Origin: Streptomyces sp. NBC_00457
GTDB taxonomy: Bacteria > Actinomycetota > Actinomycetes > Streptomycetales > Streptomycetaceae
Assembly: GCF_036014015.1 (NCBI RefSeq)
Contig: NZ_CP107905.1
Coordinates: forward strand, 10,168,001-10,232,000
DNA length: 64,000 nucleotides
Direction: 5' to 3'
A model generated the notes under the pieces. The model searched no databases and was not told the DNA's origin. It saw only the letters and a program-made list of their open reading frames with translations. Positions 1 through 64,000 of this stretch are shown one piece after another (within the stretch, counting starts at the first letter, position 1; each line of letters starts with the position of its first letter). Made by a program: the position numbers and the translations under genes.

Positions 1-1032
1 GCGGGCCAGTTCGGCAAGCCACGCAGCCGACCCACAGAGGTGGTGGGCGGAGTGGAACTGCCCGCCTTCCGCGGCGACATCGTCAATGGCCCGGAGTTCA
101 CCGCAGAGGCCCGCCGCCCCGACGCGGACCGCCTACTGCGCGCCTACTACCACTCCTTGGCGGCGTTGAACGTCCTGCGTGCTCTCACCCGCAGTGGCTA
201 CGCTGACCTCGGGCAAGCTCACGCCTGGAACCAGGAGTTCGTTCGGCGCAGCCCGGCTGGTCAGCGCTATGAGAACGCGGCCGACGACATCACTTGGGCA
301 CTGCGCTTCATGTCCGCATGCGGGGTGGACACCCGCTTGCATGCGGAGCTGCACCGGATCCAGCTCTACACCTCGCACGAGGCCCTGCTGCTTCCTTACG
401 AACAAGCGCTGATCAGGTATGACGAGAGCCGGGAGGCCTGGTTTGACACCAGCGCGCACATGCTGTGGGTCGGTGAACGAACGCGCCAGCTCGACGGTGC
501 GCATGTCGAGTTGTTGTCCGGCATCGACAACCCAATCGGTGTCAAAGTGGGCCCGTCCACCACCCCTGATCAACTGCGTGCCCTGTGCGAACGCTTGGAC
601 CCTGAGCGTACGGCTGGGCGACTGGCGCTGATCAGCCGCCTCGGGGCCGGCCGAGCGGACAAGGTACTGGCACCGCTGATGCGTGCCGTACGGAACGCCG
701 GTCACACCCCGGTGTGGGCGTGCGACCCGATGCACGGCAACACATTCATATCCAAAAGCGGGCACAAGACGCGCCACCTGGCAGATATTGTCACCGAGAT
801 TGCAGAATTCTTCTCTGTGCACAAGGAAGAAGGAACACACCCGGGCGGGATCCACCTTGAACTCACCGGGGACGATGTCACGGAATGCCTGGGCGGCGAT
901 CTGGAGGAAATTCTCGATGATCACCTGGGCACTCGGTACGAGACGGCTTGCGATCCGCGCCTGAACGCGGCCCAGTCGGTTGAACTCGGATTTCTAGTAG
1001 CCGAGTTCCTGCGGGAGAGCCGTCCTGGGTAG
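1..1032 (+). CDS. Class II DAHP synthase, 5' end outside window
   Basis: Condenses phosphoenolpyruvate and erythrose 4-phosphate to DAHP, the first shikimate-pathway step. The frame is open from base 1 and already matches the family (GQFGKPRS, then LPAFRGDIVN), so the GTG at 40 is not the true start and roughly the first quarter is missing. Family motifs visible in order are WVGERTR, SGIDNPIGVKVGP, CDPMHGNT and GGIHLELTGDDVTEC, with YETACDPRLNAAQSVEL near the C-terminus. These cover the PEP/metal site of plant-type enzymes. The lyase, methyltransferase and permease downstream suggest a pathway-dedicated copy that supplies shikimate precursors, but that role is inferred. Confidence 0.93.
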   Translation, partial: AGQFGKPRSRPTEVVGGVELPAFRGDIVNGPEFTAEARRPDADRLLRAYYHSLAALNVLRALTRSGYADLGQAHAWNQEFVRRSPAGQRYENAADDITWALRFMSACGVDTRLHAELHRIQLYTSHEALLLPYEQALIRYDESREAWFDTSAHMLWVGERTRQLDGAHVELLSGIDNPIGVKVGPSTTPDQLRALCERLDPERTAGRLALISRLGAGRADKVLAPLMRAVRNAGHTPVWACDPMHGNTFISKSGHKTRHLADIVTEIAEFFSVHKEEGTHPGGIHLELTGDDVTECLGGDLEEILDDHLGTRYETACDPRLNAAQSVELGFLVAEFLRESRPG

Positions 1033-1121
1033 CACAGGCACACCCGTCGTCCGCAACTGGATGTGCCACACAACCATGACGCGTTGCCGTGAGGCTTCGC
1101 CATGCCCGGAAAGGTGCGCAG

Positions 1122-2627
1122 ATGACTGAAAGGGCCGTGGAAAAGCGGCAGTTGCTGAAGGTCCTGCGTTGGTGGGACGGCTTCGCCATCGCCCTGTGCA
1201 ATCCGGGCTTCCTTGTCGCGGCGCTGGGCTTCTCGATAGGCGCACTGGGGACGTGGAGCGCGGTGGCGCTGTGGGCAGCGTCGGCGGGCATCGGGCTGTT
1301 GCAGAGCTGGATCTACGCCGAGATGGCGTGCATGTTCCCGGACAAGCCCGGGGGCATATCGCTGTACGCGCACGAAGGCTGGCGCGCCAGGTTCTCACTG
1401 ATCGGCCCACTGGCCGCGTTCGGCTACTGGATCGGCTGGTCGGTGGTGCTGTCGGTCTTCGGCAAGGTCATCGGCAACCTGGTTCAGGCCCGGTGGTTCC
1501 CTCACACCACCTGGACGGTGTTCGACGGGGTGGTCCACGTGGGCCTGTCCCACATCATCGCGATCGGCTGCATCGTGCTGGTGTGGCTAGTGAACGTCTT
1601 CGGTATCCGCCCCGCGGTCTGGATCTCCTACGTCACCGGCACGGGCCTGATGGTTCCACTTGCCGCGATCATGATCGCCCCCTACTTCACCGGGGACTGG
1701 CACCTTTCGAACATGGCGTGGGGTCTGCACGGCTTCGCCGGGATCAAGCTGGCGATGGTCTACCTGTTTCTGTGCGCCTGGTCGGCTTACACCTCGGAGG
1801 TGTGCGCGACCTTCGCCCCCGAATACCTCGACACCCGACGGGACACCTCCAAAGCGATGCGCAGCTCGGCAGCCTTCACACTGGGAGTTTTCCTGCTCTT
1901 CCCGCTGGGACTGGGCGGAGCGACCGGCGTGCCTGATGCCGGCAGTGCCGAGGGGCAGTTCTACATCCCCGCGCTCACCAAGATCGCCGGCAGCGGCATG
2001 GCCGACATGATGCTCGTCCTGCTGATCGGCAGCCTGTTGCTGTCGATGATCTCCTCCACCGCGGACGCCTCCCGCGCGCTGTACGGGATCGCCCGCGACG
2101 ACATGACCATCAGGCAGCTGTTCCATCTGAACAAACACCACGTCCCGTCACGCGCCATGACGGTGGACATGGTGGTCAACGTGCTCCTGGTGCTGTTCGT
2201 CTCCAGCAACCTGGCCATCCTCTACTTGAGCAACATCGGCTATGTGTTGTCTCACGTCTTCGCACTCAGCGGGTTCTTGCTGCTGCGCCGGGACCGGCCT
2301 TGCTGGCCGCGACCTATCAAGGTCGGCACGCCATGGGTCGTGATCGCCGCCGTGCTCATGGTTTTCAACGCGGTACTGGTCGGCTTCGGCGTCGCGTACC
2401 CGTCGCTGACCGGGTACGGCACCTGGACGGACCTGATCATCGGTGTCGGCGTCCTACTTGGATCTGTGCTGCTGTTCGCCTACCGCCGCATCGTTCAGGA
2501 CGGGGCCCGGATCACCCTCCGTGAGCCGGTCGCCCTCCTGCCGTCCCCCGAGCAGATGGCGCCACTGGGCGCAGGCGGAGGAAGCGGTGATGCCAACGAG
2601 CCGTACACGCGCCCACCGGCACCCTGA
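1122..2627 (+). CDS. APC-family amino-acid permease
   Basis: Predicted cytoplasmic-membrane transporter of about 500 residues with around 12 hydrophobic segments. The first, after a short basic N-terminus, reads GFAIALCNPGFLVAALGFS and matches APC-superfamily TM1. ATG at 1122 is preferred over the in-frame GTG at 1089 because GGAAAGG lies just upstream of it. The C-terminal tail is polar and Gly/Pro-rich. It follows the DAHP synthase by about 90 bases on the same strand and precedes a methyltransferase and a lyase, so it may import an amino-acid precursor or export a product. The substrate cannot be read from the sequence. Confidence 0.85.
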   Translation: MTERAVEKRQLLKVLRWWDGFAIALCNPGFLVAALGFSIGALGTWSAVALWAASAGIGLLQSWIYAEMACMFPDKPGGISLYAHEGWRARFSLIGPLAAFGYWIGWSVVLSVFGKVIGNLVQARWFPHTTWTVFDGVVHVGLSHIIAIGCIVLVWLVNVFGIRPAVWISYVTGTGLMVPLAAIMIAPYFTGDWHLSNMAWGLHGFAGIKLAMVYLFLCAWSAYTSEVCATFAPEYLDTRRDTSKAMRSSAAFTLGVFLLFPLGLGGATGVPDAGSAEGQFYIPALTKIAGSGMADMMLVLLIGSLLLSMISSTADASRALYGIARDDMTIRQLFHLNKHHVPSRAMTVDMVVNVLLVLFVSSNLAILYLSNIGYVLSHVFALSGFLLLRRDRPCWPRPIKVGTPWVVIAAVLMVFNAVLVGFGVAYPSLTGYGTWTDLIIGVGVLLGSVLLFAYRRIVQDGARITLREPVALLPSPEQMAPLGAGGGSGDANEPYTRPPAP

Positions 2628-2824
2628 CGTGCGGCAGCGCCGACGGAAACCACGCCGCAACCGAACGTGCTCGCCAAGCGGCGCGGAGACGACGTCCAGG
2701 GCCTCGCCCACGGCTTTCGAGCGGTCGCCGTCTCGCTCAACGACCACCATCCACCCCACTCAACAACCCCCAGCCAACAGACATACAAGGGCATACCGCC
2801 ATAGGGAAGGATCAGAGGGACATC

Positions 2825-3625
2825 GTGGAGAACAACACAATGATCGGAACCGACCGGCAGCCGCGGCTGGCCACGAAGGCTGCCGCACGTCCGGGCGCCA
2901 CCATCTGGAACTACCTGTACCGCGAACCGCAGCTCTACGAAGAGGTCTTCCACGGCCCCGACCGCTCCTATCTCGACTGCTGCCGCCAGATGCTGGGCCT
3001 CGGACGCGCTCCGGCCCGGATCCTCGACATCGGCTGCGGCACTGGTCGGGACCTCGCGATGCTCGCTGCCGACGGGCACCAGTGCACCGGCATCGACCTC
3101 CAGCCCACGATGATCGATTACGCGTCGGCAACGTACCCCGGACCCACATTCGTGACGGCCGACATGCGCACCTTCGACCTCGGCACCACCTTCGACCTGA
3201 TCATCAGCTTCGGCTTTCCCCTGTCGAACCTGCACTCCCACAGTGACATAGTCGGAGCACTGAAGCGTCTGGCGGCGCACTGCGCCCCAGGCGCTCGCCT
3301 CCTGCTGGAGACCGTGAATGGCTACGCCTGGGACACCCTGCGCCGCCACTTCACGATCGACACCGCGGGCGTGCAGGCGACCGGCCACGCCGACTACGAC
3401 CTCGACCGCAGCTCCCAGCTCCTCACCCGCCGCCGACACTGGACGTTCGCCGACGGTTCCGAGGAGGACGACTACGTGCGACTGCGGCAGTTCTTCCCCG
3501 CAGAGCTGAGGGCCCTGCTCACCGACGCAGGCTTCACCGTCACTGGCGTCTACGACAACGTCACATCGCACCCGTCCGATCTCACCGGCCCCGAGTTGAT
3601 CGCGGTCGCGACCTTCGCCCGGTGA
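2825..3625 (+). CDS. Class I SAM-dependent methyltransferase
   Basis: 266-residue Rossmann-fold methyltransferase. Motif I is ILDIGCGTGRDLAML at about residues 66-80, followed by the acidic GIDLQ that binds the SAM ribose, then TADMRTF and LIISFGFPLSNL. The C-terminal half (YDLDRSSQLLTRRRHWTF) resembles small-molecule methyltransferases. GTG at 2825 is preceded by an AGAGGGA ribosome site. The stop overlaps the next start in GTGA (3622-3625), implying translational coupling with the lyase. The target atom and substrate are unknown. A tailoring role in the same pathway as the neighbours is inferred. Confidence 0.85.
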   Translation: MENNTMIGTDRQPRLATKAAARPGATIWNYLYREPQLYEEVFHGPDRSYLDCCRQMLGLGRAPARILDIGCGTGRDLAMLAADGHQCTGIDLQPTMIDYASATYPGPTFVTADMRTFDLGTTFDLIISFGFPLSNLHSHSDIVGALKRLAAHCAPGARLLLETVNGYAWDTLRRHFTIDTAGVQATGHADYDLDRSSQLLTRRRHWTFADGSEEDDYVRLRQFFPAELRALLTDAGFTVTGVYDNVTSHPSDLTGPELIAVATFAR

Positions 3626-5337
3626 CCGGAACACACAACGCGGCAGCGCACCGGCTGCTGCCCCAGCGGGGACGCCCCTGGGGCAGCGAGCCCGCGTTGA
3701 CCGTCGCCTACGCACAGGTCAAGAAGGCGGCCGCACTCGCCAACGCCGACACCTGTGTGCTTTCAGCAGAGCTCGCTGCCGCGATCACGACAGCTGCCGA
3801 CGAGGTAATCGCCGGGCGTCACACATCGCTGCTGACCGCCGACCTCCTCACCGGCGGGGGCGGCATCGGCCTCAACATGGAACTGAACGAGCTGCTGGCC
3901 AGGCGGGCGGCCGAACTGCTCGGCAGGCCTGTCCATCCACTCGACGACGTGAACGCCTGCCAGTCGACGAACGACACCCTGCCGACCGCACTCAATCTGG
4001 CCCTGCACACCGAGCTGACCGCCGCCGCGCAAGCCGTGGACACTCTCGCCGAGAGCCTCCACTCCTGGGCCGCCGCCCACGGGGGAATGGTACGAATGGC
4101 CCGCACGTGCCTGCGCGACGCGCTGCCCGTGACGTTCGGTCAGACCTTCCGCGGATACGCGCATACCGTCACCCGCTTCGGCAGCGACCTGCACGCCAGC
4201 GCCGCCGAATGCCTCTCGATACCCCTCGGTGCCACGGCCGTAGGCACCGGCGTCGGCGCCGCACCCGGATTCAACGAAGCCGTACACCGACACCTCGGGG
4301 AGGTGACCGGGCTACCGGTACGCGCCCCCTCCGCCCCCTTGGCCCAGTTGCAGCACGGTGACCACCTGAGCGTGGCCGCGACGATCAGGAACGCCGCCGT
4401 CCAGCTCGCGAAGATCGCCCAGGACTTCCGGCTGCTGGCCTCGGGCCCGCGCGGCGGCTTCGGCGAGTTGGTCCTACCCGCACTCCAAGCCGGCTCCTCG
4501 ATCATGCCCGGCAAGGTCAACCCTGTCGTCCCGGAGACCGTGATCCAGATCGGCTTCCAGGTCCGCGGCAACGACCAAGCGGTCACGGCCGCCATGGCCG
4601 CCGCTGATCCGGACCTCAACGTCTGGGAGACCGTCATCGCTGCCAACCTGCTGGACTCCTGCGGCCTGCTCACCGCGGCCGCCCGCCTGCTCACCGACCG
4701 CTGCGTGCACGGCATGCGCCCTGACCACCCCATGGAACCAGAACGCTCCCTGGGCCTGTCCGCAATCGTCGCCGCCTTCTACGGCCACGAAGCCGGCGCC
4801 CGAGTCGCCCACCTCGCGGCAGCCACCGGCCGCACGATCGAGGAGGCAGCGGTCGAACTCAACATCGCCGACCAAGCGACCGCGCACATCCTGTTCGATC
4901 CCGCACTCCTCACAAGCCCAGTCCCGGACCGGACACTCCTCGACCGTGCGCTCGACCAGCTGACCGAGCGCATCAGACAGCACGCCCAGGGTGCCGAGCA
5001 GGAAATTGCCGCGATGCTCCACGACACCCCCGCTGACGGTACCGCCTTCGCCCTGCTGCACGATCTGTTCGGCGCGGCTCCCGGGCCCCGCCGCACCGCC
5101 CTGGCACACGCCTGCGTCGTCTGGGCCCACAGCTTCGAGGGCATGTCGCCCCCGACTCCGAACGGCAGGAGGGAGGAGACCGGGCTCGACATCCTCGCCG
5201 AAGTCGCCCGCGTCCGGATCCGCCCTCACTGGATCAAGGACCGCTATCCGACCCTGCTCGCCGCACAAGAACTCGCAGCCCTCCTCGCCAACTGCGACCG
5301 CTCGGTTTGGGGTGGGTCGGACACAAGAATGACGTGA
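3622..5337 (+). CDS. Aspartase/fumarase-superfamily lyase with extra C-terminal region
   Basis: 571 residues. The signature GSSIMPGKVNPVVPE, which carries the catalytic serine loop, and DDVNACQSTNDTLPTALNL place it in the aspartase/fumarase branch, where enzymes add or remove groups on fumarate-like substrates. The motif that normally reads RTHLQDA or RTQLQDA is RTCLRDA here (about residues 160-166), so a substrate-contact residue is changed to Cys. Typical family members are about 460-480 residues. The last 100 or so residues (from about DGTAFALLHDLFG to LAALLANC) are an additional segment I do not recognise. Translation is coupled to the methyltransferase. A nitrosuccinate-, aspartate- or argininosuccinate-like substrate is possible; none is proven. 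Confidence 0.85.
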   Translation: MTGTHNAAAHRLLPQRGRPWGSEPALTVAYAQVKKAAALANADTCVLSAELAAAITTAADEVIAGRHTSLLTADLLTGGGGIGLNMELNELLARRAAELLGRPVHPLDDVNACQSTNDTLPTALNLALHTELTAAAQAVDTLAESLHSWAAAHGGMVRMARTCLRDALPVTFGQTFRGYAHTVTRFGSDLHASAAECLSIPLGATAVGTGVGAAPGFNEAVHRHLGEVTGLPVRAPSAPLAQLQHGDHLSVAATIRNAAVQLAKIAQDFRLLASGPRGGFGELVLPALQAGSSIMPGKVNPVVPETVIQIGFQVRGNDQAVTAAMAAADPDLNVWETVIAANLLDSCGLLTAAARLLTDRCVHGMRPDHPMEPERSLGLSAIVAAFYGHEAGARVAHLAAATGRTIEEAAVELNIADQATAHILFDPALLTSPVPDRTLLDRALDQLTERIRQHAQGAEQEIAAMLHDTPADGTAFALLHDLFGAAPGPRRTALAHACVVWAHSFEGMSPPTPNGRREETGLDILAEVARVRIRPHWIKDRYPTLLAAQELAALLANCDRSVWGGSDTRMT

Positions 5338-5347
5338 GGCTCCCGGC

Positions 5348-6309
5348 TCAATCCGCGGCGAAGGGTTCGAATCGGGCGGTCAGGCCGAGACGGTGGCCTC
5401 CTCGAGAACGCAGCGCATGGCGCGTTCGGGATCGCAGAGTGACATGGCCGGCGCCGGAAAGCCGCCACCAGGCGGGCGAGACCAGGACCGTTGCCCAGGC
5501 GCGGGCCCGGGGCAGCCACGTTCCAGTATCGCGCCAGGCGAGATGACGGCGAGGCCCGGCCACGGGCATGTTGATCCGCTTGATCTTGGGCAGCAGGTCG
5601 AAGTTCAGCATCCGGGTGATGCCGAACCCGACATCCGACTGGCCATGGCTGTCGGTGTAGTTGGCCTCGACCACCATGCTGGTGCCGTGCTGCATCGCGC
5701 CCTCGACCATCGCGGCCACCTCGGAAGCGGCGCAGTTGATCAGCTGGTAGTGGATGGCCAGGGACTTCTTCTCCACGTGCCAGTAGATCAGCACCCCCGC
5801 GGCCGCCGTGGCGCGAGAGCCACTCGGTGAGCCCTGGCCCCACAACTCGGTGCTGCGGGCGGCGAAGGTGGCGTTCGTATGTTCACGGCGATGGCGCGGG
5901 CGGACTCCACCGAGAGGTAGCGGACGTAGCGCAGTTCGTCCTCGGTATGGCCGTGGCCGCCGGAGGCGACTGACTTGATCCCGGTGTTCGTGCCGGCGGC
6001 ACACCCGGTGCGCAGCACCGCTTTCTTGAGCATGTCGATGAGCTGCACGACGCCCCACCGGCGCCGTACCTCGTCCTTGATCCGGCGCAGGTTGCGCGGC
6101 TCGGGCTGGGCCGCGGTCGGAGTCAGCCGGATCGCCCCGGAGTTCCGCTCGGCGATGTCCAGCCAGCTTAGCTTGGGCAGCCGGCCGTTCAGCAGTGTCA
6201 GCGCGGTGGCCACCTGCTCGCGCAGCTCGTCGACGAACTCGGCCGCATGCAGCGGCTTGCGCAGCTCGCGGTAGTTGTCCTCGCGCCGCTCGGCGAAGTC
6301 CTGGGGAAG
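5348..6309 (-). pseudogene. Tn3-family transposase, decayed C-terminal part
   Basis: Two overlapping minus-strand frames carry Tn3 transposase (DDE domain) sequence. The upstream part reads LRKPLHAAEFVDELREQVATALTLL and RWGVVQLIDMLKK. The downstream part reads FAARSTELWGQGS, VLIYWHVEKKSLAIHYQL and SEVAAMVEGAMQHGT, then SDVGFGITRMLNFDLLPKIK. The switch of frame near 5790-5890 and the absence of the long N-terminal half show an inactive remnant. It abuts the lyase stop within about 10 bases, so its insertion or deletion probably cut off whatever followed the lyase. Confidence 0.88.
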
Positions 6310-6310
6310 G

Positions 6311-6568
6311 TCAGGTCTTCCTCGCGTAACTACCGGGACGGCCGGAAGGCGCTGCCACCGCGTTGATCGGTGGCAGCGCCTTCCGGTTTCCGTATGCGTG
6401 ACGCCCGTTGCGCCACTTCTGGCCGGTCCGCTTGTCGATCCCGACGATTCGGCACGCTTGCCGGCTGCTCACACTCTGCTGCATGAGCCGGGAGTACGCC
6501 TCCCGCTCCCGGGTGAGCTTCTCCCTGCCCAGAGGCTTCGTCCGGTCCTTACGGATCTCGAAGCCCAT
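6311..6568 (-). pseudogene. IS30-family transposase N-terminal stub
   Basis: ATG at 6568 opens MGFEIRKDRTKPLGREKL, then ...SSRQACRIVGIDKRTGQKWRNG, an HTH start characteristic of actinobacterial IS30-type transposases. The frame ends after about 85 residues (PSGRPGSYARKT), whereas intact proteins are about 400 residues, so the catalytic domain is gone. It lies between the Tn3 remnant and the alcohol dehydrogenase 3' end. Confidence 0.82.
6342..6386. repeat. Perfect 19-bp inverted repeat (hairpin)
   Basis: Arms 6342-6360 and 6368-6386 are exact reverse complements, separated by 7 bases. The repeat lies inside the IS30 stub's coding sequence (KALPPINAVAAPSG). As RNA it would form a very stable hairpin but lacks a T-run. 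Confidence 0.8.
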
Positions 6569-6636
6569 CGCATCCTCTGAACTGGGGTGTTGCAACGACT
6601 CCTGGAACCCAGGCCGCAGGGGCATGCCCCGGCCGA

Positions 6637-7752
6637 TCACGCGTGGTCGAAGACCAGAACCGGCTTGATGGTCTCGCCGCGGTGCACGTCGGCCGCCGCC
6701 GTGTTGATGTCGGCGATGGAGTACTGGCGTACCAGCTTGTCCAGGGGCAGGCGGCCCTGCCGGTGCAGGCCGGTGAGCAGCGGGATGAGAGCCTCCGGAT
6801 CGGCGTCGCCCTCCGTCACTCCGACGATTTTCTTGCCGGCGAGGATGTCGGTCACATCCACGGGCAGCTCGGTCCCCATGGGAGCCGCGCCGACTACCGC
6901 ACAGGTACCGAGCGTTCCGAGGGAGTCGATCGCGGAGCGCAGGACGGTCATGTTCGCCGTGGTGTCGATCGCGTAGTCCAGGCCCGCTCCGCCGGTGAAT
7001 TCCCGAACCACCGCGGACACGTCGTCGGTGGCCGCGTTCACCGTGTGCGTCGCCCCGAGTTCCTTGGCCAGGGCCAGGCGGGATGCGACCCTGTCCACGG
7101 CGATGACGGTACCCAGGGGACTGAGGGCTGCCGCCATCAGTGCCGCGAGGCCCACCGCGCCCACTCCAAGGATGGCCAGCGAGCTGCCGGGAGACGGCTT
7201 GAGGACGTTCAGTACGGTCCCGGCACCCGTCTGGATACCGCAGCCCAAGGGGGCGAGGAGCTCCAACGGCATGTCGTCGTCAACACGCACGACACTGCGT
7301 TCGTCGGCCAGGGCATGGGCGGAGAAGGAGGACTGGCCGAAGAATCGCCCGCCGATCGGCTGCCCGGCGCGACTCAGCGGATGGGTTCCGTCTGTGCGGA
7401 CTCCGTCGTTGAAGATGTTGGCAGGGATCCAGGTCGCGCAGTAGGCGGGGTGGCCGGCGCGGCAGTGGGAGCACCGCCCGCAGGAGGTGAAGGACAGGAC
7501 GACATGATCGCCCGGCCTGACTCGGGTCACATCGCTGCCGACGCGTTCGACCACTCCGGCACCCTCGTGACCGAGCACACCGGGAAGGGCGAACGGGAGG
7601 TGGCCGGCTTGAACAGTGAGGTCGGTGTGGCACAGCCCGGCTGCGACCATGCGAACCAGCACCTCGTTCGGGTGCGGTTCGTCGAGTTGGATCTCCTGGA
7701 GAGCGAAAGCGGCACCTGGTGCCTCTAGAACGGCGGCTAAGGTTCTGGGCAT
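6637..7752 (-). CDS. Zinc-dependent alcohol dehydrogenase (MDR family)
   Basis: 371 residues with the full medium-chain dehydrogenase pattern. The catalytic-zinc region is GLCHTDL and GHEGAGVVE. The structural-zinc lobe is CGRCSHCRAGHPAYC. The Rossmann motif is LGVGAVGLAAL at about 195-205, followed by VIAVDR, whose Asp favours NAD. It resembles aryl-alcohol or class III-like NAD(P) dehydrogenases. The codon for Leu5 is TTA, which in Streptomyces makes translation dependent on the bldA tRNA. Its neighbours are mobile-element debris and a tRNA fragment, so its pathway context is lost. Confidence 0.9.
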   Translation of the reverse strand: MPRTLAAVLEAPGAAFALQEIQLDEPHPNEVLVRMVAAGLCHTDLTVQAGHLPFALPGVLGHEGAGVVERVGSDVTRVRPGDHVVLSFTSCGRCSHCRAGHPAYCATWIPANIFNDGVRTDGTHPLSRAGQPIGGRFFGQSSFSAHALADERSVVRVDDDMPLELLAPLGCGIQTGAGTVLNVLKPSPGSSLAILGVGAVGLAALMAAALSPLGTVIAVDRVASRLALAKELGATHTVNAATDDVSAVVREFTGGAGLDYAIDTTANMTVLRSAIDSLGTLGTCAVVGAAPMGTELPVDVTDILAGKKIVGVTEGDADPEALIPLLTGLHRQGRLPLDKLVRQYSIADINTAAADVHRGETIKPVLVFDHA

Positions 7753-8109
7753 CTGCTCCTCCTGTTCTGTGCTGCGTTACACGTGGATGGGATGAGGGCC
7801 TGCTTCCTGGGCCCTGTGGCAACGGGGCAGCGTCTCGCTCCACGCTCACGGTGAGACGCAGAAGGGGCGGTGATCTGCTTTCCCGGGGCGCGGGATGCGA
7901 GGACGACTCTTCGCTGACCGCGTGCACCAGGTGCAGTTCGTGACCGCCGGCAGGACTCGAACCTGCGGCCAAGCGCTTAGAAGGCGCCTGCCCTGTTCTC
8001 GTGTTGTCTGGCTTCCGAGGCCCAGCCCTCGGGGGCATGTCGATTCGCCGACGGCAGACATATTAAGTCCCGCAAGGACTGGAACAACACGGCGAAGGAA
8101 GTAAACCTA
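7753..8109. other. Intergenic stretch holding tRNA fragment
   Basis: About 357 bases between the alcohol dehydrogenase start and the IS630 left end. Apart from the tRNA 3' fragment at 7942-7992 and the presumed dehydrogenase promoter I see no gene. Short open frames here lack recognisable content. Confidence 0.6.
7942..7992 (-). tRNA. 3' fragment of tRNA-Arg (anticodon TCT)
   Basis: Read on the minus strand, this holds the anticodon arm (GGCGC, loop CTTCTAA, GCGCT), a T arm (GCAGG, TTCGAGT, CCTGC) and a 3' acceptor strand CGGCGGT. The D arm and 5' acceptor strand are absent: upstream of about 7992 the sequence is unrelated. This half-tRNA is the usual footprint of site-specific integration into a tRNA 3' end. 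The exact outer boundary and discriminator base are uncertain. Confidence 0.75.
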
Positions 8110-8147
8110 GTATCCTGAGTCGTTAGTTCGTTGGCAGTTGCGGGGTT
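8110..8147 (+). repeat. Left terminal inverted repeat of IS630-type element
   Basis: Begins GTATCCTGAGTCGTTAGTTC after a TA dinucleotide. It is matched in inverse orientation at about 10708-10745 with a single mismatch, and more weakly by the element's own right end at 9217-9241. Confidence 0.8.
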
Positions 8148-8152
8148 GGGGG

Positions 8153-9283
8153 ATGCCGGGTCCGAAGCCGTTGCTGTTGGAGTTGTCCGATCGCGAACGC
8201 AGAGTGTTGCGGGGCTGGGTGCGTAAGCGGACGGCGGGGCAAGCCCTGGTGTTGCGGTCGAGGATCGTACTGGCGTGCGCCGAAGGTCAGCCGAACGCGC
8301 AGGTCGCGCAGGAGCTCGGGGTCTCACGGGAGACGGTGCGCAAGTGGCGCTCGCGGTTCGCTGCCGACCGGCTGGAGGGTCTGGTCGACAAGCCGCGATC
8401 GGGGGCGCCGCGGAAGGTCACCGACGAGCAGGTCGAGGGTCTGGTCGCGAGGACACTCGATCAGGCTCCGCCGAGGGGTGACTCGCCTCGGCCATCGACG
8501 CGGTCGATGGCCGAGGCGACGGGCATGTCTCAGTCGGCGGTCTCGAGGATCTGGCGGGCGTTCGGGCTCAAGCCGCACATCGTGCAGACCTGGAAGCTCT
8601 CTACCGATCCACAGTTCGTGACCAAGGTCCGTGACGTGGTCGGCATCTACCTCTCCCCGCCGGAGAATGCCCTGGTTCTGGCGGTGGACGAGAAGTCGCA
8701 GATCCAGGCCCTGGACCGCACCCAGCCGGTGCTGCCGCTGGTGCCGACGGCGCCAGCGCGGATGACGCACGACTACGTACGTCACGGCACGACCAGTCTG
8801 TTCGCCGCCCTGGACATCGTCTCCGGCTCGGTCATCGCTCAGCACTACCGGCGCCACCGCCACCAGGAGTTCCTGCGCTTCCTGAAGACCATCGACGCCG
8901 CTGTACCGAAGGATCTGGACCTGCATCTGGTCCTGGACAACTACGCCACCCACAAGACCGAAGTGGTCAAGAAGTGGCTGTTGCGCCATCCCCGCTTCCA
9001 CCTGCACTTCACCCCCACCTCCGCGTCCTGGCTCAACCTCGTCGAGCGCTGGTTCGCAGAGCTGACCTGCCGCAAGCTCCGCCGCTCGGCCCACCACAGC
9101 GTCCTCGATCTCGAACGTGACATCCGCGGCTGGATCAACGAGTGGAACAACAACCCCAAACCCTTCGTGTGGACCAAGACCGCCGACGAGATCCTCGAGA
9201 CCCTCGCCTCATACTGCACACGAATTACCGGCTCAGGACACGAGGGTCGGCTGGCGACCGGTGTGTCCCACGCGTGGCACTGA
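8153..9283 (+). CDS. IS630-family transposase
   Basis: N-terminal HTH (NAQVAQELGVSRETVRKWRSRF at about 48-69) followed by a DDE nuclease domain. The acidic triad is visible as LAVDEKSQIQALDRTQP, LVLDNYATHKTE and WLNLVERWFAELT. ATG at 8153 is preferred over the GTG at 8138. Intact relatives usually end ...SGH-stop, the stop being formed by the TA target (CACTAG). Here the same position reads CACGAG, so the frame runs on for 13 extra residues into flanking DNA. The enzyme may still be active; its right junction has been altered. Confidence 0.93.
   Translation: MPGPKPLLLELSDRERRVLRGWVRKRTAGQALVLRSRIVLACAEGQPNAQVAQELGVSRETVRKWRSRFAADRLEGLVDKPRSGAPRKVTDEQVEGLVARTLDQAPPRGDSPRPSTRSMAEATGMSQSAVSRIWRAFGLKPHIVQTWKLSTDPQFVTKVRDVVGIYLSPPENALVLAVDEKSQIQALDRTQPVLPLVPTAPARMTHDYVRHGTTSLFAALDIVSGSVIAQHYRRHRHQEFLRFLKTIDAAVPKDLDLHLVLDNYATHKTEVVKKWLLRHPRFHLHFTPTSASWLNLVERWFAELTCRKLRRSAHHSVLDLERDIRGWINEWNNNPKPFVWTKTADEILETLASYCTRITGSGHEGRLATGVSHAWH
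9217..9241 (+). repeat. Right inverted repeat of the IS630 copy, no TA after it
   Basis: Ends CTCAGGACAC and matches the left end in 19 of 25 positions. The next bases are GAG instead of the TA duplication seen at a normal IS630 insertion. This indicates a rearranged junction. Confidence 0.7.
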
Positions 9284-9372
9284 CTGCAGGTCGACGACGG
9301 TGTGGAGCCGGGGGCAAAGCGCACGGCAGCTTGAAGCCACGCCGGGACCGGTCCCGCGTACCTGTCGTTACG

Positions 9373-10548
9373 GTGGTGCCCGTGTCCGAGCTGAACGAGT
9401 TAATTGAGAACCTCGCCAACACGCACACTGGTGATGATTGGGGTGGCGGTTCGAGCCTGCGGGACAGCGCTATCACACGGCTGACGGAGATCGGACCGGA
9501 CGCCGTGCCCGTGCTCGTGGCACGGCTGCAGCAGCTGCTCGACGACCGCGCCGACTACCTCGTCAGGTTCGCCGCGGCCAAGGCCGAGTTCGACGCGTGG
9601 CGTGCCGATTACGTCGGAGACCAGCCGACCGGGTTGCTCGAGCTGCGCGGGTACAGGGACCCGTACGAGCTGCGGCAGGGTTTGGTGGAGGCCCTACGTG
9701 CGCTCGGTGACCAGCGCGCTGCACCCGTTCTTGTCGCGGCGCTTCGCGACCAAGCGTGTGTCTGGTACGCGGCGAGGGCACTGCGGGACATCCACGCGGC
9801 CGATCCGGTTGACGCGCTCATGGACGGGCTGGTCATCACGGTCCGCAACGGCAGGATGACCAACGAGATCGCGGCGGTCGCCATCGAATACGGCGTCACA
9901 CCGGGGCAGGTGATCGCTAGGTTCGACACCGAGGAGACCGAGCAAGGACGGGTCAACCTCCTGGAATTGCTTGCTGATCTCGCCGCCGAACGAGAGGTGC
10001 CCGCGACGGCCTTCCTCGCCGCAGTCGACGACGACAACGAAAAGGTCCGCTGGGCTGCTATCCGCGGCCTCACCCACGTCGCCGCGTCCCCCGAGATCGA
10101 GGCGACCTTACTCGTGATGACTCTTGACCAGGAGGAATCCGTGCGATGGCGGGCGATCTCGGCACTTCGACAGACACGCGGCAGCGGTACGTCCGTCGGG
10201 GGTTACCACAACTTCCCACTCACCGAGGACCTAGTTCGAGAGGCATTCCTTCTCCAGGACGAGCGCGTCGACGGCCGGGTACGGGCCCGGCTAGCCGACC
10301 TCAGGGACCCAATGCCGGTCGTCCGAGCCCTCTATAGCCTCGCCGCCGACGGCGACAGCCGGGCCGGCGCCGCTCTTCTCTCGGGCACGGCACTGTTCCG
10401 CCTAATCCTTACCGACGAAACCGCGGATGAAGCCAAAGCGGCCTTCGACACGGTGGCCACCCCGGCAGACGTGACCCGTCTCGAGGAATTCCGCGCGGCA
10501 CAACCCAAGCCACAACCCAAGCGCCGCCGCTGGTTCCGTCGCCGCTGA
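9373..10548 (+). CDS. HEAT-like repeat protein with basic C-terminal tail
   Basis: About 391 residues of helical repeats of the PBS-lyase/HEAT type, for example ALRALGDQRAAPVLVAALRD, NEKVRWAAIRGLTHVAASPE and ESVRWRAISALRQT. It ends in a strongly basic tail, PKRRRWFRRR. Starts at GTG 9373, 9376 or 9382 are all possible; no strong ribosome site separates them. HEAT solenoids bind proteins or nucleic acids, and the basic tail hints at nucleic-acid or membrane contact, but no function is assigned. A TTA codon at 10108 suggests bldA control. It lies between IS630 ends as an apparent passenger. Confidence 0.75.
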   Translation: MVPVSELNELIENLANTHTGDDWGGGSSLRDSAITRLTEIGPDAVPVLVARLQQLLDDRADYLVRFAAAKAEFDAWRADYVGDQPTGLLELRGYRDPYELRQGLVEALRALGDQRAAPVLVAALRDQACVWYAARALRDIHAADPVDALMDGLVITVRNGRMTNEIAAVAIEYGVTPGQVIARFDTEETEQGRVNLLELLADLAAEREVPATAFLAAVDDDNEKVRWAAIRGLTHVAASPEIEATLLVMTLDQEESVRWRAISALRQTRGSGTSVGGYHNFPLTEDLVREAFLLQDERVDGRVRARLADLRDPMPVVRALYSLAADGDSRAGAALLSGTALFRLILTDETADEAKAAFDTVATPADVTRLEEFRAAQPKPQPKRRRWFRRR

Positions 10549-10619
10549 CGGCTCGGCTCTGGGTTTCATCGGAGGGTCAAGATCCGTCGTGTGTCGACCC
10601 GATGACGCCAAGGGAGGAA

Positions 10620-10745
10620 CCGCCGTCCGCCAACGCACTCAGCTCCGCAGCACCCTGCGTTCGCGATCGGACTACTCCAACAACAACGGCTTCGGACCCG
10701 GCATCTCCTCCCCGCAACTGCCAACGAACTAACGACTCAGGACAC
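10620..10745 (-). mobile_element. Inverted remnant of IS630 5' end
   Basis: Read on the minus strand this reproduces the terminal repeat and about the first 90 bases of the IS630 transposase gene at 8110-8235, with scattered substitutions and a premature stop. The rest of 10549-10914 (between the HEAT gene, this remnant and the kinase fragment) holds nothing I can recognise. Confidence 0.8.
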
Positions 10746-10914
10746 TAGAGCGGTCGGGAGAAGTGCGGTTGTGGCCTGCTGTTCCTGTGTGCAGTTGGAT
10801 GCCAGAGGCGCGGAGGCGGGGCAACATAGCCGACGATCGCCGGTTAGCCAAATCGGCCATTCCGCAGACCATTGAACCTGTCGCCGCTGATCTCCGCGTG
10901 GCACATTCAGTCAT

Positions 10915-11391
10915 CTGCGGACACTGGTGGAGGACCTGCTGGAGATCTCCCGGCTCGACGCGGGCGCCGAGCGGGCCGAACTCAGGCCCGTACCGCTCGC
11001 CGAGATGGTCGGAGAGTCCGTGGCCCGCACCGGGCTGGACACGCGGTTCACCGCCGCCGATGCCCGGTCGGCGGAGACCGATCCGCGCCGGCTCGACCGG
11101 ATCGTCGCCAACCTCGTCGTCAACGCCCACCGGCACGGCCGCACGCCCGTCGAGGTCGAGGTGGCCGGGACGACCGTGACCGTACGGGACCACGGCCCGG
11201 GCTACCCGGCGGAGCTGCTCGCGGACGGCCCGCAGCGATTCCGCACGGGTGCCTCGGAGCGCGGCCACGGTCACGGCCTCGGGCTGACCATCGCGCTGGG
11301 GCAGGCCCAAGTCATCGGGGCGTCGCTGGAGTTCGCGAACGCTCCCGACGGCGGGGCGCTCGCCACCCTCCGGCTGCCGCCCGCGGGCTGA
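10915..11391 (+). pseudogene. Sensor histidine kinase, C-terminal fragment
   Basis: Starts abruptly in LRTLVEDLLEISRLDAGAE, the segment after a HisKA domain, and continues through the ATP-binding domain: N box RIVANLVVNAHRHG, G1 VRDHGPGYP and G2 GHGHGLGLTIA. The sensor, membrane and phospho-accepting His parts and any response regulator are missing. The break lies just right of the IS630 composite, so the upstream half was probably lost in that rearrangement. A GTG at 10927 could express the fragment, but it would lack kinase activity on its own. Confidence 0.85.
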
Positions 11392-11530
11392 CGCCGAACG
11401 GCCGATACCGAACGGATGCCCGGCCGAGCGGTGCCCGATCCGTGGCCGGAGCCGAGCGGAGATCCGCCCCGCGGAAGGTGGTCGACGTGCGTGAACGCCG
11501 CGCACCCGCCCCCTTGGAGGTGTCCCTCCC

Positions 11531-12556
11531 ATGTCACCGGTTCCCTTTTCCGGAGAGCCCGGCGCAGGCCGGGCCCAGCCCTTGTGGTCCACCGACTCAT
11601 GGCTCCCGCCCCGCCGGCACGACCGGTCCGGGCGGCGCTTCACGGCCGGCCTCGCCGCGGGCGCCACCGCACTGCTCACCCTGGCGGTCCTCGCCATCGC
11701 CGTGCCCACTTCCGGCAACAGCCCGGGAACCGGAGCGGGTTCGCTGCCGTGGCCGACGGAGGGGCAGACGAGCGTGGTGGTCGAGGGCCTCGGCGCCCAT
11801 GGTGACCTCGGTACGCGGGGCGAGCGGACACCGGTGCCGATCGCCAGCGTCACCAAGGTGATGACCGCCTACGTGATCCTCCGCGACCGTCCGCTGCGCG
11901 CGGGCGAGGACGGCCCCCTCGTCACCGTCGACCGGTCCGCCGCGAACGAGTCCGTCTCGGGCGTGGAGTCGAACGTGCCGGTCCGGGAGGGTATGCGGCT
12001 GAGTGAACGACAGCTGCTGGAACTGCTGTTGATCCCCTCCGGCAACAACATCGCCCGGCTGCTGGCCCGTTGGAACGCGGGCTCGCAGGAGGCCTTCGTC
12101 ACGAAAATGAACCGGGCCGCCCGTGACCTGGGCATGCGCCACACCACGTACACCGGCGCCAGCGGCATCGAACCCACGACCACCAGCACTTCGGCCGACC
12201 AGCTGAGGCTGGCCCGCCGGGTCATGCGCGACGAGGTGTTCCGGACCATCGTCGCCATGCCCAGCACCACCGTGCCCGGTGTCCCCGGGACGATCCGCAA
12301 CACCAACACCCTGCTCGGCACGGCGAACGTGATCGGCCTCAAGACCGGCTCCAGCACTCCCGCCGGCGGCGCCCTGATGTGGGCGGCCACCGCGTCCGAC
12401 AAGGACGGCCGGGACCGGCTGATCCTCGGAGTGGTGCTGCACCAGCGCGCCGGCACCGACCCCCGGCAGGGGCTGCGGGCCGCTCTCGCCACGAGCCACG
12501 CGCTGATCGAGAGCGTACGGCGATGGCTGTCGATGACCTCGCCCGGAACACGGTGA
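11531..12556 (+). CDS. D-alanyl-D-alanine carboxypeptidase (S11 family)
   Basis: 341 residues. An N-terminal cytoplasmic stretch and one membrane anchor (about 40-58, AAGATALLTLAVLAIAVP) export the catalytic domain. All three penicillin-binding motifs are present: SVTK (active-site Ser and Lys), SGNN and KTGS. It trims D-Ala from peptidoglycan stem peptides outside the membrane. A GGAGG-type site lies just upstream of the ATG. The gene follows the kinase fragment and overlaps in direction with the next gene 8 bases on, suggesting a former signal-responsive cell-wall operon. Confidence 0.92.
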   Translation: MSPVPFSGEPGAGRAQPLWSTDSWLPPRRHDRSGRRFTAGLAAGATALLTLAVLAIAVPTSGNSPGTGAGSLPWPTEGQTSVVVEGLGAHGDLGTRGERTPVPIASVTKVMTAYVILRDRPLRAGEDGPLVTVDRSAANESVSGVESNVPVREGMRLSERQLLELLLIPSGNNIARLLARWNAGSQEAFVTKMNRAARDLGMRHTTYTGASGIEPTTTSTSADQLRLARRVMRDEVFRTIVAMPSTTVPGVPGTIRNTNTLLGTANVIGLKTGSSTPAGGALMWAATASDKDGRDRLILGVVLHQRAGTDPRQGLRAALATSHALIESVRRWLSMTSPGTR

Positions 12557-12563
12557 GACGGCC

Positions 12564-13553
12564 GTGACAAACTCCCTCGACACCGCGCCCGCCCGGCCGG
12601 CACCCGATTCCACCCGCCCGCGGAACGAGGACACCGGCGTCCGGCGGCCGCCGCTGGTCCTCGGCTCGCTCGCGGGCCTGGCCACGCTGGTGATGCTGGG
12701 CCACGCCCTCGTCCCCAACCGGGTCGGCCGTCTCGGCAGCCTCGTCGAGACCTTCCTGCCCTGGACGGGTCTGGCCGTGCCGCTGCTGCTCCTGTGCGCC
12801 CTGGCCCGCCGGTCCAGGGCCGCCGCCGTGTCCGTGCTGCTGCCGGCCGTCGTCTGGTGCTCGCTCTTCTGCGGGACACTCGTCGACAAGCGGGAGGACG
12901 GTGGCAACCTGACCGTCGTGACGCACAACGTCAACGAACACAATCCGCGGCCGGTGCGCACCGCCCGTGCCCTGGCCGCCTCCGGCGCGGACGTGGTGGC
13001 TCTCGAAGAGCTGGGCGGCCCGTCGACAGCGGCGTACGAGAGAACGCTGGCCGGCACCTACCCGTACCACTCCGTGCAGGGCACGGTCGGTCTGTGGAGC
13101 AGGTATCCGGTCGCCGACGCCCGTGCGGTCGACATCGCGCCCTGGCCACGTGCGCTGCGCGCCACCGTCCGCACGCCCGAGGGGCCGGTCGCGGTCTTCG
13201 TCGCCCATCTGATGTCCGTCCGCTTCACCGCCGGCTCGGGGTTCACCTCCGACGCACGTGACGCGGCCGCACGGCGACTCGCCGCCGCCGTGCGCGCCGA
13301 GCCGCTCGCCCGCACGATCCTCGTCGGCGACCTGAACGGCACGACCGACGACCGGGCGTTGTCCGAGCTCACCTCCCAACTGCGGTCCGCGCAGGCCGAG
13401 TCGGGCGCTGGGTTCGGTGCCAGCTGGCCGGCCTCGTTCCCGGTGGCCCGGATCGACCACATCCTCGTACGCGGTGTGGAGCCGCGATCCGCCTGGACCC
13501 TCCCGGCCACCGGCAGCGACCACCTGCCGGTGGCGGCGTCGGTGCGGGTGTGA
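12564..13553 (+). CDS. Membrane-anchored endonuclease/exonuclease/phosphatase-fold protein
   Basis: 329 residues. Three hydrophobic segments lie in the first 100 residues, then an EEP (DNase I-like) domain facing outward. The motifs are THNVNEHN, ALEEL, GDLNGT, RIDHILV and the terminal GSDHLPV, covering the metal and catalytic residues of the fold. Such proteins cleave phosphodiesters in nucleic acids, lipids or nucleotides, and the substrate here is not evident. GTG start 7 bases after the carboxypeptidase stop indicates co-transcription. Confidence 0.87.
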   Translation: MTNSLDTAPARPAPDSTRPRNEDTGVRRPPLVLGSLAGLATLVMLGHALVPNRVGRLGSLVETFLPWTGLAVPLLLLCALARRSRAAAVSVLLPAVVWCSLFCGTLVDKREDGGNLTVVTHNVNEHNPRPVRTARALAASGADVVALEELGGPSTAAYERTLAGTYPYHSVQGTVGLWSRYPVADARAVDIAPWPRALRATVRTPEGPVAVFVAHLMSVRFTAGSGFTSDARDAAARRLAAAVRAEPLARTILVGDLNGTTDDRALSELTSQLRSAQAESGAGFGASWPASFPVARIDHILVRGVEPRSAWTLPATGSDHLPVAASVRV

Positions 13554-13655
13554 GAGCAGGCTTGCGGAACAACTGGCTTGACCTCCTGGAACTGGCTGCC
13601 TCCCGCCGGGACAGACGCACGGTGGCGCTCGGCTGACGACCGTACGCCTGCCCGG

Positions 13656-13704
13656 GCCCCGAAGGGGCGCGGGGAACTGCGCGACCAGCCACGACGGACC
13701 CGCA
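13656..13704 (+). terminator. Streptomyces-type intergenic repeat with GCCCC-GAA-GGGGC hairpin
   Basis: A short hairpin (13656-13660 with 13664-13668) followed by GCGGGGAACTGCGCGACCAG, a motif I know to recur between genes throughout Streptomyces genomes. It sits between convergent genes and may act as a terminator. Confidence 0.65.
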
Positions 13705-13746
13705 CACGAGCGACGGCCCATCGCGGCAGGACCCCGCGCGGAGCGC

Positions 13747-15930
13747 CTAGCGCAGGCGCCCCGCCGGATCCTCAGCCGCCGCCTCCCGTTCCGCACCGGA
13801 GGTGACGGGTGCGGTGCCGCTACCCGCGTCGGCCGCCGGTTCCGCCCGGTCCCCGTGCCCCGGCCACCACGCCGCGTGGCCGATCAGCGCGGTGAGGCTC
13901 GGGGTGAAGAACATCGCCATGACGAACGCGGCGATCGTGATGCCGAAGGAGACGGCGAACCCCATCTCCGTGAGCAGGGAGTTGCCCGCCAGCATCATCG
14001 TGGCGAAGGTCGCCGCGAGGATGACACCCGCGGCGGCCACGGTCGGACCGGCGTGTTTGATCGCCATGTTGGCTGCCTCGCGCGGTTCGCGGCCCTCACG
14101 TGCCTCCTCACGGAGCCGGGCGATCATGAGGATGTTGTAGTCGGTGCCGATGGCGACCACGAAGAGATACATGATCACCGGAAGCATGAACATCAGGCCC
14201 GAATGCCCGGCCCCGTCCTGGAAGATCCACACCGTCGCGCCCAGGGTGGCGCCGAATCCGAGCCCCACCGACGCGATCAGATACCAGGGGGCGACCACGC
14301 TGCGCAGCAGCAGCCCCAGGATGACCATGATCAGCAACGCGGCGACGGGGAAGACCGTCCGGTAGTCGTGGTTGACCGCGGTGTCGATGTCCTTGTAGAT
14401 CGAGGACATGCCGCCGACCAGGGCCTCGGTGCCCTCGGGCGCGTCGGAGTGCGCGACATCCCGTACGCGGTCCACCGCGTCGATCGCCTTGTCCGTCGAC
14501 GCCTCGTACTGGAGCGTGACGGTGAAGTCCGCGGTGGTGCCTTCCTTGTTCACCTGCGTCATACGGGCACTCGCGACGCCGTCCACGGCACCGAGCTTCT
14601 TCGTGTACGCGTCGAACGCGGCCTTGTCGAGCGGCTCACCGTCGGTGCTGGACAGGTAGACGTCGGTCGGCGCGGCGGCACCGGCCGAGTACGCCTTCTG
14701 CATCTCGTCCTGGACGACCATGGACTCCTTGGTCTCGGGCATGGAGCCCGAGGCCAGGTCGAACGTCGCCTTGTAGCCGAACGTGCCCAGCGACAGTACG
14801 AGCAGGACGAGACCGGACACCACGGCGGTCAGCGCGGGGCGGCGCTGCACACCCCGGCCGAGGGCGGCGAAACGGGCGTTCTCCGGCTCCCGTTGCCAGG
14901 ACTTGGAGGGCCAGAAGACCTTCGGCCCGATGAGCGAGACCACGGCCGGGATCAGGGTCAGGCCCGCGACCAGGGTGGCGGCCACCGCGATGGCCAGCGC
15001 CGGCCCCATCTGCTTGAGGAAGCCCAGCGTGGACAGCACGAGTGCGAGGAAGGCGATGATGACCGCCCCGGCGGCCGAGGCGATGGCCTCGCCGACCCGG
15101 GCCACCGCGTTGACCATGGCCTGCTTGGGTTCGTCACCGGTGCGCAGGCGTTCGCGGTACCGGAAGATCAGGAAGAGGAAGTAGTCCGTGCCCACGCCGA
15201 AGAGCACGACGATCAGGATCGACGAGATCGAACTGTTGGCCTGGAGGTCGAACAGCTTGGTGGCGTACGCGATCAGCCCGTTGGCGATCGCGGACACCAC
15301 GCCGATCAGGATCAGGGGAAGCACGGCCAGGATCGGCGCCCGGAAGATGATCAGCAGGGTCACCAGGATGATGACGAAGGTGCCGATGCCGATCAGCGCC
15401 TCGCCGCGTTTGGACGAGTCCTGCTGGTCCAGGGCCTGTGCTGCGGAGCCGCCGAGCTTGACGTCAAGATCGGTACCCTGGGCGAGTTCCTTGACGTCCT
15501 CGCGTAACACCTTTGCCGCGTCGGCCTGTTTGGGCGTACCGGCGTTCTTGCTGTCCATCTGAACCAGCGTCAGGGCGTACCTGCCGTCCTCGGACGGCTG
15601 GCCGGGGACGACCTTCTGCACCTGGTCGATGTTCTTCTTGCCCAGCTCGGTGGTGATCCGGGCGACGTCCTGCTGGTCGGCGGCGGTCATCTTGCCGCCG
15701 TCGGTGCGCTGGTAGAGCGCGATCGCGGAGGGGGTGAAGGCGCTGGGGAACGCCTCCTCCTGGAGGTCTGCGGCTTTGATGGACTCGTAACTCTTGGGCA
15801 GGAAACTGCTCTCGTCGCTGGTGGACGGCAGGCTCGGGGCGGTGGCCACGATGGCCACCGCCGCGATCAGCCATGCCGCGATCGTCCAGACGGGATGTCG
15901 GACGACAGCGCTGCCAATACGTCGGAACAT
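13747..15930 (-). CDS. MMPL/RND-superfamily membrane transporter
   Basis: 727 residues in two homologous halves, each a large extracytoplasmic loop between TM1 and a block of five to six helices. The N-terminus MFRRIGSAVVRHPVWTIAAWL is typical of actinobacterial MMPL proteins. The conserved GVGTDYFLFLIFRYRE and AIGTDYNILMIARLREE carry the TM4-type Asp-Tyr pairs thought to relay protons. These proteins usually export lipids or hydrophobic compounds. It stands alone, convergent with the preceding operon, and the C-terminal tail is hydrophilic. Confidence 0.93.
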   Translation of the reverse strand: MFRRIGSAVVRHPVWTIAAWLIAAVAIVATAPSLPSTSDESSFLPKSYESIKAADLQEEAFPSAFTPSAIALYQRTDGGKMTAADQQDVARITTELGKKNIDQVQKVVPGQPSEDGRYALTLVQMDSKNAGTPKQADAAKVLREDVKELAQGTDLDVKLGGSAAQALDQQDSSKRGEALIGIGTFVIILVTLLIIFRAPILAVLPLILIGVVSAIANGLIAYATKLFDLQANSSISSILIVVLFGVGTDYFLFLIFRYRERLRTGDEPKQAMVNAVARVGEAIASAAGAVIIAFLALVLSTLGFLKQMGPALAIAVAATLVAGLTLIPAVVSLIGPKVFWPSKSWQREPENARFAALGRGVQRRPALTAVVSGLVLLVLSLGTFGYKATFDLASGSMPETKESMVVQDEMQKAYSAGAAAPTDVYLSSTDGEPLDKAAFDAYTKKLGAVDGVASARMTQVNKEGTTADFTVTLQYEASTDKAIDAVDRVRDVAHSDAPEGTEALVGGMSSIYKDIDTAVNHDYRTVFPVAALLIMVILGLLLRSVVAPWYLIASVGLGFGATLGATVWIFQDGAGHSGLMFMLPVIMYLFVVAIGTDYNILMIARLREEAREGREPREAANMAIKHAGPTVAAAGVILAATFATMMLAGNSLLTEMGFAVSFGITIAAFVMAMFFTPSLTALIGHAAWWPGHGDRAEPAADAGSGTAPVTSGAEREAAAEDPAGRLR

Positions 15931-16088
15931 GCGGGAGGGTCCTCCTGGAAAGGAAGATCACCGCAGCCCGGGGAGCGGACCCTGGCATCGGCGACCTCGA
16001 CCGGCCCGCACCGACCGAGCCGGTCGAATGGTTGTCTGAGGCTCTCAATCGTAGTGACCGAACGGATCAGTACCCCAAGGGGGCCCGA

Positions 16089-18155
16089 TCACACGGCCCG
16101 GGCCACCAGAAGGGCGACGTCGTCGTGGTCGTCGGAGGTGCGCAGGCCGTACAGCAGGAGGTCGCACGTCTCCTCGAGCGGGCGGTGTGATTCGTCGAGG
16201 AAGCTGAGGAGGACGTTCAGGCGCTCGTCGATCGGGTGGTGGCGGGTCTCGACGAGGCCGTCGGTGTAGAGGACCAGCAGATCGCCGGGGCTCAGCTCGA
16301 CCGTGGTGGTCTCGAAGGGGATGCCGCCGACCCCGAGCGGGGCTCCCGAGGGCAGATCGAGGAGTGCGGGGGCGTGTCCGGGGCCGGCCAGCGCCGGTGG
16401 CATGTGGCCCGCGTTGGCGATGATGCACTGCCTGGTCCGCGGGTCGTACACGGCGTAGAGGCAGGTGACGATGTAGTGCTCCAGATCGCAGGTGATCTTG
16501 TCCAGGTGCTGGAGGACGGCGCCGGGAGCGAGATCGAGGTCCGCGTAGGCGCAGGTGGCGGTGCGCAGCCGGCCCATGGTGGCGGCGGCGTCGATGCCGT
16601 TGCCCATGACGTCGCCCACGACCAGGGCGGTCTTGTCGTCACTGAGGGGGATGACGTCGTACCAGTCCCCGCCGACCTCGCTGGTGGCCTGGGCGGGCTG
16701 GTAGCGGGAGGCGAGTTCCAGACCGGTGTGGTGCGGGGGATGGTCGGGCAGCAGGCTGCGCTGGAGGGTGAGGGCGGTGTTGCGCACGCTCTGGAACCAG
16801 CGGGCGTTGTCGATGGCCACGGCGGCACGGCCGGCCAGCTCACAGGCGAGGACGACGTCGTCCGCGTCGAAGGGCAGCGGATTGCCGGTGCGCTTGAGGT
16901 CGAGCGCGCCGAGCACCTCGCCGTGAGCGATCAACGGCACCGCGAGATAGGAGTGGACGCCGGCCTGCGCCAGGAGCGTGGCCGCTTCGGCGTCGCGGGC
17001 GATGCGCGGCAGATCGTGGTCGCCGACATGGGCGACGAGGATCGGCCGCCCGGTGTGGACGCACAGCGTGACCAGCCGGTCACCGTCGTAGGCGGTCAGG
17101 TCGCCGGGAGGGTCGGCGGCGCGCAGGGCCACCGTGGGGTGGGCCGCTTTGAGGGCGAGGGCGCGGAAGTACTCCGGGCTGTTGTCGGTTCTGCGGATAC
17201 GCCGGCAGGCCAGCGCCGAGTCGAGGACGTCCACGGCGACCACGTCCGCGAGCGCTCCGGTGGCGACCTCCGCCAGTTCCTGGGCGGTCTGCTCCACTTC
17301 AAGGCTCGTGCCGACGCGCGTCGAGGCGTCGGCGATGAGGGCCAGGCGCCGCCGGGCCCGGTCGGCTTCCGCGGCCACGCGGTGCCGTTCGGTGACGTCG
17401 ACGACCGAGGTGGCCGCCCCCAGGACCCGGCCGCCGGGGTCCTCCAGCCGGTAGAACGAGAGGGACCAGGCGTGCTCGTGTTCCGGATCGGCCGGTGGAC
17501 GGCCCACGTGGTAGTGGTCGAGCAGCGGAGTGCCCGTGGTGAGCACCTGACGCAGCGCGGACTCGATGGTGTCGATGTCGGGCAGGGGCAGGGTCTCCCG
17601 CAGCGTCCGGCCGAGGTGGTCCTCGGCGGGAATGCCGTCGATGCGCTCCAGGGCCGGGTTGACCAGGAGATACCGCAGGTCCGGGTCCATCAGAGCCAGC
17701 CCGATGGGGGACTGGTTGATCAGCCGCTCGCACAGGGCCAGATCGGTCTCGACGCGCTGGAGCAAGCTGTGGTCGGCCGCGATGCCCAGCGCGTAGACGT
17801 CTCCGAGATCGTCCAGCAGCCGCATGTTGCGGAACTCCGTCAGGCGCGTGCTGCCGTCCTTGAGCCGGACGGGGAAGGCGCCCGCCCAGCTCCGGCCGGT
17901 CTCGAGCACGTCCGAGAACAGCTTCGCCACGACCTCGAGGTGTTCGGGGTGGATGAACAGTCGCGCCGCGTACGTGCCGAGGGCCTCCTCGGCCGTGTAG
18001 CCGAAGAGCTCCTCCGCCTGCGGGGTCCAGAACACGATGCGCCCGTCGGCGTCGACGACCACCGCCGCCACGCTCAGGACATCCAGCAGACCGGTCGGCC
18101 GGGGCGGCTCGGGGCGGTATTCGTCACCGTCGGACGGGAAGGGTTCGGCTGTCAT
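16089..18155 (-). CDS. PAS-PAS-GAF-PP2C (SpoIIE-type) serine phosphatase
   Basis: 688 residues starting at ATG 18155, chosen because GGAGG lies immediately upstream; the longer frame has no coding character. Domains: PAS about 25-135 (VVDADGRIVFWTPQAEELFG), second PAS 145-260, GAF 275-435, PP2C/SpoIIE 455-688 (VGGDWYDVIPLSDD, VVGDVMGNGIDAAATMG, LYTDGLVETR, DDVALLVARA). Family members dephosphorylate anti-anti-sigma factors in response to ligands sensed by PAS/GAF. It lacks the HATPase domain carried by its divergent neighbour. Confidence 0.92.
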   Translation of the reverse strand: MTAEPFPSDGDEYRPEPPRPTGLLDVLSVAAVVVDADGRIVFWTPQAEELFGYTAEEALGTYAARLFIHPEHLEVVAKLFSDVLETGRSWAGAFPVRLKDGSTRLTEFRNMRLLDDLGDVYALGIAADHSLLQRVETDLALCERLINQSPIGLALMDPDLRYLLVNPALERIDGIPAEDHLGRTLRETLPLPDIDTIESALRQVLTTGTPLLDHYHVGRPPADPEHEHAWSLSFYRLEDPGGRVLGAATSVVDVTERHRVAAEADRARRRLALIADASTRVGTSLEVEQTAQELAEVATGALADVVAVDVLDSALACRRIRRTDNSPEYFRALALKAAHPTVALRAADPPGDLTAYDGDRLVTLCVHTGRPILVAHVGDHDLPRIARDAEAATLLAQAGVHSYLAVPLIAHGEVLGALDLKRTGNPLPFDADDVVLACELAGRAAVAIDNARWFQSVRNTALTLQRSLLPDHPPHHTGLELASRYQPAQATSEVGGDWYDVIPLSDDKTALVVGDVMGNGIDAAATMGRLRTATCAYADLDLAPGAVLQHLDKITCDLEHYIVTCLYAVYDPRTRQCIIANAGHMPPALAGPGHAPALLDLPSGAPLGVGGIPFETTTVELSPGDLLVLYTDGLVETRHHPIDERLNVLLSFLDESHRPLEETCDLLLYGLRTSDDHDDVALLVARAV

Positions 18156-18300
18156 CGGCCCTCCTCCAGCGGCCGGCAGGACGTACCGACCTGTGCCGGC
18201 CGTACCGGGTACCAGCGACCGGCACTTCCATGCTGCCCCCGGCCGGGGCCGTGCGCATCGGGCGGGCGAGCAGGAACATAGTCGTGTAGAGGGTGAGCCC

Positions 18301-20766
18301 ATGGATTCTGCGCGAAATGGTTCCGATGAGCAGCCGACACCGGCGGGGCCGCGCGACCTGCTCGACGCGTCCACCGACGCGGCGGCGGTCGTAGCGGCCG
18401 ACGGCATTGTGATCGGCTGGACCCGGGGCGCCGAAGAACTCCTCGGCCACCCGGCACAAGAGGTGGTCGGCGGCTCCGCCGCGCGGCTGCTGGCGATGCC
18501 AGGGGATCCGGCACGTGTCGCCGGTGTCGCGGACCGCTGCCGCGCCGGAATGGGGTGGAGCGGCCTCATCCCCGTACGGCACCGTGACGGCCGGTCCCTC
18601 GACGTCGACCTGCGCGTCTCCGCGTGTTTCCGTATCGGCGAGGACGAGTGCTTCCTGCTCTCGGCGCGGGAGCGGCGGCCGCAATGGACGGTCGGCCAGT
18701 CCGTCCTCGACGGATTCCTGACGCGCTCGCCGGTCGGCATGGCGGTCATGGACACCGAGCTGCGCTACGTCTGGCTCAACGACACGCTGGAACGCTTCGG
18801 CGGCGTGCCCCGGGAGCAGCGGCTGGGCCGCCGGCTGAGCGAGCTGTTGCCCGGTCTGCAGGCGGAGACCATCGAGGGGCTGATGCGCAAGGTGCTGACG
18901 ACCGGCGTCCCGGTGACCGACTACGAGTACGTGGGATGGAGCTGGGCCGATCCCCACCGCCGGCACGCCTACTCCACGTCGTTCTTCCCCCTGGTGGACG
19001 CCGAGGACTCCGTCACCGGAGTCTGCTACATGGTCCTCGACGTCACCGAGCGATGGAACGCCCGCCAGCTCCTGTCGATGGTCAACGAGGCCGGAACGCG
19101 CATCGGCACCACGCTCGACGTGCTGCGGACGGCACAGGAACTGGCCGACTTCGCCGTTCCCCGCTTCGCGGACTTCGTCGTCGTAGACCTTCTGGAGCCC
19201 GTCCTCAGCACCGAGGGGCACGGGGCCTGGCTGACCGACGCGGGACCGGCACCCGCCACGCCGAGGATGCGACGCGCCGGACTGAGCTCGGTGCGAGAGG
19301 GCTGTCCCGAGGCCGTGGCGCGGGTCGGGGAGAGGGTGGACTTCCTTCCCCCGTCGCACGACGCCCGGCTCTTCCTCGACGGCGAGCCGATCCTCATCCC
19401 GGTCCTCGACCCGTCCGACGACGTCTGGATGGCCGAGCAGCCGGCGAGAGCGGAGAGCATCCGCGAGTTCGGGCTGCATTCCCTCATCTCCGTGCCGATG
19501 CACGCGCGGAACACCGCCCTGGGCCTGACCACGTTCGTACGGTCGCTCAATCCCGTCTCCTTCCAGCCCGACGACGTCCTGCTGGCCCGGGAGCTGGTGG
19601 CACGCGCCGCGCTCTGCGTCGACAACGCCCGCCGCTACACCCGCGAGCACACGGCGGCGGTCACGCTGCAGCGCAGTCTGCTGCCCCAGGCGCTGACGGG
19701 CGGCACCGCGCTGGAGGTGGCCTCCTTCTACCAGCCGGCCGACCCGACGGGCGGGGTGGGCGGCGACTGGTTCGATGTGATCCCGCTGTCCGGCGCCCGC
19801 GTGGCGCTCGTCGTCGGCGATGTGGTCGGGCACGGCATCACCGCGGCGGCGACCATGGGCCGGCTGCGCACCGCGGTGCAGACCCTCGCCGACATGGAGA
19901 TGCCTCCCGACGAACTGCTGGCGCACCTCGACGACCTGGTGCTCCGGCTGAGCGAGCCGAAGAGCGACGACGACGCGGCCGTACAGAGCGCGACCGCCTT
20001 CCTGGGGGCAACCTGTCTGTACGCCGTCTACGACCCGGTGCGCAGGCGCTGCACGATGGCCCGGGCCGGCCATCCACCGCCAGTCGTCATCACCCCCGAC
20101 GGCCAGGTCTCCTTCCCCGAACTGCCCGCCGGGCCGCCGCTCGGGCTGGGGGGACTGGCGTTCGAGTCCGCCGAGATCGAACTCGCTGAGAACAGCCTGC
20201 TCGGTCTCTACACGGACGGCCTCGTCGAGAATGCCGACCGCGACATGGAGCGGGGCATGGTCCGGCTCGGCGACGCGCTGGCCCGGCCGGCCTCCGATCT
20301 CACCACGCTCTGTACCTCCGCGGCGCGGCAGCTCGTACCCGTGCCCCAACCCGACGACATCGCCCTTCTCCTGGCCCGCACCCACGGCCTGGGCGCCGAC
20401 CATGTCGCCTCGTGGGACGTGCCCGCGGACCCGGCAGCCGTCGCCGACATCCGAGCGCGGGCGACCCGCCGGGTGGAGGAGTGGGGGCTGGCGGATCTGG
20501 CCATGACGACCGAGCTCATCGTGAGCGAGCTGGTCACCAACGCGATCCGCCACGCCGCGCCGCCCATCCGGCTACGGCTGCTCCGCGACGCCCGCCTCAC
20601 CTGCGAGGTCGCCGACGCCAGCAGCACCGCCCCGCGGCTGAGACACGCCCGGAGCATGGACGAAGGCGGCCGCGGTCTCTTCCTGGTGGCCCAGCTCACC
20701 CGTCGCTGGGGCGCCCGGTACACGGCCGACGGGAAGATCATCTGGGCGGAGCAGGAGATCCCGTGA
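18301..20766 (+). CDS. PAS-GAF-PP2C phosphatase with C-terminal anti-sigma-type HATPase
   Basis: 821 residues from ATG 18301 (GAGGGTG upstream). Two PAS-like regions (about 25-130 and 140-255), GAF (about 265-445), PP2C/SpoIIE (VGGDWFDVIPLSGA, VVGDVVGHGITAAATMG, LYTDGLVENA) and a C-terminal RsbW-like HATPase (TTELIVSELVTNAIRHAAPP, EGGRGLFLVAQLTRRWG). It therefore joins a phosphatase and a kinase-like anti-sigma module in one chain, a layout common in Streptomyces partner-switching systems. It is transcribed divergently from the paralogue at 16089-18155 with about 145 bases between them. Confidence 0.92.
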   Translation: MDSARNGSDEQPTPAGPRDLLDASTDAAAVVAADGIVIGWTRGAEELLGHPAQEVVGGSAARLLAMPGDPARVAGVADRCRAGMGWSGLIPVRHRDGRSLDVDLRVSACFRIGEDECFLLSARERRPQWTVGQSVLDGFLTRSPVGMAVMDTELRYVWLNDTLERFGGVPREQRLGRRLSELLPGLQAETIEGLMRKVLTTGVPVTDYEYVGWSWADPHRRHAYSTSFFPLVDAEDSVTGVCYMVLDVTERWNARQLLSMVNEAGTRIGTTLDVLRTAQELADFAVPRFADFVVVDLLEPVLSTEGHGAWLTDAGPAPATPRMRRAGLSSVREGCPEAVARVGERVDFLPPSHDARLFLDGEPILIPVLDPSDDVWMAEQPARAESIREFGLHSLISVPMHARNTALGLTTFVRSLNPVSFQPDDVLLARELVARAALCVDNARRYTREHTAAVTLQRSLLPQALTGGTALEVASFYQPADPTGGVGGDWFDVIPLSGARVALVVGDVVGHGITAAATMGRLRTAVQTLADMEMPPDELLAHLDDLVLRLSEPKSDDDAAVQSATAFLGATCLYAVYDPVRRRCTMARAGHPPPVVITPDGQVSFPELPAGPPLGLGGLAFESAEIELAENSLLGLYTDGLVENADRDMERGMVRLGDALARPASDLTTLCTSAARQLVPVPQPDDIALLLARTHGLGADHVASWDVPADPAAVADIRARATRRVEEWGLADLAMTTELIVSELVTNAIRHAAPPIRLRLLRDARLTCEVADASSTAPRLRHARSMDEGGRGLFLVAQLTRRWGARYTADGKIIWAEQEIP

Positions 20767-20774
20767 ACGGCACG

Positions 20775-20812
20775 GACCGCCACGCCCCGGCCGGGACCGG
20801 GACGTGGCGGTC
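20775..20812. terminator. Bidirectional hairpin between convergent genes
   Basis: Arms 20775-20790 and 20797-20812 are reverse complements with one mismatch and a 6-base loop. It lies between the phosphatase stop and the phosphoesterase stop. Confidence 0.7.
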
Positions 20813-20821
20813 GTACGCCGC

Positions 20822-22705
20822 TCAGTCGAACGGCGTCAGGAAGTCCTCAGTGGACAGCGGCCTGTTGACGATGCGGGTGTCGCCGATCCATCCGTAGAAG
20901 CCCTGCCCGAACCGCTCGTCGAACTGTGTCGCGCCGATGACGAAGGGCTTGCTGAGCGTGGTGATGCCTGTCGACGGCTGCGTGGGATTGCGGGCGATCT
21001 TCGAGCCGTCCACGTACATCACCGTCCGCCGGCCGTCATTGACGAGGGCGATGTGCATCCAGCGGCCGACCGGCACGGCGTGGCTCCACGACGTCGGGTC
21101 GGCGTCCTGCTTGTACGGGTAGACGACGAACTGGAGAAACCGCTCCGGAGACAGGTTGAGACTGCAGGTGGGCTCCAGCGGGGACCAGCCCGTGGTCTTG
21201 CCCGCGTCGCCGTTGCGGCCCTCCCAGCTCAGGATGCCCATCCAGCTGTGGTCGCCCTCGAAGGGCTCGGGCAGCATGAGGTGCGTCTCGATGGTGTAGC
21301 CGTGGGTGAACTTCGCGCTGTTCACGGCGGCACGCGCGGCGGTCGTCAGGATGGCACCGCGGTCCGGACTCTTGCCGCCGTCGAAGCGGAGACTGGCATG
21401 CGCCGGCTGGCCCGGGTGATGGTCGGCGGACCAGGTGAGCGCCTCGGGTCCACTGGAGTGCAGGCGGCTGACGGTCAGATCGTTGCCGTTGCCCGTGAGA
21501 TCGCGTACGACCGCTCCGTCGGCCACGGGGGCGCCCGGTGTGCCGGCCACGGAGGTCCCGGAGGTGTCGAAGCGCCAGTACGCGACCGTGCCGCGGGGCA
21601 TGACCGCGGAGGCCGGACGTGGCTTCGGCGCGCGAATCGGGGCGAAGCCCTTGAAGCGCTCGTCGAAGTCGATGTCCAGGCTGAACCGGTCGGTGGGGCC
21701 GGTCAGTTCGATCGTCTCCGCCTCCAGCGGTGACCGCTTCTCCGGGCCGCGGGCGAGGAACCACGGCGAGAAGGTCTCGACGTCGATGACACCGCGGGCG
21801 AGGTCGAAGGCGTAGGTGCGGATCATGCCGGCGCCGCCGTAGTAGCGGTCCTGGTAGTTGGTGATGTGGAGGTGGACATCGTTGTCAGAGTCGTTGGTCA
21901 GAACCGTCCGCCCGGGCGGCCAGTAGTGGCCGCCCAACGCCAGGAAGATCTGGTCGTTGCCGCGGATGAGACCGTCCCACAGACGCCTGCCGTTGTCCGA
22001 CAGCTGGGCCTCGCCGTCGCCGTCCGACCAGACGAGGTCGTGTGTGGTCAGGAAGGCGGGGAGCGTCGGGTGCGCGTCGAGAACGCCCTGCGCCCAGCGC
22101 AGGCCCTTGTCCGAGACCCGCCAGTCCAGGGCGAGGATCAGCCACTGGCGGCCCGCCGCACGCAGCACGTGGTAGCTGTTGTAGCCGTCCGGCGACGCGC
22201 CGCGGAAGGTCGGCATCGACGCGTAGCGCCGCGGACCGAACGCCGCGAGGTACGCGGAGTCGCCGCGCTGGTCGTCCGTGGAGGAGCGGATGTCGTGGTT
22301 CCCCGCCAGGACGCTGTAGGGCACCTTGCCGTGGATCGCCCTGAACGTGTCGGCGGCCAGCGCAATTTCCTGCTCGGTGCCGTGCTCCGTGACATCACCG
22401 AGGTGGGTCATGAAGGCGATGTTCGCCTCCTCCCGCTCGGCGGCGAGGTAACGGAACGTGGCACGCAGAGGCTCCGGGTCGGAGCTGTCGGCGTCGAAGA
22501 GATACTGCGTGTCGGGAAGCACCGCGAGCGCGAACCGCGGGCTCTCGGTGTCGAAGTGGGACCATCCGCTGCCGCGGGCAGCCGAGTCCGCGTGCGCCGG
22601 GCGCGCCTCGGCCGCGGTGACCACGGCACCGGCCGCGGGGATCACGACCGCGGCCTGCAGCAGTCCGCGTCTGTCCAGCCGGTGTTGGTGCCCGTCCGTG
22701 CTCAT
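20822..22705 (-). CDS. Tat-secreted calcineurin-like phosphoesterase with LamG-type domain
   Basis: 627 residues from ATG 22705 (GGAGGGCAC upstream). The N-terminus LDRRGLLQAAVVIPAAGA is a twin-arginine signal, so the enzyme is exported folded. A metallophosphoesterase domain follows (PDTQYLFDA, HLGDVTEHG, AGNHD, TTHDLVW, GGHYWP). The C-terminal part from about 410 (TVAYWRFDTSG ... GYTIETHLMLPEPF ... GRWMHIALVNDGRRTVMYVDG) looks like a concanavalin/LamG carbohydrate-binding jelly roll. A secreted phosphatase or phosphodiesterase anchored to a glycan is inferred. Confidence 0.88.
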   Translation of the reverse strand: MSTDGHQHRLDRRGLLQAAVVIPAAGAVVTAAEARPAHADSAARGSGWSHFDTESPRFALAVLPDTQYLFDADSSDPEPLRATFRYLAAEREEANIAFMTHLGDVTEHGTEQEIALAADTFRAIHGKVPYSVLAGNHDIRSSTDDQRGDSAYLAAFGPRRYASMPTFRGASPDGYNSYHVLRAAGRQWLILALDWRVSDKGLRWAQGVLDAHPTLPAFLTTHDLVWSDGDGEAQLSDNGRRLWDGLIRGNDQIFLALGGHYWPPGRTVLTNDSDNDVHLHITNYQDRYYGGAGMIRTYAFDLARGVIDVETFSPWFLARGPEKRSPLEAETIELTGPTDRFSLDIDFDERFKGFAPIRAPKPRPASAVMPRGTVAYWRFDTSGTSVAGTPGAPVADGAVVRDLTGNGNDLTVSRLHSSGPEALTWSADHHPGQPAHASLRFDGGKSPDRGAILTTAARAAVNSAKFTHGYTIETHLMLPEPFEGDHSWMGILSWEGRNGDAGKTTGWSPLEPTCSLNLSPERFLQFVVYPYKQDADPTSWSHAVPVGRWMHIALVNDGRRTVMYVDGSKIARNPTQPSTGITTLSKPFVIGATQFDERFGQGFYGWIGDTRIVNRPLSTEDFLTPFD

Positions 22706-22840
22706 GTGCCCTCCAAATGACGACCGTTGGGATAGGAAGGCACACTGCTGACCACTTGTGACCATGCCATGGCAAGAAGCTGAACGCCGAATTCTGTTCG
22801 CGGCACGAATGACAACTCCGCCGCGACGCCTCATGCCCCG

Positions 22841-23737
22841 TCAGTAGACAGAGAGGCCGTAGGCGCTCAGCACTTCCTGGATCGGCTGGTAGTACGTGGT
22901 GCCGCCGGTCGCGCAGTTCCCGGAGCCGCCGGACAGGATGCCGATGACCTTGTCGCCGGCGTAGAGCGGGCCTCCGCTGTCGCCGGGCTCGGCGCAGATG
23001 CTGGTCTGGATCAGCCCGTACACGATGGTGCCGCCACCGTAGTTGACGGTCGCGTTCAGCCCGGTGACGAGGCCGCATCGGACACCCGTGGTGGCGCCCC
23101 GGGTGCAGACGCGCTGGCCGACGTAGGCGGTCGCTGTCCCGGTCACGTCGACGGTTCCGATGGTCCCGGGGTGCGGTACGGCCGGGTTGGAGTACCGGAC
23201 GACGCCGAAGTCGTTGCCGGGGAAGCTGGTTGCGGTGGTGGTTCCGACGACGGTGTCCATGGCGGGACCGGTGTACCAGGTGGTGGTGCCGTCGGTGCAG
23301 TGACCGGCCGTGACGACGTAGTACGCGGATCCGCTGCGTACGTTGACACCCGCCGAGCAGCGCCCGCCGTCGGCGTAAATGGCGTCGCCGCCCGACAGGA
23401 GGGTGCGCAACCGGCCGTCGAGCCGTTCGAGGGTCATGGCACCGGCGAAACGCCCGGCGGCCTGGCGGAGTCGGGCGAGTTCGGTGTCCGTGACCGTGGA
23501 GTCGGCGACGACCCGCAGCTTCCCGGTGCGCTCGTCGACGGCCCAGGCCGTCCCGTCGATCCCCAGGGACTCGACGGCCGAAGCCGCGCTCGACGCCGAC
23601 GCGGTCGACACTCCGGCGCCGGCCGTGGGCGCGGCCGTCGCGCTGGTGCCGGACACCAAGAGGGCTGCCACGCCGAGCAGGCTCAGTACTGAGGCGAGCA
23701 GTCGTGAGCGTCTGACGGTCGTACGCCGTGCTCTCAT
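22841..23737 (-). CDS. Secreted S1-family (streptogrisin-like) serine protease
   Basis: 298 residues from ATG 23737, preceded by GGGGAGA. A basic N-terminus and hydrophobic core ([18 protein letters not shown]) form a Sec signal peptide. A pro-region extends to about residue 100. The mature chymotrypsin-like domain shows the triad in TAGHC, NDFGVV and GDSGGP, with paired Cys. It acts extracellularly. The pro-region looks shorter than in classical streptogrisins. The gene lies 135 bases upstream of the phosphoesterase on the same strand. Confidence 0.92.
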
Positions 23738-24083
23738 ACCCACATCTCCCCGAAGACGGTCGGTCAGGCTCGGGCACGCCCCACCGGTCGCCAGGTGGGC
23801 TGTGCTGTGCCCGTGGTGCTGGTGCGATGGGGCCGCCGCGCTGCGCGTACCGGAGGCGGGGCAGCGCCCATTGTGCCGGGCGGGGCCCGGCGGGGGTAGG
23901 CCGTCTTCGGGCCATGGCGCCCGCCTCGGCGGAATCAGCCGGTGATCCTGCCTCTCACCGTGCGGGCGCCCGCACGCGACGGTCAGCCACCCGGCGGCGC
24001 GACCACCCCGAGGAGCTGACATCACACAAATGGGGCACATAGGTTTTAATGCCCGAAGGGACGCCAAATTTCCGGAGCGGTCG
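23738..24083. other. Divergent intergenic region
   Basis: About 346 bases between the protease and the PP2C phosphatase, transcribed away from each other. It must hold both promoters, but I see no clear operator, hairpin or additional gene. Confidence 0.5.
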
Positions 24084-24917
24084 ATGTCCCGCAATCACTC
24101 AACCGACGACGCCGACGAACTGCTGGCCAGGCTCAGGACGCTGACCGCTCAGGCACGGGAGCGAGCCGAGCTCCAGCGTTCCCTGGTGGAGCTGGCCGTC
24201 GCCCTGCAGCGCGGGATGCTTCCCGGAGACATGCCGGTCGCGCCCGGGTTCGACCTGGCCGTCCAGTACTCGCCCGCCTTTCACGGCCTGAACGTGGGAG
24301 GCGACTGGTACGACGCCTTCCGGATGCCCGATGGACGGATCGGCCTGTCCATCGGCGACGTACAGGGCCACAACATCGAGGCCGCCGCCTTCATGGGGCA
24401 GGTCCGGGTGGGGCTGCGCGCGCTCGCCTCGGTCACGAGCGAGCCGGGGGAGCTTCTCTGCAGGACGAACGACCTGCTCCTGTCGCTCGGCGCCGACCTC
24501 TTCGCGACCTGTACCTTCATGCGGCTCGACCCGTCCACCGGAGTGCTGGAGAGCGCCAGGGCCGGGCACATCCCGTGCGTGTGGGCCACCGCGGACGGGA
24601 AGTCCGGCATCGCCGAGGACGAAGGGGGACCACCTCTGGGCATCGAAGCGGGGCAGGACTACCCGGTGACCCGGTACCGGCTCAGCACGGGAGGAGTGTT
24701 CGTCCTGATGACGGACGGCGTGGTGGAGGGACCCTCACTGAGCCTCGACGACGGACTCGACCAGGTGGTGAGGCTCGCGGGAGTCGCCGCCGTCGCGGGC
24801 ATGGACGCCGGCTCGCTCGCCGCCGCCGTGATCAAGGGGGCCGAGCGGGTCGGACACGAGGACGACGCGGCCGTACTGGTCGTAGGCCACGACGCGGCAG
24901 ACGTACGCCGCCAGTAG
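24084..24917 (+). CDS. Stand-alone PP2C (SpoIIE-type) phosphatase
   Basis: 277 residues from ATG 24084 with CGGAGCGG upstream. A short N-terminal helix that may form a coiled coil ([21 protein letters not shown]) precedes the phosphatase core: [61 protein letters not shown]. There is no PAS or GAF domain, unlike the two large phosphatases nearby. The next gene 52 bases downstream encodes a MASE1 membrane sensor, so input and output of one pathway may be split over two proteins. Confidence 0.9.
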
Positions 24918-24969
24918 GGGAGAGCACCGCTTCCTCCTCGGCTCGCCGAGAGAGCGGCCTCGTTGTCTG

Positions 24970-25965
24970 ATGGCTGCTGTGGTGGCTATCCATGATCTAC
25001 GGCGACCAGCCCTCTACGCCCTCGAGACGCTGGCAGTCACCGCCTGCTACTTCGCCGCGGGGCGGCTGGGCCTCATGCGGCAGCTCGTCGTCCAGGGCGC
25101 CGTGGTGACACCCATTTGGCCGCCCACGGGTGTCGCGCTGGCCTGCCTGCTGATCTTCGGGATCCGTGCCCTGCCGGGCATCACCCTGGGGGTCCTCTTC
25201 GTGGTCCTGTCGATCACCTCGCTGCAGCCCGCGGTGATCGGGACACTGGCCGGCAACACCGCGGCCCCGCTCTGCGCGTACTTCCTGCTGCGCAGGGTGG
25301 GGTTCCGGACGGACCTCAGCCGCTTGCGGGACGGCGTCGCGCTGGTGTTCCTCGGGGCCCTGGCCAGCATGCTGATCAGCGCGAGTGTCGGCGTCGGTCT
25401 GCTCGTTCTCACGGACAAACTCGATGCGCCCGGTTTCTGGCCGGTGTGGCTCGCATGGTGGGTGGGCGACGCGATGGGAGTCCTGCTCGTCACCCCCGTT
25501 CTGCTGCTGCTCCACACGGTGCGCCGGCCGCCGAGCCCCGCCCGCTGGAAGGAGGCGACCGGGCTGGCCCTCATCGCCTGCGGTCTCGTCCCCCTGGCCG
25601 CCTACAGCACCATCAGCATGCTCTTCCTCGTCTACCCACTCCTGATCTGGGGCGCCCTGCGCTTCCAGTTGGCGGGCAGCATGCTGTGCGCCCTCCTCGC
25701 CTCCACCACGACCACCATCGCGGCGACGGACCAGACCGGCCCCTTCACACACCTCACCCATGTCGAGGTGATGATCAAACTCCAGGCCTTCAACGGCTCG
25801 ATGGCCCTCACGGCTCTGCTTCTCTCCGCCGTCATCACCGAGCAGCACCACACCAGACGCTCGGTGGAGCGGGCCTGCCAGGACCTCGTCGAGGTACTGG
25901 AACACCTCACGGCCGGCGACACTCCCCGCACCCGGCCACCGCCGGACCAGCAGCGAGACCGGTGA
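24970..25965 (+). CDS. MASE1-domain integral membrane sensor protein
   Basis: 331 residues, mostly eight or so hydrophobic helices, with the MASE1 hallmark [16 protein letters not shown] near residue 45 and [21 protein letters not shown] around 155. MASE1 normally sits in front of kinase, GGDEF or phosphatase outputs. Here only a short charged tail follows, so the protein has sensing capacity but no output domain. It is downstream of and co-directional with the PP2C phosphatase at 24084, its likely partner. Confidence 0.88.
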
Positions 25966-26027
25966 TCCCCGCCGAGCAACGCCAAAATCCGTTTCATGCC
26001 GATCGGGGAGCGCCCTACCGTGGCGTG

Positions 26028-26561
26028 GTGGCGACTCAGATGATCATTCTCAACGGCGGTTCGAGCTCGGGAAAGTCCGGGATCGTACGGTGCCTCCAGG
26101 CCGAACTGTCCGATCCGTGGCTGGCGTTCGGGTGCGACTCCTTCGTCGACGCGCTGCCCGCGAGGATGCGGGCGTCGGACGACGGCATCGTGTTCGCCGC
26201 GGACGGCGGGGTGAGCGTCGGGGCGGAGTTCATGGCGCTGCAGACGGCGTGGATGGAGGGCGTCGCGGCGATGGCCCGTGCGGGCGCCAGGGTCATCATC
26301 GATGACGTGTTCCTCGGCGGGGCGGGGTCCCAGGAGCGGTGGCAGAAGACCGTGGACGGACTGGCCGTGCTGTGGGTCGGCGTCAGGTGCGAGAGCGCGG
26401 TCGCCGCAGGCCGGGAGGTCGCACGCGGAGATCGCATCCAGGGGATGGCCGCGTCGCAGGCGGATGTGGTTCACGAGGGTGTGGTCTACGACCTGGAGGT
26501 GGACACGACGCATTCCGAGTCCCTGGTGTGCGCGCGAACCATCGCCGCCCACATCAGCTGA
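26028..26561 (+). CDS. Chloramphenicol phosphotransferase-like kinase
   Basis: About 177 residues, the usual length of the S. venezuelae chloramphenicol 3-O-phosphotransferase, which it resembles throughout. It has the P-loop [31 protein letters not shown] (Asp being the proposed catalytic base), [20 protein letters not shown] and [19 protein letters not shown]. The enzyme would inactivate chloramphenicol or a related phenylpropanoid antibiotic with ATP in the cytosol. GTG 26028 or 26025 is the likely start. No chloramphenicol biosynthesis genes are visible, so it may be a stand-alone resistance gene or act on another substrate. Confidence 0.9.
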
Positions 26562-27038
26562 TCACCGGCCCGTCTCGGCCGCCGCCATCTTCGCCGCCGC
26601 CAGCTTGATGGCCTCACGGACGCGGAAGTACGTCCCGCAGCGGCAGACGTTGTCGATCGCGTCGATATCGGCGTCGGTGGGGGTGCTGGTCCTCTTCAGC
26701 AGGGCGACGGCGGCCATGATCTGGCCGGGCTGGCAGTAACCGCACTGGGGGACGTCCTGCTCCAGCCAGGCCTCCTGCACAGGATGGAGACGCTCTCCGT
26801 CGGCGAGGCCCTCGATGGTCGTGACCTGGCGTCCGGCGGCCTCGGAGACAGGGACCACGCACGGGTTGACGGCTTCGCCGTCCAGATGGCTGGTGCAGGC
26901 CTTGCAGACGTCGATGCCGCAGCCGTACTTGGGCCCGCGGATGCCGAGCAGATCGCGCAGGACCCACAGCAGAGGCAGGTCGGCGGGGGCGTCGACGGTC
27001 ACGGAGGTGCCGTTCACGGTGAAGGTGTGCTGGGGCAT
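26562..27038 (-). CDS. Molybdenum hydroxylase [2Fe-2S] subunit
   Basis: 158 residues from ATG 27038. The N-terminal plant-type ferredoxin domain has [15 protein letters not shown] and a fourth Cys in NPC. The C-terminal all-helical domain has CGYCQPGQ and CRCGTY for the second cluster. It passes electrons from the molybdenum centre of the large subunit encoded immediately upstream. The xanthine oxidase/isoquinoline 1-oxidoreductase family is clear; the substrate is not. It is convergent with the phosphotransferase, with no bases between the two stops. Confidence 0.93.
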
Positions 27039-27082
27039 GCGGGCGCTCCTGCGCGGTGTGGGCCGGGCCTGTGGTGGGGGCC

Positions 27083-29329
27083 TCAGCGCGGGAAGGGTTC
27101 GAAGTCGACGGGGAAGTGGACGGGGAAACTGCGCGGCCATGTGCCGGTGGCCCGGGCGTACGCGTTCGCGATGGCGCCGACCGCGGCCGGGACGCCCAGC
27201 TCACCCGCCCCGCCCGGTTCGCCGTGCGCGGGCATGACGATGACCTGCACGTCGGTCGGCGAATTCCGCTGCCGCGCATAGTGGAACTGCGAGTAACTGC
27301 CCTCCAGGGGCAGCCCGTTGTCGATGTGCAGTCCGGCGGTCAGCGTCGTGGAGATCGCGTCCGTCAGCCCGCCGAGCATCTGCGCCTCGAGGCCGCGCGG
27401 GTTGATCGGCCGCCCGACGTCCACGGCGATCACCGCTCTCGTCACGCGCGGGGCCTTCGGGTCCCGGGCGTCGATCTCGACCAGACAGGCCGTGCGCGAC
27501 TTGTACTCGGCGTGGAAGCCGATGCCCTGGGCGAACCCGTCCGCCATCGCACGCCCCCACTCCCCGGCCGAGGCGGCCCGGTCCAGCACCGCCCGGTCTT
27601 CGTCGGTCTTGAGGAACCTGCGCCTGAAAGCCACCGGGTCCTGCCCCAGTTCCGCCGCCAGCTCGTCGACGACGACCTCCTCCGCGCCGCGGGTGTTCGC
27701 CGAGTACACCGAGCGCCAGGACGCGGTCGGCATCCGCAGCGGGACCTCGGCGAGGGTCTGGCTCGTGAGCCCGAAGTCGTACGGCGAGTGGACCGTGGTG
27801 GAGAACAGCGTCTGGGCGAAGGTTTCGTTGCCGCCCGGCAGTTGCGCCCCCGACGCGGTGAGGATCTCCCCGAGCCCGTGCCGGAAGTCCGTCTCCACGG
27901 CCGCGACCCGGTGCCGGAAGCTGAGCACCTGGCCCGTGGAGCCCGTTGTGTAGGTGGCCCGGATCCGGTGGTGGCTGGCCGGGCGCATACGGCCGTGGCG
28001 CATGTCGTCGATGCGGGTCCACATCAATCTGACGGGCCGGCCACTCGCCTTGGACACCAGCGCCGCCTCCAGCGCCGCGTCGAAGAACAGCCGACGGCCG
28101 AACGACCCACCGCCCTGCACCACATGCACCGTGACCTTGTCCTGCGGCAGACCGACGGCGGCGGCGATGGTCTGCTGGGCGACGACGGGCGACTTCAGCC
28201 CGGCCCAGACGGTCGCCCGGTCGGACCGTACGTCGGCGACGGCGGAGTTCGTCTCCATCGGTGCGTGACTGACGAACGCGAAGTCGAACTCGGCGTCCAG
28301 CCGCTTGGTGAGCAGCGGCGGCAGGACGAACGGCGGTGCGGCGGCCCGTAGTTCGGCGCGGATGTCGGTGTCGGAAAGGCCGTCGACCGTCCCGCCGTGC
28401 CAGGTGACATCGAGCGCGTCCTTCCCGTCGAGTGCCTGGCCGAAGGTCTCGGCGACAACGGCGACACCCGTGGGGACGACGACCACATCGACGACGCCCG
28501 GCATCGCCCGTACGACGGCCTCGTTCCTGACCGCATCCACCGTTCCGCCCAGAGTGGGCGGCCGTCGCACCATCGCCGGGAGCGCGCCCGGGACATCCAG
28601 GTCGAGCGTGTACCGCATCCGGCCGGTGACCATCGCGCGGCTGTCGATCCGCGAGGTCGGCGTCCCGACGAGCGCGTGCTCGGACGCGGGCTTGGGGGAG
28701 AGGCCGGGGGCGGCGCCGCTCTCACTCGCCGCCGCGGCCACGGAGAGCGAGGCGTACGAGGCCGTACGTCCGCCCGGCCCATGGACGACGCCGTCACGCG
28801 TGACGAGCCCGTCCACCGGCACCTCCCACCGTCGCGCCGCCGCCTCGACCATGCGGGCCCGGGCCGCGGCGGCTGTCCGGCGGACCGGGTCGTAGAGCGA
28901 CCTGATCGAGTTCGAGCTGCCGGTGAGCTGGTTGAACAGCAACTCGGGCCGCGCGTCGTCGAGATGAACCGAGACGGCGGCAAGGGGCACGTCCATCTCC
29001 TCGGCCACCAGCATCGCGACAACGGTCGTGAGGCCCTGCCCGACCTCCGCCCGCGGCAGCCGGAAGTGGACCGCGCCCTCCTCGTCCACGGTCAGCACCA
29101 GCAGATGAGCCGTGGGCAGACCGGCAAGGATCAACACATCCCCGAGGTCGACCGCTTCGGCGAGCGAAGGAGGCGTCGGCGCGGTGGGAGCGGCAGCAGC
29201 GGCTGTCGCGGGGGAGAGGCCGGTGGCCACGGTCAGAGTGGGGGCGGAGACCAGGTAAGTGAGGAGCGTACGTCGGCCCAGAGCGGCCTTCGGGGTCGGC
29301 TTGTCGGCACCGCCCGTGGTCTCCGCCAT
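27083..29329 (-). CDS. Molybdenum hydroxylase catalytic subunit (isoquinoline 1-oxidoreductase/aldehyde dehydrogenase type)
   Basis: 748 residues from ATG 29329. The N-terminus has a twin-arginine-like [20 protein letters not shown], so the complex is probably periplasmic or membrane-facing, carrying its partner along. It has molybdopterin-cytosine-dinucleotide contacts ([18 protein letters not shown]) and the catalytic Glu in [10 protein letters not shown] near the C-terminus. The two-subunit form without an FAD subunit indicates transfer to a cytochrome or quinone. The ArsR gene is divergent. Likely substrates are aldehydes or N-heterocycles. Confidence 0.92.
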
Positions 29330-29455
29330 CGCGTGATCTCCCTTGTCCGCGCGTGGCAGCCAGTTTGTTGCGAGCACGCTGACACGGGCAACGCGGGAAC
29401 CGTGAAGGGTTGGTCGCGGTCGTGCGACCGGACACAGTGTTCCGGGCCACGATGA

Positions 29456-29479
29456 GACATCGAGATATCGTGGTGTGTC
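29456..29479. promoter_or_regulatory. Candidate ArsR operator in divergent promoter
   Basis: GACATCGAGATATCGTGGTG followed by TGTC is bounded by GACA/TGTC. It shares ACATCG and a nearby ATA-containing core with a second site at 29842-29866, just before the quinone reductase. Both would be natural binding sites for the ArsR protein encoded between them. Confidence 0.45.
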
Positions 29480-29506
29480 GGAGTATTCCGGCGAGAGAGG
29501 TGACGC

Positions 29507-29839
29507 ATGGCCGCGGCGGTGGCATCGGGGTCAAGTGATCTGATCGAGGTGTTCAAGGCCCTGGGCAATCCGGCCCGTTTGCAGATCATGCAGTGGCTGA
29601 AGGACCCCGACCAGCACTTCAGCGAGTACGAGCCGATCGCTGACCGCCGGTCGGTGGGTGTGTGCGTCACGCACATCCAGGCGAAGGCGGGACTCGCGCA
29701 GTCGACCGTCTCCAGCTACATGAGCACGCTCGAACGGGCGGGGCTCGTGCACTCCACCCGGGTGGGCAAGTGGACCCACTACCGGCGCGATGAAGAGCGG
29801 CTTGCGCAGGTCGCGCGAGCGATCGGCACCACCCTCTGA
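29507..29839 (+). CDS. ArsR-family winged-helix repressor
   Basis: 110 residues. The core KALGNPARLQIMQWLKD and AGLAQSTVSSYMSTLERAGLV is the ArsR helix-turn-helix. A single Cys (VGVCVTH) precedes the recognition helix; the classical CxC metal site is absent, so the signal is probably redox or an organic ligand. It is divergent from the molybdenum hydroxylase and 34 bases upstream of the quinone reductase, and it probably represses both. Confidence 0.9.
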   Translation: MAAAVASGSSDLIEVFKALGNPARLQIMQWLKDPDQHFSEYEPIADRRSVGVCVTHIQAKAGLAQSTVSSYMSTLERAGLVHSTRVGKWTHYRRDEERLAQVARAIGTTL

Positions 29840-29841
29840 TT

Positions 29842-29866
29842 GACACATCGCAATACGTCGATATGA
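29842..29866. promoter_or_regulatory. Second candidate ArsR site before the quinone reductase
   Basis: ACATCGCAATACGTCGAT has ATCG/CGAT ends and resembles the site at 29456-29479. It occupies most of the 34-base gap between the repressor and the reductase. Confidence 0.4.
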
Positions 29867-29873
29867 TCTCGTC

Positions 29874-30554
29874 ATGTCGACTTTCGATGCTGCTCCCACA
29901 GCCCTGATCGTTCACGCCCACCCCGAGCCCCACTCGTTCAGCACCGCCCAGATGGCGACCACCGCCCAGGCTCTGCGCGATACCGGGTACCGAGTCGACA
30001 TCCTCGATCTCTATGCCGACGCATGGGCCCCGGCCCTCGCGCGCGAGGAGTTCGGGCCGGTGGAGGGCCTCTTCAAGCCACAGGCCGAGCAGCAGCGCGC
30101 GGTCAGGGAGGGGACGCTCGACGCGGCCGTAAAGGCCCATCTCGATCGGTTGCTCGCCGCAGATCTGCTCGTGCTGTCGTTCCCGCTGTGGTGGTTCTCG
30201 CTGCCGGCCATCCTCAAGGGATGGGTGGACCGGGTCTTCGTGATGGGCGCGGTCTTCGGTGGCGACCACGGGCTCTTCGGTGACGCGGCACTCGCCGGGA
30301 AACGAGCGATGCTGCTGTTCACGACGGGCGGTTCGAGCGAGTCGTTCCGCCCCGGTGGCGCCTTCGGCGCGATGGACGACTTCCTGTTCCATATCCACCG
30401 CGGCATGCTGGAGTTCGTCGGTTACGAGGTCCTCGCCCCCGTGATCACCTACGGACCGGCCCGCATGTCTGACCAGGAGAGGTCGGTGGCGCTGGAGCGC
30501 GTCAGGAAAACTGTCGCGCTGATGGCGGCGGATTCGGAGCTGACCGTTCGTTGA
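29874..30554 (+). CDS. Flavodoxin-fold NAD(P)H:quinone oxidoreductase
   Basis: 226 residues. ALIVHAHPEPHSFSTAQM at the N-terminus binds FMN/FAD phosphate, and DLLVLSFPLWWFSLPAILKGWVDRVF is the hallmark of the NQO/MdaB family. The enzyme reduces quinones by two electrons in the cytosol, avoiding semiquinone radicals. Co-direction with the ArsR gene and possible shared operators suggest induction by quinones or aldehydes handled by the adjacent molybdenum enzyme. Confidence 0.9.
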   Translation: MSTFDAAPTALIVHAHPEPHSFSTAQMATTAQALRDTGYRVDILDLYADAWAPALAREEFGPVEGLFKPQAEQQRAVREGTLDAAVKAHLDRLLAADLLVLSFPLWWFSLPAILKGWVDRVFVMGAVFGGDHGLFGDAALAGKRAMLLFTTGGSSESFRPGGAFGAMDDFLFHIHRGMLEFVGYEVLAPVITYGPARMSDQERSVALERVRKTVALMAADSELTVR

Positions 30555-30634
30555 CCGTTGCGAAGCGGAACGCGAGCCAAGGAATGCGGGACGGGGCGGT
30601 CATGAACGCGACCGGTTGGGCGTCTCGTCGGACA

Positions 30635-31128
30635 TCACGCCCGTACAGCCGTTGGCGTCCACCAACTCGGGCTCCGCTTCGCGCCACAACCGCAGGTAGG
30701 TATGAACCGCGCGTTCGCGGGCGGAGTGGGGATCTTCCGCTTGGCTCGCTTGGTCTGGCCGCTGCCGATCAGGTGCGTGTTGTCGATCTTGGCGGCGCAG
30801 TCGTCGCCCCCTCGTCGTAGGGGCGGCGGCAGCCCTTGCGACAGACCTCGAGTGCGTCCACGCGCTGGCCCTCGGCGGCCTTGAAGCTGCCTCGGTAGTC
30901 GGCAACGCTCGCGATCTTCTGGGTGACCTCGATCTCGGCCGCCACGACCCAGACATGCGAGAGGTCCGGAGCTTCCTCCTCGACGGCCGGCGGCTCCGGC
31001 GGGGGAGCGGTCTTCTGCTCAGGTTCGGGCGTCTGGGGTGCCGTCTCGGGCTCGAGCCAAGAGAACAGGCTCTCCTGCAGTTGAGAGCGGCTGGTCTCGG
31101 GCGGAAGGGGAGCTATCGCGGTCGTCAC
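30635..31128 (-). pseudogene. Frameshifted conserved actinobacterial protein
   Basis: Frame one runs from ATG 31128 through a Pro/Glu-rich region to LSHVWVVAAEIEVTQKIASVADYRGSF and DALEVCRKGCRRPYDEG. A shift near 30815 moves the expected continuation (CAAKIDNTHLIGSGQTKRAKRKIP) to another frame, which stops at 30635. I recall similar two-part proteins next to small HTH genes in Streptomyces, with Cys pairs that might bind metal. No function is assigned. Confidence 0.6.
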
Positions 31129-31187
31129 CGTTCCTCCGGATCACTGCGGGGTTGACGTGAAACGCAACCCCCTTCACTCCCGGAACG

Positions 31188-31631
31188 TCAACGACCGCGT
31201 TCTGTTACACCTGGGACAGCCGTTGGAACGGGAACGTGTTTGCCGGGGCGCGACGTTCGCGCGAGGCCGTCACGGATCAGCGCAAGCGTGTAGCGCTCGA
31301 GCGGCATGTTCGCGGCCGCGGCACTCGCCGCGAGGGCCCGACGCTCATCCGGATCCAAGGGGACGAGCAGGTTGCGGCCAGGGCCGATACCAACACTGTG
31401 CGGGCTCAATGGCGTCTTCAGGTGCTCTGCCAGTAAGTCGGCAAGAAGTTGAGGCACGGGCGCCCGAGGCTTCTCACCGTGCCGTATCCATCGACTGACG
31501 CGGGAGCGGTCAACGGCAACACTGCGATGTCCTCGTTCCCGGGCTCGGGCGTTGATGCGACGGGCCGTCTCGCTGTTGTTCCATCCAGCCTCGGAGAGAG
31601 CCAGGGCGAGCGCGTAGTTCGGTGCCCTCAC
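31188..31631 (-). CDS. Small HTH regulator-like protein
   Basis: About 147 residues from GTG 31631 (ATG 31658 is an alternative). VRAPNYALALALSEAGWNNS, then VAVDRSRVSRWIRHGEKPRAP, matches a helix-turn-helix type common in Streptomyces. The second half (LDPDERRALAASAAAANMPLERYTLALIRDGLA) looks like a ribbon-helix-helix tail. It lies 59 bases upstream of the frameshifted gene on the same strand, probably as one operon. Target unknown. Confidence 0.65.
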   Translation of the reverse strand: MRAPNYALALALSEAGWNNSETARRINARARERGHRSVAVDRSRVSRWIRHGEKPRAPVPQLLADLLAEHLKTPLSPHSVGIGPGRNLLVPLDPDERRALAASAAAANMPLERYTLALIRDGLARTSRPGKHVPVPTAVPGVTERGR

Positions 31632-31813
31632 GGCGTGCTGCCCAGGCGGATGTGACAAGGGTGAGGCGTGTGATCGTGTTGCGAATGTGTTCGCAACACG
31701 GCAGGTCGTAGACGGTTTGCAGGGCTGAGCGCGACGGTTTCCGTGCGCCTTCCAGTGCGTAGGCGCTCAACGCCAGTTGAGGCGGCTGGGGCCGCCTTGG
31801 AGGAGGTTGTTTC

Positions 31814-32025
31814 ATGACAGAAACCGCAGTCCCCAGGATCAAGCCTGACGTGTCGACCGCTGGGTCGGTCGACCTGAGCCGTATGCACTTCGTCGGCATC
31901 GGCGGCGCGGGCATGCCTTCACGCCGGCCCGCATGGAACAGAACCCGTCGTTCGTGGTCGGCGCCGACCTTGACGTACCGGGCAGCGGCGGACGCTCCGG
32001 GAAGCGCGGATTCTTCGTCGCTGAG
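31814..32025 (+). pseudogene. murC-like remnant with internal deletion
   Basis: The first 35 residues contain VDLSRMHFVGIGGAGM, the N-terminal nucleotide-binding motif of UDP-N-acetylmuramate-alanine ligase. The next frame then encodes PSFVVGADLDVPGS and GKRGFFVAEV, matching a MurC segment that is normally over 100 residues further on. About 100 residues are deleted and the frame is shifted, so it is not an active ligase. Confidence 0.65.
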
Positions 32026-32281
32026 GTTGCGCTACCGAGGCGTGCTCGCCTATTTCGACGGGCACCTCAGCGACGGGACGATCCTGCCGCCATACCGGCT
32101 GCGATACAACGGCTCGGCGAGCATCTGGAGCTTCGCGATCTACCTGGCCGGCCGCGACGGATACGAAGACGACATCCTGCCCAGCGGCCTACCCGCCGGC
32201 AGCCCCGAAGAAGCCCTCGACTGCGTCTGCGGCCTCTACCTCAACGACCCCACCGGCTGGCCCCTACCCCCGACGAATTAA
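32026..32281 (+). pseudogene. C-terminal fragment of a conserved hypothetical protein
   Basis: Continues in the same open frame as the murC stub but is unrelated to it: LRYRGVLAYFDGHLSDGTI, RLRYNGSASIWSFAIYLAGRD and SPEEALDCVCGLYLNDPT. I recall this as the tail of a widespread actinobacterial hypothetical protein. It has no start of its own and is joined by rearrangement. Confidence 0.55.
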
Positions 32282-32412
32282 CGGCGCGGACCACTCAGGC
32301 ATCCGTAAGAGCACGGCCCGCGGGCACCACAGCGGCGACGCTCTAATCCTGGCCTCAGGTTGATCGGGGACAATGAGCGGCAAAAACATCGACCGGAAGG
32401 GGGCGGGCCGGC

Positions 32413-33096
32413 GTGCGGATCATGATCGCGGATGACGAGGCGGCCATCCGTGAGTCGCTGGAGCGGGTGCTCCAGGTCGAGGGTTACGACACCAGCACCG
32501 TCGCCAACGGTCTCGCCGTGCTCGACGGAGTCGGTGGCGACGCGCCGGATCTGCTGATCCTCGACGTGATGATGCCCCGCCTCGGCGGGTTGGAGACTTG
32601 CCGGCGGTTGCGGGCGGCGGGTCGGGATCTGCCGGTGCTGATGCTGACCGCCCGGGATCAGGTCTTCGACCGGGTCGCGGGGCTGGACGCGGGCGCCGAC
32701 GACTATCTGCCCAAGCCGTTCGCCACCGAGGAGTTGCTGGCCCGGGTCCGGGCCCTGCTGCGCCGCCGCGCGCCGGGCGACGAGGAGTCGCAGATCCTGT
32801 CGTTCGCCGACGTCCGGGTCGATCCCGACAGGTTCGAGGCGTGGCGGGGCGGGCGGCCGCTGCGCCTGACCCGGACCGAGTTCTCCCTCCTGCAGGTGCT
32901 CGTGAGCAACGCGACCCGGGTCCTGACCCGCGACGCGCTGTTCGAGGCGATCTGGGGCTTCGACATGAGCGCCACCGCCAACAACCTCCAGGTGTACGTG
33001 AGCTACCTGCGCCGCAAGATGGAGGCCGAGGGTGAGCCGCGATTGATCTACACGCTGCGCGGCCTGGGTTACGTGCTGCGGGAGACTCCTCCGTGA
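32413..33096 (+). CDS. OmpR-family response regulator (MprA-like)
   Basis: 227 residues. The receiver domain has acidic DDEA, phospho-acceptor Asp in [13 protein letters not shown] (about residue 53), MLTARD and the Lys in YLPKPFA. The C-terminal winged helix runs [15 protein letters not shown] to [18 protein letters not shown] start at 32413. The stop overlaps the kinase start by 4 bases. It likely controls the nearby MmpL transporter or its own operon in response to envelope stress, as MprA does. Confidence 0.93.
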
Positions 33097-34544
33097 GCAG
33101 GCCCGCCGGCCGGGAACCGCGCCGGCTGACCCGATGGTGGCGCCGGCGGTCCCTGCGGGCCAGGCTGACGGTGATCGCGGCGACGGCCATCGCGGTCAGC
33201 GTGTTCGTGGCCTTCCAGGTGGCCAGCGAGCTACTGGGCTGGGAGCTGCGGGACACCGCCGAGAATCAGCTGCGCGCCGACTCCCGCGTCCTGGCGACGA
33301 ACGCGGAGCGCGCCGGTCTGGCGCAGGTCCAGCTACCGCCGTATCCCGGATCCGGTCGGCTGGTGCGGGTCATCCTGCCCGACGGCTCGACCCGGACGCC
33401 GGCCGGCCAACCGGCGCTGCCCCCGGTCAGCGAGCACGCCGGGCGCGTGGCGCAGGGCGGGTCGGCCGACCTGATGGAGTCGAACGACAGCGACGAGGAC
33501 GGCTACCTCATCTACACGCTGCGGGCGGGCGACGGCGCGGTCCAGGTGGCCCAGGTCGCCGACGACAGCCCGATCAACCAGTTCGGGTTCGGCATGCTGC
33601 TGATCGGGCTGCTCTGCGTGGTCGGCGGCGCCGTTGTCGGGCGGACCGTGGCACGGACCGGGCTGGCACCGATCGACCGGCTGACCGCCGCCGCGGTACG
33701 TGTCGCGCACACCCGGGATCTCGACGCCGACATCCCGGATGAGGGCGGTGGGGAGATCCGGCGGCTGATCCAGTCGATCAACGACATGCTCGCCGCGCTC
33801 CGGGACTCCCGGCAGGCCCAGCGGCTGCTCGCCGAGGACGCCGCCCACGAGCTCAAGACCCCGCTCACCAGCCTGCGCCTCAACGCCGAGCTGCTGATCC
33901 GGCTCGATCAGCGCGGCACCCTGGACAGCGCACTGCCGGCGGAGAGCCGGACCCGGCTGCTCAACGATCTCGGCGCCCAGGTGGCCGAGTTGAGCACCCT
34001 TGTCGCCGAGCTGACCGACCTGGCGCGCGGTGACGTCAGCGACGAGAACACCGAGGTGCTCGACCTCGCCGACGTGGTGGTGGCCGCCGCGACCCGGGCA
34101 CGTTCCCGCATGCCCGACATCGAGGTCGCGCTCGACGTGACCTCCGTGTGGGTGAGCGGGCGTCCCGCTGCGCTCCAGCGGGCGGTGCTCAACCTCATCG
34201 ACAACGCCGGCAAGTGGTCCCCCGCGGACCAGCCGGTCCAGGTCCGGCTCCGTGCCGAGAGCGCGTGGGCGGTGCTCGAGGTCGACGACGCAGGGCCGGG
34301 CATCGACGCCGCCGACGTACCGCGGGTGTTCGACCGGTTCTACCGTGCCGACAGCGCCCGGGCGTTGCCGGGATCCGGTCTGGGGCTGTCGATCGTGCAG
34401 CGGGTCGTCGACGCCCACGGCGGCCGGGTCACCGTCGCCCGGTCCGCACGCGGTGGCGCGCTGCTTCGAGTCGACCTTCCGGACGCGGCCCCGCCCGCCC
34501 CGAGCGCGCGGCTCACCACCGGGGAGGACACCGCGGCGCGCTGA
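33093..34544 (+). CDS. Sensor histidine kinase (MprB-like)
   Basis: 483 residues. TM1 about 24-48, extracytoplasmic sensor to about 162, TM2 ([20 protein letters not shown]), HAMP, HisKA with the phospho-His in [15 protein letters not shown], and HATPase with [20 protein letters not shown] and [12 protein letters not shown]. It is translationally coupled to the response regulator. The last 13 or so codons lie within the first copy of the tandem repeat that continues downstream. Confidence 0.93.
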
Positions 34545-34790
34545 CCCGCCCCGGCGGCGCGGCGCAGGACAAGGGACGGCGGCCCTCGGGCATGGCCCCG
34601 CGCGGCTCACCGTCGGGGCAGGACACCGCGGTGCGCGGACCCCAGCCCCGGCGGCGCGGCGCAGGACAAGGGATGGCGGCCCTCGGGCAAGGCCCCGCGC
34701 GGCTCACCGTCGGGGCAGGACACCGCGCGGTGCGCCGACCCCAGCCCCGGCCGCACGGCGCAGGACCAAAGGGCGGCGATCGTCGGGTCC
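34505..34790 (+). repeat. Three tandem copies of a 94-97 bp repeat
   Basis: Copies start at about 34505, 34599 and 34696, each opening CGCGCGGCTCACC and containing GGCGCAGGAC and the GGCGGCCCTCGGGCA segment. Copy one overlaps the kinase stop codon, so the array probably arose by duplication of the gene's 3' end. It contains no gene. Confidence 0.85.
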
Positions 34791-34798
34791 ATGAAAAA

Positions 34799-34830
34799 AT
34801 CCGGGACGGGCCTGGGGGCCCGTCCCGGAT
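34799..34830 (-). terminator. Strong intrinsic terminator for the MmpL gene
   Basis: Perfect 14-bp arms (34799-34812 and 34817-34830) with a 4-base loop. On the minus strand it is followed by a run of T, the classical rho-independent form. It ends transcription 20 bases past the MmpL stop and also shields it from the kinase operon. Confidence 0.88.
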
Positions 34831-34849
34831 CTCGTCCGTGCCGCCGCGC

Positions 34850-37000
34850 TCACCGTTGCAGCGCGGGCTCCGCGTCGTTGGCGAGCGAGTGTTGACCGTC
34901 CGGCAGCTCCGCCGCTGGACGGGACAGTCGGCTCGGCCACCAGATCCGCCGGCCGATCAGCAGGGTGAGGGCGGGCACCAGGACCGACCGCACCAGCAGG
35001 GCGTCGAGCAGCACGCCGAAGGCGACCAGGAATCCGACCTCGACCAGCATCACCAGCGGAAGTGTGGCGAGGACTCCGAACGTGGCCGCCAGGACCAGGC
35101 CTGCCGAGGTGATGACGCCACCGGTGGCCGAGAGGGCTTTGAGCATGCCCTCTCTGGTGCCGAGACGCAGGGTCTCCTCCCGGGCCCGGCTGGCCAGGAA
35201 GATGTTGTAGTCGACGCCGAGCGCCACCAGGAACAGGAATGCCAGCAGCGGCACCGAAGAGTCGATGCCCTTGAACCCGAGAATCGTGTCGAAGAAGAAC
35301 ACGCTGCCGCCGAAGGCCGCGGCGAATGAGATGACCACGGTGGTCATCAGGACCAGCGGGGCCAGGATCGCACGCAGCAGCAGCCCGAGGATGATCAGGA
35401 CGACGATGAGCACCAGCGGGATCACCAGCTTCTCGTCGCGCACGGTGGTCACCTCGGTGTCGAGGTTCTCCGCACTCGGCCCGCCGACGATCGCCTCAGC
35501 CCCGCTCACCGCGTGCACGGCGGTGCGTACCCGCTTGATCGTCTCGTACTCCGCGGTGGTGTCCGGCGCGTCCTTCGGGGTCACGGAGATGTTGGCCCAG
35601 CCACCGATGGTCTGCTCCGGGACGGCCCCGGCCACACCGCGAGTGTCCTTGACGACGTCGAGCACCCGCTCCTGGTGCGCCGGCCGCGTGAAGATCGTCA
35701 TCGGCTGGCCGCCGAGCTCCGGGAAGTGCTCGCGGAGAACGGTGAAGCCGTTGACCGACTCCGGCGTGTTCAGGAACTGGTCCTGCTCCCGCAGGGCGCC
35801 GGTGTTGCCCGCCAGCCCGAGGGCGAGCACGCCGAGGACTCCGAGCGAGCCGAGCGTCGCCACCCACCGGCGGCGGTTGATGGCGGTGCCGAGCCGTCCC
35901 CACAGCCCCGGCTTCTCCTCCACGGCCGTGCTGAACCGCGGGATGGCCGGCCAGAAGACCCGCCTGCCGAGCACCACGAGCACCGCCGGGAACAGCGTCA
36001 GCATGGCCACCAGCGCGCACAGGATGCCGGCCGCACCGATCGGGCCCAGCCCGCTGGTGCTGTTCAGGTCCGCGACGAGCAGGCAGAGCAGGCCGGCGAC
36101 CACGGTGGCCGCGGACGCGATGATGGCCGGCGCCGCGCCGCGTAGCGCGTGGACCATCGCGACCCGGACGTTCTCATGGTGGTGCAGTGCCTCCCGGTAT
36201 CGAGCGATGAGCAACAGCGCGTAGTCCGTGCCGACGCCGAACACCAGGATCGTCAGCAGCGCCGAGTTCTGGTCGTTGACCACGATGTTGAAGCCCTTGA
36301 CGAGCAGGTAGACGGTGCCCATCGAGGTCAGTGCGGCCGCGCCGACAGCCAGCAAGGGGATGATCCACAACACCGGGCTGCGGTAGGTGATGATGAGCAG
36401 GAGCGTGACGACGATCATGGTGGTGAGGAGGACCTGCGTGTCGATGCCGTCGAAGACGGCATCCATGTCGCCGTCGATCGCGCCCGGGCCGGTCACGTCG
36501 AGTTCCAGGCCGGAGGGGCGGTCCTTCGCGGCGTCACGTACCGGGCCGACGAGGTCCTCCGGTGGGCCGTAGGACATGTTCACGTCAAGGGTGAACACCA
36601 TCGCCTCGCGGTCGGCGGAGCGGCTCATCGGTGAGCCCTCGTCGTCCTCGCCGGCCTCCGCTGTCCCCTTCGGCGGGTACTTCTTGGTAAGGGTGTCGTA
36701 GTGGCGCTCGACCGTTGCGCGGTCGGCGTCGGTCATGCCGCCGGAGCGGTGGTACACGAAGACGAAAGTGTTGTCCTCACCACCGGGGAGCTTGTCGTCC
36801 AGCGCCGCCACCTTGGTGGACTCGGCACTGGCCGGCAGGGTGTCCACGGCGCTGTCGGTGGTGACCGAGCTCAACTTTCCGCTCAGCGGCACCATGCCCA
36901 CCGCCAGCACCAGCCACAAGCCAATCACCAACCATGGCACCCACCGGCCTGCCAACCGACCGGCCGGCGCTTCCCCGGACGGCGCTGCGTTGACTGCCAT
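34850..37000 (-). CDS. MmpL/RND-type transporter
   Basis: 716 residues from ATG 37000 (AGGAGG upstream). About 12 helices in two halves with extracytoplasmic loops. It carries FGVGTDYALLLIARYRE and ALGVDYNIFLASRARE, the MMPL proton-relay motifs. It is convergent with the MprAB-like operon. It probably exports a lipid or metabolite and may be regulated by that two-component system. Its leader sequence and first codons are duplicated at 41440-41584 (see that entry). Confidence 0.93.
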   Translation of the reverse strand: MAVNAAPSGEAPAGRLAGRWVPWLVIGLWLVLAVGMVPLSGKLSSVTTDSAVDTLPASAESTKVAALDDKLPGGEDNTFVFVYHRSGGMTDADRATVERHYDTLTKKYPPKGTAEAGEDDEGSPMSRSADREAMVFTLDVNMSYGPPEDLVGPVRDAAKDRPSGLELDVTGPGAIDGDMDAVFDGIDTQVLLTTMIVVTLLLIITYRSPVLWIIPLLAVGAAALTSMGTVYLLVKGFNIVVNDQNSALLTILVFGVGTDYALLLIARYREALHHHENVRVAMVHALRGAAPAIIASAATVVAGLLCLLVADLNSTSGLGPIGAAGILCALVAMLTLFPAVLVVLGRRVFWPAIPRFSTAVEEKPGLWGRLGTAINRRRWVATLGSLGVLGVLALGLAGNTGALREQDQFLNTPESVNGFTVLREHFPELGGQPMTIFTRPAHQERVLDVVKDTRGVAGAVPEQTIGGWANISVTPKDAPDTTAEYETIKRVRTAVHAVSGAEAIVGGPSAENLDTEVTTVRDEKLVIPLVLIVVLIILGLLLRAILAPLVLMTTVVISFAAAFGGSVFFFDTILGFKGIDSSVPLLAFLFLVALGVDYNIFLASRAREETLRLGTREGMLKALSATGGVITSAGLVLAATFGVLATLPLVMLVEVGFLVAFGVLLDALLVRSVLVPALTLLIGRRIWWPSRLSRPAAELPDGQHSLANDAEPALQR

Positions 37001-37088
37001 CACTAGCCTCCTACATACGGGTTGCATCGCTTATCTGACGCCGACTTCCTACTGAGCGAACCTGAGACGACTGTTAATACGGTGCTCA
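37001..37088. repeat. MmpL promoter/leader, copy A of a dispersed repeat
   Basis: The 5' leader of the MmpL gene, including GCATCGCTTAT and GAGCGAACCTGAGACGA, recurs almost base for base at 41495-41584. Copy A should hold the MmpL promoter, although no canonical -10/-35 pair stands out. Confidence 0.8.
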
Positions 37089-37556
37089 GGCCGGTTGGCC
37101 GAACCATGTGCCCAGCGCACGCACCAGCGTGGTGGCGTCGAGGTCCTGCCCGGTAGGCAAGGCCCAGGGGACACAGCCGTCGGGCCGGATGAGCAACGCG
37201 TCGACGTCCACCCGGTCCGTGCGGGCGGTGACGGTGTTGACCCGTCCGGTCCACGCGGCCGCGGCGTCGCGGACCTCCGCGCGGTCGACGAGGTCGAGCA
37301 GGAGCCCACGACCCTCACGCAGCAGGTCCGCCGACCGGGTTGCCGCAGTGACGACGTCCAGGTCGGGCCGTTCCAGCGTCAACTTCATGTGCGGGCACAG
37401 GGTGCCGACGAACCGGTGGTCGTCGCCCAGGTCGTACCGGACGTCCATGCCGGCGAGCATGGCGGCGACGTACCGGTGGTGGTCGTCGAGGTCCATCAGG
37501 TCGGAGAACATCTCCCACAGCGCCCTGGTCTGCGGGTCGGGTCGCATCAGGGCCCG
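37086..37556 (-). pseudogene. FAD-dependent aromatic monooxygenase, C-terminal remnant
   Basis: About 155 codons: ALMRPDPQTRALWEMFSDLM, AGMDVRYDL, LREGRGLLLDL and VDALLIRPDGCVPWAL. This is the tail of PheA/RdmE-type flavoprotein hydroxylases that act on phenols and polyketides. The FAD-binding N-terminal two-thirds is missing. The break at about 37556 adjoins intron-related DNA. The original enzyme would have been a tailoring oxygenase upstream of MmpL. Confidence 0.8.
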
Positions 37557-37975
37557 CGGCGGCAGGTCACTTGAGCAGGCTCGTTGCCTGCCGCCCACCG
37601 ACCGGAAGGGTTGAGACGACAACACCGCATCGTCCGATGCCGGTGGCTGCGACTTCAGGCGTCGTGTCGCAGGGTGTGCGGTTGCACCGCTGGGAACTTG
37701 GCTTCAAGCAGTATGGCCTTCGCCCTGTCACGCGGGCCTTGCACGGCCACGCCTTCGACGCCTTCACTGCGTTCCGTGCTTTCCCGCCATGCTGGTGTTC
37801 CATCGCGGTTTCCCGTTCAGGTAAGGCGGGTGGCCCCGAGGTCACCTCCTTCCGAATCTCGGCCCCCTTGGGGGGCGATCCGGCGCCGAGTCAGACGGCG
37901 CACAGTTCTCCCGCACACGGCTTTCCGACATCGTTCACCGACTGGCATGCACCGTCGCCCTGCGCACGGTCCCGG
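37557..37975 (-). other. Group II intron 3' region and unassigned DNA
   Basis: At about 37888-37926 (minus strand), GGAAAGCCGTGTGCGGGAGA and the following ACTGTGCG resemble the conserved domain V hairpin of group II introns, right after the reverse transcriptase stop. A GCCCCC-TT-GGGGGC hairpin lies at 37862-37876. The remainder, 37557-37860, shows nothing I recognise. Confidence 0.5.
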
Positions 37976-38700
37976 TCAAGCGATAGACCCAAGCCGGGTG
38001 ATCCACCCATAGGTGAATCGGGTGGTCCAGTTCCGAGCCCTGAGGCCATGTTTGCGGCTGGCGAGGATCGCCAGCTGCTCGTGGACGTAGCTACCGACGG
38101 CGTTGAACTTCCGTCCGGAGTTCCCGTTGTGGAAGTACGCGCCCCAGCCCCGCAGCACGGGGTTGAGGTCGGCGACCACAGCGGACACCGGCCGCGTCGC
38201 CTTCGAACACGCGGTCGCCGCGCGGACTTTGTCCCGCAGTACACGCATCGCTCGTGCCGAGGGCCAGCGTTGCAGGTAGTACCTGCCCCGACATCTCCAC
38301 GATTCCACTTTCCGGTGGTGGAAGCCGAGAAACTCGAAGCCCTGTCCGCCCTTGGTAAGGCAGACGATGCCGGATTTCTCGGGATGCAGTCGCATCCCCA
38401 GGCATTCCGGCACCTTCGCCGCCAGTTCACGCCCCTGCTCGGCGCGTTGCCTGGTCGGCGACAGGACCACGAAGTCATCGCAGTAGCGCACCAACGTCCC
38501 CAACCGGCGGCCTTCGTGCTGCCATGCCTCATCCAGCACGTGCAGCGCGATGTTGGCCAGCAACGGGAACTCGGTGAGCCCTGCGGGGTTCCCCGCGCCG
38601 GTCGGGGACGTCACCCCGCCCTCCAGGATTCCCATCCGCAGCCAAACTCGGATCAGCTTCAGCATCGACCGGTCCGATACGCGCATCAGCTGGGCCTGGT
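37976..38700 (-). pseudogene. Group II intron reverse transcriptase/maturase, N-terminally truncated
   Basis: Contains RT blocks from LMRVSDRSMLKLIRVWL onward, the catalytic YCDDFVVL, LGMRLHPEKSGIV, FEFLGFHH and the maturase domain LNPVLRGWGAYFHNGNSG. The first third (RT 0 to 3) is gone, and the open frame is joined to transposase sequence in NQAQ-LMRVSD. It cannot be a working intron protein. Confidence 0.85.
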
Positions 38701-39050
38701 TCTTGCCGCGGCCGTAGACGTGACAGAAACCTGTCGGGGCTGATGGCGGCGTCCGGGCACAGCCGGGCGCTGACGTCCACGGCCAGGACCAGCCGCCAGC
38801 CCGCGCACCGCGGTAGCGGCAGCCCTGTGAGGACGCCACGGAGCCGTTCGACCTCGATCCAGCCCTTGTTCGGCGCGTCGTACGACGCGCCGTGCCCGCG
38901 CCGGTGCTCGGGCGGCAACGACAACCCGACCAGGGTTCGTACCGGCCCATCAGTACAGAGCACCGCGTCGGTGAGCTCGAACAGCGCGTCGACCCGCGGG
39001 GTCAGGCAGGCGTAGAAGTCGGTTCTGAGCTGAGTTTGGCTCCCGTCCAT
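38701..39050 (-). pseudogene. IS701-type transposase N-terminal fragment
   Basis: ATG 39050 begins MDGSQTQLRTDFYACLTPR, then VDALFELTDAVLCTDGPVR, EVERLRGVLTGLPLPRCAG and LVLAVDVSARLCPDA. A frameshift near 38735 puts FCHVYGRGKNQAQ into the frame that reads on into the intron reverse transcriptase. The remaining two-thirds of the transposase is absent. Confidence 0.82.
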
Positions 39051-39221
39051 CGCCGACGGACTTTCGTGGGCGTGACTTCGGGACCAGTTGCGACGGGCCT
39101 TGATTCTCGTGCGGGTGTCGAACGGCGCTCCGGAGAGAAGTACCGTGGTACCACCTCCCTCCCGAAGATGACGACCGCAGTACGACGAAAACAGGACGGA
39201 ATCGGGCCTAGCGTTCAGGCT

Positions 39222-39783
39222 ATGACGAGACCTGGAAGTCCACTGCGGAGGTTCGGGGCGGCCACCATGGCGCTGGCGACGGCGTTCGCTGTCGCCGCCT
39301 GCGGGTCGGACGCCGACAACAGTGCGGCGCCCGCCGCGCCCAGCTCGCACAGCGCGCACGCGGGCGGGTCATCGGCTCCACCGCAGCCGCTGCGCGCCGG
39401 CGAGCGGTTCGTCGACCGGAAGATGGCCGAGGCCTACACGCCCGCGCCGCCGGAGGGCGGCACGGACGAGTACCGGTGCCAGATGATCGATCCGGGCCTG
39501 ACCAAGGCGGCGTTCCTGACCGGGACCCAGTTCACGCCGGAGAACGTCGCCATCGCACACCACGCCATCGTGTACGCGGTGCCGCCGGGCGGCGCTGCCG
39601 CGGTGCGCGAGCAGGACGCGAAGACCCCCGGCCTCGGCTGGCAGTGTTTCGGCGGGACCGGCGTGGACGGCGCCGAAGTAGAAGAGGGGGACGCGGGAGC
39701 CCGGCGCCCACCCGACGCGGCAACCGGGCCACCACCCTGCCCGCAATCAACCCAACAAACCGAAACTGCTCACCAGTTGAACT
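39222..39783 (+). pseudogene. Truncated copper type II monooxygenase-like lipoprotein
   Basis: ATG 39222. The signal MALATAFAVAAC is a lipobox, so the protein was membrane-anchored outside the cell. The domain start (YRCQMIDPGLTKAAFLTGTQ, NVAIAHHAIVYAVPPGG, WQCFGGTG) resembles the N-terminal half of ascorbate-type copper monooxygenases, with the His pair in HHAIVY. After about residue 155 the sequence becomes unrelated Pro/Gln-rich tail, so the gene is truncated. Confidence 0.7.
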
Positions 39784-39968
39784 GATGGGCTGTCACGAAA
39801 GATCGAGGTTAATCACAAGGCGGGTCAGCGCGCTGAGGATCTCAAGAGAGTCGCTACTACGCTCGTCTTGCTTGCCTACAGCGAACTAGCGCGACACTTC
39901 GATCTCTCTAGAAGAGCATGCGATCCGCCGTTGTATGAAGACCGCGTGATGCGGCAGCCGCGCATCGC

Positions 39969-40005
39969 ATGCTTTGGCTGTACTCTCGCCTTATAGCCAA
40001 AGCAT
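39969..40005 (-). terminator. Hairpin after the amidohydrolase gene
   Basis: Perfect 11-bp arms (ATGCTTTGGCT / AGCCAAAGCAT) with a 15-base loop, 27 bases beyond the amidohydrolase stop. The rest of 39784-40031 contains no gene I can support. Confidence 0.6.
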
Positions 40006-40031
40006 TCTCCACTTCTGCCGACGCTGGCGCG

Positions 40032-41168
40032 TCACTTCACGGGCACTTTCATTCCGAACAGTTTTTCCGCATTTCGGAACGCAATCTTTTCCTTGTCTTC
40101 GCGTGGCAAATCGACTCCGCGGAACCAGTCGGTCTGCTCCTTTATGTCCGCGAACGGGTAGTCGGTTGCGAACATCACTCGATCCACGCTTATGTACTTC
40201 AGCAGGAGATCGAGCAGTTCGGTCTGGGGGAATGCGCTGGTTGTGACCCAGAAGTTGTCCTGGAAGTATTGCCCGATGGGCTTCTCGAGCGAGTCTTTGG
40301 TCGGCTCGCCCATGTCATTGACGATCCGCTCGTAGTAGAAGGGAAGACCTTCGCCCATGTGGCCGATGATGATTTTCAGTTTGGGGAATCTGTCGAAAAC
40401 CCCGTACGTGATCATCCGAATGCATTGGGTCAGCACCTCCTGGTGCCAGCCATATCCAGACCCACTGAAAATGTAGTCTTGGTACTCTTCCGTGTATTTA
40501 GACCGTGTGGTGCTGTAGTAGATCTTGAAGACCTCGTCAGCTGGATAGCCGGGATGCAGGTAGATCGGCACATCGAGAGCAACGGCACGTGCCAGCACAG
40601 GCTCGAAATCGGGATGATCGAGATACTTCTTCGCGATGTGTCCGTTGGTCAGTGCGCCCAAGAAGCCATCTTCCCGAACCGAGCGTTCCAGTTCGTCCGC
40701 CGCCGCCTCCGGGCTCTGCAAGGGCAAGGTGGCGAAAGCCTTGAAGCGGCCCGGATATTTGGCGATTGGCCCGTCTACAAGTTGCCGGTTAAGACGATGG
40801 GCAAGGTCGATGCCCCTTTGCCCAGGGACATTTTGTACGGAGGGTGTATGAGCAGAGAGGATTTGAACGTTGAGTCCCCCCGCATCCATATCGCCGATGC
40901 GGCGTTGGCCTAGATCCGAAAGACCAATTTCCTCAAGGAACGCTATGTGATCCTGATTGATGGAGTTCAGCTTCAACAACGTGGGAGTCGAAAAGGTCTC
41001 CTCCGTGCCGATGAAGGGCAGGTCCTGGTCCCGCCGTGAAATGTCCGAAGTCTTGTCCGAAGTCTCGTTCTCGCTCGCTTCCGAGACAATGGCGTGCGTG
41101 GACAAGCCGGCACCAATGCCAAGTGCCGTGCTGGCGGTGAGAAAGCCGCGGCGTCCCATGGGCTTCAT
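40032..41168 (-). CDS. Tat-type amidohydrolase (amidohydrolase 2/decarboxylase family)
   Basis: 378 residues from ATG 41168 (GAGAGGGA upstream). GRRGFLTASTALGIGAGL is a twin-arginine signal. The TIM-barrel motifs match the resorcylate/dihydroxybenzoate decarboxylase and ACMSD group: YLHPGYP, KLKIIIGHMGEGLPFYYERI and MFATDYPF. The N-terminal metal motif usually reads EEHF; here it is EETF, so one His ligand appears replaced. Base composition is clearly less GC-rich than neighbours, indicating import. The decayed MmpL-leader copy lies directly upstream. Confidence 0.85.
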   Translation of the reverse strand: MKPMGRRGFLTASTALGIGAGLSTHAIVSEASENETSDKTSDISRRDQDLPFIGTEETFSTPTLLKLNSINQDHIAFLEEIGLSDLGQRRIGDMDAGGLNVQILSAHTPSVQNVPGQRGIDLAHRLNRQLVDGPIAKYPGRFKAFATLPLQSPEAAADELERSVREDGFLGALTNGHIAKKYLDHPDFEPVLARAVALDVPIYLHPGYPADEVFKIYYSTTRSKYTEEYQDYIFSGSGYGWHQEVLTQCIRMITYGVFDRFPKLKIIIGHMGEGLPFYYERIVNDMGEPTKDSLEKPIGQYFQDNFWVTTSAFPQTELLDLLLKYISVDRVMFATDYPFADIKEQTDWFRGVDLPREDKEKIAFRNAEKLFGMKVPVK

Positions 41169-41233
41169 GTCAGTCCCTCTCTTCAGGCGTTTGTGTGGTG
41201 AGGTATCCGTACGGCATCCGTCTGCGAGATGCT

Positions 41234-41494
41234 TCAGGGGGTCTTCGCGTCCTGCTCGCGCACCGCGGCAGCGCTCAGGTCGAGGAACCGCTCGCCGGTG
41301 CGGAGCGGCTGTGGTGGAGCTGACGACCGCCCGCGTGCGCGCTGTGCGGGCCGGCCGCGGCGGGCCCCGCACTCTTGTCGGCGTGTGACCTCGCATGCGG
41401 CGACAGGGAACGCCGTCGCCAGCGCCCTGATGGCCGCCTCGAACCGCAACCGGCCGGGCTGCGCTTTCCCCGATGGTGCTGCGTCGACTGCCAT
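41234..41494 (-). pseudogene. Chimera of MmpL start and lipoprotein fragments
   Basis: 86 codons. MAVDAAPSGKAQPGRL copies the MmpL N-terminus (MAVNAAPSGEAPAGRL). The frame then jumps into a degenerate copy of the lipoprotein signal and linker (ALATAFPVAAC, SSAPPQPLRTGERF) and, after an internal deletion, into AAAVREQDAKTP. It is evidence of an old duplication and deletion, not a functional protein. Confidence 0.8.
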
Positions 41495-41584
41495 CACTAG
41501 CCTCCTGCATACGGATTGCATCGCTTATCCGCATGCCTACTTCCTACCGAGCGAACCTGAGACGAACGTTAAAGAGCTGCTCAC
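41495..41584. repeat. MmpL promoter/leader, copy B
   Basis: Nearly identical to 37001-37088 up to the GTTAA at its outer end. Oriented to read toward the chimeric frame and the amidohydrolase, so it could now supply their promoter. Confidence 0.75.
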
Positions 41585-41592
41585 GCGCTCTG

Positions 41593-42355
41593 CTAAATGA
41601 GCTTCTTCAGCGTTGCCGCTCCAGGGTGAGGATGGCCTTTGGCGATTGACGTCATGCGGTTGGGACTGCATCGGGATCTGCGGAAGATACGCCAGGACTT
41701 CAGGTGTGCGACGCCTCGTTCGACCGGTGCCCGTGCCGCGGATAGCGCGCGGTTGAGTGGCGTCTTGGTGAGGGTGAGTTCCTGCGGGGGCCTGCGTTTG
41801 ATGCCCGTGGTTACCCACGGGCCGCCGCCCTGGTAGGCGAGGTCGGCCAGGATGGGGACGCCCTGGCGTTCGCAGATGCGGATGATCCGGTGGGTGCGGG
41901 CGGCGGTCAGGTCGTGAGTCCGGCCGGGCAGTGCGGGTGAGAGCCACAGCAGTCGGCCGCCCGGATCGGTGACCACCTGCACGTTCACCCCGTGCCGGCG
42001 GTGCTTGTGGGAGTAGTCGGCCCGTCCGTCGCCGACCCGGTCGCACGGCGAGCGTGCCGTCCAGCAGGACGAAGTCGGGGTCGGTCTCGCGCAGGACCTT
42101 CAGCAGACCCGGCGCGCGTTCGGCGAGGAGGTGGATGACCGCACTGGTGTAGGCATGGGCGGTGGACTCGCTGATCCCGAACCCAGTAGCGATCTTCGCC
42201 AGAGTGGTGTGTTCGCGCAGGTACACCAGTGCCACCGTCGCGCGCTGGGACGGGCGGAGCTTGCAGCGCCGGTCACCCTCGCGGGTGACGATGAGCATCG
42301 TGACCCACTCCACGAGGGCATGGGGCAGGTCGAGTGCGGCAGGATAGATGACCAA
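41593..42355 (-). pseudogene. IS5-family transposase, frameshifted
   Basis: First frame: HTH-like [49 protein letters not shown]. Second frame: [33 protein letters not shown], then [15 protein letters not shown] and [17 protein letters not shown]. The break lies near 42045, where two bases seem to be missing between the first and second catalytic regions. DDE residues are present on both sides but the protein cannot be made intact unless frameshifting occurs. Confidence 0.85.
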
Positions 42356-42449
42356 CGAGGCCCCCGAGCAGCGTGGTTGAGACGTCAGACATCTCGATCA
42401 ACAGCCCGGGAGCCTCGCTCGTTGCGCTTCGAGGACCCTCACCTGCTCG

Positions 42450-43276
42450 GTGGCCAACTCGAGGAAGCTCAATGATCAGTTGTGGGAGCTTCTCGAGCCG
42501 ATGCTTCCGCCGTGGCCCGATGAAGGCGCCCGGTCCGCGGCCGGTGCCGGATCGGCAGTGCCTGCAGGGCATCTTGTACGTGCTGCATACCGGGATCGGC
42601 TGGGAAGACCTTCCGCAGTAACTCGGCTTCAGGTCAGGCATGACGTGCTGGCGGCGGATCAAGCGGTGGATCAACGCCGGGGTGTTCGACGATCTGCATC
42701 GGATCCTGCTTGCCCAGCGGCCGCCGGCGCACGCAAGCAGGCGCCGCGGAACCCGGCAAGCGCACCCGGCCTGCTCAGCACTGTCCCGATGAGGCGCTGG
42801 GCCGCTCGCGCGGCGGCCTGACAACGAAGATTCACTTGGCAGGTGAGGGCGGTCTGCGGCCTCTGGCCATGCTGGTAACCCCCGGTCAGTGGGGCGATGC
42901 CCCACAGATGATCCCGGTTCTCGAGCGCATTCGTGCGCCCCGGCCGGACGGCGGCCGTCCACGCACCCGGCCCGACCACCTCAGCGGCGACAAAGCGTAC
43001 TCATCACGCCGCAACCGCCGTTGCCTGCGGCGTCGGCAAATCAAGCACACCATCCCCGAACGCCGAGATCAGCAGGCCCACCGCCTACGCCGTGGGAGTA
43101 ACGGCGGCAGGCCCACCGGCTTCGATGCGGCACGCTATGTCCGCAGGAACGAAATCGAGCGGCTGATCAACCGATTGAAGGCCAACCGGGCAGTGGCCAT
43201 GCGTTTCGACAAGAGGGCGTACGTCTTTCACGGCACCGTGACCGTCGCAGCCCTTCGCCTCTGGCTTTGCGCATGA
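42450..43276 (+). pseudogene. IS5-family transposase, multiply frameshifted
   Basis: Fragments across frames: ANSRKLNDQLWELLEPMLPP, then LQGILYVLHTGIGWEDLPQ, then GRSRGGLTTKIHLAGEGGLRPL, PDHLSGDKAYSSRRNR, NEIERLINRLKANRAVAMRFDKRA. The order matches an actinobacterial IS5-type DDE transposase different from the adjacent minus-strand copy. At least two shifts occur before 42790. Confidence 0.85.
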
Positions 43277-43285
43277 CCCGCCAAC

Positions 43286-43855
43286 CTAGCGCGAGCCGAG
43301 GAACTCGATCGCCCGCTGGGTCAGGAGCTTGGCAGCGTCCGGGTCGTAGGACGGCAGCGAACTGTCCGCGAACAGGTGCTGGTCTCCGGGATACAGGAAT
43401 ATCTCCGCGTCAGCGCAGTCGGAGACGAGCGCGCGAGCAGCGTCGATGTCCTCGGCGAACAACGGATCGGATTCCTTCGCATGCACCTGCACCGGCACAT
43501 CATCAGGCCATGCCGCACCAAACTCCGACAGGGGGATGCAAGCGTGGAACAGGAGCGCGCCCCGCGCGCCCGCCCGCGTCTGCGCCAGCTTCTGTGCGGG
43601 CAGCACACCGAGCGAGAAGCCGACGTAAACGGTGTCCCGCGGCAGCAGTTCGGCCGCGCGGACACCGCGCTCGGTGATCTCGCCGAACCCGACCTGCTCC
43701 ACGTAGCCCATGCCCTCCTCGAGGGAACCGAACGTTCGCCCGTCGAAGAGATCGGGCGTGTGGACGGTGTGCCCGGCCGCGCGGAGTTCGTCGGCGAAAG
43801 CGACGACTCCGACAGTCAGCCCCTGCGAGTGATGGAACAGTACGACCTCTGTCAT
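43286..43855 (-). CDS. Dienelactone hydrolase-family protein
   Basis: 189 residues with an alpha/beta-hydrolase fold: EVVLFHHSQGLTVGVVAFADEL at the N-terminus, nucleophile elbow GFSLG (Ser rather than the Cys of classical dienelactone hydrolases), acid in KESDPLFAED and His in GDQHLFAD. It is cytosolic, and the substrate is unknown. It is transcribed divergently from an ArsR gene 58 bases away that presumably controls it. Confidence 0.87.
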   Translation of the reverse strand: MTEVVLFHHSQGLTVGVVAFADELRAAGHTVHTPDLFDGRTFGSLEEGMGYVEQVGFGEITERGVRAAELLPRDTVYVGFSLGVLPAQKLAQTRAGARGALLFHACIPLSEFGAAWPDDVPVQVHAKESDPLFAEDIDAARALVSDCADAEIFLYPGDQHLFADSSLPSYDPDAAKLLTQRAIEFLGSR

Positions 43856-43913
43856 GCCTGAACCCCTTGCCTTGCGGGTAGCGAATGATCCGGAACTTTA
43901 GAATAATCGAGAG

Positions 43914-44507
43914 GTGTCGAACAATACCCGCCTCCCCGACTACGACCTTGCCGACGTCACAGATGTGACAGCCCCGGCCCAGCTCCGCGCGCTGGCCAAC
44001 CCACTGCGCAACGCCATCCTCGAGCTGCTCCTCGAACGCGCCGCGACCGTGAGCGAACTGGCCTCCGCACTCGGCCGCCCCAAGAGCACGGTCGCGCACC
44101 ACGTGAGCGCCCTGGCGGAAGCCCAGCTGCTGAAGGTCGTGCGGACCCGCCGGGTGCGAGCCATCGACGAGCGCTACTACGGCCGCACCGCGCGCATCTT
44201 CCGCGTCGGCACGATCAACAGTCCGACCGACGGGGACACCACGCCGTACTGCAACAACGATCTCGCCACGGCCGCGACCGAGTCGGCTCCCGCACACCAG
44301 GCAGATCAACTCTCCTCGATCGTGCGACACGTACGGATTCCCCGGGAGCAGGCCCGCGAGTTCTGGACGCGGGTCCTGGAACTCGCCAACGACTACACGC
44401 AACTGCCGCGCGGAGGCGATGTGGTGTACGGCTTCGCGGCCGGGCTCTACCCGACAGACCATCCGGCGCTGCCAGAGGCTGAGCCTGCGGTGAAGGACCC
44501 GGACTGA
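43914..44507 (+). CDS. ArsR-family transcriptional regulator with extended C-terminus
   Basis: 197 residues from GTG 43914. The HTH core is LRALANPLRNAILELLLERAATVSELASALGRPKSTVAHHVSAL split as LANPLRNAILELLLE and GRPKSTVAHHVSALAEA. The C-terminal half, about 100 residues, is predicted helical and contains HVRIPREQAREFWTRVLELAN, perhaps a ligand or dimer domain. It is probably a repressor of the divergent hydrolase and of itself. Confidence 0.88.
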   Translation: MSNNTRLPDYDLADVTDVTAPAQLRALANPLRNAILELLLERAATVSELASALGRPKSTVAHHVSALAEAQLLKVVRTRRVRAIDERYYGRTARIFRVGTINSPTDGDTTPYCNNDLATAATESAPAHQADQLSSIVRHVRIPREQAREFWTRVLELANDYTQLPRGGDVVYGFAAGLYPTDHPALPEAEPAVKDPD

Positions 44508-45053
44508 CCTGTGCAACACAGGTCATGGTGTCCGCAGCCGCGACCTACAGCACCCGAATCTTCACGCCCCTGGCCCATTGATAAGGATTCTTGAGATTCG
44601 CACTGCGTCGTTAAGCGGAAGCAGGTAGCAGCCGTCCCTGCAGAAGAGTGACGTCTCGAAGGCGACGCCACCGAGTCGGACCTGGACCGGGATCAAGTCC
44701 CAGCCCGTACGTGGCCATCGCGGCCACCTCGCGGACGTCGGTCAGACTCCTCGTCCCGCACCGGAGACAAGCCGCACGGCCACGGCCCGCGCCATTCGAT
44801 CACCCGGCTGGGAAAGAGGAGCTCCGCGAGGTCAGTCCCGTTCCTCAAGGACCGCCAGGTCCCGCTCGGCGTACATGCGGTGCCACCACTCCTCGTTGAG
44901 GACGATCAGCAGGCACTCGCGGACGGGGAAAGTCTCGCCCTCGTCCGGCCAACCGGGACCCACGAGCGGCTCTGTTCGGCTGTCGAGCTGCTCACAGGCG
45001 GTGCTAGCCGACGCCGGTCGGATCGTCGCTCTGCTGCGCTGATTCGACCCAGG
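44508..45053. other. Gene-poor stretch with one remnant
   Basis: About 546 bases without an intact gene. Only the DinB-like fragment at 44832-44970 is recognisable; the rest looks like degraded or rearranged sequence. Confidence 0.55.
44832..44970 (-). pseudogene. DinB-like protein C-terminal fragment
   Basis: Minus-strand frame VRECLLIVLNEEWWHRMYAE followed by RDLAVLEERD and a stop. It matches the tail of actinobacterial DinB_2/mycothiol-type helix-bundle proteins, where the NEEWxHR segment contributes a metal His. No upstream portion in frame. Confidence 0.55.
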
Positions 45054-45485
45054 TCACGGGGATGGTGAGGCCTCCACCGCCCTTCGGAACTTGGCGTGCA
45101 CCTTGGCGATGACGTACGGGTGATCGGGTCCGTACTCGCGGACGGTTCGGTCCACCCAGTCCTGGTCCGGCAGGTGGATCGCGCGGGAGTGTTGCGGTAC
45201 GCCGTCGGGGCAGTCGTTGCAGTACGGGACGCGTTCACCGGTGATCGCTGTGGCGCTCGCGGGCGTGTTCTGGGCTTCGGTCACCTGGGCGGCCTGGCGG
45301 CGGACGACCTCGGCGCGCATGGCGTCGACCCGGTCCTGCCACGCGTGGGCGGCGTCCTCGGCGGTGTCCCCTTCGGAGACGTCCCACAGAGTGGAGCTGC
45401 CGCGCAGGTCGGCCAGGTCGACAGCTGGGCCACACGTGCGCGGCCCCGCAGAGTACTTGGTGCCGGCGGTCAGCCCTGATGGCAC
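45054..45485 (-). CDS. Hypothetical protein or gene fragment
   Basis: 143 residues from a possible GTG at 45485. It has DTAEDAAHAWQDRVDAMRAE and ITGERVPYCNDCPDG, then WVDRTVREYGPDHPYVIAKVHAKF. It overlaps the 3' end of the DUF6069-like gene in another frame and has no ribosome site, so it may be the tail of a longer lost protein. I do not recognise a family; the CNDC pair could bind metal. Confidence 0.45.
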   Translation of the reverse strand: MPSGLTAGTKYSAGPRTCGPAVDLADLRGSSTLWDVSEGDTAEDAAHAWQDRVDAMRAEVVRRQAAQVTEAQNTPASATAITGERVPYCNDCPDGVPQHSRAIHLPDQDWVDRTVREYGPDHPYVIAKVHAKFRRAVEASPSP

Positions 45486-45880
45486 CCACTCCCGCCCCGG
45501 GGGGACCTGCCGCCCTGCCCCGGGATCAGCACCGCCGCCACCGCCAGGTGCATCAGGGCGAGGGAGAACCGGGTGCCGCCGTCCATGCCGTCGCCGGTGA
45601 ACGGCAGGAAGGACACGGCGAGTACGGCGCCGGCCACCCCGGTCCAGATGGCGCGGGCGCGCCGCGCCCCGAACCGCTCCAGAGCGGCCAGCAGGCCCCA
45701 GCCGGCAAGCGACGCGAGCAGTGCGACGACCGCCACGGGCACGGCGCCGATGTCGAGCGTCTGCTCGCCGTCGGCGATCCGCAGCCGGTGCCCCAGCAGC
45801 GGGTCCGCGACCAGCCACACCAAAACGGGAGCCAGGACGGCCAGGGCCGTAACCCCCAGGCGCCTTCTCCGCGCGCTCAC
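45470..45880 (-). CDS. Small membrane protein (DUF6069-like)
   Basis: 136 residues with four hydrophobic helices (LGVTALAVLAPVLVWLVADP, VPVAVVALLASLAGWGLLAAL, AIWTGVAGAVLAVSFL, LALMHLAVAAVLIPG), the pattern of DUF6069 proteins. GTG 45880 overlaps the TetR stop in GTGA, so it is translationally coupled to the regulator and likely its target. The last 15 residues (GQGGRSPRGGSGCHQG) look atypical, perhaps altered by a rearrangement. Function unknown. Confidence 0.75.
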   Translation of the reverse strand: MSARRRRLGVTALAVLAPVLVWLVADPLLGHRLRIADGEQTLDIGAVPVAVVALLASLAGWGLLAALERFGARRARAIWTGVAGAVLAVSFLPFTGDGMDGGTRFSLALMHLAVAAVLIPGQGGRSPRGGSGCHQG

Positions 45881-46488
45881 TTGGCGCCCCCCGAGAGCGC
45901 CCCGTGCAGGAAGACCTCCACCAGCTCCTGCGGGGTCAGATCGGGCTCGTCATCCGTGCGCGGCTGGGTGAAGAGCAGCCCGAAGAAGAGGGCGGCGATC
46001 TGCTCCGGCGGCCGGCGCAGGGCGGCCTTGTCGGGTTCCAGCAGCTCCGTGAGGGCCGCACGGGTACGGGTCATCGACTCGTCGCGGCCCGCGCCACGCA
46101 CCGTGCCGGGATGCTTTCCGCCGCGGTGCCCCAGCGAGCCGAGAATCGCGCCGATCCGGTCCATGTGCGCCTGCAGCGCCTCGGCCGCCTCCGCGAGCCG
46201 GTCGGGCAGCGGTTGGGATACGTCGATCGCGCCGAGCTCGCGGACCGCGTGCTCGGGGGAGAGGGCCTCGGCCACGCAGGCCTGCAGCAGCTCCTCCTTG
46301 TCGGCGAAGACCCGGAAGATCGTGCCCTCGCCGATGCCCGCGGCGCGGGCGATCTTCGCGGTCGTCACCGCGGCGCCGTACTCGGCGATCAGCGGGATAG
46401 CGGTCTGGATGATCATCGCGCGGCGCTGCTCCGGCAGCATGCCGGGGGCGCGGCGGCGGGTGGACTGTTTCTCCTTGGGTGCCGTCAT
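45877..46488 (-). CDS. TetR-family regulator
   Basis: 203 residues from ATG 46488. The N-terminal HTH is ATPLIAEYGAAVTTAKIA-like (IPLIAEYGAAVTTAKIARAAGIGEGTIFRVF split by the turn at AAGIG), followed by DKEELLQACVAEAL. The ligand domain is variable. It is first in a two-gene unit with the DUF6069-like membrane protein. Its own promoter region carries a conspicuous double palindrome (46503-46543), a likely autoregulatory operator. Confidence 0.9.
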   Translation of the reverse strand: MTAPKEKQSTRRRAPGMLPEQRRAMIIQTAIPLIAEYGAAVTTAKIARAAGIGEGTIFRVFADKEELLQACVAEALSPEHAVRELGAIDVSQPLPDRLAEAAEALQAHMDRIGAILGSLGHRGGKHPGTVRGAGRDESMTRTRAALTELLEPDKAALRRPPEQIAALFFGLLFTQPRTDDEPDLTPQELVEVFLHGALSGGAK

Positions 46489-46502
46489 GACCACGAGAGT
46501 AC

Positions 46503-46543
46503 GGAGTGAGGACTCACTCCGTCAATGAGTGAGTCCTCACTCC
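46503..46543. promoter_or_regulatory. Double-palindrome operator upstream of TetR gene
   Basis: Arms 46503-46519 (GGAGTGAGGACTCACTC) and 46527-46543 are exact reverse complements, and each arm is itself a palindrome GAGTGAG-GA-CTCACTC. This gives two tandem dimer sites, typical for TetR proteins, 15 bases before the start codon. Confidence 0.8.
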
Positions 46544-46560
46544 GCCCACGCGTGCCCGCG

Positions 46561-47556
46561 TCAGGCGCGGGCCATCGCGATGGAACCGGCCAGGCGCTCC
46601 CCCGCCTCGTAGATCATGTACGCCACGCCGCCGTCGGTGCCGAACGTCGGGGAGGCTGATCGGCCGTTGTCGGGGGCCGCGTTGCGGGAGTTGTAGAAGA
46701 CGCCGAGGTGGGCGCGCTTGCTGAAGTCGTTGCCGACCTCGGTGATCATGATGTCGCCGCCGCTCGCCTTGTCCTTGTTGTAGACGACGTACGTGCTGTT
46801 GTTGCGGTGGAGCAGGTGGGGCCCGCCGATGTTGACGGCGCCGACGTCGGAGTGACGGACCAGCGGGCGCTGGTCGTAGCTCCAGGTGCGCCCGTCGGCC
46901 GACCAACCCCAGTGGATGTCACGGTGGTTGGTGGTGTTGTTCAGCATGAACACCATGACGTAGTGGGCGCCGCGGGACGGCAGCTCGTGCGGGAAGACAC
47001 GGGCGTACGACGTCTCGGTCGTGCCGCTCGGCAGCATCGACGTGGACAGGACGACCTTGTCGTAGGTGAAGTTGACGCCGTCCTTGGACCGGGCCAGTCG
47101 CGTCGTCGTGTTCTCTCCGTGGAAGTAGAGCCACATCTCCCTGGCACTCTCGTTCCACATCACGTGGGCGGACGCCACATGGCTGACGGAGTAGTGGGGC
47201 TGCCAGTTGTTCGAGACGATCGGGTTGTCCGGATACTCCGTGAAGGGGCCCTCCAGGGAGTCCCCGTAGGCCAGGCAGATGCCACCGGGCGCGTCGTGCG
47301 GCCCGTAGTACAGGTAGTACTTCGCAAGGGGACTGGCCAGACGTCCGGCCGTTCCGCGGATGCACGGGAAGATGATCTCGCCCGTCGGGTTGTACTTCAG
47401 CTGGGACGGCTTGAGCAGCGTGCGGACGTACGTGTAGTCGGGGAATCCGCCGGGGGCGGCGGACGCGGCCGGGGCGGAGAGTCCGCCGAGGGTGAGGGCG
47501 GCGCCGGTGGCCGCGGTGGTGCGCAGGAACAGACGACGGTCGAACCGCTCATGCAT
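46561..47556 (-). CDS. Tat-secreted glycoside hydrolase-fold (five-bladed propeller) protein
   Basis: 331 residues from ATG 47556. FDRRLFLRTTAATGAALTLGG is a twin-arginine signal. The rest has repeating blades with motifs such as YYLYYGPHDAPGGICLAYGD, ASAHVMWNESAREMWLYFHGE, RLARSKDGVNFTYDKVVL and GWSADGRTWSYDQRPL, as in GH43/GH117-like proteins. A secreted sugar-degrading or binding role is likely. It ends the minus-strand unit that starts with the LacI gene, 27 bases after the permease. Confidence 0.78.
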   Translation of the reverse strand: MHERFDRRLFLRTTAATGAALTLGGLSAPAASAAPGGFPDYTYVRTLLKPSQLKYNPTGEIIFPCIRGTAGRLASPLAKYYLYYGPHDAPGGICLAYGDSLEGPFTEYPDNPIVSNNWQPHYSVSHVASAHVMWNESAREMWLYFHGENTTTRLARSKDGVNFTYDKVVLSTSMLPSGTTETSYARVFPHELPSRGAHYVMVFMLNNTTNHRDIHWGWSADGRTWSYDQRPLVRHSDVGAVNIGGPHLLHRNNSTYVVYNKDKASGGDIMITEVGNDFSKRAHLGVFYNSRNAAPDNGRSASPTFGTDGGVAYMIYEAGERLAGSIAMARA

Positions 47557-47582
47557 GGTCGGCTCCAAGGGGAGAGGGAACG

Positions 47583-48869
47583 TCAGAGGTAGGTGGCCGC
47601 GGTGACGCACAGCCCGCCGAGGGCGACAGCCCACACATACGGGAGCGTGCGCACCATGACCTGCTGCGGGGAGACTCCCGCATACTGGGCGGCCCAGACG
47701 GTCTGCGTACTGGTCGGGTCGGCGACGCCGAAGACCTGGTTGTACGACGTGGCCATACCGAGGACGACCGCGGCGGGATAAATGCCCGTGGCGATCAGGA
47801 CGCCCGCGATCCCGGCACCCAGCCCGAAGACGTTCAGCGGTCCGCGGTAGAGGCACAGCGGCGCGAGCAGCGTGAAGACGATGACGAACAGCACGGCGTT
47901 GTGCGGGCTGACCGCCTTCATCAGCGGTTCGAGTGCGTCGACGGCACCGGGCAGCTTCACCGCGGCGAGCAGGATGCCGATGGCGATGAACAGGGCGATC
48001 GGCGGGGCGGCCACCTCGAATCCGCCGTACAGGGTGCGCAGGAGCCGCTTGTTCATGTCCCGGGGCCGGGTGGTGGTGGCCAGGGCGTACAGGACGCCGG
48101 CCAACAGGGAGGGGATGATGGCGAGTTCGAAGCCCAGGGCGAGGATCAAGGGTACGGCCGGGGTGAGCAGCGCGTACCAGGGGGCGTCGCCCAGCTTCTC
48201 CCGTCGGCTGGGTGAACGGGGCTTTTCCTGCAGAGACTTGAGCGACCAGGTGTGTTCCACGCCGCGTCGGCGCGACTCGACGAACACGTAGAGGACGGCG
48301 GCCACCAGGGCGAACGGGAACAGCTTGACCATGAACCCGCGGACGGTCGGCACGGGCAGTTCCAGAGCCGTGGAGAAGAACTGCCACAGGGGCAGTTCGA
48401 ACGGGATGCCCACGGCGATGCCCATGAGGATGGTCCCCGCGGCAGTCACCTTGGGGATGCCCACGGCGATCATGGCCGGGATACCGATGAGCCCGGCGAG
48501 CATCGCGGCAGGCGCGGAACCGGTGACGGTCCCGACGAGGGCGGAGACAGCCAGCACCCCGAGGGCCACGACGACCGGGCGGTCACCGCCGAACTCGACG
48601 ATCTTGCGGACGAGCGTGGCGGCGACGCCCGTCTCCTCCAGGAGCTTGCCGAGCCACGAACCCAGCACGATGGCGATCATGGTGGCGGCCAGCGTGGGCG
48701 CGCCCTCCTGGAGAACCGTGTCGATGACGCTGTTCTTCCCGGTCAGCGGCGCGCCGGCGAGGAAGGCGATGACGACGGCGAGGAGGACGAGCGCGAAGGC
48801 CGTGGGCAGTCTGCGGGTGAGCATGGCTGCGACCCCCGCCGCCATGACGAGCAGGATGACGAGACCCAT
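47583..48869 (-). CDS. GntP/CitMHS-like permease
   Basis: 428 residues, about 11-12 hydrophobic helices. The pattern VTGSAPAAMLAGLIGIPAMIAVGIP in the first half and YRGPLNVFGLGAGIAGVLIATG in the second resembles ion-coupled organic-acid transporters of the gluconate/citrate type, though the assignment is by general appearance. It starts 3 bases after the HEXXH-like gene and should import the acid metabolised by the operon. Confidence 0.75.
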   Translation of the reverse strand: MGLVILLVMAAGVAAMLTRRLPTAFALVLLAVVIAFLAGAPLTGKNSVIDTVLQEGAPTLAATMIAIVLGSWLGKLLEETGVAATLVRKIVEFGGDRPVVVALGVLAVSALVGTVTGSAPAAMLAGLIGIPAMIAVGIPKVTAAGTILMGIAVGIPFELPLWQFFSTALELPVPTVRGFMVKLFPFALVAAVLYVFVESRRRGVEHTWSLKSLQEKPRSPSRREKLGDAPWYALLTPAVPLILALGFELAIIPSLLAGVLYALATTTRPRDMNKRLLRTLYGGFEVAAPPIALFIAIGILLAAVKLPGAVDALEPLMKAVSPHNAVLFVIVFTLLAPLCLYRGPLNVFGLGAGIAGVLIATGIYPAAVVLGMATSYNQVFGVADPTSTQTVWAAQYAGVSPQQVMVRTLPYVWAVALGGLCVTAATYL

Positions 48870-48872
48870 GGT

Positions 48873-49478
48873 TCATCTCTCCCTTCCGGGCGCGGTCACC
48901 GCGGCGGTGAGCGCGGCGGTGAGGAGCAGGGGGCTGCGGCCGAGTCCGCAGACCGTACGGGCACAGGCGTGGGCGGCGATCTCCTCGGCCCCCGCCACAT
49001 GGCCGAGGACCCGGAATCGGCCGACTCGCAGGGCGATGTGCCCGACCGCTTCCTTGAGGGCGGCCTTCGTCTCCTTGCGGTGCAGCAGTTCGTGCGCGGC
49101 CTCATGGGCGAGGGCTGCGGCACGCACGGATCCCACGGGATACCAGGAGCGCCAGCCGAGTTCGTCGATCAGCGTCTCGGCCCGTTCGATGGTGTCGGTG
49201 TACAACTCGACGGTGGCGGGACGCGAGGTGTAGCGGGCGAGCAGTAACTGCTCGAGTCCGTCGCCGCGTTCGACGATCCGGGCGCGGCACGGGCCGGGGT
49301 CGAGTGTGGCGCCGAACGCGTCGGCGGCCTGGGCCCATTGGCGCAGTCGGGCACCTTCACGTCCCTCGTGCGTGGGCGTCGCGGCGAGCAGGCGTACCGC
49401 CAGGTCGAGGTCGTCCGCGGCCGGATCGGCGGCGGGCCCGAGGAGTCCCACCACCCGTCCCGCGCGGGAGCCGGTCAT
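48873..49478 (-). CDS. Unknown protein with HEXXH-like motif, in hydantoinase operon
   Basis: 201 residues. ATG 49478 overlaps the HyuA stop in ATGA, so both are made together. The only recognisable motif is RAAALAHEAAHELLHRKET at about residue 110, where HEAAH fits the HEXXH zinc signature and is followed by another His. The remainder (YTSRPATVELYTDTIERAETLIDELGWRSWY before it; LGRSPLLLTAALTAAV after it) matches nothing I know. It occupies the place where HyuB is usually encoded. It may be a metalloenzyme or an assembly factor; the function is unknown. Confidence 0.7.
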   Translation of the reverse strand: MTGSRAGRVVGLLGPAADPAADDLDLAVRLLAATPTHEGREGARLRQWAQAADAFGATLDPGPCRARIVERGDGLEQLLLARYTSRPATVELYTDTIERAETLIDELGWRSWYPVGSVRAAALAHEAAHELLHRKETKAALKEAVGHIALRVGRFRVLGHVAGAEEIAAHACARTVCGLGRSPLLLTAALTAAVTAPGRER

Positions 49479-51619
49479 GACCGCACCTCCAGTACGGCGA
49501 CCACGGGTTCGTCGGCCGCGCGGTCACGCATCTCGCTGCGGGCCAGGGCGAGCAGGGGCTGCGGGTCGAGGACTCCGGAGAGGTCGGCGATGCGGGAGCC
49601 GAGGAGGAGGCGCAGCGCGGGGGCGCGGACGCCCCCGTCGCCGTACGACGTGGCCTCGCGCACCAGGTGGGCGAGGAGTTCGGGGGCGGCAGCCACGGTG
49701 GTGGCGGCCACGCGCGCGTCGGAGGCGTGCAGGCGCACCACGCCGTCGGCGTCGACGACGCGTACGGGTCGCCGGGTGGCCCTCATTCGGCGGCGCACCT
49801 CCGTGCCGAAGACCGTGTGGGCCGGCGTGCCGGCGAGGACGCGGACCCGGGCGGGGTCGGTCTTGAGGCTGGCGGCCGCCGCGGCGAGGCGTCCGTCGTT
49901 GTCGGTGCTGTGCGCGCGGTCCTGGGTCCGCAGTTCGGTGGCGCCGGTGGCGATGGCGCGCACGGTGCTGGTCTGCGGGTCGAAGGTCACCTCGACCTCG
50001 ACCCCGTCGGCCGCGGCCCCCTGGGCGACGACGGCCTGTTCGGCCTCGGCGCGTACGGCGAGGATCTGCTCCTGGCCGGCACCGGGGATGATCCGCTCGA
50101 TCTGCTCCCGCACCAGGGCGAGGGCCACGCCGATCGGGCTGATGACCTCGTTGTTCCGGGCGATCCTGCCCTCCATCCCGCTGAGCGCCGCCACGTGCGG
50201 AGTGACGGTGGCCGCTCCTCCGCCGCCGCCGACGAGCACCGCGGTGTCGGGGTCGAGGCGGTAGTCGCGGACGAGCCCGTCCACCACCTTCCTCACCTGG
50301 GTCACGCCCGCGTCGAGGATCCGGCCCGCGGCCGTCGGCACGTCCACGCCCAGGACGGCGGCGAGGGGGGCGATCGCGGCCCTGGCCACCTCCTGGTCGC
50401 AGCGCGCGAAGTCCCCTTCGGGGACGCGGCCGAGCGCGTTGGCGGCGCAGGTCATGGTGATGGCGTACCGGCCGCCCGCCGCGTCCAGGACGGCGTAGTC
50501 ACCCGGGTCCTCCGGCATCGGGGCCACCGTGGCGAGAGCCGCGTCGCGCAGGTCGTCGGGGCCGGCGAAACAGGCGTAGGGCAGTCCCGCGATGTGGGCG
50601 CTGCGCGGCCCGACGCCTGTGACTCGGGCCTGCTGGACGCCGGTCCGGTCGATACGGACCATCGAGCCGCCGCCGACCCCGACGGTGCGCACGTCCAGGG
50701 CGTTGAGGTACGAGGCCTTGCCGAGCATCGTGGCGTGCCGGACGGCGACCCTGCCACGGCGTACGACGCTGATGTCGGTGGAGGTGCCGCCGGTTTCGAG
50801 GAAGACGCCCTCGCTGATCCGCTCCTGCATCAGGGCGCCGGCGACTCCGGCCGCGGGGCCCGACAGCACGGTCAGCAGCGGGCGTCGTCGCATCTCGTCC
50901 AGCGCCATGACCCCGCCGTCGCAGCGCATGACCATGAGCGGTGCGGTGACGCCCGCCTTGGTGATGGACGCGTCCACGAGGTCGGCGGTGGTGAGCATGC
51001 GCGGCAGGATGGCCGCGTTCACGACGGCGGTGCGGGTCCGCTTGTGCAGCCCGTACAGCGAGGTGATCTCGTGCGCCGCCGTCATCGGAAGCCCGGCAGG
51101 CCCGGCCGCCTCCAGTACGGACCGCTCCCCTTCGGGCCGGTCGACGGCGAACGGCTCGGTGGCGACGAGGACTTGGGCGCCAGCTCCCCTCAACTCCTCG
51201 ACCGCGGTACGTACGGCGGTCGCGTCATCCGGGTCGGCGACGTGGGCGTAGGCGAGCGGAAGCCGCTTGCCGGGGGCGAGTTCGAGCCGGCCCAGCGCGG
51301 CGAGGCGGCGGGTCAGGACGGCTGCCGGTCCTGAGCCGATGCCGATCAGGCCGACCGTGGCCACATCGCCCTCCAGCAGGGCGTTGGTGGCCTGGGTCGT
51401 GCCGTGCGCCAGGAAGGCGATGTCGGCGGGAGCGCGGTCGACCTGTTCGAGCAGCCTGCCGAGTGCTTCGACGATGCCGTGGGCGACTCCGTCCTCGTGA
51501 TGGTGGCTGGTGGGGACTTTGACCTGGCCCAGCAGGCCCAGTGTCGTGGCGTCCACGGCGACGGCGTCGGTGAAGGTTCCGCCCACGTCGATGCCGACGC
51601 GGATGCGGTGATGGGTCAT
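49475..51619 (-). CDS. HyuA-type hydantoinase/oxoprolinase subunit
   Basis: 714 residues. The actin-like nucleotide site is RVGIDVGGTFTDAVAV, with FLAHGTTQATNALLEG, SGPAAGVAGAL, ETGGTSTDISVV and VLVGGGGGAATVTPHVA. Family members use ATP to open cyclic imides or lactams, or carboxylate ketones, usually with a HyuB partner. No hyuB is visible here. About 120 bases separate it from the FAD oxidoreductase start of reading (51742). The C-terminal 130 residues are variable. The substrate is unknown. Confidence 0.9.
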   Translation of the reverse strand: MTHHRIRVGIDVGGTFTDAVAVDATTLGLLGQVKVPTSHHHEDGVAHGIVEALGRLLEQVDRAPADIAFLAHGTTQATNALLEGDVATVGLIGIGSGPAAVLTRRLAALGRLELAPGKRLPLAYAHVADPDDATAVRTAVEELRGAGAQVLVATEPFAVDRPEGERSVLEAAGPAGLPMTAAHEITSLYGLHKRTRTAVVNAAILPRMLTTADLVDASITKAGVTAPLMVMRCDGGVMALDEMRRRPLLTVLSGPAAGVAGALMQERISEGVFLETGGTSTDISVVRRGRVAVRHATMLGKASYLNALDVRTVGVGGGSMVRIDRTGVQQARVTGVGPRSAHIAGLPYACFAGPDDLRDAALATVAPMPEDPGDYAVLDAAGGRYAITMTCAANALGRVPEGDFARCDQEVARAAIAPLAAVLGVDVPTAAGRILDAGVTQVRKVVDGLVRDYRLDPDTAVLVGGGGGAATVTPHVAALSGMEGRIARNNEVISPIGVALALVREQIERIIPGAGQEQILAVRAEAEQAVVAQGAAADGVEVEVTFDPQTSTVRAIATGATELRTQDRAHSTDNDGRLAAAAASLKTDPARVRVLAGTPAHTVFGTEVRRRMRATRRPVRVVDADGVVRLHASDARVAATTVAAAPELLAHLVREATSYGDGGVRAPALRLLLGSRIADLSGVLDPQPLLALARSEMRDRAADEPVVAVLEVRS

Positions 51620-51741
51620 GTCGCAGCACCTCCTTGTGCTGTGAAAGTCGTGCTCGGGTGGTCGCGGGCGGGGCAGGGGAAGCCGGGGCCTTCCTGCTCA
51701 CGCGCGCGGTTCGGCGTCCGGGGCCGCCGTGTGTGCCGGGG

Positions 51742-53352
51742 TCAGTAGCCGCGTACGTCGGGCCAGTGGCGCTGTACTCCGTCGCGGTCGAGCCGGCGGG
51801 CGAATTCCTCGAACCGCTTGTCCTCGGCCTGGACCTGGTGCGGTTCGACGTCCTCGGCCAGGCAGTGGGCGGCGAGCGCACCGGCGGCCTCGCCGATGTT
51901 CCACTCCACCGGGTGGAGCCGGAAGCAGCCGTTGGTGATGTGTGTCGTGCCGATGTTCTTGCCTGCCGGCAGCAGGTTGCGGACCCGTCGCGGCACCAGT
52001 GCCCCGAGCGGGATCTCGAAGGGCACCGAGCCGATGTCGATGTAGGTGTCACCGCCCGTCGAGGGGTGCAGGTCGATGCGGTAGCCGCCGACTCCGACGG
52101 AGTCCCGGTGCCTGGTGCCGCCGTAGGGTCCGACCAGGTCGATCGCCACGTCGTGCTCGGTGACGGTGGTGACGGCCTTGATACGGCGCGACTCGCGGAC
52201 GTAAGGCGCCTTCGCCAGGCCGTCGGCGGTGCCGGTCACGTCGGGGCGCAGGCGCAGGCCCGGTAACCCGGTGCCGCCGTCCGGGCGGGGCGCCTCGGTC
52301 TGCAGCCAGTACAGGACCGACAGGGACAACTGCCGTGCCTCGGCGACCGCTTCGGCTCCGGTCTGTGCTCCGGCCCCGACGAGCGGCTTCAACCAGTAGT
52401 CGTTGAGTGGCCAGTTGACGAGGGTGATGTCGGAGTCGAAGGCTCCGGGGCGGTGCATCCTGTGGGCGAGGATGCGGCGGAAGCCCCACAGTTCCTTGTC
52501 GCCCGCGTCCGTGCTCTGGTCGGCGCTCACCGCGAGCGGGTCGTGGTCCGGGTTGGGGACGAAGGTACGCGACACGGGTTCCAGGGTGCGCGGATCGGGG
52601 GCCCCGAAGCCGAGGAGCGGTCCGGGCCAGAAGTCCGGCCGGTACGCGCGCCAGAAGTCGTAGTCCGCCGGACGGTCGACCGTGTGGTCCTCACCCTCGT
52701 GATGGGAGAGCGCGAAGCACACGGTGATGCCCTGCTGGTTGAGCGGCTGGGCCCGGTCCGGGGCGTGCGGCTCGTCGTACTCGGAGCGCGCCTCGGCACC
52801 ACAGGCGTGCTCGACACCCGCGAGGTCGAGGAGTTCACCGGTCTCCGTGGCGTCGAGGACGTATCGGGCCGCGAGGGTGACGCGGGTGCCGTCGTACCGG
52901 TGCTCCAGCGTCACGGCCCGTACGACATCGTTGTCGGATTCCGCCGTGACGGGCCGGTGGTCGGTGAGGACGGTCAGCCGTCCGGCGGCCCGGTGGGGCG
53001 CGAGCATGGCCTCCAGCACGGCCAGTGCCACCCGCGGCTCGTGACAGAGTTTGCTCACGCGTCCGGCGCCGGGGTTGAGATCCTTGAGCGCCAGCGCCTG
53101 AGAGCGCATCGGGTACCACTGCCGGTACCACTGCCGTATGCCCTCACGGAGTTGGCGGTACGAGGCGGTGGTGCCGAACTGCTCGACCCAAGGGTGTTCG
53201 TCCGGGGGCACGGCCTGCGAGGTGAGCTGTCCGCCGATCCAGTCGGTCTCCTCGGTGAGCACGACGCTGCGTCCGGCCCGGCAGGCGGCCAGCGCCGCGG
53301 CGACGCCGCCGAGTCCGCCGCCCACGATGAGGATGTCCGCTTCGGGTATCAC
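51742..53352 (-). CDS. FAD-dependent oxidoreductase (FAD_oxidored type)
   Basis: 536 residues. N-terminal ADILIVGGGLGGVAAALAACRAG binds ADP of FAD; TEETDWIGGQLTSQ follows, then ARYVLDATETGELLDLAG and, near the C-terminus, RVRNLLPAGKNIGTTHITNGCFRLHPVEWNIGEAAG. These are the marks of the PF12831 group, found in sugar-acid and aminocyclitol catabolism and still poorly characterised. It is second in the LacI-led unit and probably oxidises the operon's substrate before ring opening by HyuA. Confidence 0.9.
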   Translation of the reverse strand: MIPEADILIVGGGLGGVAAALAACRAGRSVVLTEETDWIGGQLTSQAVPPDEHPWVEQFGTTASYRQLREGIRQWYRQWYPMRSQALALKDLNPGAGRVSKLCHEPRVALAVLEAMLAPHRAAGRLTVLTDHRPVTAESDNDVVRAVTLEHRYDGTRVTLAARYVLDATETGELLDLAGVEHACGAEARSEYDEPHAPDRAQPLNQQGITVCFALSHHEGEDHTVDRPADYDFWRAYRPDFWPGPLLGFGAPDPRTLEPVSRTFVPNPDHDPLAVSADQSTDAGDKELWGFRRILAHRMHRPGAFDSDITLVNWPLNDYWLKPLVGAGAQTGAEAVAEARQLSLSVLYWLQTEAPRPDGGTGLPGLRLRPDVTGTADGLAKAPYVRESRRIKAVTTVTEHDVAIDLVGPYGGTRHRDSVGVGGYRIDLHPSTGGDTYIDIGSVPFEIPLGALVPRRVRNLLPAGKNIGTTHITNGCFRLHPVEWNIGEAAGALAAHCLAEDVEPHQVQAEDKRFEEFARRLDRDGVQRHWPDVRGY

Positions 53353-53429
53353 GCTTCTCCTTGCTGGTTGTTCCGGTCCACGGAGGATTCGGTGGACTCA
53401 GTCGACTCGGTGGATTCGGTGCGGGGAGG

Positions 53430-54533
53430 TCAACGGCGCTCCGGCGGCCTCCCGGTGGTCGCACCTGGCCGGAACACACAAGTGACCAGGGGTTCTTCGG
53501 CCTGCTCGTCGGCCACGAGTGCGGCCAGCAACCGGACCGCGGCCGCGCCCAACTCGTGGCGGGGGATGTCGAACCCGGTGGGTTGCGGACCCTCGACGAG
53601 ATCGGGCGGAGGGCTGCCGAGGAGAGCGAGGGAGAGATCATCGGGGCAGGTCAGGCCGGCTTCGTCCACGGCTGCGCGCAGAGCGCGCCAGGCGGCCCCG
53701 GTGTCGGTCTCCTCCGCGACGAAGGCGGTGACGCCCTCGGCAAGCCATCGGCCCAGCCTCTCGGGTGTGAGGTCGCGCTGCGGATCGGCGCAGCGGAGGA
53801 CGGCCTGGGGCCCGCCGGCCAGTCCGGCCGCCTCCAGCCCCTCCAGGAAGCCCCGTTGACGGTCCGTCGAGGCGGGCGCGTCATCGTCCTCACGGACCAG
53901 GACGATGCGGCGGTGCCCCAGTGACGCCAGGTGCCGGACCACTTCGCTGCTGGCGCTCACATAGTCGGCGCCCACCCAGGACAGTCCTTCCAGCTCCTCG
54001 CGACGCCCGAGGTGCACGACCGGGAACCCGTCGGCGACCATCCGCTTCAGCTCGGCGAGCGGGACGTGCCGGCCAAGGAACAGACAACCGTCAGCGAGCC
54101 GCACCCGGTTCAACGCCTCGGGCCCGGCCGCCCCGGCACCACCGGAACTCGACCCCGTGAACAGCACCAAGTCGTAGCCGCGCGCGGCGGCTTCTCGCTC
54201 CACGCCGACGAGGAAGGGGTAGTACGAGTGCTGCACGTCCGTCGGGAAGGTGGCCGTGAAGCTGAAGACGCCGAGCAGGTTGTTGCGGGCCGCCGCCAGG
54301 CGCCGAGCCGCGGGATCCGGTGCGTAGCCAAGACTGCGGGCGGCATCGAGCACCCTCTGACGTGTCTCGTCGGAGATCGCCGAGGCCTGCGCCTTGTCCG
54401 ACAGCACGAGCGACACCGTGGCCTGGGACACCCCGGCCAGTCGGGCGACCTCCGCTTGCCGCGGTCGTGACGTGCGTCCCGCCACGGTGGGGGTCCGACC
54501 ACGCCGTGACCGCTTCCTGGGCTGCTCCACCAT
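53430..54533 (-). CDS. LacI-family transcriptional regulator
   Basis: 367 residues from ATG 54533 (GTGGGGAGC upstream). The HTH is AEVARLAGVSQATVSLVLSD with the hinge helix LGYAPDPAARRLA. The periplasmic-binding-protein-like domain binds a small effector, probably a sugar or sugar acid. It heads the minus-strand catabolic genes and is the obvious repressor. Tandem operator-like repeats lie in its upstream region (54575-54611). Confidence 0.92.
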   Translation of the reverse strand: MVEQPRKRSRRGRTPTVAGRTSRPRQAEVARLAGVSQATVSLVLSDKAQASAISDETRQRVLDAARSLGYAPDPAARRLAAARNNLLGVFSFTATFPTDVQHSYYPFLVGVEREAAARGYDLVLFTGSSSGGAGAAGPEALNRVRLADGCLFLGRHVPLAELKRMVADGFPVVHLGRREELEGLSWVGADYVSASSEVVRHLASLGHRRIVLVREDDDAPASTDRQRGFLEGLEAAGLAGGPQAVLRCADPQRDLTPERLGRWLAEGVTAFVAEETDTGAAWRALRAAVDEAGLTCPDDLSLALLGSPPPDLVEGPQPTGFDIPRHELGAAAVRLLAALVADEQAEEPLVTCVFRPGATTGRPPERR

Positions 54534-54574
54534 GCTCCCCACCCGGCCGCTCACGACCGATGTCCGGGCTGTTG

Positions 54575-54611
54575 ATGCGTATCAGTAATGCGTATCAGTA
54601 ATGCGCATTAG
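54575..54611. promoter_or_regulatory. Operator-like tandem repeats for the LacI regulator
   Basis: ATGCGTATCAGTA occurs twice in tandem (54575-54587, 54588-54600), followed by a variant ATGCGCATTAG. The last overlap creates a perfect palindrome TAATGCGCATTA (54599-54610) with the CG centre typical of LacI sites. Confidence 0.75.
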
Positions 54612-54846
54612 CCCGTACTGTGAGCGCCTTGAGGGCGTCGGTCAAGGCTTCCTGCACGATTTCTTCGGACCTCGGCCGACGACGACAACACACGTTCACC
54701 GCCCTCTGCCGCCGAGGCCGGACAGCCCCCCAGCTCAAGGCGGTGATCGGCGGGACGGGCGAGCGGCAGGGGCGGCGGAGGCGTTGGTAGCGTCGGCGTG
54801 TGCCGTGCCGGCCGGTGCGGTGTGCCGCTCGACCGAGAGAGACCTG

Positions 54847-55776
54847 ATGTCCCCGACGATTCGCAGGGCCGTGATCCCGGCCGCCGGACTCGGTTCCCGT
54901 CTGCTGCCCCTGACGAAGGCGACACCGAAGGAGATGCTCCCGGTCGGCGACAAGCCGGTCATCGAGCACACCGTCCGCGAGTTGGTGGACTCGGGTATCA
55001 CCGACATCACCATCGTCGTCTCCGGCGGCAAGAGCCTCATCCAGGACCACTTCCGCCCCAACCCCGCCCTCGTCGAACAACTCCGCGCCGACGGCAAGCC
55101 GGCCTACGCGGACGCGGTGGAGGAGGTCGCCGAGCTGGCCCGCCGGGGCCACATCACCTACCTGGACCAGTACGGCCCGTACGGCAACGGCACTCCGGTG
55201 CTGAACGCCGCCCGTGCCTTCGGCGACGAGCCCGTGCTGGTGCTGTGGCCCGACGACGTCTTCGTGGCCGAGGTCCCCCGCGCCCAGCAGCTGATCCGCG
55301 CGTACGAGCAGACCGGCTGCCCGGTGCTGGCGCTCCTGCCGATGGACCCCACCGAGTCCCAGCGCTACGGCGTGCCCATCGTCAAGGAAGACCTCGGCGA
55401 CGGCCAGCTCCGCATCACCGGCCTGGTCGAGAAGCCCGAGCCGGCCGCCGCCCCCTCGTCGTACGCCGCGATCGGCGGCTATGTCGTCACCCCCGGCATC
55501 ATCGACGAACTGCGCGAACAGACCCGTCGCTGGTACGAGCACAGGACCGGCGAGGTCTACCTGACCGACGCCATCAACGCCTACGCCGCCACCCGCGCGG
55601 TCTACGGGCAGGTCATCAAGGGCCGCTGGTACGACACCGGCAACCCGGCCGACTACCTGGTCGCCCAGATGGCGTTCGGCCTCGCCCACCCGCAGTACGG
55701 CCCCGTCCTGCGCGGCCTGGTCGCGGGACTCGACGTCGACAGCGCTGCCGCCGTCGAGGCGGAAGCCGGCGCCTGA
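54847..55776 (+). CDS. galU: UTP-glucose-1-phosphate uridylyltransferase
   Basis: 309 residues. RRAVIPAAGLGSRLLPLTKATPKEMLP is the nucleotide-binding and catalytic signature, with GDKPVIEHTV, LVLWPDDVF and LVEKPEP. GHRWYDTGNP-like KGRWYDTGNPADYL is close to the C-terminus. It makes UDP-glucose from UTP and glucose 1-phosphate in the cytosol, for cell-wall and glycan synthesis. ATG 54847 has a GAGAGA site. It is divergent from the LacI gene, with the operator repeats nearer the latter. Confidence 0.93.
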   Translation: MSPTIRRAVIPAAGLGSRLLPLTKATPKEMLPVGDKPVIEHTVRELVDSGITDITIVVSGGKSLIQDHFRPNPALVEQLRADGKPAYADAVEEVAELARRGHITYLDQYGPYGNGTPVLNAARAFGDEPVLVLWPDDVFVAEVPRAQQLIRAYEQTGCPVLALLPMDPTESQRYGVPIVKEDLGDGQLRITGLVEKPEPAAAPSSYAAIGGYVVTPGIIDELREQTRRWYEHRTGEVYLTDAINAYAATRAVYGQVIKGRWYDTGNPADYLVAQMAFGLAHPQYGPVLRGLVAGLDVDSAAAVEAEAGA

Positions 55777-55789
55777 CCTGCCGCCTTCC

Positions 55790-55822
55790 GTTCCGGGCGG
55801 TCCTCAGGGGGCGGCCCGGAAC
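55790..55822 (+). terminator. Hairpin after galU
   Basis: GTTCCGGGC (55790-55798) pairs with GCCCGGAAC (55814-55822). Loop of 15 bases, 14 bases past the galU stop. No T-run follows, as is usual in high-GC bacteria. Confidence 0.6.
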
Positions 55823-56019
55823 AGGGTGCCTCGCATGGGGAGACGTCCTGCCACGCGCGCTCGTCCTGCGCTGCTCTCACGGCGACGGGGTGTCCGTCGC
55901 CGTGGTCGAACAGCCGGCCCTCCGCCCGATGTGCCGCGCGGCCCCAGGTGAGCGGCCGGGTCGAGCCGAGCCCGGCGGCCTGCGACGGGGCGGTGACCCG
56001 GTCCTGACGCGCCACGTGG

Positions 56020-57279
56020 ATGATCGATGCCGTGCTGCTCGAGTCCCTGTCGGTCGCCGCGCTGGTCGTGGTGCTGGTGTGCGCCGTCGTCCGCCCCTTC
56101 CGCTGGCCGGAGGCGGCCTTCGCGGTACCCGCGGCCGGCATCGTGGTCGCGGCCGGCGGGATCCCGATCGCGGAAGTGCGGGAGGAGGCGGCCCGGCTCG
56201 GGCCGGTGATCGGCTTCCTCGCCGCCGTACTGGTGCTCGCCAAGCTCTGTGACGACGAGGGCCTCTTCCACGCCTGCGGGACATGGATGGCCCGCTGGTC
56301 CCGCCGCCGACCGCACAGGCTGCTGGGCGCGGTCTTCGCTCTCGCCTCGCTGATCACTGCCGTGCTCGGTCTGGACGCCACCGTGGTCCTGCTGACGCCG
56401 GTGGTGTTCGCCACCGCCGCGCGGATGGGGGCCCGGCCGCGCCCTCACGTCTATGCCGGCGCGCATCTGTCGAACACGGCGTCCCTGCTGTTGCCGGTGT
56501 CGAACCTGACGAACCTGCTCGCCTTCACGGCGACGGGGCTGACCTTCACACGTTTCGCGTTGCTGATGACCTTGCCATGGCTGGCGGCCATCGCCGTCGA
56601 GTACGCCGTCTTCCGCCGCTTCTTCGCCGCCGAACTCAACGCGCCGACCGATCCGACGGCGTCGGATGAGCCTGCGGAGCTGCCCCTGTTCGCGCTGGTG
56701 ACAGTCGCCGCCACCCTCGCCGGTTTCGTCGTGGCTTCCGCACTCGGCGTCGACCCGGCCTGGTCTGCGGCGGCCGGCGCGGCCGTGATGGCCGTACGTG
56801 CCCTGGCTCGCCGGCACACGACTGCGGCCGCGATCGTACGCTCCGCCGACGTGCCCTTCCTCGCCTTCGTCCTCGCCCTCGGTGTGGTCGTACGGGCCGT
56901 CGTCGACAACGGCCTGGGCCGGGCTCTCGGGAATGTCCTGCCCGACGGCACCACGCTGCCCGCCCTGCTGGGCATCGCCGCGCTCGCCGCACTCCTGGCG
57001 AACCTGATCAACAACCTGCCCGCCGTCCTCGCCCTCGTGCCCCTGGCCGCACCGTCCGGGCCCGGCGCGATCCTGGCCGTCCTGCTGGGCGTCAACATCG
57101 GCCCGAACCTCACCTACGCCGGATCCCTGGCCACGCTGCTGTGGCGGCGTATCGCCCACCATCATGATCACGACGTCAGGCTCAAGGAGTTCACGCTCCT
57201 CGGCCTGCTCACCGTCCCCCTCGCCCTGCTGGCCTCCACCCTCGCCTTGTGGGCCTCGCTGAAGATCATGGGGGAGTGA
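56020..57279 (+). CDS. ArsB/SLC13-type membrane transporter
   Basis: 419 residues with about 11 hydrophobic helices. The conserved blocks AHLSNTASLLLPVSNLTNLLAF and ALLANLINNLPAVLALVPLA, with VNIGPNLTYAGSLATLLWRR, are those of the ArsB/NhaD/SLC13 ion-transporter group. ArsB exports arsenite, but no arsenic genes lie nearby, so another anion or Na+ coupling is possible. ATG 56020 is 240 bases after galU. Confidence 0.87.
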   Translation: MIDAVLLESLSVAALVVVLVCAVVRPFRWPEAAFAVPAAGIVVAAGGIPIAEVREEAARLGPVIGFLAAVLVLAKLCDDEGLFHACGTWMARWSRRRPHRLLGAVFALASLITAVLGLDATVVLLTPVVFATAARMGARPRPHVYAGAHLSNTASLLLPVSNLTNLLAFTATGLTFTRFALLMTLPWLAAIAVEYAVFRRFFAAELNAPTDPTASDEPAELPLFALVTVAATLAGFVVASALGVDPAWSAAAGAAVMAVRALARRHTTAAAIVRSADVPFLAFVLALGVVVRAVVDNGLGRALGNVLPDGTTLPALLGIAALAALLANLINNLPAVLALVPLAAPSGPGAILAVLLGVNIGPNLTYAGSLATLLWRRIAHHHDHDVRLKEFTLLGLLTVPLALLASTLALWASLKIMGE

Positions 57280-57306
57280 GGGCTCCTTGCTTGCCCTGCT
57301 GACCGG

Positions 57307-57879
57307 TCAGCGCAGGTCGAGTCGCATCAGGATCCGGGGATGACCGGCCAGCACCGAGGTGGTGTCGGCGGCGTGCACGAACTCGGCGCGTTCGAAGTTC
57401 TTCCGCAGCCCGGCGTACGCCATCGTCATGTCGACCCTCGCGTCGCCGTTGTCGAGAGGATACGCCTCGATCGCCGGTGCGCCGTGAGCGCGGGCGAACT
57501 CCACCGCGCCCGCGATGAGGGCGTGCGAGACGCCCTTCTTCCGGTGGCCGGGGCGCACACGGATGCACCACAGCGACCAGACGGGCAGGTCGTCGACGTG
57601 CGGGATCTTGCGGTTGCGTGCGAAGGAGGTGTCCGATCGGGGCGCGACGGCGGCCCAGCCGACGGGTTCCTCACCGTCGTAGGCGATCACTCCCGGAGCG
57701 GGTTTCCCGCGGCACAGGTCGGCGACGTACTCACCGCGGGCCGGTCCGCGCAGCTCGTTGTTGAGCTTGGACGGGATCCGGTAGCTCAGGCACCAGCAGA
57801 CGTTGGCGCCCGGTGACTTGGGACCGAGCAGCGTACGGACATCCTCGAAGACCGAAGCCGGGCGCACCTCGATGGTCAT
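57307..57879 (-). CDS. GNAT-family N-acetyltransferase
   Basis: 190 residues. The acetyl-CoA loop is VRPGHRKKGVSHALIAGAVEFA, preceded by PVWSLWCIRV. The N-terminal ANVCWCLSYRIP is found in a subgroup of actinobacterial acetyltransferases. The acceptor is unknown. A 14-bp perfect palindrome (57298-57311, GCTGACCGGTCAGC) overlaps its stop and may end both convergent transcripts. Confidence 0.87.
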   Translation of the reverse strand: MTIEVRPASVFEDVRTLLGPKSPGANVCWCLSYRIPSKLNNELRGPARGEYVADLCRGKPAPGVIAYDGEEPVGWAAVAPRSDTSFARNRKIPHVDDLPVWSLWCIRVRPGHRKKGVSHALIAGAVEFARAHGAPAIEAYPLDNGDARVDMTMAYAGLRKNFERAEFVHAADTTSVLAGHPRILMRLDLR

Positions 57880-57922
57880 GGCCCCACGATGTCACGGCCC
57901 ACATCGCGACGCACGGCCGCCG

Positions 57923-58513
57923 TCACCCCGGTAGGCGCAGCCCGGCGATGAGGAGTTCGACCAGTCGGCGTGCGTCGTAGCGGGGATTGTCGCCGGCGCC
58001 CGCGCACAGCCCTCCGACGCCGCGCATGAGTTCGTACGCGTCCTGGCCGGGGCGGATCTCACCGGCGTCGGCGGCGGCTTCGAGGAGCTGGGTGCAGACA
58101 GGCACGAGGCGGTCGAGGAAGTAGGAGTGCAGGGGGTCGAAGCAGGGGTCGTCGGACTGCAGGACGGCCGCGAGCCCGTGTTTGGTGACCAGGAAGTCGA
58201 CGAAGAGGTTGATCCATTGCCCGAGCGCGGCGTGGGGAGTCGCGCTGCTCGCGAGCAGGGCGGGCCCGGCCTCGGCGAGGGCGTCGACCTGGTGGCGGTA
58301 GACGGCGATGATGAGATCCGCCCGCGTCGGGAAGTGGCGGTAGATCGTGGCCGTTCCGACCCCGGCCTTGGCCGCGATGTCGCGGATCGGCGCTTCCACG
58401 CCTGCCGTGACGAAGACCGCGGCGGCCGCGTCGAGCAGCGTCTCCTGGTTGCGCCGGGCGTCGGCCCGTTTGGGCCGCGCTGCGCGTCCTGCGTCCCGCT
58501 CGTCTTCGTTCAC
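57923..58513 (-). CDS. TetR-family repressor
   Basis: 196 residues from GTG 58513, chosen because GGAAGGG precedes it and because starting at the upstream ATG would translate through the operator. HTH: IRDIAAKAGVGTATIYRHFPTR. The ligand domain is helical with a Cys in DDPCFDPLHSY. It is divergent from an alpha/beta hydrolase and separated by two near-identical operators, so it very likely represses both. Confidence 0.9.
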   Translation of the reverse strand: MNEDERDAGRAARPKRADARRNQETLLDAAAAVFVTAGVEAPIRDIAAKAGVGTATIYRHFPTRADLIIAVYRHQVDALAEAGPALLASSATPHAALGQWINLFVDFLVTKHGLAAVLQSDDPCFDPLHSYFLDRLVPVCTQLLEAAADAGEIRPGQDAYELMRGVGGLCAGAGDNPRYDARRLVELLIAGLRLPG

Positions 58514-58548
58514 CGCACCCTTCCCTTCGCTGCCGTGCTTGCTTGCTA

Positions 58549-58591
58549 AACGGGACAGTGTCCCGTATTTATTAAACGGGACACTGTCCCA
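58549..58591. promoter_or_regulatory. Paired operators between TetR and hydrolase genes
   Basis: CGGGACAGTGTCCCG (58551-58565) and CGGGACACTGTCCC (58577-58590) are palindromic and are preceded by TAAA in both cases, spaced 26 bases apart (centre to centre). This is a textbook TetR dual site covering the divergent promoters. Confidence 0.85.
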
Positions 58592-58652
58592 CTTCTTCAT
58601 GATGCCAGACCCAGGACGTCAACCGCGCAACTGCTGAAAGGAAGGCCGCCCC

Positions 58653-59597
58653 ATGGCCGAATCAGCCAGGGCAACCATGGATCCAGCCATGAGCGCGCCC
58701 ACTCCCATCGTCTCCGTGAAGCCGATACCGCTGCCGGCGCCGGGCCGTGGATACGACCTCCACGTGCGCGTGTCCGCCCCGACGGCCGGACACGAACTGC
58801 CCCTCATTGTCTTCTCGCACGGCTTCGGCTCATCGCTGGACGGCTACGGACCGCTGGCCGACTTCTGGGCCGCTCACGGATTCGTCGTCATCCAGCCCAC
58901 GCATCTCGACTCCAGGACCCTGGCCCTTCCCCCGGACGATCCCCGCACACCACGGATCTGGCGTTACCGAGTCGAGGACATGAAGCGCATCCTCGACCAC
59001 CTTGATCTCCTGGAAGCCGCCGTGCCGGGCCTCAGCGGCCGCCTGGACCGAAGCCGTATCGCCGCAGCCGGCCACTCCTTCGGCGGCCAGACCGCCGGCA
59101 ATCTGCTGGGCCTGCGAGTCCTCGATGAGCAGAACAAGAAGGGAGAGGACCTTTCCGACTCGCGCATCAAAGCGGGCGTACTGCTCGCCACGGCCGGACA
59201 GGGCGGCGCCGACCTGACACCGTTCGCGGCCGAGCACTTCCCGTTCATGAACCCGAGTTTCGCGGACATGACCACGCCGACCCTCGTGGTCGCGGGGGAT
59301 CAGGACGACTCGCCGCTGACCGTTCGGGGGCCGGACTGGTGCGCCGACCCCTATTTCTTGAGTCCCGGCAGCAAGAGCCTGCTCACCGTGTTCGGGGCCG
59401 AACACTCGCTGGGCGGAATCCCCGGCTACGAAGCCAAGGAGACAACGGACGAGAACCCCCAACGAGTTGCCCTCATCCAACGGCTCACCTGGGCCTACCT
59501 TCGCAGCGCGCTCGACCCGCAGGACCCCAGCTGGCCGGCAGCCCGCACGGCGTTGACGGCGAGCGGCAATCCATTGGGCCGCATCGAATCCAAGTGA
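58653..59597 (+). CDS. Alpha/beta hydrolase (chlorophyllase/PAF-acetylhydrolase-like)
   Basis: 314 residues. LPLIVFSHGFGSSLDGYGPLAD gives the oxyanion loop, IAAAGHSFGGQTAGNLLG the Ser elbow, VVAGDQDDSPLTV the Asp and VFGAEHSLGG the His. The fold and spacing fit the chlorophyllase/platelet-activating-factor hydrolase group that cleaves esters. GAAAGGAAGG precedes the ATG. The TetR protein encoded divergently probably senses its substrate or product. Confidence 0.9.
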   Translation: MAESARATMDPAMSAPTPIVSVKPIPLPAPGRGYDLHVRVSAPTAGHELPLIVFSHGFGSSLDGYGPLADFWAAHGFVVIQPTHLDSRTLALPPDDPRTPRIWRYRVEDMKRILDHLDLLEAAVPGLSGRLDRSRIAAAGHSFGGQTAGNLLGLRVLDEQNKKGEDLSDSRIKAGVLLATAGQGGADLTPFAAEHFPFMNPSFADMTTPTLVVAGDQDDSPLTVRGPDWCADPYFLSPGSKSLLTVFGAEHSLGGIPGYEAKETTDENPQRVALIQRLTWAYLRSALDPQDPSWPAARTALTASGNPLGRIESK

Positions 59598-59732
59598 AAG
59601 TGCATGCGCTCAGTCGTCGAGTCCATGGACAGCGCCTGCCGAACTCCGTTCCTCTGATGGCACAGCGGGCCGGCCACGGCCGGAACTCCCGCTGCCTCAT
59701 GACTGGTTGGGCTCGCGATCGGAGAGCGACGG

Positions 59733-60947
59733 ATGCCGAGTGGACTCATCGCGCTGGCACTCGGCGGCTTCGGCATCGGTCTGACCGAGTTCCTGATCGC
59801 CGGGCTGCTGCCGCAGGTGGCGTCGAGTTTCGGGGTGTCCGAGGCGGCGGCGGGCCGGCTGATCTCCGGGTATGCGTTGAGTGTCGCGGTCGGCGCGATC
59901 GCGCTGACCGCGGCGACGGCGCGGCTGCCCCGCAAGGGGGTCCTGGTCGGCCTGGTGGGGTTGTTCGTCATCGGCAACCTGTTGTCGGCGGTTGCGCCTG
60001 ACTACGAGGTGATGCTGCTCGGGCGGATCGTCGCCGCGCTCTGCCACGGTTCGTTCTTCGGTATCGGCTCGCTGGTCGCTCGCAGCCTGGTCGCGCCGGA
60101 AAGGAAGTCCCGTGCGGTGGCGGTCATGTTCGCCGGGCTGACCGTCGCGAATGTGCTCGGCGTGCCGTTCGGCGCGCTCGTCGGTGAGCGGTGGGGCTGG
60201 CGAGCGGCCTTCTGGGCGGTCACCGGAATCGGCGTACTCGCCCTGGCGGGCATCGTCGCCCTCGTCCCCGCCGGGGCGGGAGAAACGCGACCTCCGACCG
60301 CGGCGGGCAGCTCCGCCCCGATGCCGCCCATCGGCTTGCGGGCCCAGTTCCGTGCGTTCCGGTCCTGGCAGGTCTGGCTGACCCTGACAGCCACCGCGCT
60401 CAGTTACGGCGGGATGTTCGGCGCGTTCAGCTACATCGCCTACACCTTCACCGAGGTCGGCGGGTTCTCCTCCGCGGATGTCGCCTGGCTGCTGATGGTG
60501 TACGGCGTCGGCCTGGTCGTCGGGAACCTGATCGGCGGACGCGCGGCCGACGGCGACCGTGATCGCGCCCTGGTTCTCGCCCTGCTCGGACTCACCATCA
60601 CCCTGGCCGCGTTCGGCCTGCTGGCGGGCAGCGCGACCGCTTCGGTGATCCTGGTCTTTCTGATGGGCCTGTTCGGATTCGCCGGCGTCCCCGGCATGAT
60701 TACCCGCGTCACCGACTACGCCCACGGGGCGGCCCTCGCCGCCGGCGCCAACGTGTCCGCGTCCAACCTCGGCAACGCCCTCGGCGCCTGGCTCGGAGGC
60801 CTGGCCATCACCGCGGGCCTCGGCTACACCGCACCGCTCTACGTAGGCGCCGGCATCGTCCTGGTGTCCGTCCTCGTCATGGCCGTAGCCGCACATCACG
60901 CGAGGCAGGCCCTAAACCCCTTGGAGACGGTTCGCGATCTCTCCTAG
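59733..60947 (+). CDS. MFS efflux transporter (chloramphenicol-efflux/AraJ-like)
   Basis: 404 residues, 12 helices. FGIGLTEFLIAGLLPQVASSFGVSEAAAGRLISGYAL matches the Cmx/CmlR/AraJ subgroup in TM1-TM2; the TM4 motif is LGRIVAALCHGSFFGIGSLVARSL, and motif C-like AVMFAGLTVANVLGVPFGALVG supports a proton antiporter. Such proteins export chloramphenicol, sugars or unknown drugs. It lies 135 bases after the hydrolase and just before an esterase. Confidence 0.88.
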   Translation: MPSGLIALALGGFGIGLTEFLIAGLLPQVASSFGVSEAAAGRLISGYALSVAVGAIALTAATARLPRKGVLVGLVGLFVIGNLLSAVAPDYEVMLLGRIVAALCHGSFFGIGSLVARSLVAPERKSRAVAVMFAGLTVANVLGVPFGALVGERWGWRAAFWAVTGIGVLALAGIVALVPAGAGETRPPTAAGSSAPMPPIGLRAQFRAFRSWQVWLTLTATALSYGGMFGAFSYIAYTFTEVGGFSSADVAWLLMVYGVGLVVGNLIGGRAADGDRDRALVLALLGLTITLAAFGLLAGSATASVILVFLMGLFGFAGVPGMITRVTDYAHGAALAAGANVSASNLGNALGAWLGGLAITAGLGYTAPLYVGAGIVLVSVLVMAVAAHHARQALNPLETVRDLS

Positions 60948-60957
60948 GTTGGCCGGC

Positions 60958-61812
60958 GTGACGACAGAGGTGCCCTACCGGCCAATTCCGGTTGACCAGT
61001 CGGACGTTCGCTACGCCCATGGCCCCGACTCGGCTCCACAGCCGGACGTGCCCGTCGGGGAGACGATCGAGTTCGACTGGAACGACAGCGCGATGTACCC
61101 CGGCACGTCCCGGAAGTTCTGGGTCCACGTGCCGGCGAGTTACAACCCTGCCAACCCGGCGTCACTCATGTTGTTCCAGGACGGATGGTGGTACCTGGAT
61201 CCCGCAGGTGAGGTCCGCGGGGCGATCGTCCTGGACAACCTCATGCACCGGGGTGACATCCCGGTCACCATCGGCGTGTTCGTCGACCCCGGCATCTTCC
61301 CCGACGCCGAAGATCCGAAGAACCGCAACGCCGAGTACGACGCATTCGACGATCGGTACGTCAGTTTCCTCCTGAACGAGATCGTCTCCGAGGTCAGCAA
61401 GCGCTACTCGATCGCCGAGGACCCCGATCACTGGGGCATCTGCGGTGGCAGCAGCGGCGGCAACTGCGCCTTCACCGCGGCGTGGTTACGCCCGGACAAG
61501 TTCCGCCGCGTCATCGGGTACCTGTCCAGTTTCGCGCAGATGCCGGGCGGCAACCCGTACCCCGACGTCATTCCCCGCGTCCCCCGCAAGCCGCTGCGCA
61601 TCTTCCTGCAGGCGGGCCATCGCGACCTGCGCTGGAACGAGCCCGAGGCGAACTGGCTCGCCGAAAACTTGCGGGTCGCGGCGGCACTCGCGGAAGCCGG
61701 CTACGACTTCCGCCTCGTCCTGGGCGATGGCGGCCACAGCCCCAACCACGGTGGTGTCCTGCTCCCAGATGCTCTGCGCTGGTTGTGGCGGTCTGCTGAT
61801 CACCCGAACTAG
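60958..61812 (+). CDS. Esterase D/enterochelin esterase-like hydrolase
   Basis: 284 residues from GTG 60958 (TTG 60949 also possible). FWVHVPASYNPANPASLMLFQDG begins the fold, HWGICGGSSGGNCAFTAAWL holds the Ser nucleophile, RIFLQAGHRDL precedes the acid, and GDGGHSPNHGG the His. It is a soluble carboxylesterase resembling Fes-type enzymes; substrate unknown. A TTA codon (about residue 177) suggests bldA-dependent expression. It follows the efflux gene by 10 bases and is probably co-transcribed. Confidence 0.88.
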   Translation: MTTEVPYRPIPVDQSDVRYAHGPDSAPQPDVPVGETIEFDWNDSAMYPGTSRKFWVHVPASYNPANPASLMLFQDGWWYLDPAGEVRGAIVLDNLMHRGDIPVTIGVFVDPGIFPDAEDPKNRNAEYDAFDDRYVSFLLNEIVSEVSKRYSIAEDPDHWGICGGSSGGNCAFTAAWLRPDKFRRVIGYLSSFAQMPGGNPYPDVIPRVPRKPLRIFLQAGHRDLRWNEPEANWLAENLRVAAALAEAGYDFRLVLGDGGHSPNHGGVLLPDALRWLWRSADHPN

Positions 61813-61959
61813 GCCGCATATCGAGTCGTGATCATCGGGTGGTCCTGGTGAGGTCTTTGATCCAGATCATCGCGCGGGTGAGGCAGGTGGAGCCGACGTG
61901 AGCCGACCGGTGCACTGATGTCCGGGCGGCGACTCATGGGGCATGGCCCGGCACCCGGC

Positions 61960-62622
61960 TCAGGTTCCGGGGAGGATACGGCGCGTTTCGTAGGCCCACA
62001 TCGCGATCTCGACCCGGTTGCGGGCGCCGAGTTTGGCCATCAGGCTGGCCAGATGCGTTTTCACCGTGCTGAGGCTGATGTGCAGTGCATCGGCGATCTC
62101 GGTGTTGGTCAGCCCGCGAGCGACGGCGAGGAGCACCTGCTCCTCGCGGGCGGTGACGGGGGAGACCGGCTGGGCCACGGGCCGGCCGGCGGGCAGGTCC
62201 GCGAATGTCTGGAGCAGACGGACGGTGACGCTGGGCGCGATGAGCGCCTCACCGCCGGACGCCGACCGTACGGCCTGGGCCAGAAGGTCTGGTCCCGTGT
62301 CCTTGAGGAGGAATCCGCGGGCGCCGGCACGCAGCGCGCCGTAGACGTACTCGTCGAGGTCGAACGTGGTGATGACGACCACGGCCAGCGGGTCGGCGAC
62401 GCCCGGGCCGGCGACCTGCTGGGTGGCCTCGAGCCCGTCGAGTACGGGCATGCGGATGTCGAACAGGCAGACGTCGGGGCGCAGTTCGCGGGCCAGACGT
62501 ACCGCCTCCTGTCCGTCGGTGGCCTCGCCGACCACCTCGATGCCGGGCTGGGCGTTCAGCATGATCCGCAACCCGGTGCGGATGATCGTCTGGTCGTCAG
62601 CGACGAGGACGCGAATGGACAC
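61960..62622 (-). CDS. NarL-type response regulator
   Basis: 220 residues from GTG 62622. Receiver: RVLVADDQTIIRTGL, phospho-Asp in DVCLFDIRMPVLDG, ARGFLLKDTG with the Lys. LuxR-type HTH: LTNTEIADALHISLSTVKTHLASLMAKLG. The gene overlaps the kinase 3' end by 26 bases, so the pair is coupled. The small gap 61813-61959 holds no gene I can support. Confidence 0.93.
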   Translation of the reverse strand: MSIRVLVADDQTIIRTGLRIMLNAQPGIEVVGEATDGQEAVRLARELRPDVCLFDIRMPVLDGLEATQQVAGPGVADPLAVVVITTFDLDEYVYGALRAGARGFLLKDTGPDLLAQAVRSASGGEALIAPSVTVRLLQTFADLPAGRPVAQPVSPVTAREEQVLLAVARGLTNTEIADALHISLSTVKTHLASLMAKLGARNRVEIAMWAYETRRILPGT

Positions 62623-63769
62623 CGTTCTCGCTCCTCGCGCTCGGCAGTTCGGCGTCGACATGCCAGCCCCGGTCGGTACCCGGGCCGGCTCGTAGTGTGC
62701 CGCCGAGCAGCGTCGCGCGCTCGCGCAATCCGGTAAGTCCGTATCCCTCGCGACCCCGGCCGGTGCGCCGGCCGTTGTCGCGCACGCTCACCCGCACCAT
62801 GTGTCGTTCCGCGGCGACCCGGACGACGACGTCGGTCGCGTCGACCGCATGGCGCAGCGCGTTGGTCACCGACTCCTGCACGATCCGGTAGACGGCCGCG
62901 TCCACGGCCGGGGGCAGCGCGTCCAGCTCGCCGTCGAGCCCCAGGTCGACCCTGAGGCGACCACCCGGGGTGCGCACCAGGCGCTCCAGATCCGCGACTC
63001 CGGCAGGGGGCGCCAGTTCGGCGCCGACCCCGCGGTCGCGCAGCGCGGCGACCATGGCGCGCATTTCCTCCAGCGTGCGCGCCCCTTCCTCCTCGACCCC
63101 CTCCAGCGCATCGACGGCGGCGGACCGGTCGGGGCCCGCGAGCACCCGGCCCGCCTGGGCGATGATCACCATGGCCGACACGTGGTGGGCCACCGTGTCG
63201 TGCAGTTCCCGGGCGAGCTGCTCGCGCTCGCGGGAGCGCACCTGCTCCAACTGCCGCTCGCGTGCGGTCCCCCAGAACCGCACGGCAGCCCCGACCACGC
63301 CGGGCAGCAGCAGGAAGACGAAGCCCACGACCTTTTCGACGACCGGGCTCTCGTAGGTGACGACACACAGCGCGCCGACCGCGAGGATCACCGCGCCGCC
63401 CAGCACGATCTCGCGTCCCGATCCCCACCGGAGCAGCGCGTACACCAGCACGAGCACGACCGCGCCGGTGTCCAGGCCGACGGGCTCGCGCGGTGCGGCG
63501 ACGAGCGAGGCAACCGGAAGCAGGATTATCGAGCCGAACGCCAGCGTCACCATCGCCAGCGGGCGGGTCCGGCGCCACAGGAGTAGCAGGCACAGCCATA
63601 CGGTGAGCACCACCGCCACCGGCCGCCACACGACGTTCTCGCGCAGGGTGGCCTCCAGCGCCACACCGGCAAGGCCCGCGGCGAGCAGCGCCCAGTCCCG
63701 CCGCACCCGGGCGGGCGCGTCGGGCGGCCGGGGTTCGGTCCACAGGGTTCGCAGGTCGTCTCGGAGCAC
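62597..63769 (-). CDS. NarL-partner sensor histidine kinase (HisKA_3)
   Basis: 390 residues. Five or so membrane helices in the first 160 residues without a large outside loop, so it probably senses membrane state. Then the dimer helix with phospho-His in RELHDTVAHHVSAMVI and the HATPase VQESVTNALRHAVDA, RDNGRR and GYGLTGLRERATLLGG. GTG 63769. Likely controls the divergent MMPL-type gene starting at 63945, a common pairing. Confidence 0.92.
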   Translation of the reverse strand: MLRDDLRTLWTEPRPPDAPARVRRDWALLAAGLAGVALEATLRENVVWRPVAVVLTVWLCLLLLWRRTRPLAMVTLAFGSIILLPVASLVAAPREPVGLDTGAVVLVLVYALLRWGSGREIVLGGAVILAVGALCVVTYESPVVEKVVGFVFLLLPGVVGAAVRFWGTARERQLEQVRSREREQLARELHDTVAHHVSAMVIIAQAGRVLAGPDRSAAVDALEGVEEEGARTLEEMRAMVAALRDRGVGAELAPPAGVADLERLVRTPGGRLRVDLGLDGELDALPPAVDAAVYRIVQESVTNALRHAVDATDVVVRVAAERHMVRVSVRDNGRRTGRGREGYGLTGLRERATLLGGTLRAGPGTDRGWHVDAELPSARSENGVHSRPRR

Positions 63770-63944
63770 GGTTCTCAGCCTAGGGACCGCGGGGCGCAGC
63801 GCATCGGCCGAAAGGACGGGTCGTCACTCCACCCCGGGGCCGACGGATCCGCGGCCCGCGGGCCGATGTCGCGGAGCGCCGTGGCGACGAGCCTCGGCAT
63901 CGGCGGCCGTACACGGACGGTCGACGAGGTGGTTGGAGGACCCG

Positions 63945-64000
63945 ATGCTCTCGAAAGCCCTGTTGCGCCTGGGCGCAAGCGCCGCCCGCCATCCCTGGCG
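63945..64000 (+). CDS. Start of an MMPL-type transporter gene (cut by window edge)
   Basis: Eighteen codons, MLSKALLRLGASAARHPW, behind a GGAGGA ribosome site. A basic stretch followed by RHPW is how many MMPL proteins open, and MFRRIGSAVVRHPVW at 15930 is comparable. The identity is inferred from this alone. Confidence 0.5.
   Translation, partial: MLSKALLRLGASAARHPW

Follow-up and report, generated by a model that had tools for sequence, protein, structure and literature searches.

HyuA subunits are widely annotated as hydantoinases or oxoprolinases, with the tacit assumption that a HyuB subunit completes the enzyme. A gene block in a 64,000-nucleotide stretch of DNA from Streptomyces sp. 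NBC_00457 (contig NZ_CP107905.1, positions 10,168,001 to 10,232,000; here called the window) raises the question of what such a subunit does when a small HExxH protein is encoded beside it instead of HyuB. This arrangement, proposed in a first-pass annotation, is supported by its maintenance across genera and in Archaea, and the pairing of HyuA with the small protein (p201) is itself well supported.

As had been described, the block consists of six minus-strand genes from a LacI regulator to a Tat-type propeller protein, and the gaps between them in this order are 77, 122, −4, 3 and 26 bases. The LacI-family regulator (53430–54554; Pfam PF00356 and PF13377) probably has its true start at the ATG at 54533, as judged from the window sequence and the starts in homologues. 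It is followed by a FAD-dependent oxidoreductase (51742–53352; PF12831, 359 bits), a HyuA-type ATPase subunit assigned to a divergent clade by its motifs and the tree (49475–51619; PF05378 and PF01968), and p201, a putative gluzincin-like HExxH protein without a Pfam match (48873–49478), the start of which overlaps the HyuA stop by 4 bases. The last two genes encode a single-component permease of the DctM/DcuC/GntP type (47583–48869; PF06808 DctM, 45.8 bits, cut-off 23.8) and a Tat-type secreted, five-bladed-propeller-like enzyme distantly resembling GH43, GH32, GH117 and GH130 (46561–47556). The permease has a DctM domain; the families of its TRAP partners, the DctP binding protein and DctQ, do not occur among the six genes. 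Sequence searches of the PDB gave no relative of the FAD enzyme at E 0.001 and no useful one of the permease.

The tandem operator-like repeats noticed ahead of LacI proved to be real. Three 16-base near-palindromes with a spacing of 13 bases, within 54571–54612, form three overlapping predicted LacI-type operators on the minus strand (54597–54612, 54584–54599 and 54571–54586). A promoter-like pair on the same strand (54617–54645) was read by eye, with TTGACC at 54640–54645 and CACAGT at 54617–54622 separated by 17 bases; TTGAC and a similar −10 were likewise seen in most, not all, upstream regions of relatives. Of the 12 fixed letters in CTAATRCGYATTAG, two of the three window repeats have 10, and after a scan of 31 loci an operator-like site was found before LacI in all 24, the window included, that hold the region ahead of an intact LacI. 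With at most one mismatch, TAATRCGYATTA occurs at four places in the 10.8-Mb genome, two of them at the window repeats, and the reversed pattern at none; across the 11 genomes searched this control is not always zero, giving one to three places in four of them. The second exact operator-like site of the window's genome (1150983) lies ahead of genes for a different LacI and an ABC importer of sugars and is therefore read as that regulator's own site. Three extra sites from the other ten genomes were fetched (L034, L036 and L037), each beside a LacI with an importer, and the sole match in the Curtobacterium genome lies away from the block, the block operator having drifted there. That the block forms an operon behind LacI-type operators is a supported prediction.

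A search for the six-gene order in other Actinobacteria, as suggested in the first-pass annotation, showed that the part from LacI to the permease is kept across genera. The order LacI, FAD enzyme, HyuA, p201 and permease recurs in Streptomyces, Kitasatospora, Curtobacterium, another member of the Microbacteriaceae and one further actinobacterial family, so that an operon unique to the window's genome can be rejected. The four genes from the FAD enzyme to the permease have this order at all ten loci compared and also at L018, L019 and L021. LacI stands ahead of them at nine of the ten, the contig of the other (L004) beginning after the LacI position; at L009 and L010 it is only 35–36 % identical to the window LacI. 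Furthermore, of 150 Streptomyces genomes 29 have p201, and the window-type HyuA is found in exactly these 29; the two genes are neighbours in 28 of them and lie on two contigs in the other. Among 197 genomes of the class, p201 was found in four, exactly those with a close HyuA (60–100 %), and a fifth HyuA (43 %) is without p201. The 4-base overlap of both genes is present at 24 of 27 actinobacterial loci. In the open-access literature, no characterised counterpart of the complete gene set was found. Relatives of the FAD enzyme elsewhere occur with ABC importers and without HyuA; in LacI–FAD–ABC importer clusters (Rhizobium, Agrobacterium, Streptomyces plasmids) LacI is followed by a FAD enzyme 56–61 % identical to that of the window, whereas HyuA, p201 and the window permease are absent from the three regions viewed.

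The window HyuA shares the HyuA domains and the phosphate-1 motif (GIDVGGTFTD, with D11) with the ATP-dependent lactamase family of HyuAB, CapAB and 5-oxoprolinase, and in both cases a likely metal protein is encoded beside the ATPase subunit. In caprolactamase, CapA uses ATP and a zinc site is held by CapB (PMC8453981). In contrast to this family, the operon encodes a 201-residue HExxH protein and no HyuB, a Pfam search of the six genes revealing no hyuB, and the phosphate-2 and adenosine motifs of its HyuA are altered. The phosphate-2 Asp (D295 of CapA, in DMGGT) is replaced in the ETGGT of the window HyuA, and among 11 sequences of this kind the position is Glu in nine and Asp in two. The adenosine motif GxxPGP is found in none of the 11, all of which possess a GPRSAHIAGLP-type sequence instead.

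The small partner had been called an HExxH-like protein of unknown type; the HExxH was confirmed (HEAAH, residues 125–129), and p201 is now best read as a small gluzincin-like protein of the M78/IrrE or Zincin_1 type. An alignment of 23 sequences, that of the window among them, shows H125, E126, H129, E166 and H170 without exception, and E166 is probably the third metal ligand beside HExxH. Like p201, M78 (ImmA/IrrE) and Zincin_1 proteins combine HExxH with a Glu further downstream, located in an ExxA(H/N) stretch; however, p201 matches neither model, and its coupling is to HyuA instead of a repressor. The zincin families of Pfam did not match the 23 members, which gave three unrelated weak hits (one member each), and neither NCBIfam nor a PDB search by sequence yielded anything useful for p201. 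Three more hits of the p201 profile in the phylum sample (E 0.005–0.01) were set aside as short.

Homologues of the permease, HyuA and the FAD enzyme are also located on haloarchaeal plasmids together with a small HExxH zincin, and a propeller homologue is present at two of the three haloarchaeal loci compared. The permeases are 31–34 % identical to that of the window, and HyuA and zincin overlap by 4 bases at all four loci viewed. The haloarchaeal zincin, represented by 3 sequences, matches p201 in a profile comparison (E 2.2e-5, probability 76.5 %) with the HExxH and the later Glu in register; plain tblastn gave no link between the two proteins. One of three haloarchaeal partners passes Zincin_1 (22.6 bits, cut-off 22.4), the second has sub-threshold hits to M78 and Zincin_1 and the third has none. 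A sulfatase was seen near the block in two haloarchaeal loci.

Among 72,556 plasmid records the window-type HyuA occurs in 8 (E <= 1e-60) and the permease in 6 (E <= 1e-15), all within these 8; the propeller was found in 4, of which 3 belong to the same 8. In contrast, a Selenomonas plasmid carries the FAD enzyme, the permease and a HyuA (43 %) with no zincin next to them, and HyuA relatives in Deinococcus and in genome G053 adjoin an iron permease, likewise without a zincin. A scan for small HExxH reading frames gave one hit each at L117, L121, L020 and L123; the L117 frame runs antisense to HyuA, no frame follows a HyuA, and all four were read as chance.

The secreted partner, which had been taken for a glycosidase, differs by locus: it is a GH43-like propeller, a PL8 protein like xanthan lyases, or a propeller to which a domain resembling xanthan-binding modules is added. 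The partner is exchangeable and in some loci a PL8 polysaccharide lyase. No Pfam family matches the window propeller above cut-off, and PF04616 (GH43) does not match it at all, whereas 14 of 22 aligned relatives do at E <= 5 (best 4.4e-8). The profile of its family is similar to the five-bladed propellers of GH43, GH32, GH117 and GH130, from which it differs by invariant residues of its own (H87, H126, H146, E181 and R186). A lyase reading of this propeller found no support, as hydrolases and phosphorylases came up in the profile search beside chance hits, and no lyase did. PL8 proteins lie behind the permease in L009 and L010, and none is among the six window genes. The L009 PL8 is closest to xanthan lyases (495–499 bits versus 388 for the next molecule) and also matches the hyaluronate lyase model under its cut-off. 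It has an Arg and a Tyr counted as aligned with R612 and Y315, the pyruvate-binding residues in the xanthan lyase of Bacillus GL1, and both are missing from the promiscuous 6F2P; as literature searches for these two residues found nothing, this is only a hint. The C-terminal domain of a protein at L101 resembles the xanthan-binding module MiXBM (E 2.6e-5), and searches gave no identity for the 570-residue partner in L008. The xanthan link is drawn from L009, L010 and L101, with L104 by resemblance only; most loci have a propeller of unassigned specificity.

By their PL8 enzyme like xanthan lyases or their xanthan-binding-like domain, some loci of the block resemble the xanthan loci of Microbacterium XT11, Paenarthrobacter ilicis 6C and Paenibacillus taichungensis I5. 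For P. ilicis, PL8 is listed together with LacI, a FAD oxidoreductase and an ABC importer in the xanthan utilisation region (PMC12772297), a similarity to the block in LacI and the FAD enzyme. As far as the excerpts of these sources go, the loci differ from the block by ABC importers in place of a DctM-type carrier, and neither HyuA nor a small zincin is named in the gene lists; the word hydantoinase is absent from the P. ilicis and P. taichungensis papers. Literature searches found no enzymes removing pyruvate ketals, and the sections of the xanthan literature at hand name no enzyme acting on pyruvylated mannose after its release. The neighbours of the block point to glucuronate-rich, xanthan-like polymers.

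The chemistry and the substrate of the block are deduced from sequence. In our best explanation, which as a whole we consider about evenly balanced between right and wrong, the block is an inducible catabolic module that imports and degrades an acidic sugar derived from a glucuronate-rich, xanthan-like polysaccharide, and in which HyuA and the zincin form an ATP- and metal-dependent enzyme replacing HyuAB. A secreted lyase or glycosidase would free a negatively charged sugar from the polymer, the single-component permease would import it, and the sugar or a product of it would relieve LacI. The FAD enzyme may make a carbonyl or lactone on the sugar, and HyuA may activate the substrate with ATP, as proposed for CapA. 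p201, with a metal on H125, H129 and E166, would then perform the hydrolytic step done by the HyuB zinc site in ordinary HyuAB. The most specific guess for the substrate would be a pyruvylated hexose, as released by xanthan lyases, or a uronate made by such lyases. Several observations speak against this explanation: the HyuA relatives with no zincin next to them, the departures of HyuA from CapA in two ATP motifs, the lack of a Pfam zincin family for p201 and its limited link to the haloarchaeal protein, the FAD relatives with ABC importers, the hyaluronate lyase match of the L009 PL8, the small number of loci behind the xanthan link and the sulfatase near two haloarchaeal loci. That HyuA and the small gluzincin constitute a novel class of ATP- and metal-dependent enzymes with two components in Actinobacteria and haloarchaea, for a step on acidic exopolysaccharide sugars such as pyruvylated mannose, is a tentative and rather doubtful proposal.

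A HyuB encoded elsewhere in the genome could be borrowed by HyuA, p201 being a bystander, and a hyuB under the same regulator had been named in the first-pass annotation as evidence against the pairing. Indeed, a PF02538 search of the window's genome revealed two hyuB loci, both outside the operon. However, both carry their own HyuA, one of them as a fused HyuAB gene, and the window HyuA, with identities of 24 % and 32 % to these proteins (one compared over 462 residues only), branches apart in the tree. The sole operator-like site near either locus has one mismatch and is separated from the beginning of the fused gene by about 1.2 kb; a gene of the IclR type lies in this interval, and another gene stands directly behind the site. 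A hyuB in the same regulon was rejected, and borrowing appears highly improbable. The family membership of HyuA would also be in line with its annotation, namely degradation of a nitrogen compound such as a lactam or hydantoin, and its best NCBIfam match is the caprolactamase alpha subunit, at 87 bits far under the cut-off of 1000. Against this, enzymes acting on carbohydrates are encoded repeatedly within the block or following its operator, which makes such a substrate very unlikely.

p201 might also be a regulatory protease like ImmA/IrrE, which would cut a repressor or regulate HyuA, the latter acting alone. Its HExxH and downstream Glu, a haloarchaeal partner with a weak hit to M78 (17.8 bits, cut-off 22) and the Selenomonas HyuA without a neighbouring zincin are consistent with this role; nevertheless, the regulator beside the block changes from LacI in Actinobacteria to IclR in haloarchaea while the 4-base overlap of HyuA and zincin stays, and we regard it as unlikely. 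We judge no more favourably the view that p201 is not a catalytic subunit but an accessory protein that supplies HyuA with metal or assists in its folding or reactivation. The small size, the overlap with HyuA and the absence beside some HyuA relatives would suit such a helper, but the HExxH and the later Glu and His are the same in all 23 sequences, as suits a catalytic metal or one that is tightly bound.

If HyuA and p201 do act together as preferred here, a lineage of HyuA has long been kept with another, probably metal-binding partner, and the ATPase half would be re-usable for other chemistry. The pairing would then correct the hydantoinase and oxoprolinase names of such HyuA proteins. 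In addition, the block opens a way to follow what becomes of acidic sugars from xanthan-like polymers inside the cell; since the operon has its own operator, carrier and candidate enzymes, a simple induction screen can be used to look for its substrate.

The operon of the window is real and conserved. As the first-pass annotation had described, it comprises six closely spaced minus-strand genes (gaps of 77, 122, −4, 3 and 26 bases). They encode a LacI regulator (53430–54554; Pfam LacI), an FAD oxidoreductase (51742–53352; PF12831, 359 bits), HyuA (49475–51619; PF05378 and PF01968), the 201-residue protein p201 (48873–49478), a permease (47583–48869; DctM-type by Pfam) and a Tat-type secreted, GH43-like propeller protein (46561–47556). 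No Pfam family matched p201, whose HExxH-like motif is HEAAH at residues 125–129, and none exceeded the cut-off for the propeller. The tandem operator-like repeats are three overlapping 16-base copies in 13-base steps (54571–54612), preceded by a TTGACC/CACAGT promoter-like pair that was spotted by eye. At the other end, the inverted repeats GAGTGAGGACTCACTC and GGAGTGAGTCCTCACTCC (46503–46542) lie between the propeller stop codon and the next gene, coding for a TetR-family regulator (45877–46494), and are likely the operator of the latter.

The gene order extends beyond this genome. A scan for p201 with one genome per species yielded ten loci (L001–L010), all of which possess FAD enzyme, HyuA, p201 and permease in that order. 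LacI heads the block in nine of them, the contig of L004 beginning after this gene; the LacI proteins of L009 (Curtobacterium) and L010 (Microbacteriaceae) are just 35–36% identical. Counting the window, the HyuA and p201 genes share a 4-base overlap at 24 of the 27 loci; those that depart from this are L007 (with a split p201), L100 and L115. The last is a decayed Streptomyces copy with truncated HyuA and no LacI or FAD gene found alongside. Among 150 Streptomyces genomes, the same 29 contain p201 (by profile) and HyuA (E ≤ 1e-60); the genes are adjacent in 28 and split over two contigs in G674, and two genomes carry broken copies (G651 decayed, G571 with HyuA in two frames). The propeller is present in 24 of these 29 versus 3 of the 121 others (Fisher p 8e-20, kinship ignored), that of G674 being a 49% relative on a separate contig. 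Of 197 genomes of the class, five yielded a HyuA: in four it is close and accompanied by p201, and in the fifth, a 43% relative, p201 is absent. Across 396 genomes of the phylum the p201 profile clearly matches two Streptomyces; three further matches were weak and short and were set aside.

An operator-like site of the same kind, CTAATRCGYATTAG, was seen in upstream regions of orthologues. Within 31 scanned loci, a site matching 10 or more of the 12 letters precedes LacI in all 24 that hold the region ahead of an intact LacI. No site was found in five (L004 and L102, where contigs end, L107, the decayed L115, and L116). In two Streptomyces loci, L105 (position 8530) and L106 (position 8500), such a site is kept before the propeller gene, and neither HyuA nor p201 was found in either genome. 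In L018 and L019, from another actinobacterial family, the propeller gene is divergent from LacI and a second perfect operator is present; that both the gene and the operator survive this rearrangement speaks for a functional connection.

TAATRCGYATTA was searched with at most one mismatch in 11 genomes, in four of which the control yields 1–3 places. The window's genome has four places (control zero), two of them at the operon. The third is an exact site before a different LacI with an ABC sugar importer; such a pair with a nearly identical operator was observed in L033 (at 5984; window's genome, 1150983), L034, L036 and L037, two of the four having the variant TAAAGCGCATTA. The fourth, with one mismatch, lies roughly 1.2 kb away from where a fused HyuAB gene starts, directly before a third gene, and an IclR-type gene separates it from the fusion. 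Judged by these sites the regulon looks local. By the same measure it includes no hyuB; two hyuB loci exist elsewhere in the genome, each with its own HyuA.

In a 13-sequence tree the HyuA clade of the window groups with Selenomonas and haloarchaea (support 0.99), and the two conventional HyuA of the genome form a separate branch (support 1.0). The clade retains D11 of the phosphate-1 motif, which is common to the caprolactamase subunit CapA, whereas 9 of 11 proteins of this kind have Glu in place of the phosphate-2 Asp and all 11 lack GxxPGP. According to the caprolactamase report, CapA D11A and D295A reduce activity and the zinc site is in CapB (PMC8453981). ATP use by HyuA is therefore likely, although its details may differ.

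The Curtobacterium HyuA, used as a tblastn query against 72,556 plasmids, found full-length relatives of 41–44% identity in Selenomonas and haloarchaea. Halostagnicola, Halocatena and two Haladaptatus have a permease ahead of HyuA and a protein of 171–173 residues that overlaps the HyuA stop by 4 bases; an IclR regulator and an enzyme that is either PF12831-type or FAD-annotated lie nearby. Three of these loci (Halostagnicola, Halocatena, Haladaptatus) were compared with the window by tblastn: identity is 31–34% for the permease, 40–42% for HyuA and 26–31%, over partial length, for the FAD enzyme. Propeller relatives occur in Halostagnicola (33%, E 7e-47) and Halocatena (31%, E 2e-36), with no match in the Haladaptatus locus, and p201 matched none of the three. 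HExxH is present in all three aligned small proteins; with Pfam-type models one passes Zincin_1 (22.6 bits, cut-off 22.4), one has sub-cut-off matches to M78, M48 and Zincin_1, and one has no zincin match. When the p201 profile was compared with these three sequences, the match (E 2.2e-5, probability 76.5%) placed HExxH and a later Glu in register.

Zincin or p201 follows HyuA in 6 of 8 plasmid records with such a HyuA, the second Halocatena being judged by annotation alone. The Selenomonas plasmid carries FAD enzyme, permease and HyuA, but zincin was not found alongside, and Deinococcus has HyuA with an iron permease; both speak against the zincin being strictly required. HyuA relatives of 38% adjoin FTR1-type iron permeases in L020 (actinobacterium; permease named by eye) and L121 (Deinococcus; permease annotated), and no zincin was seen next to either. 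Three plasmid clusters of LacI, FAD enzyme and ABC sugar importer (L122–L124; Agrobacterium, Rhizobium, Streptomyces) have FAD enzymes 56–61% identical to that of the window.

The secreted partner is exchangeable. The propeller follows the block in L001–L007; in L008 (Streptomyces sp. NRRL F-5126) an unclassified 570-residue protein (11179–12891) replaces it and an alpha-L-arabinofuranosidase (PF09206; 1998–3701) lies ahead of the block. L009 and L010 have a PL8 protein instead, scoring 495–499 and 492–514 bits, respectively, to xanthan lyases versus 388 and 390 for the next molecule; the best NCBIfam model for L009 is hyaluronate lyase (396 bits, below the cut-off of 1350). All but one of the characterised PL8 xanthan lyases are specific for pyruvylated mannose, as stated in a review (PMC10881899). 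Five Streptomyces with HyuA lack the GH43-like gene, and two of them (L101, L104) have a divergent WD40-like propeller with its own operator-like site; a PDB search with the L101 protein found its terminal domain to resemble MiXBM (E 2.6e-5) and a xanthan lyase tail (E 0.003). An AXE1 esterase (PF05448; chosen by eye, Pfam-confirmed) lies near the block in L018, L103, L111 and L112. H87, H126, H146, E181 and R186 are invariant in the GH43-like propeller, whose profile neighbours are five-bladed hydrolases and phosphorylases. In Haloarcula marina (L125, 7759–9966) the propeller forms the rear part of a 735-residue protein, after other sequence; an ABC sugar importer, a sugar kinase and a sulfatase lie next to it.

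The P. ilicis report lists a plasmid region for xanthan with PL8, sugar kinase, manA, LacI, ABC importer, FAD oxidoreductase and a second LacI (PMC12772297); by gene name it shares LacI and FAD oxidoreductase with the operon, the latter possibly of another family, but has an ABC importer. P. taichungensis releases pyruvylated mannose, and the available part of that account names no later enzyme for it (PMC12827396). The first-pass annotation knew of no described pathway with the whole set, and as far as open-access literature shows the HyuA–zincin set is undescribed.

The operon unites a conserved block, an operator, coupling of HyuA with p201 and an exchangeable secreted partner. A sugar acid would be freed outside the cell; the single-component carrier would bring it in, the FAD enzyme would oxidise it and HyuA would activate it with ATP, and the activated product would be hydrolysed at a putative p201 metal. 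Sulfatase and AGE-type epimerase are neighbours in two haloarchaeal loci, so the polymer used there may differ. The likeliest candidates for the substrate are a pyruvylated hexose and a uronate produced by a lyase.
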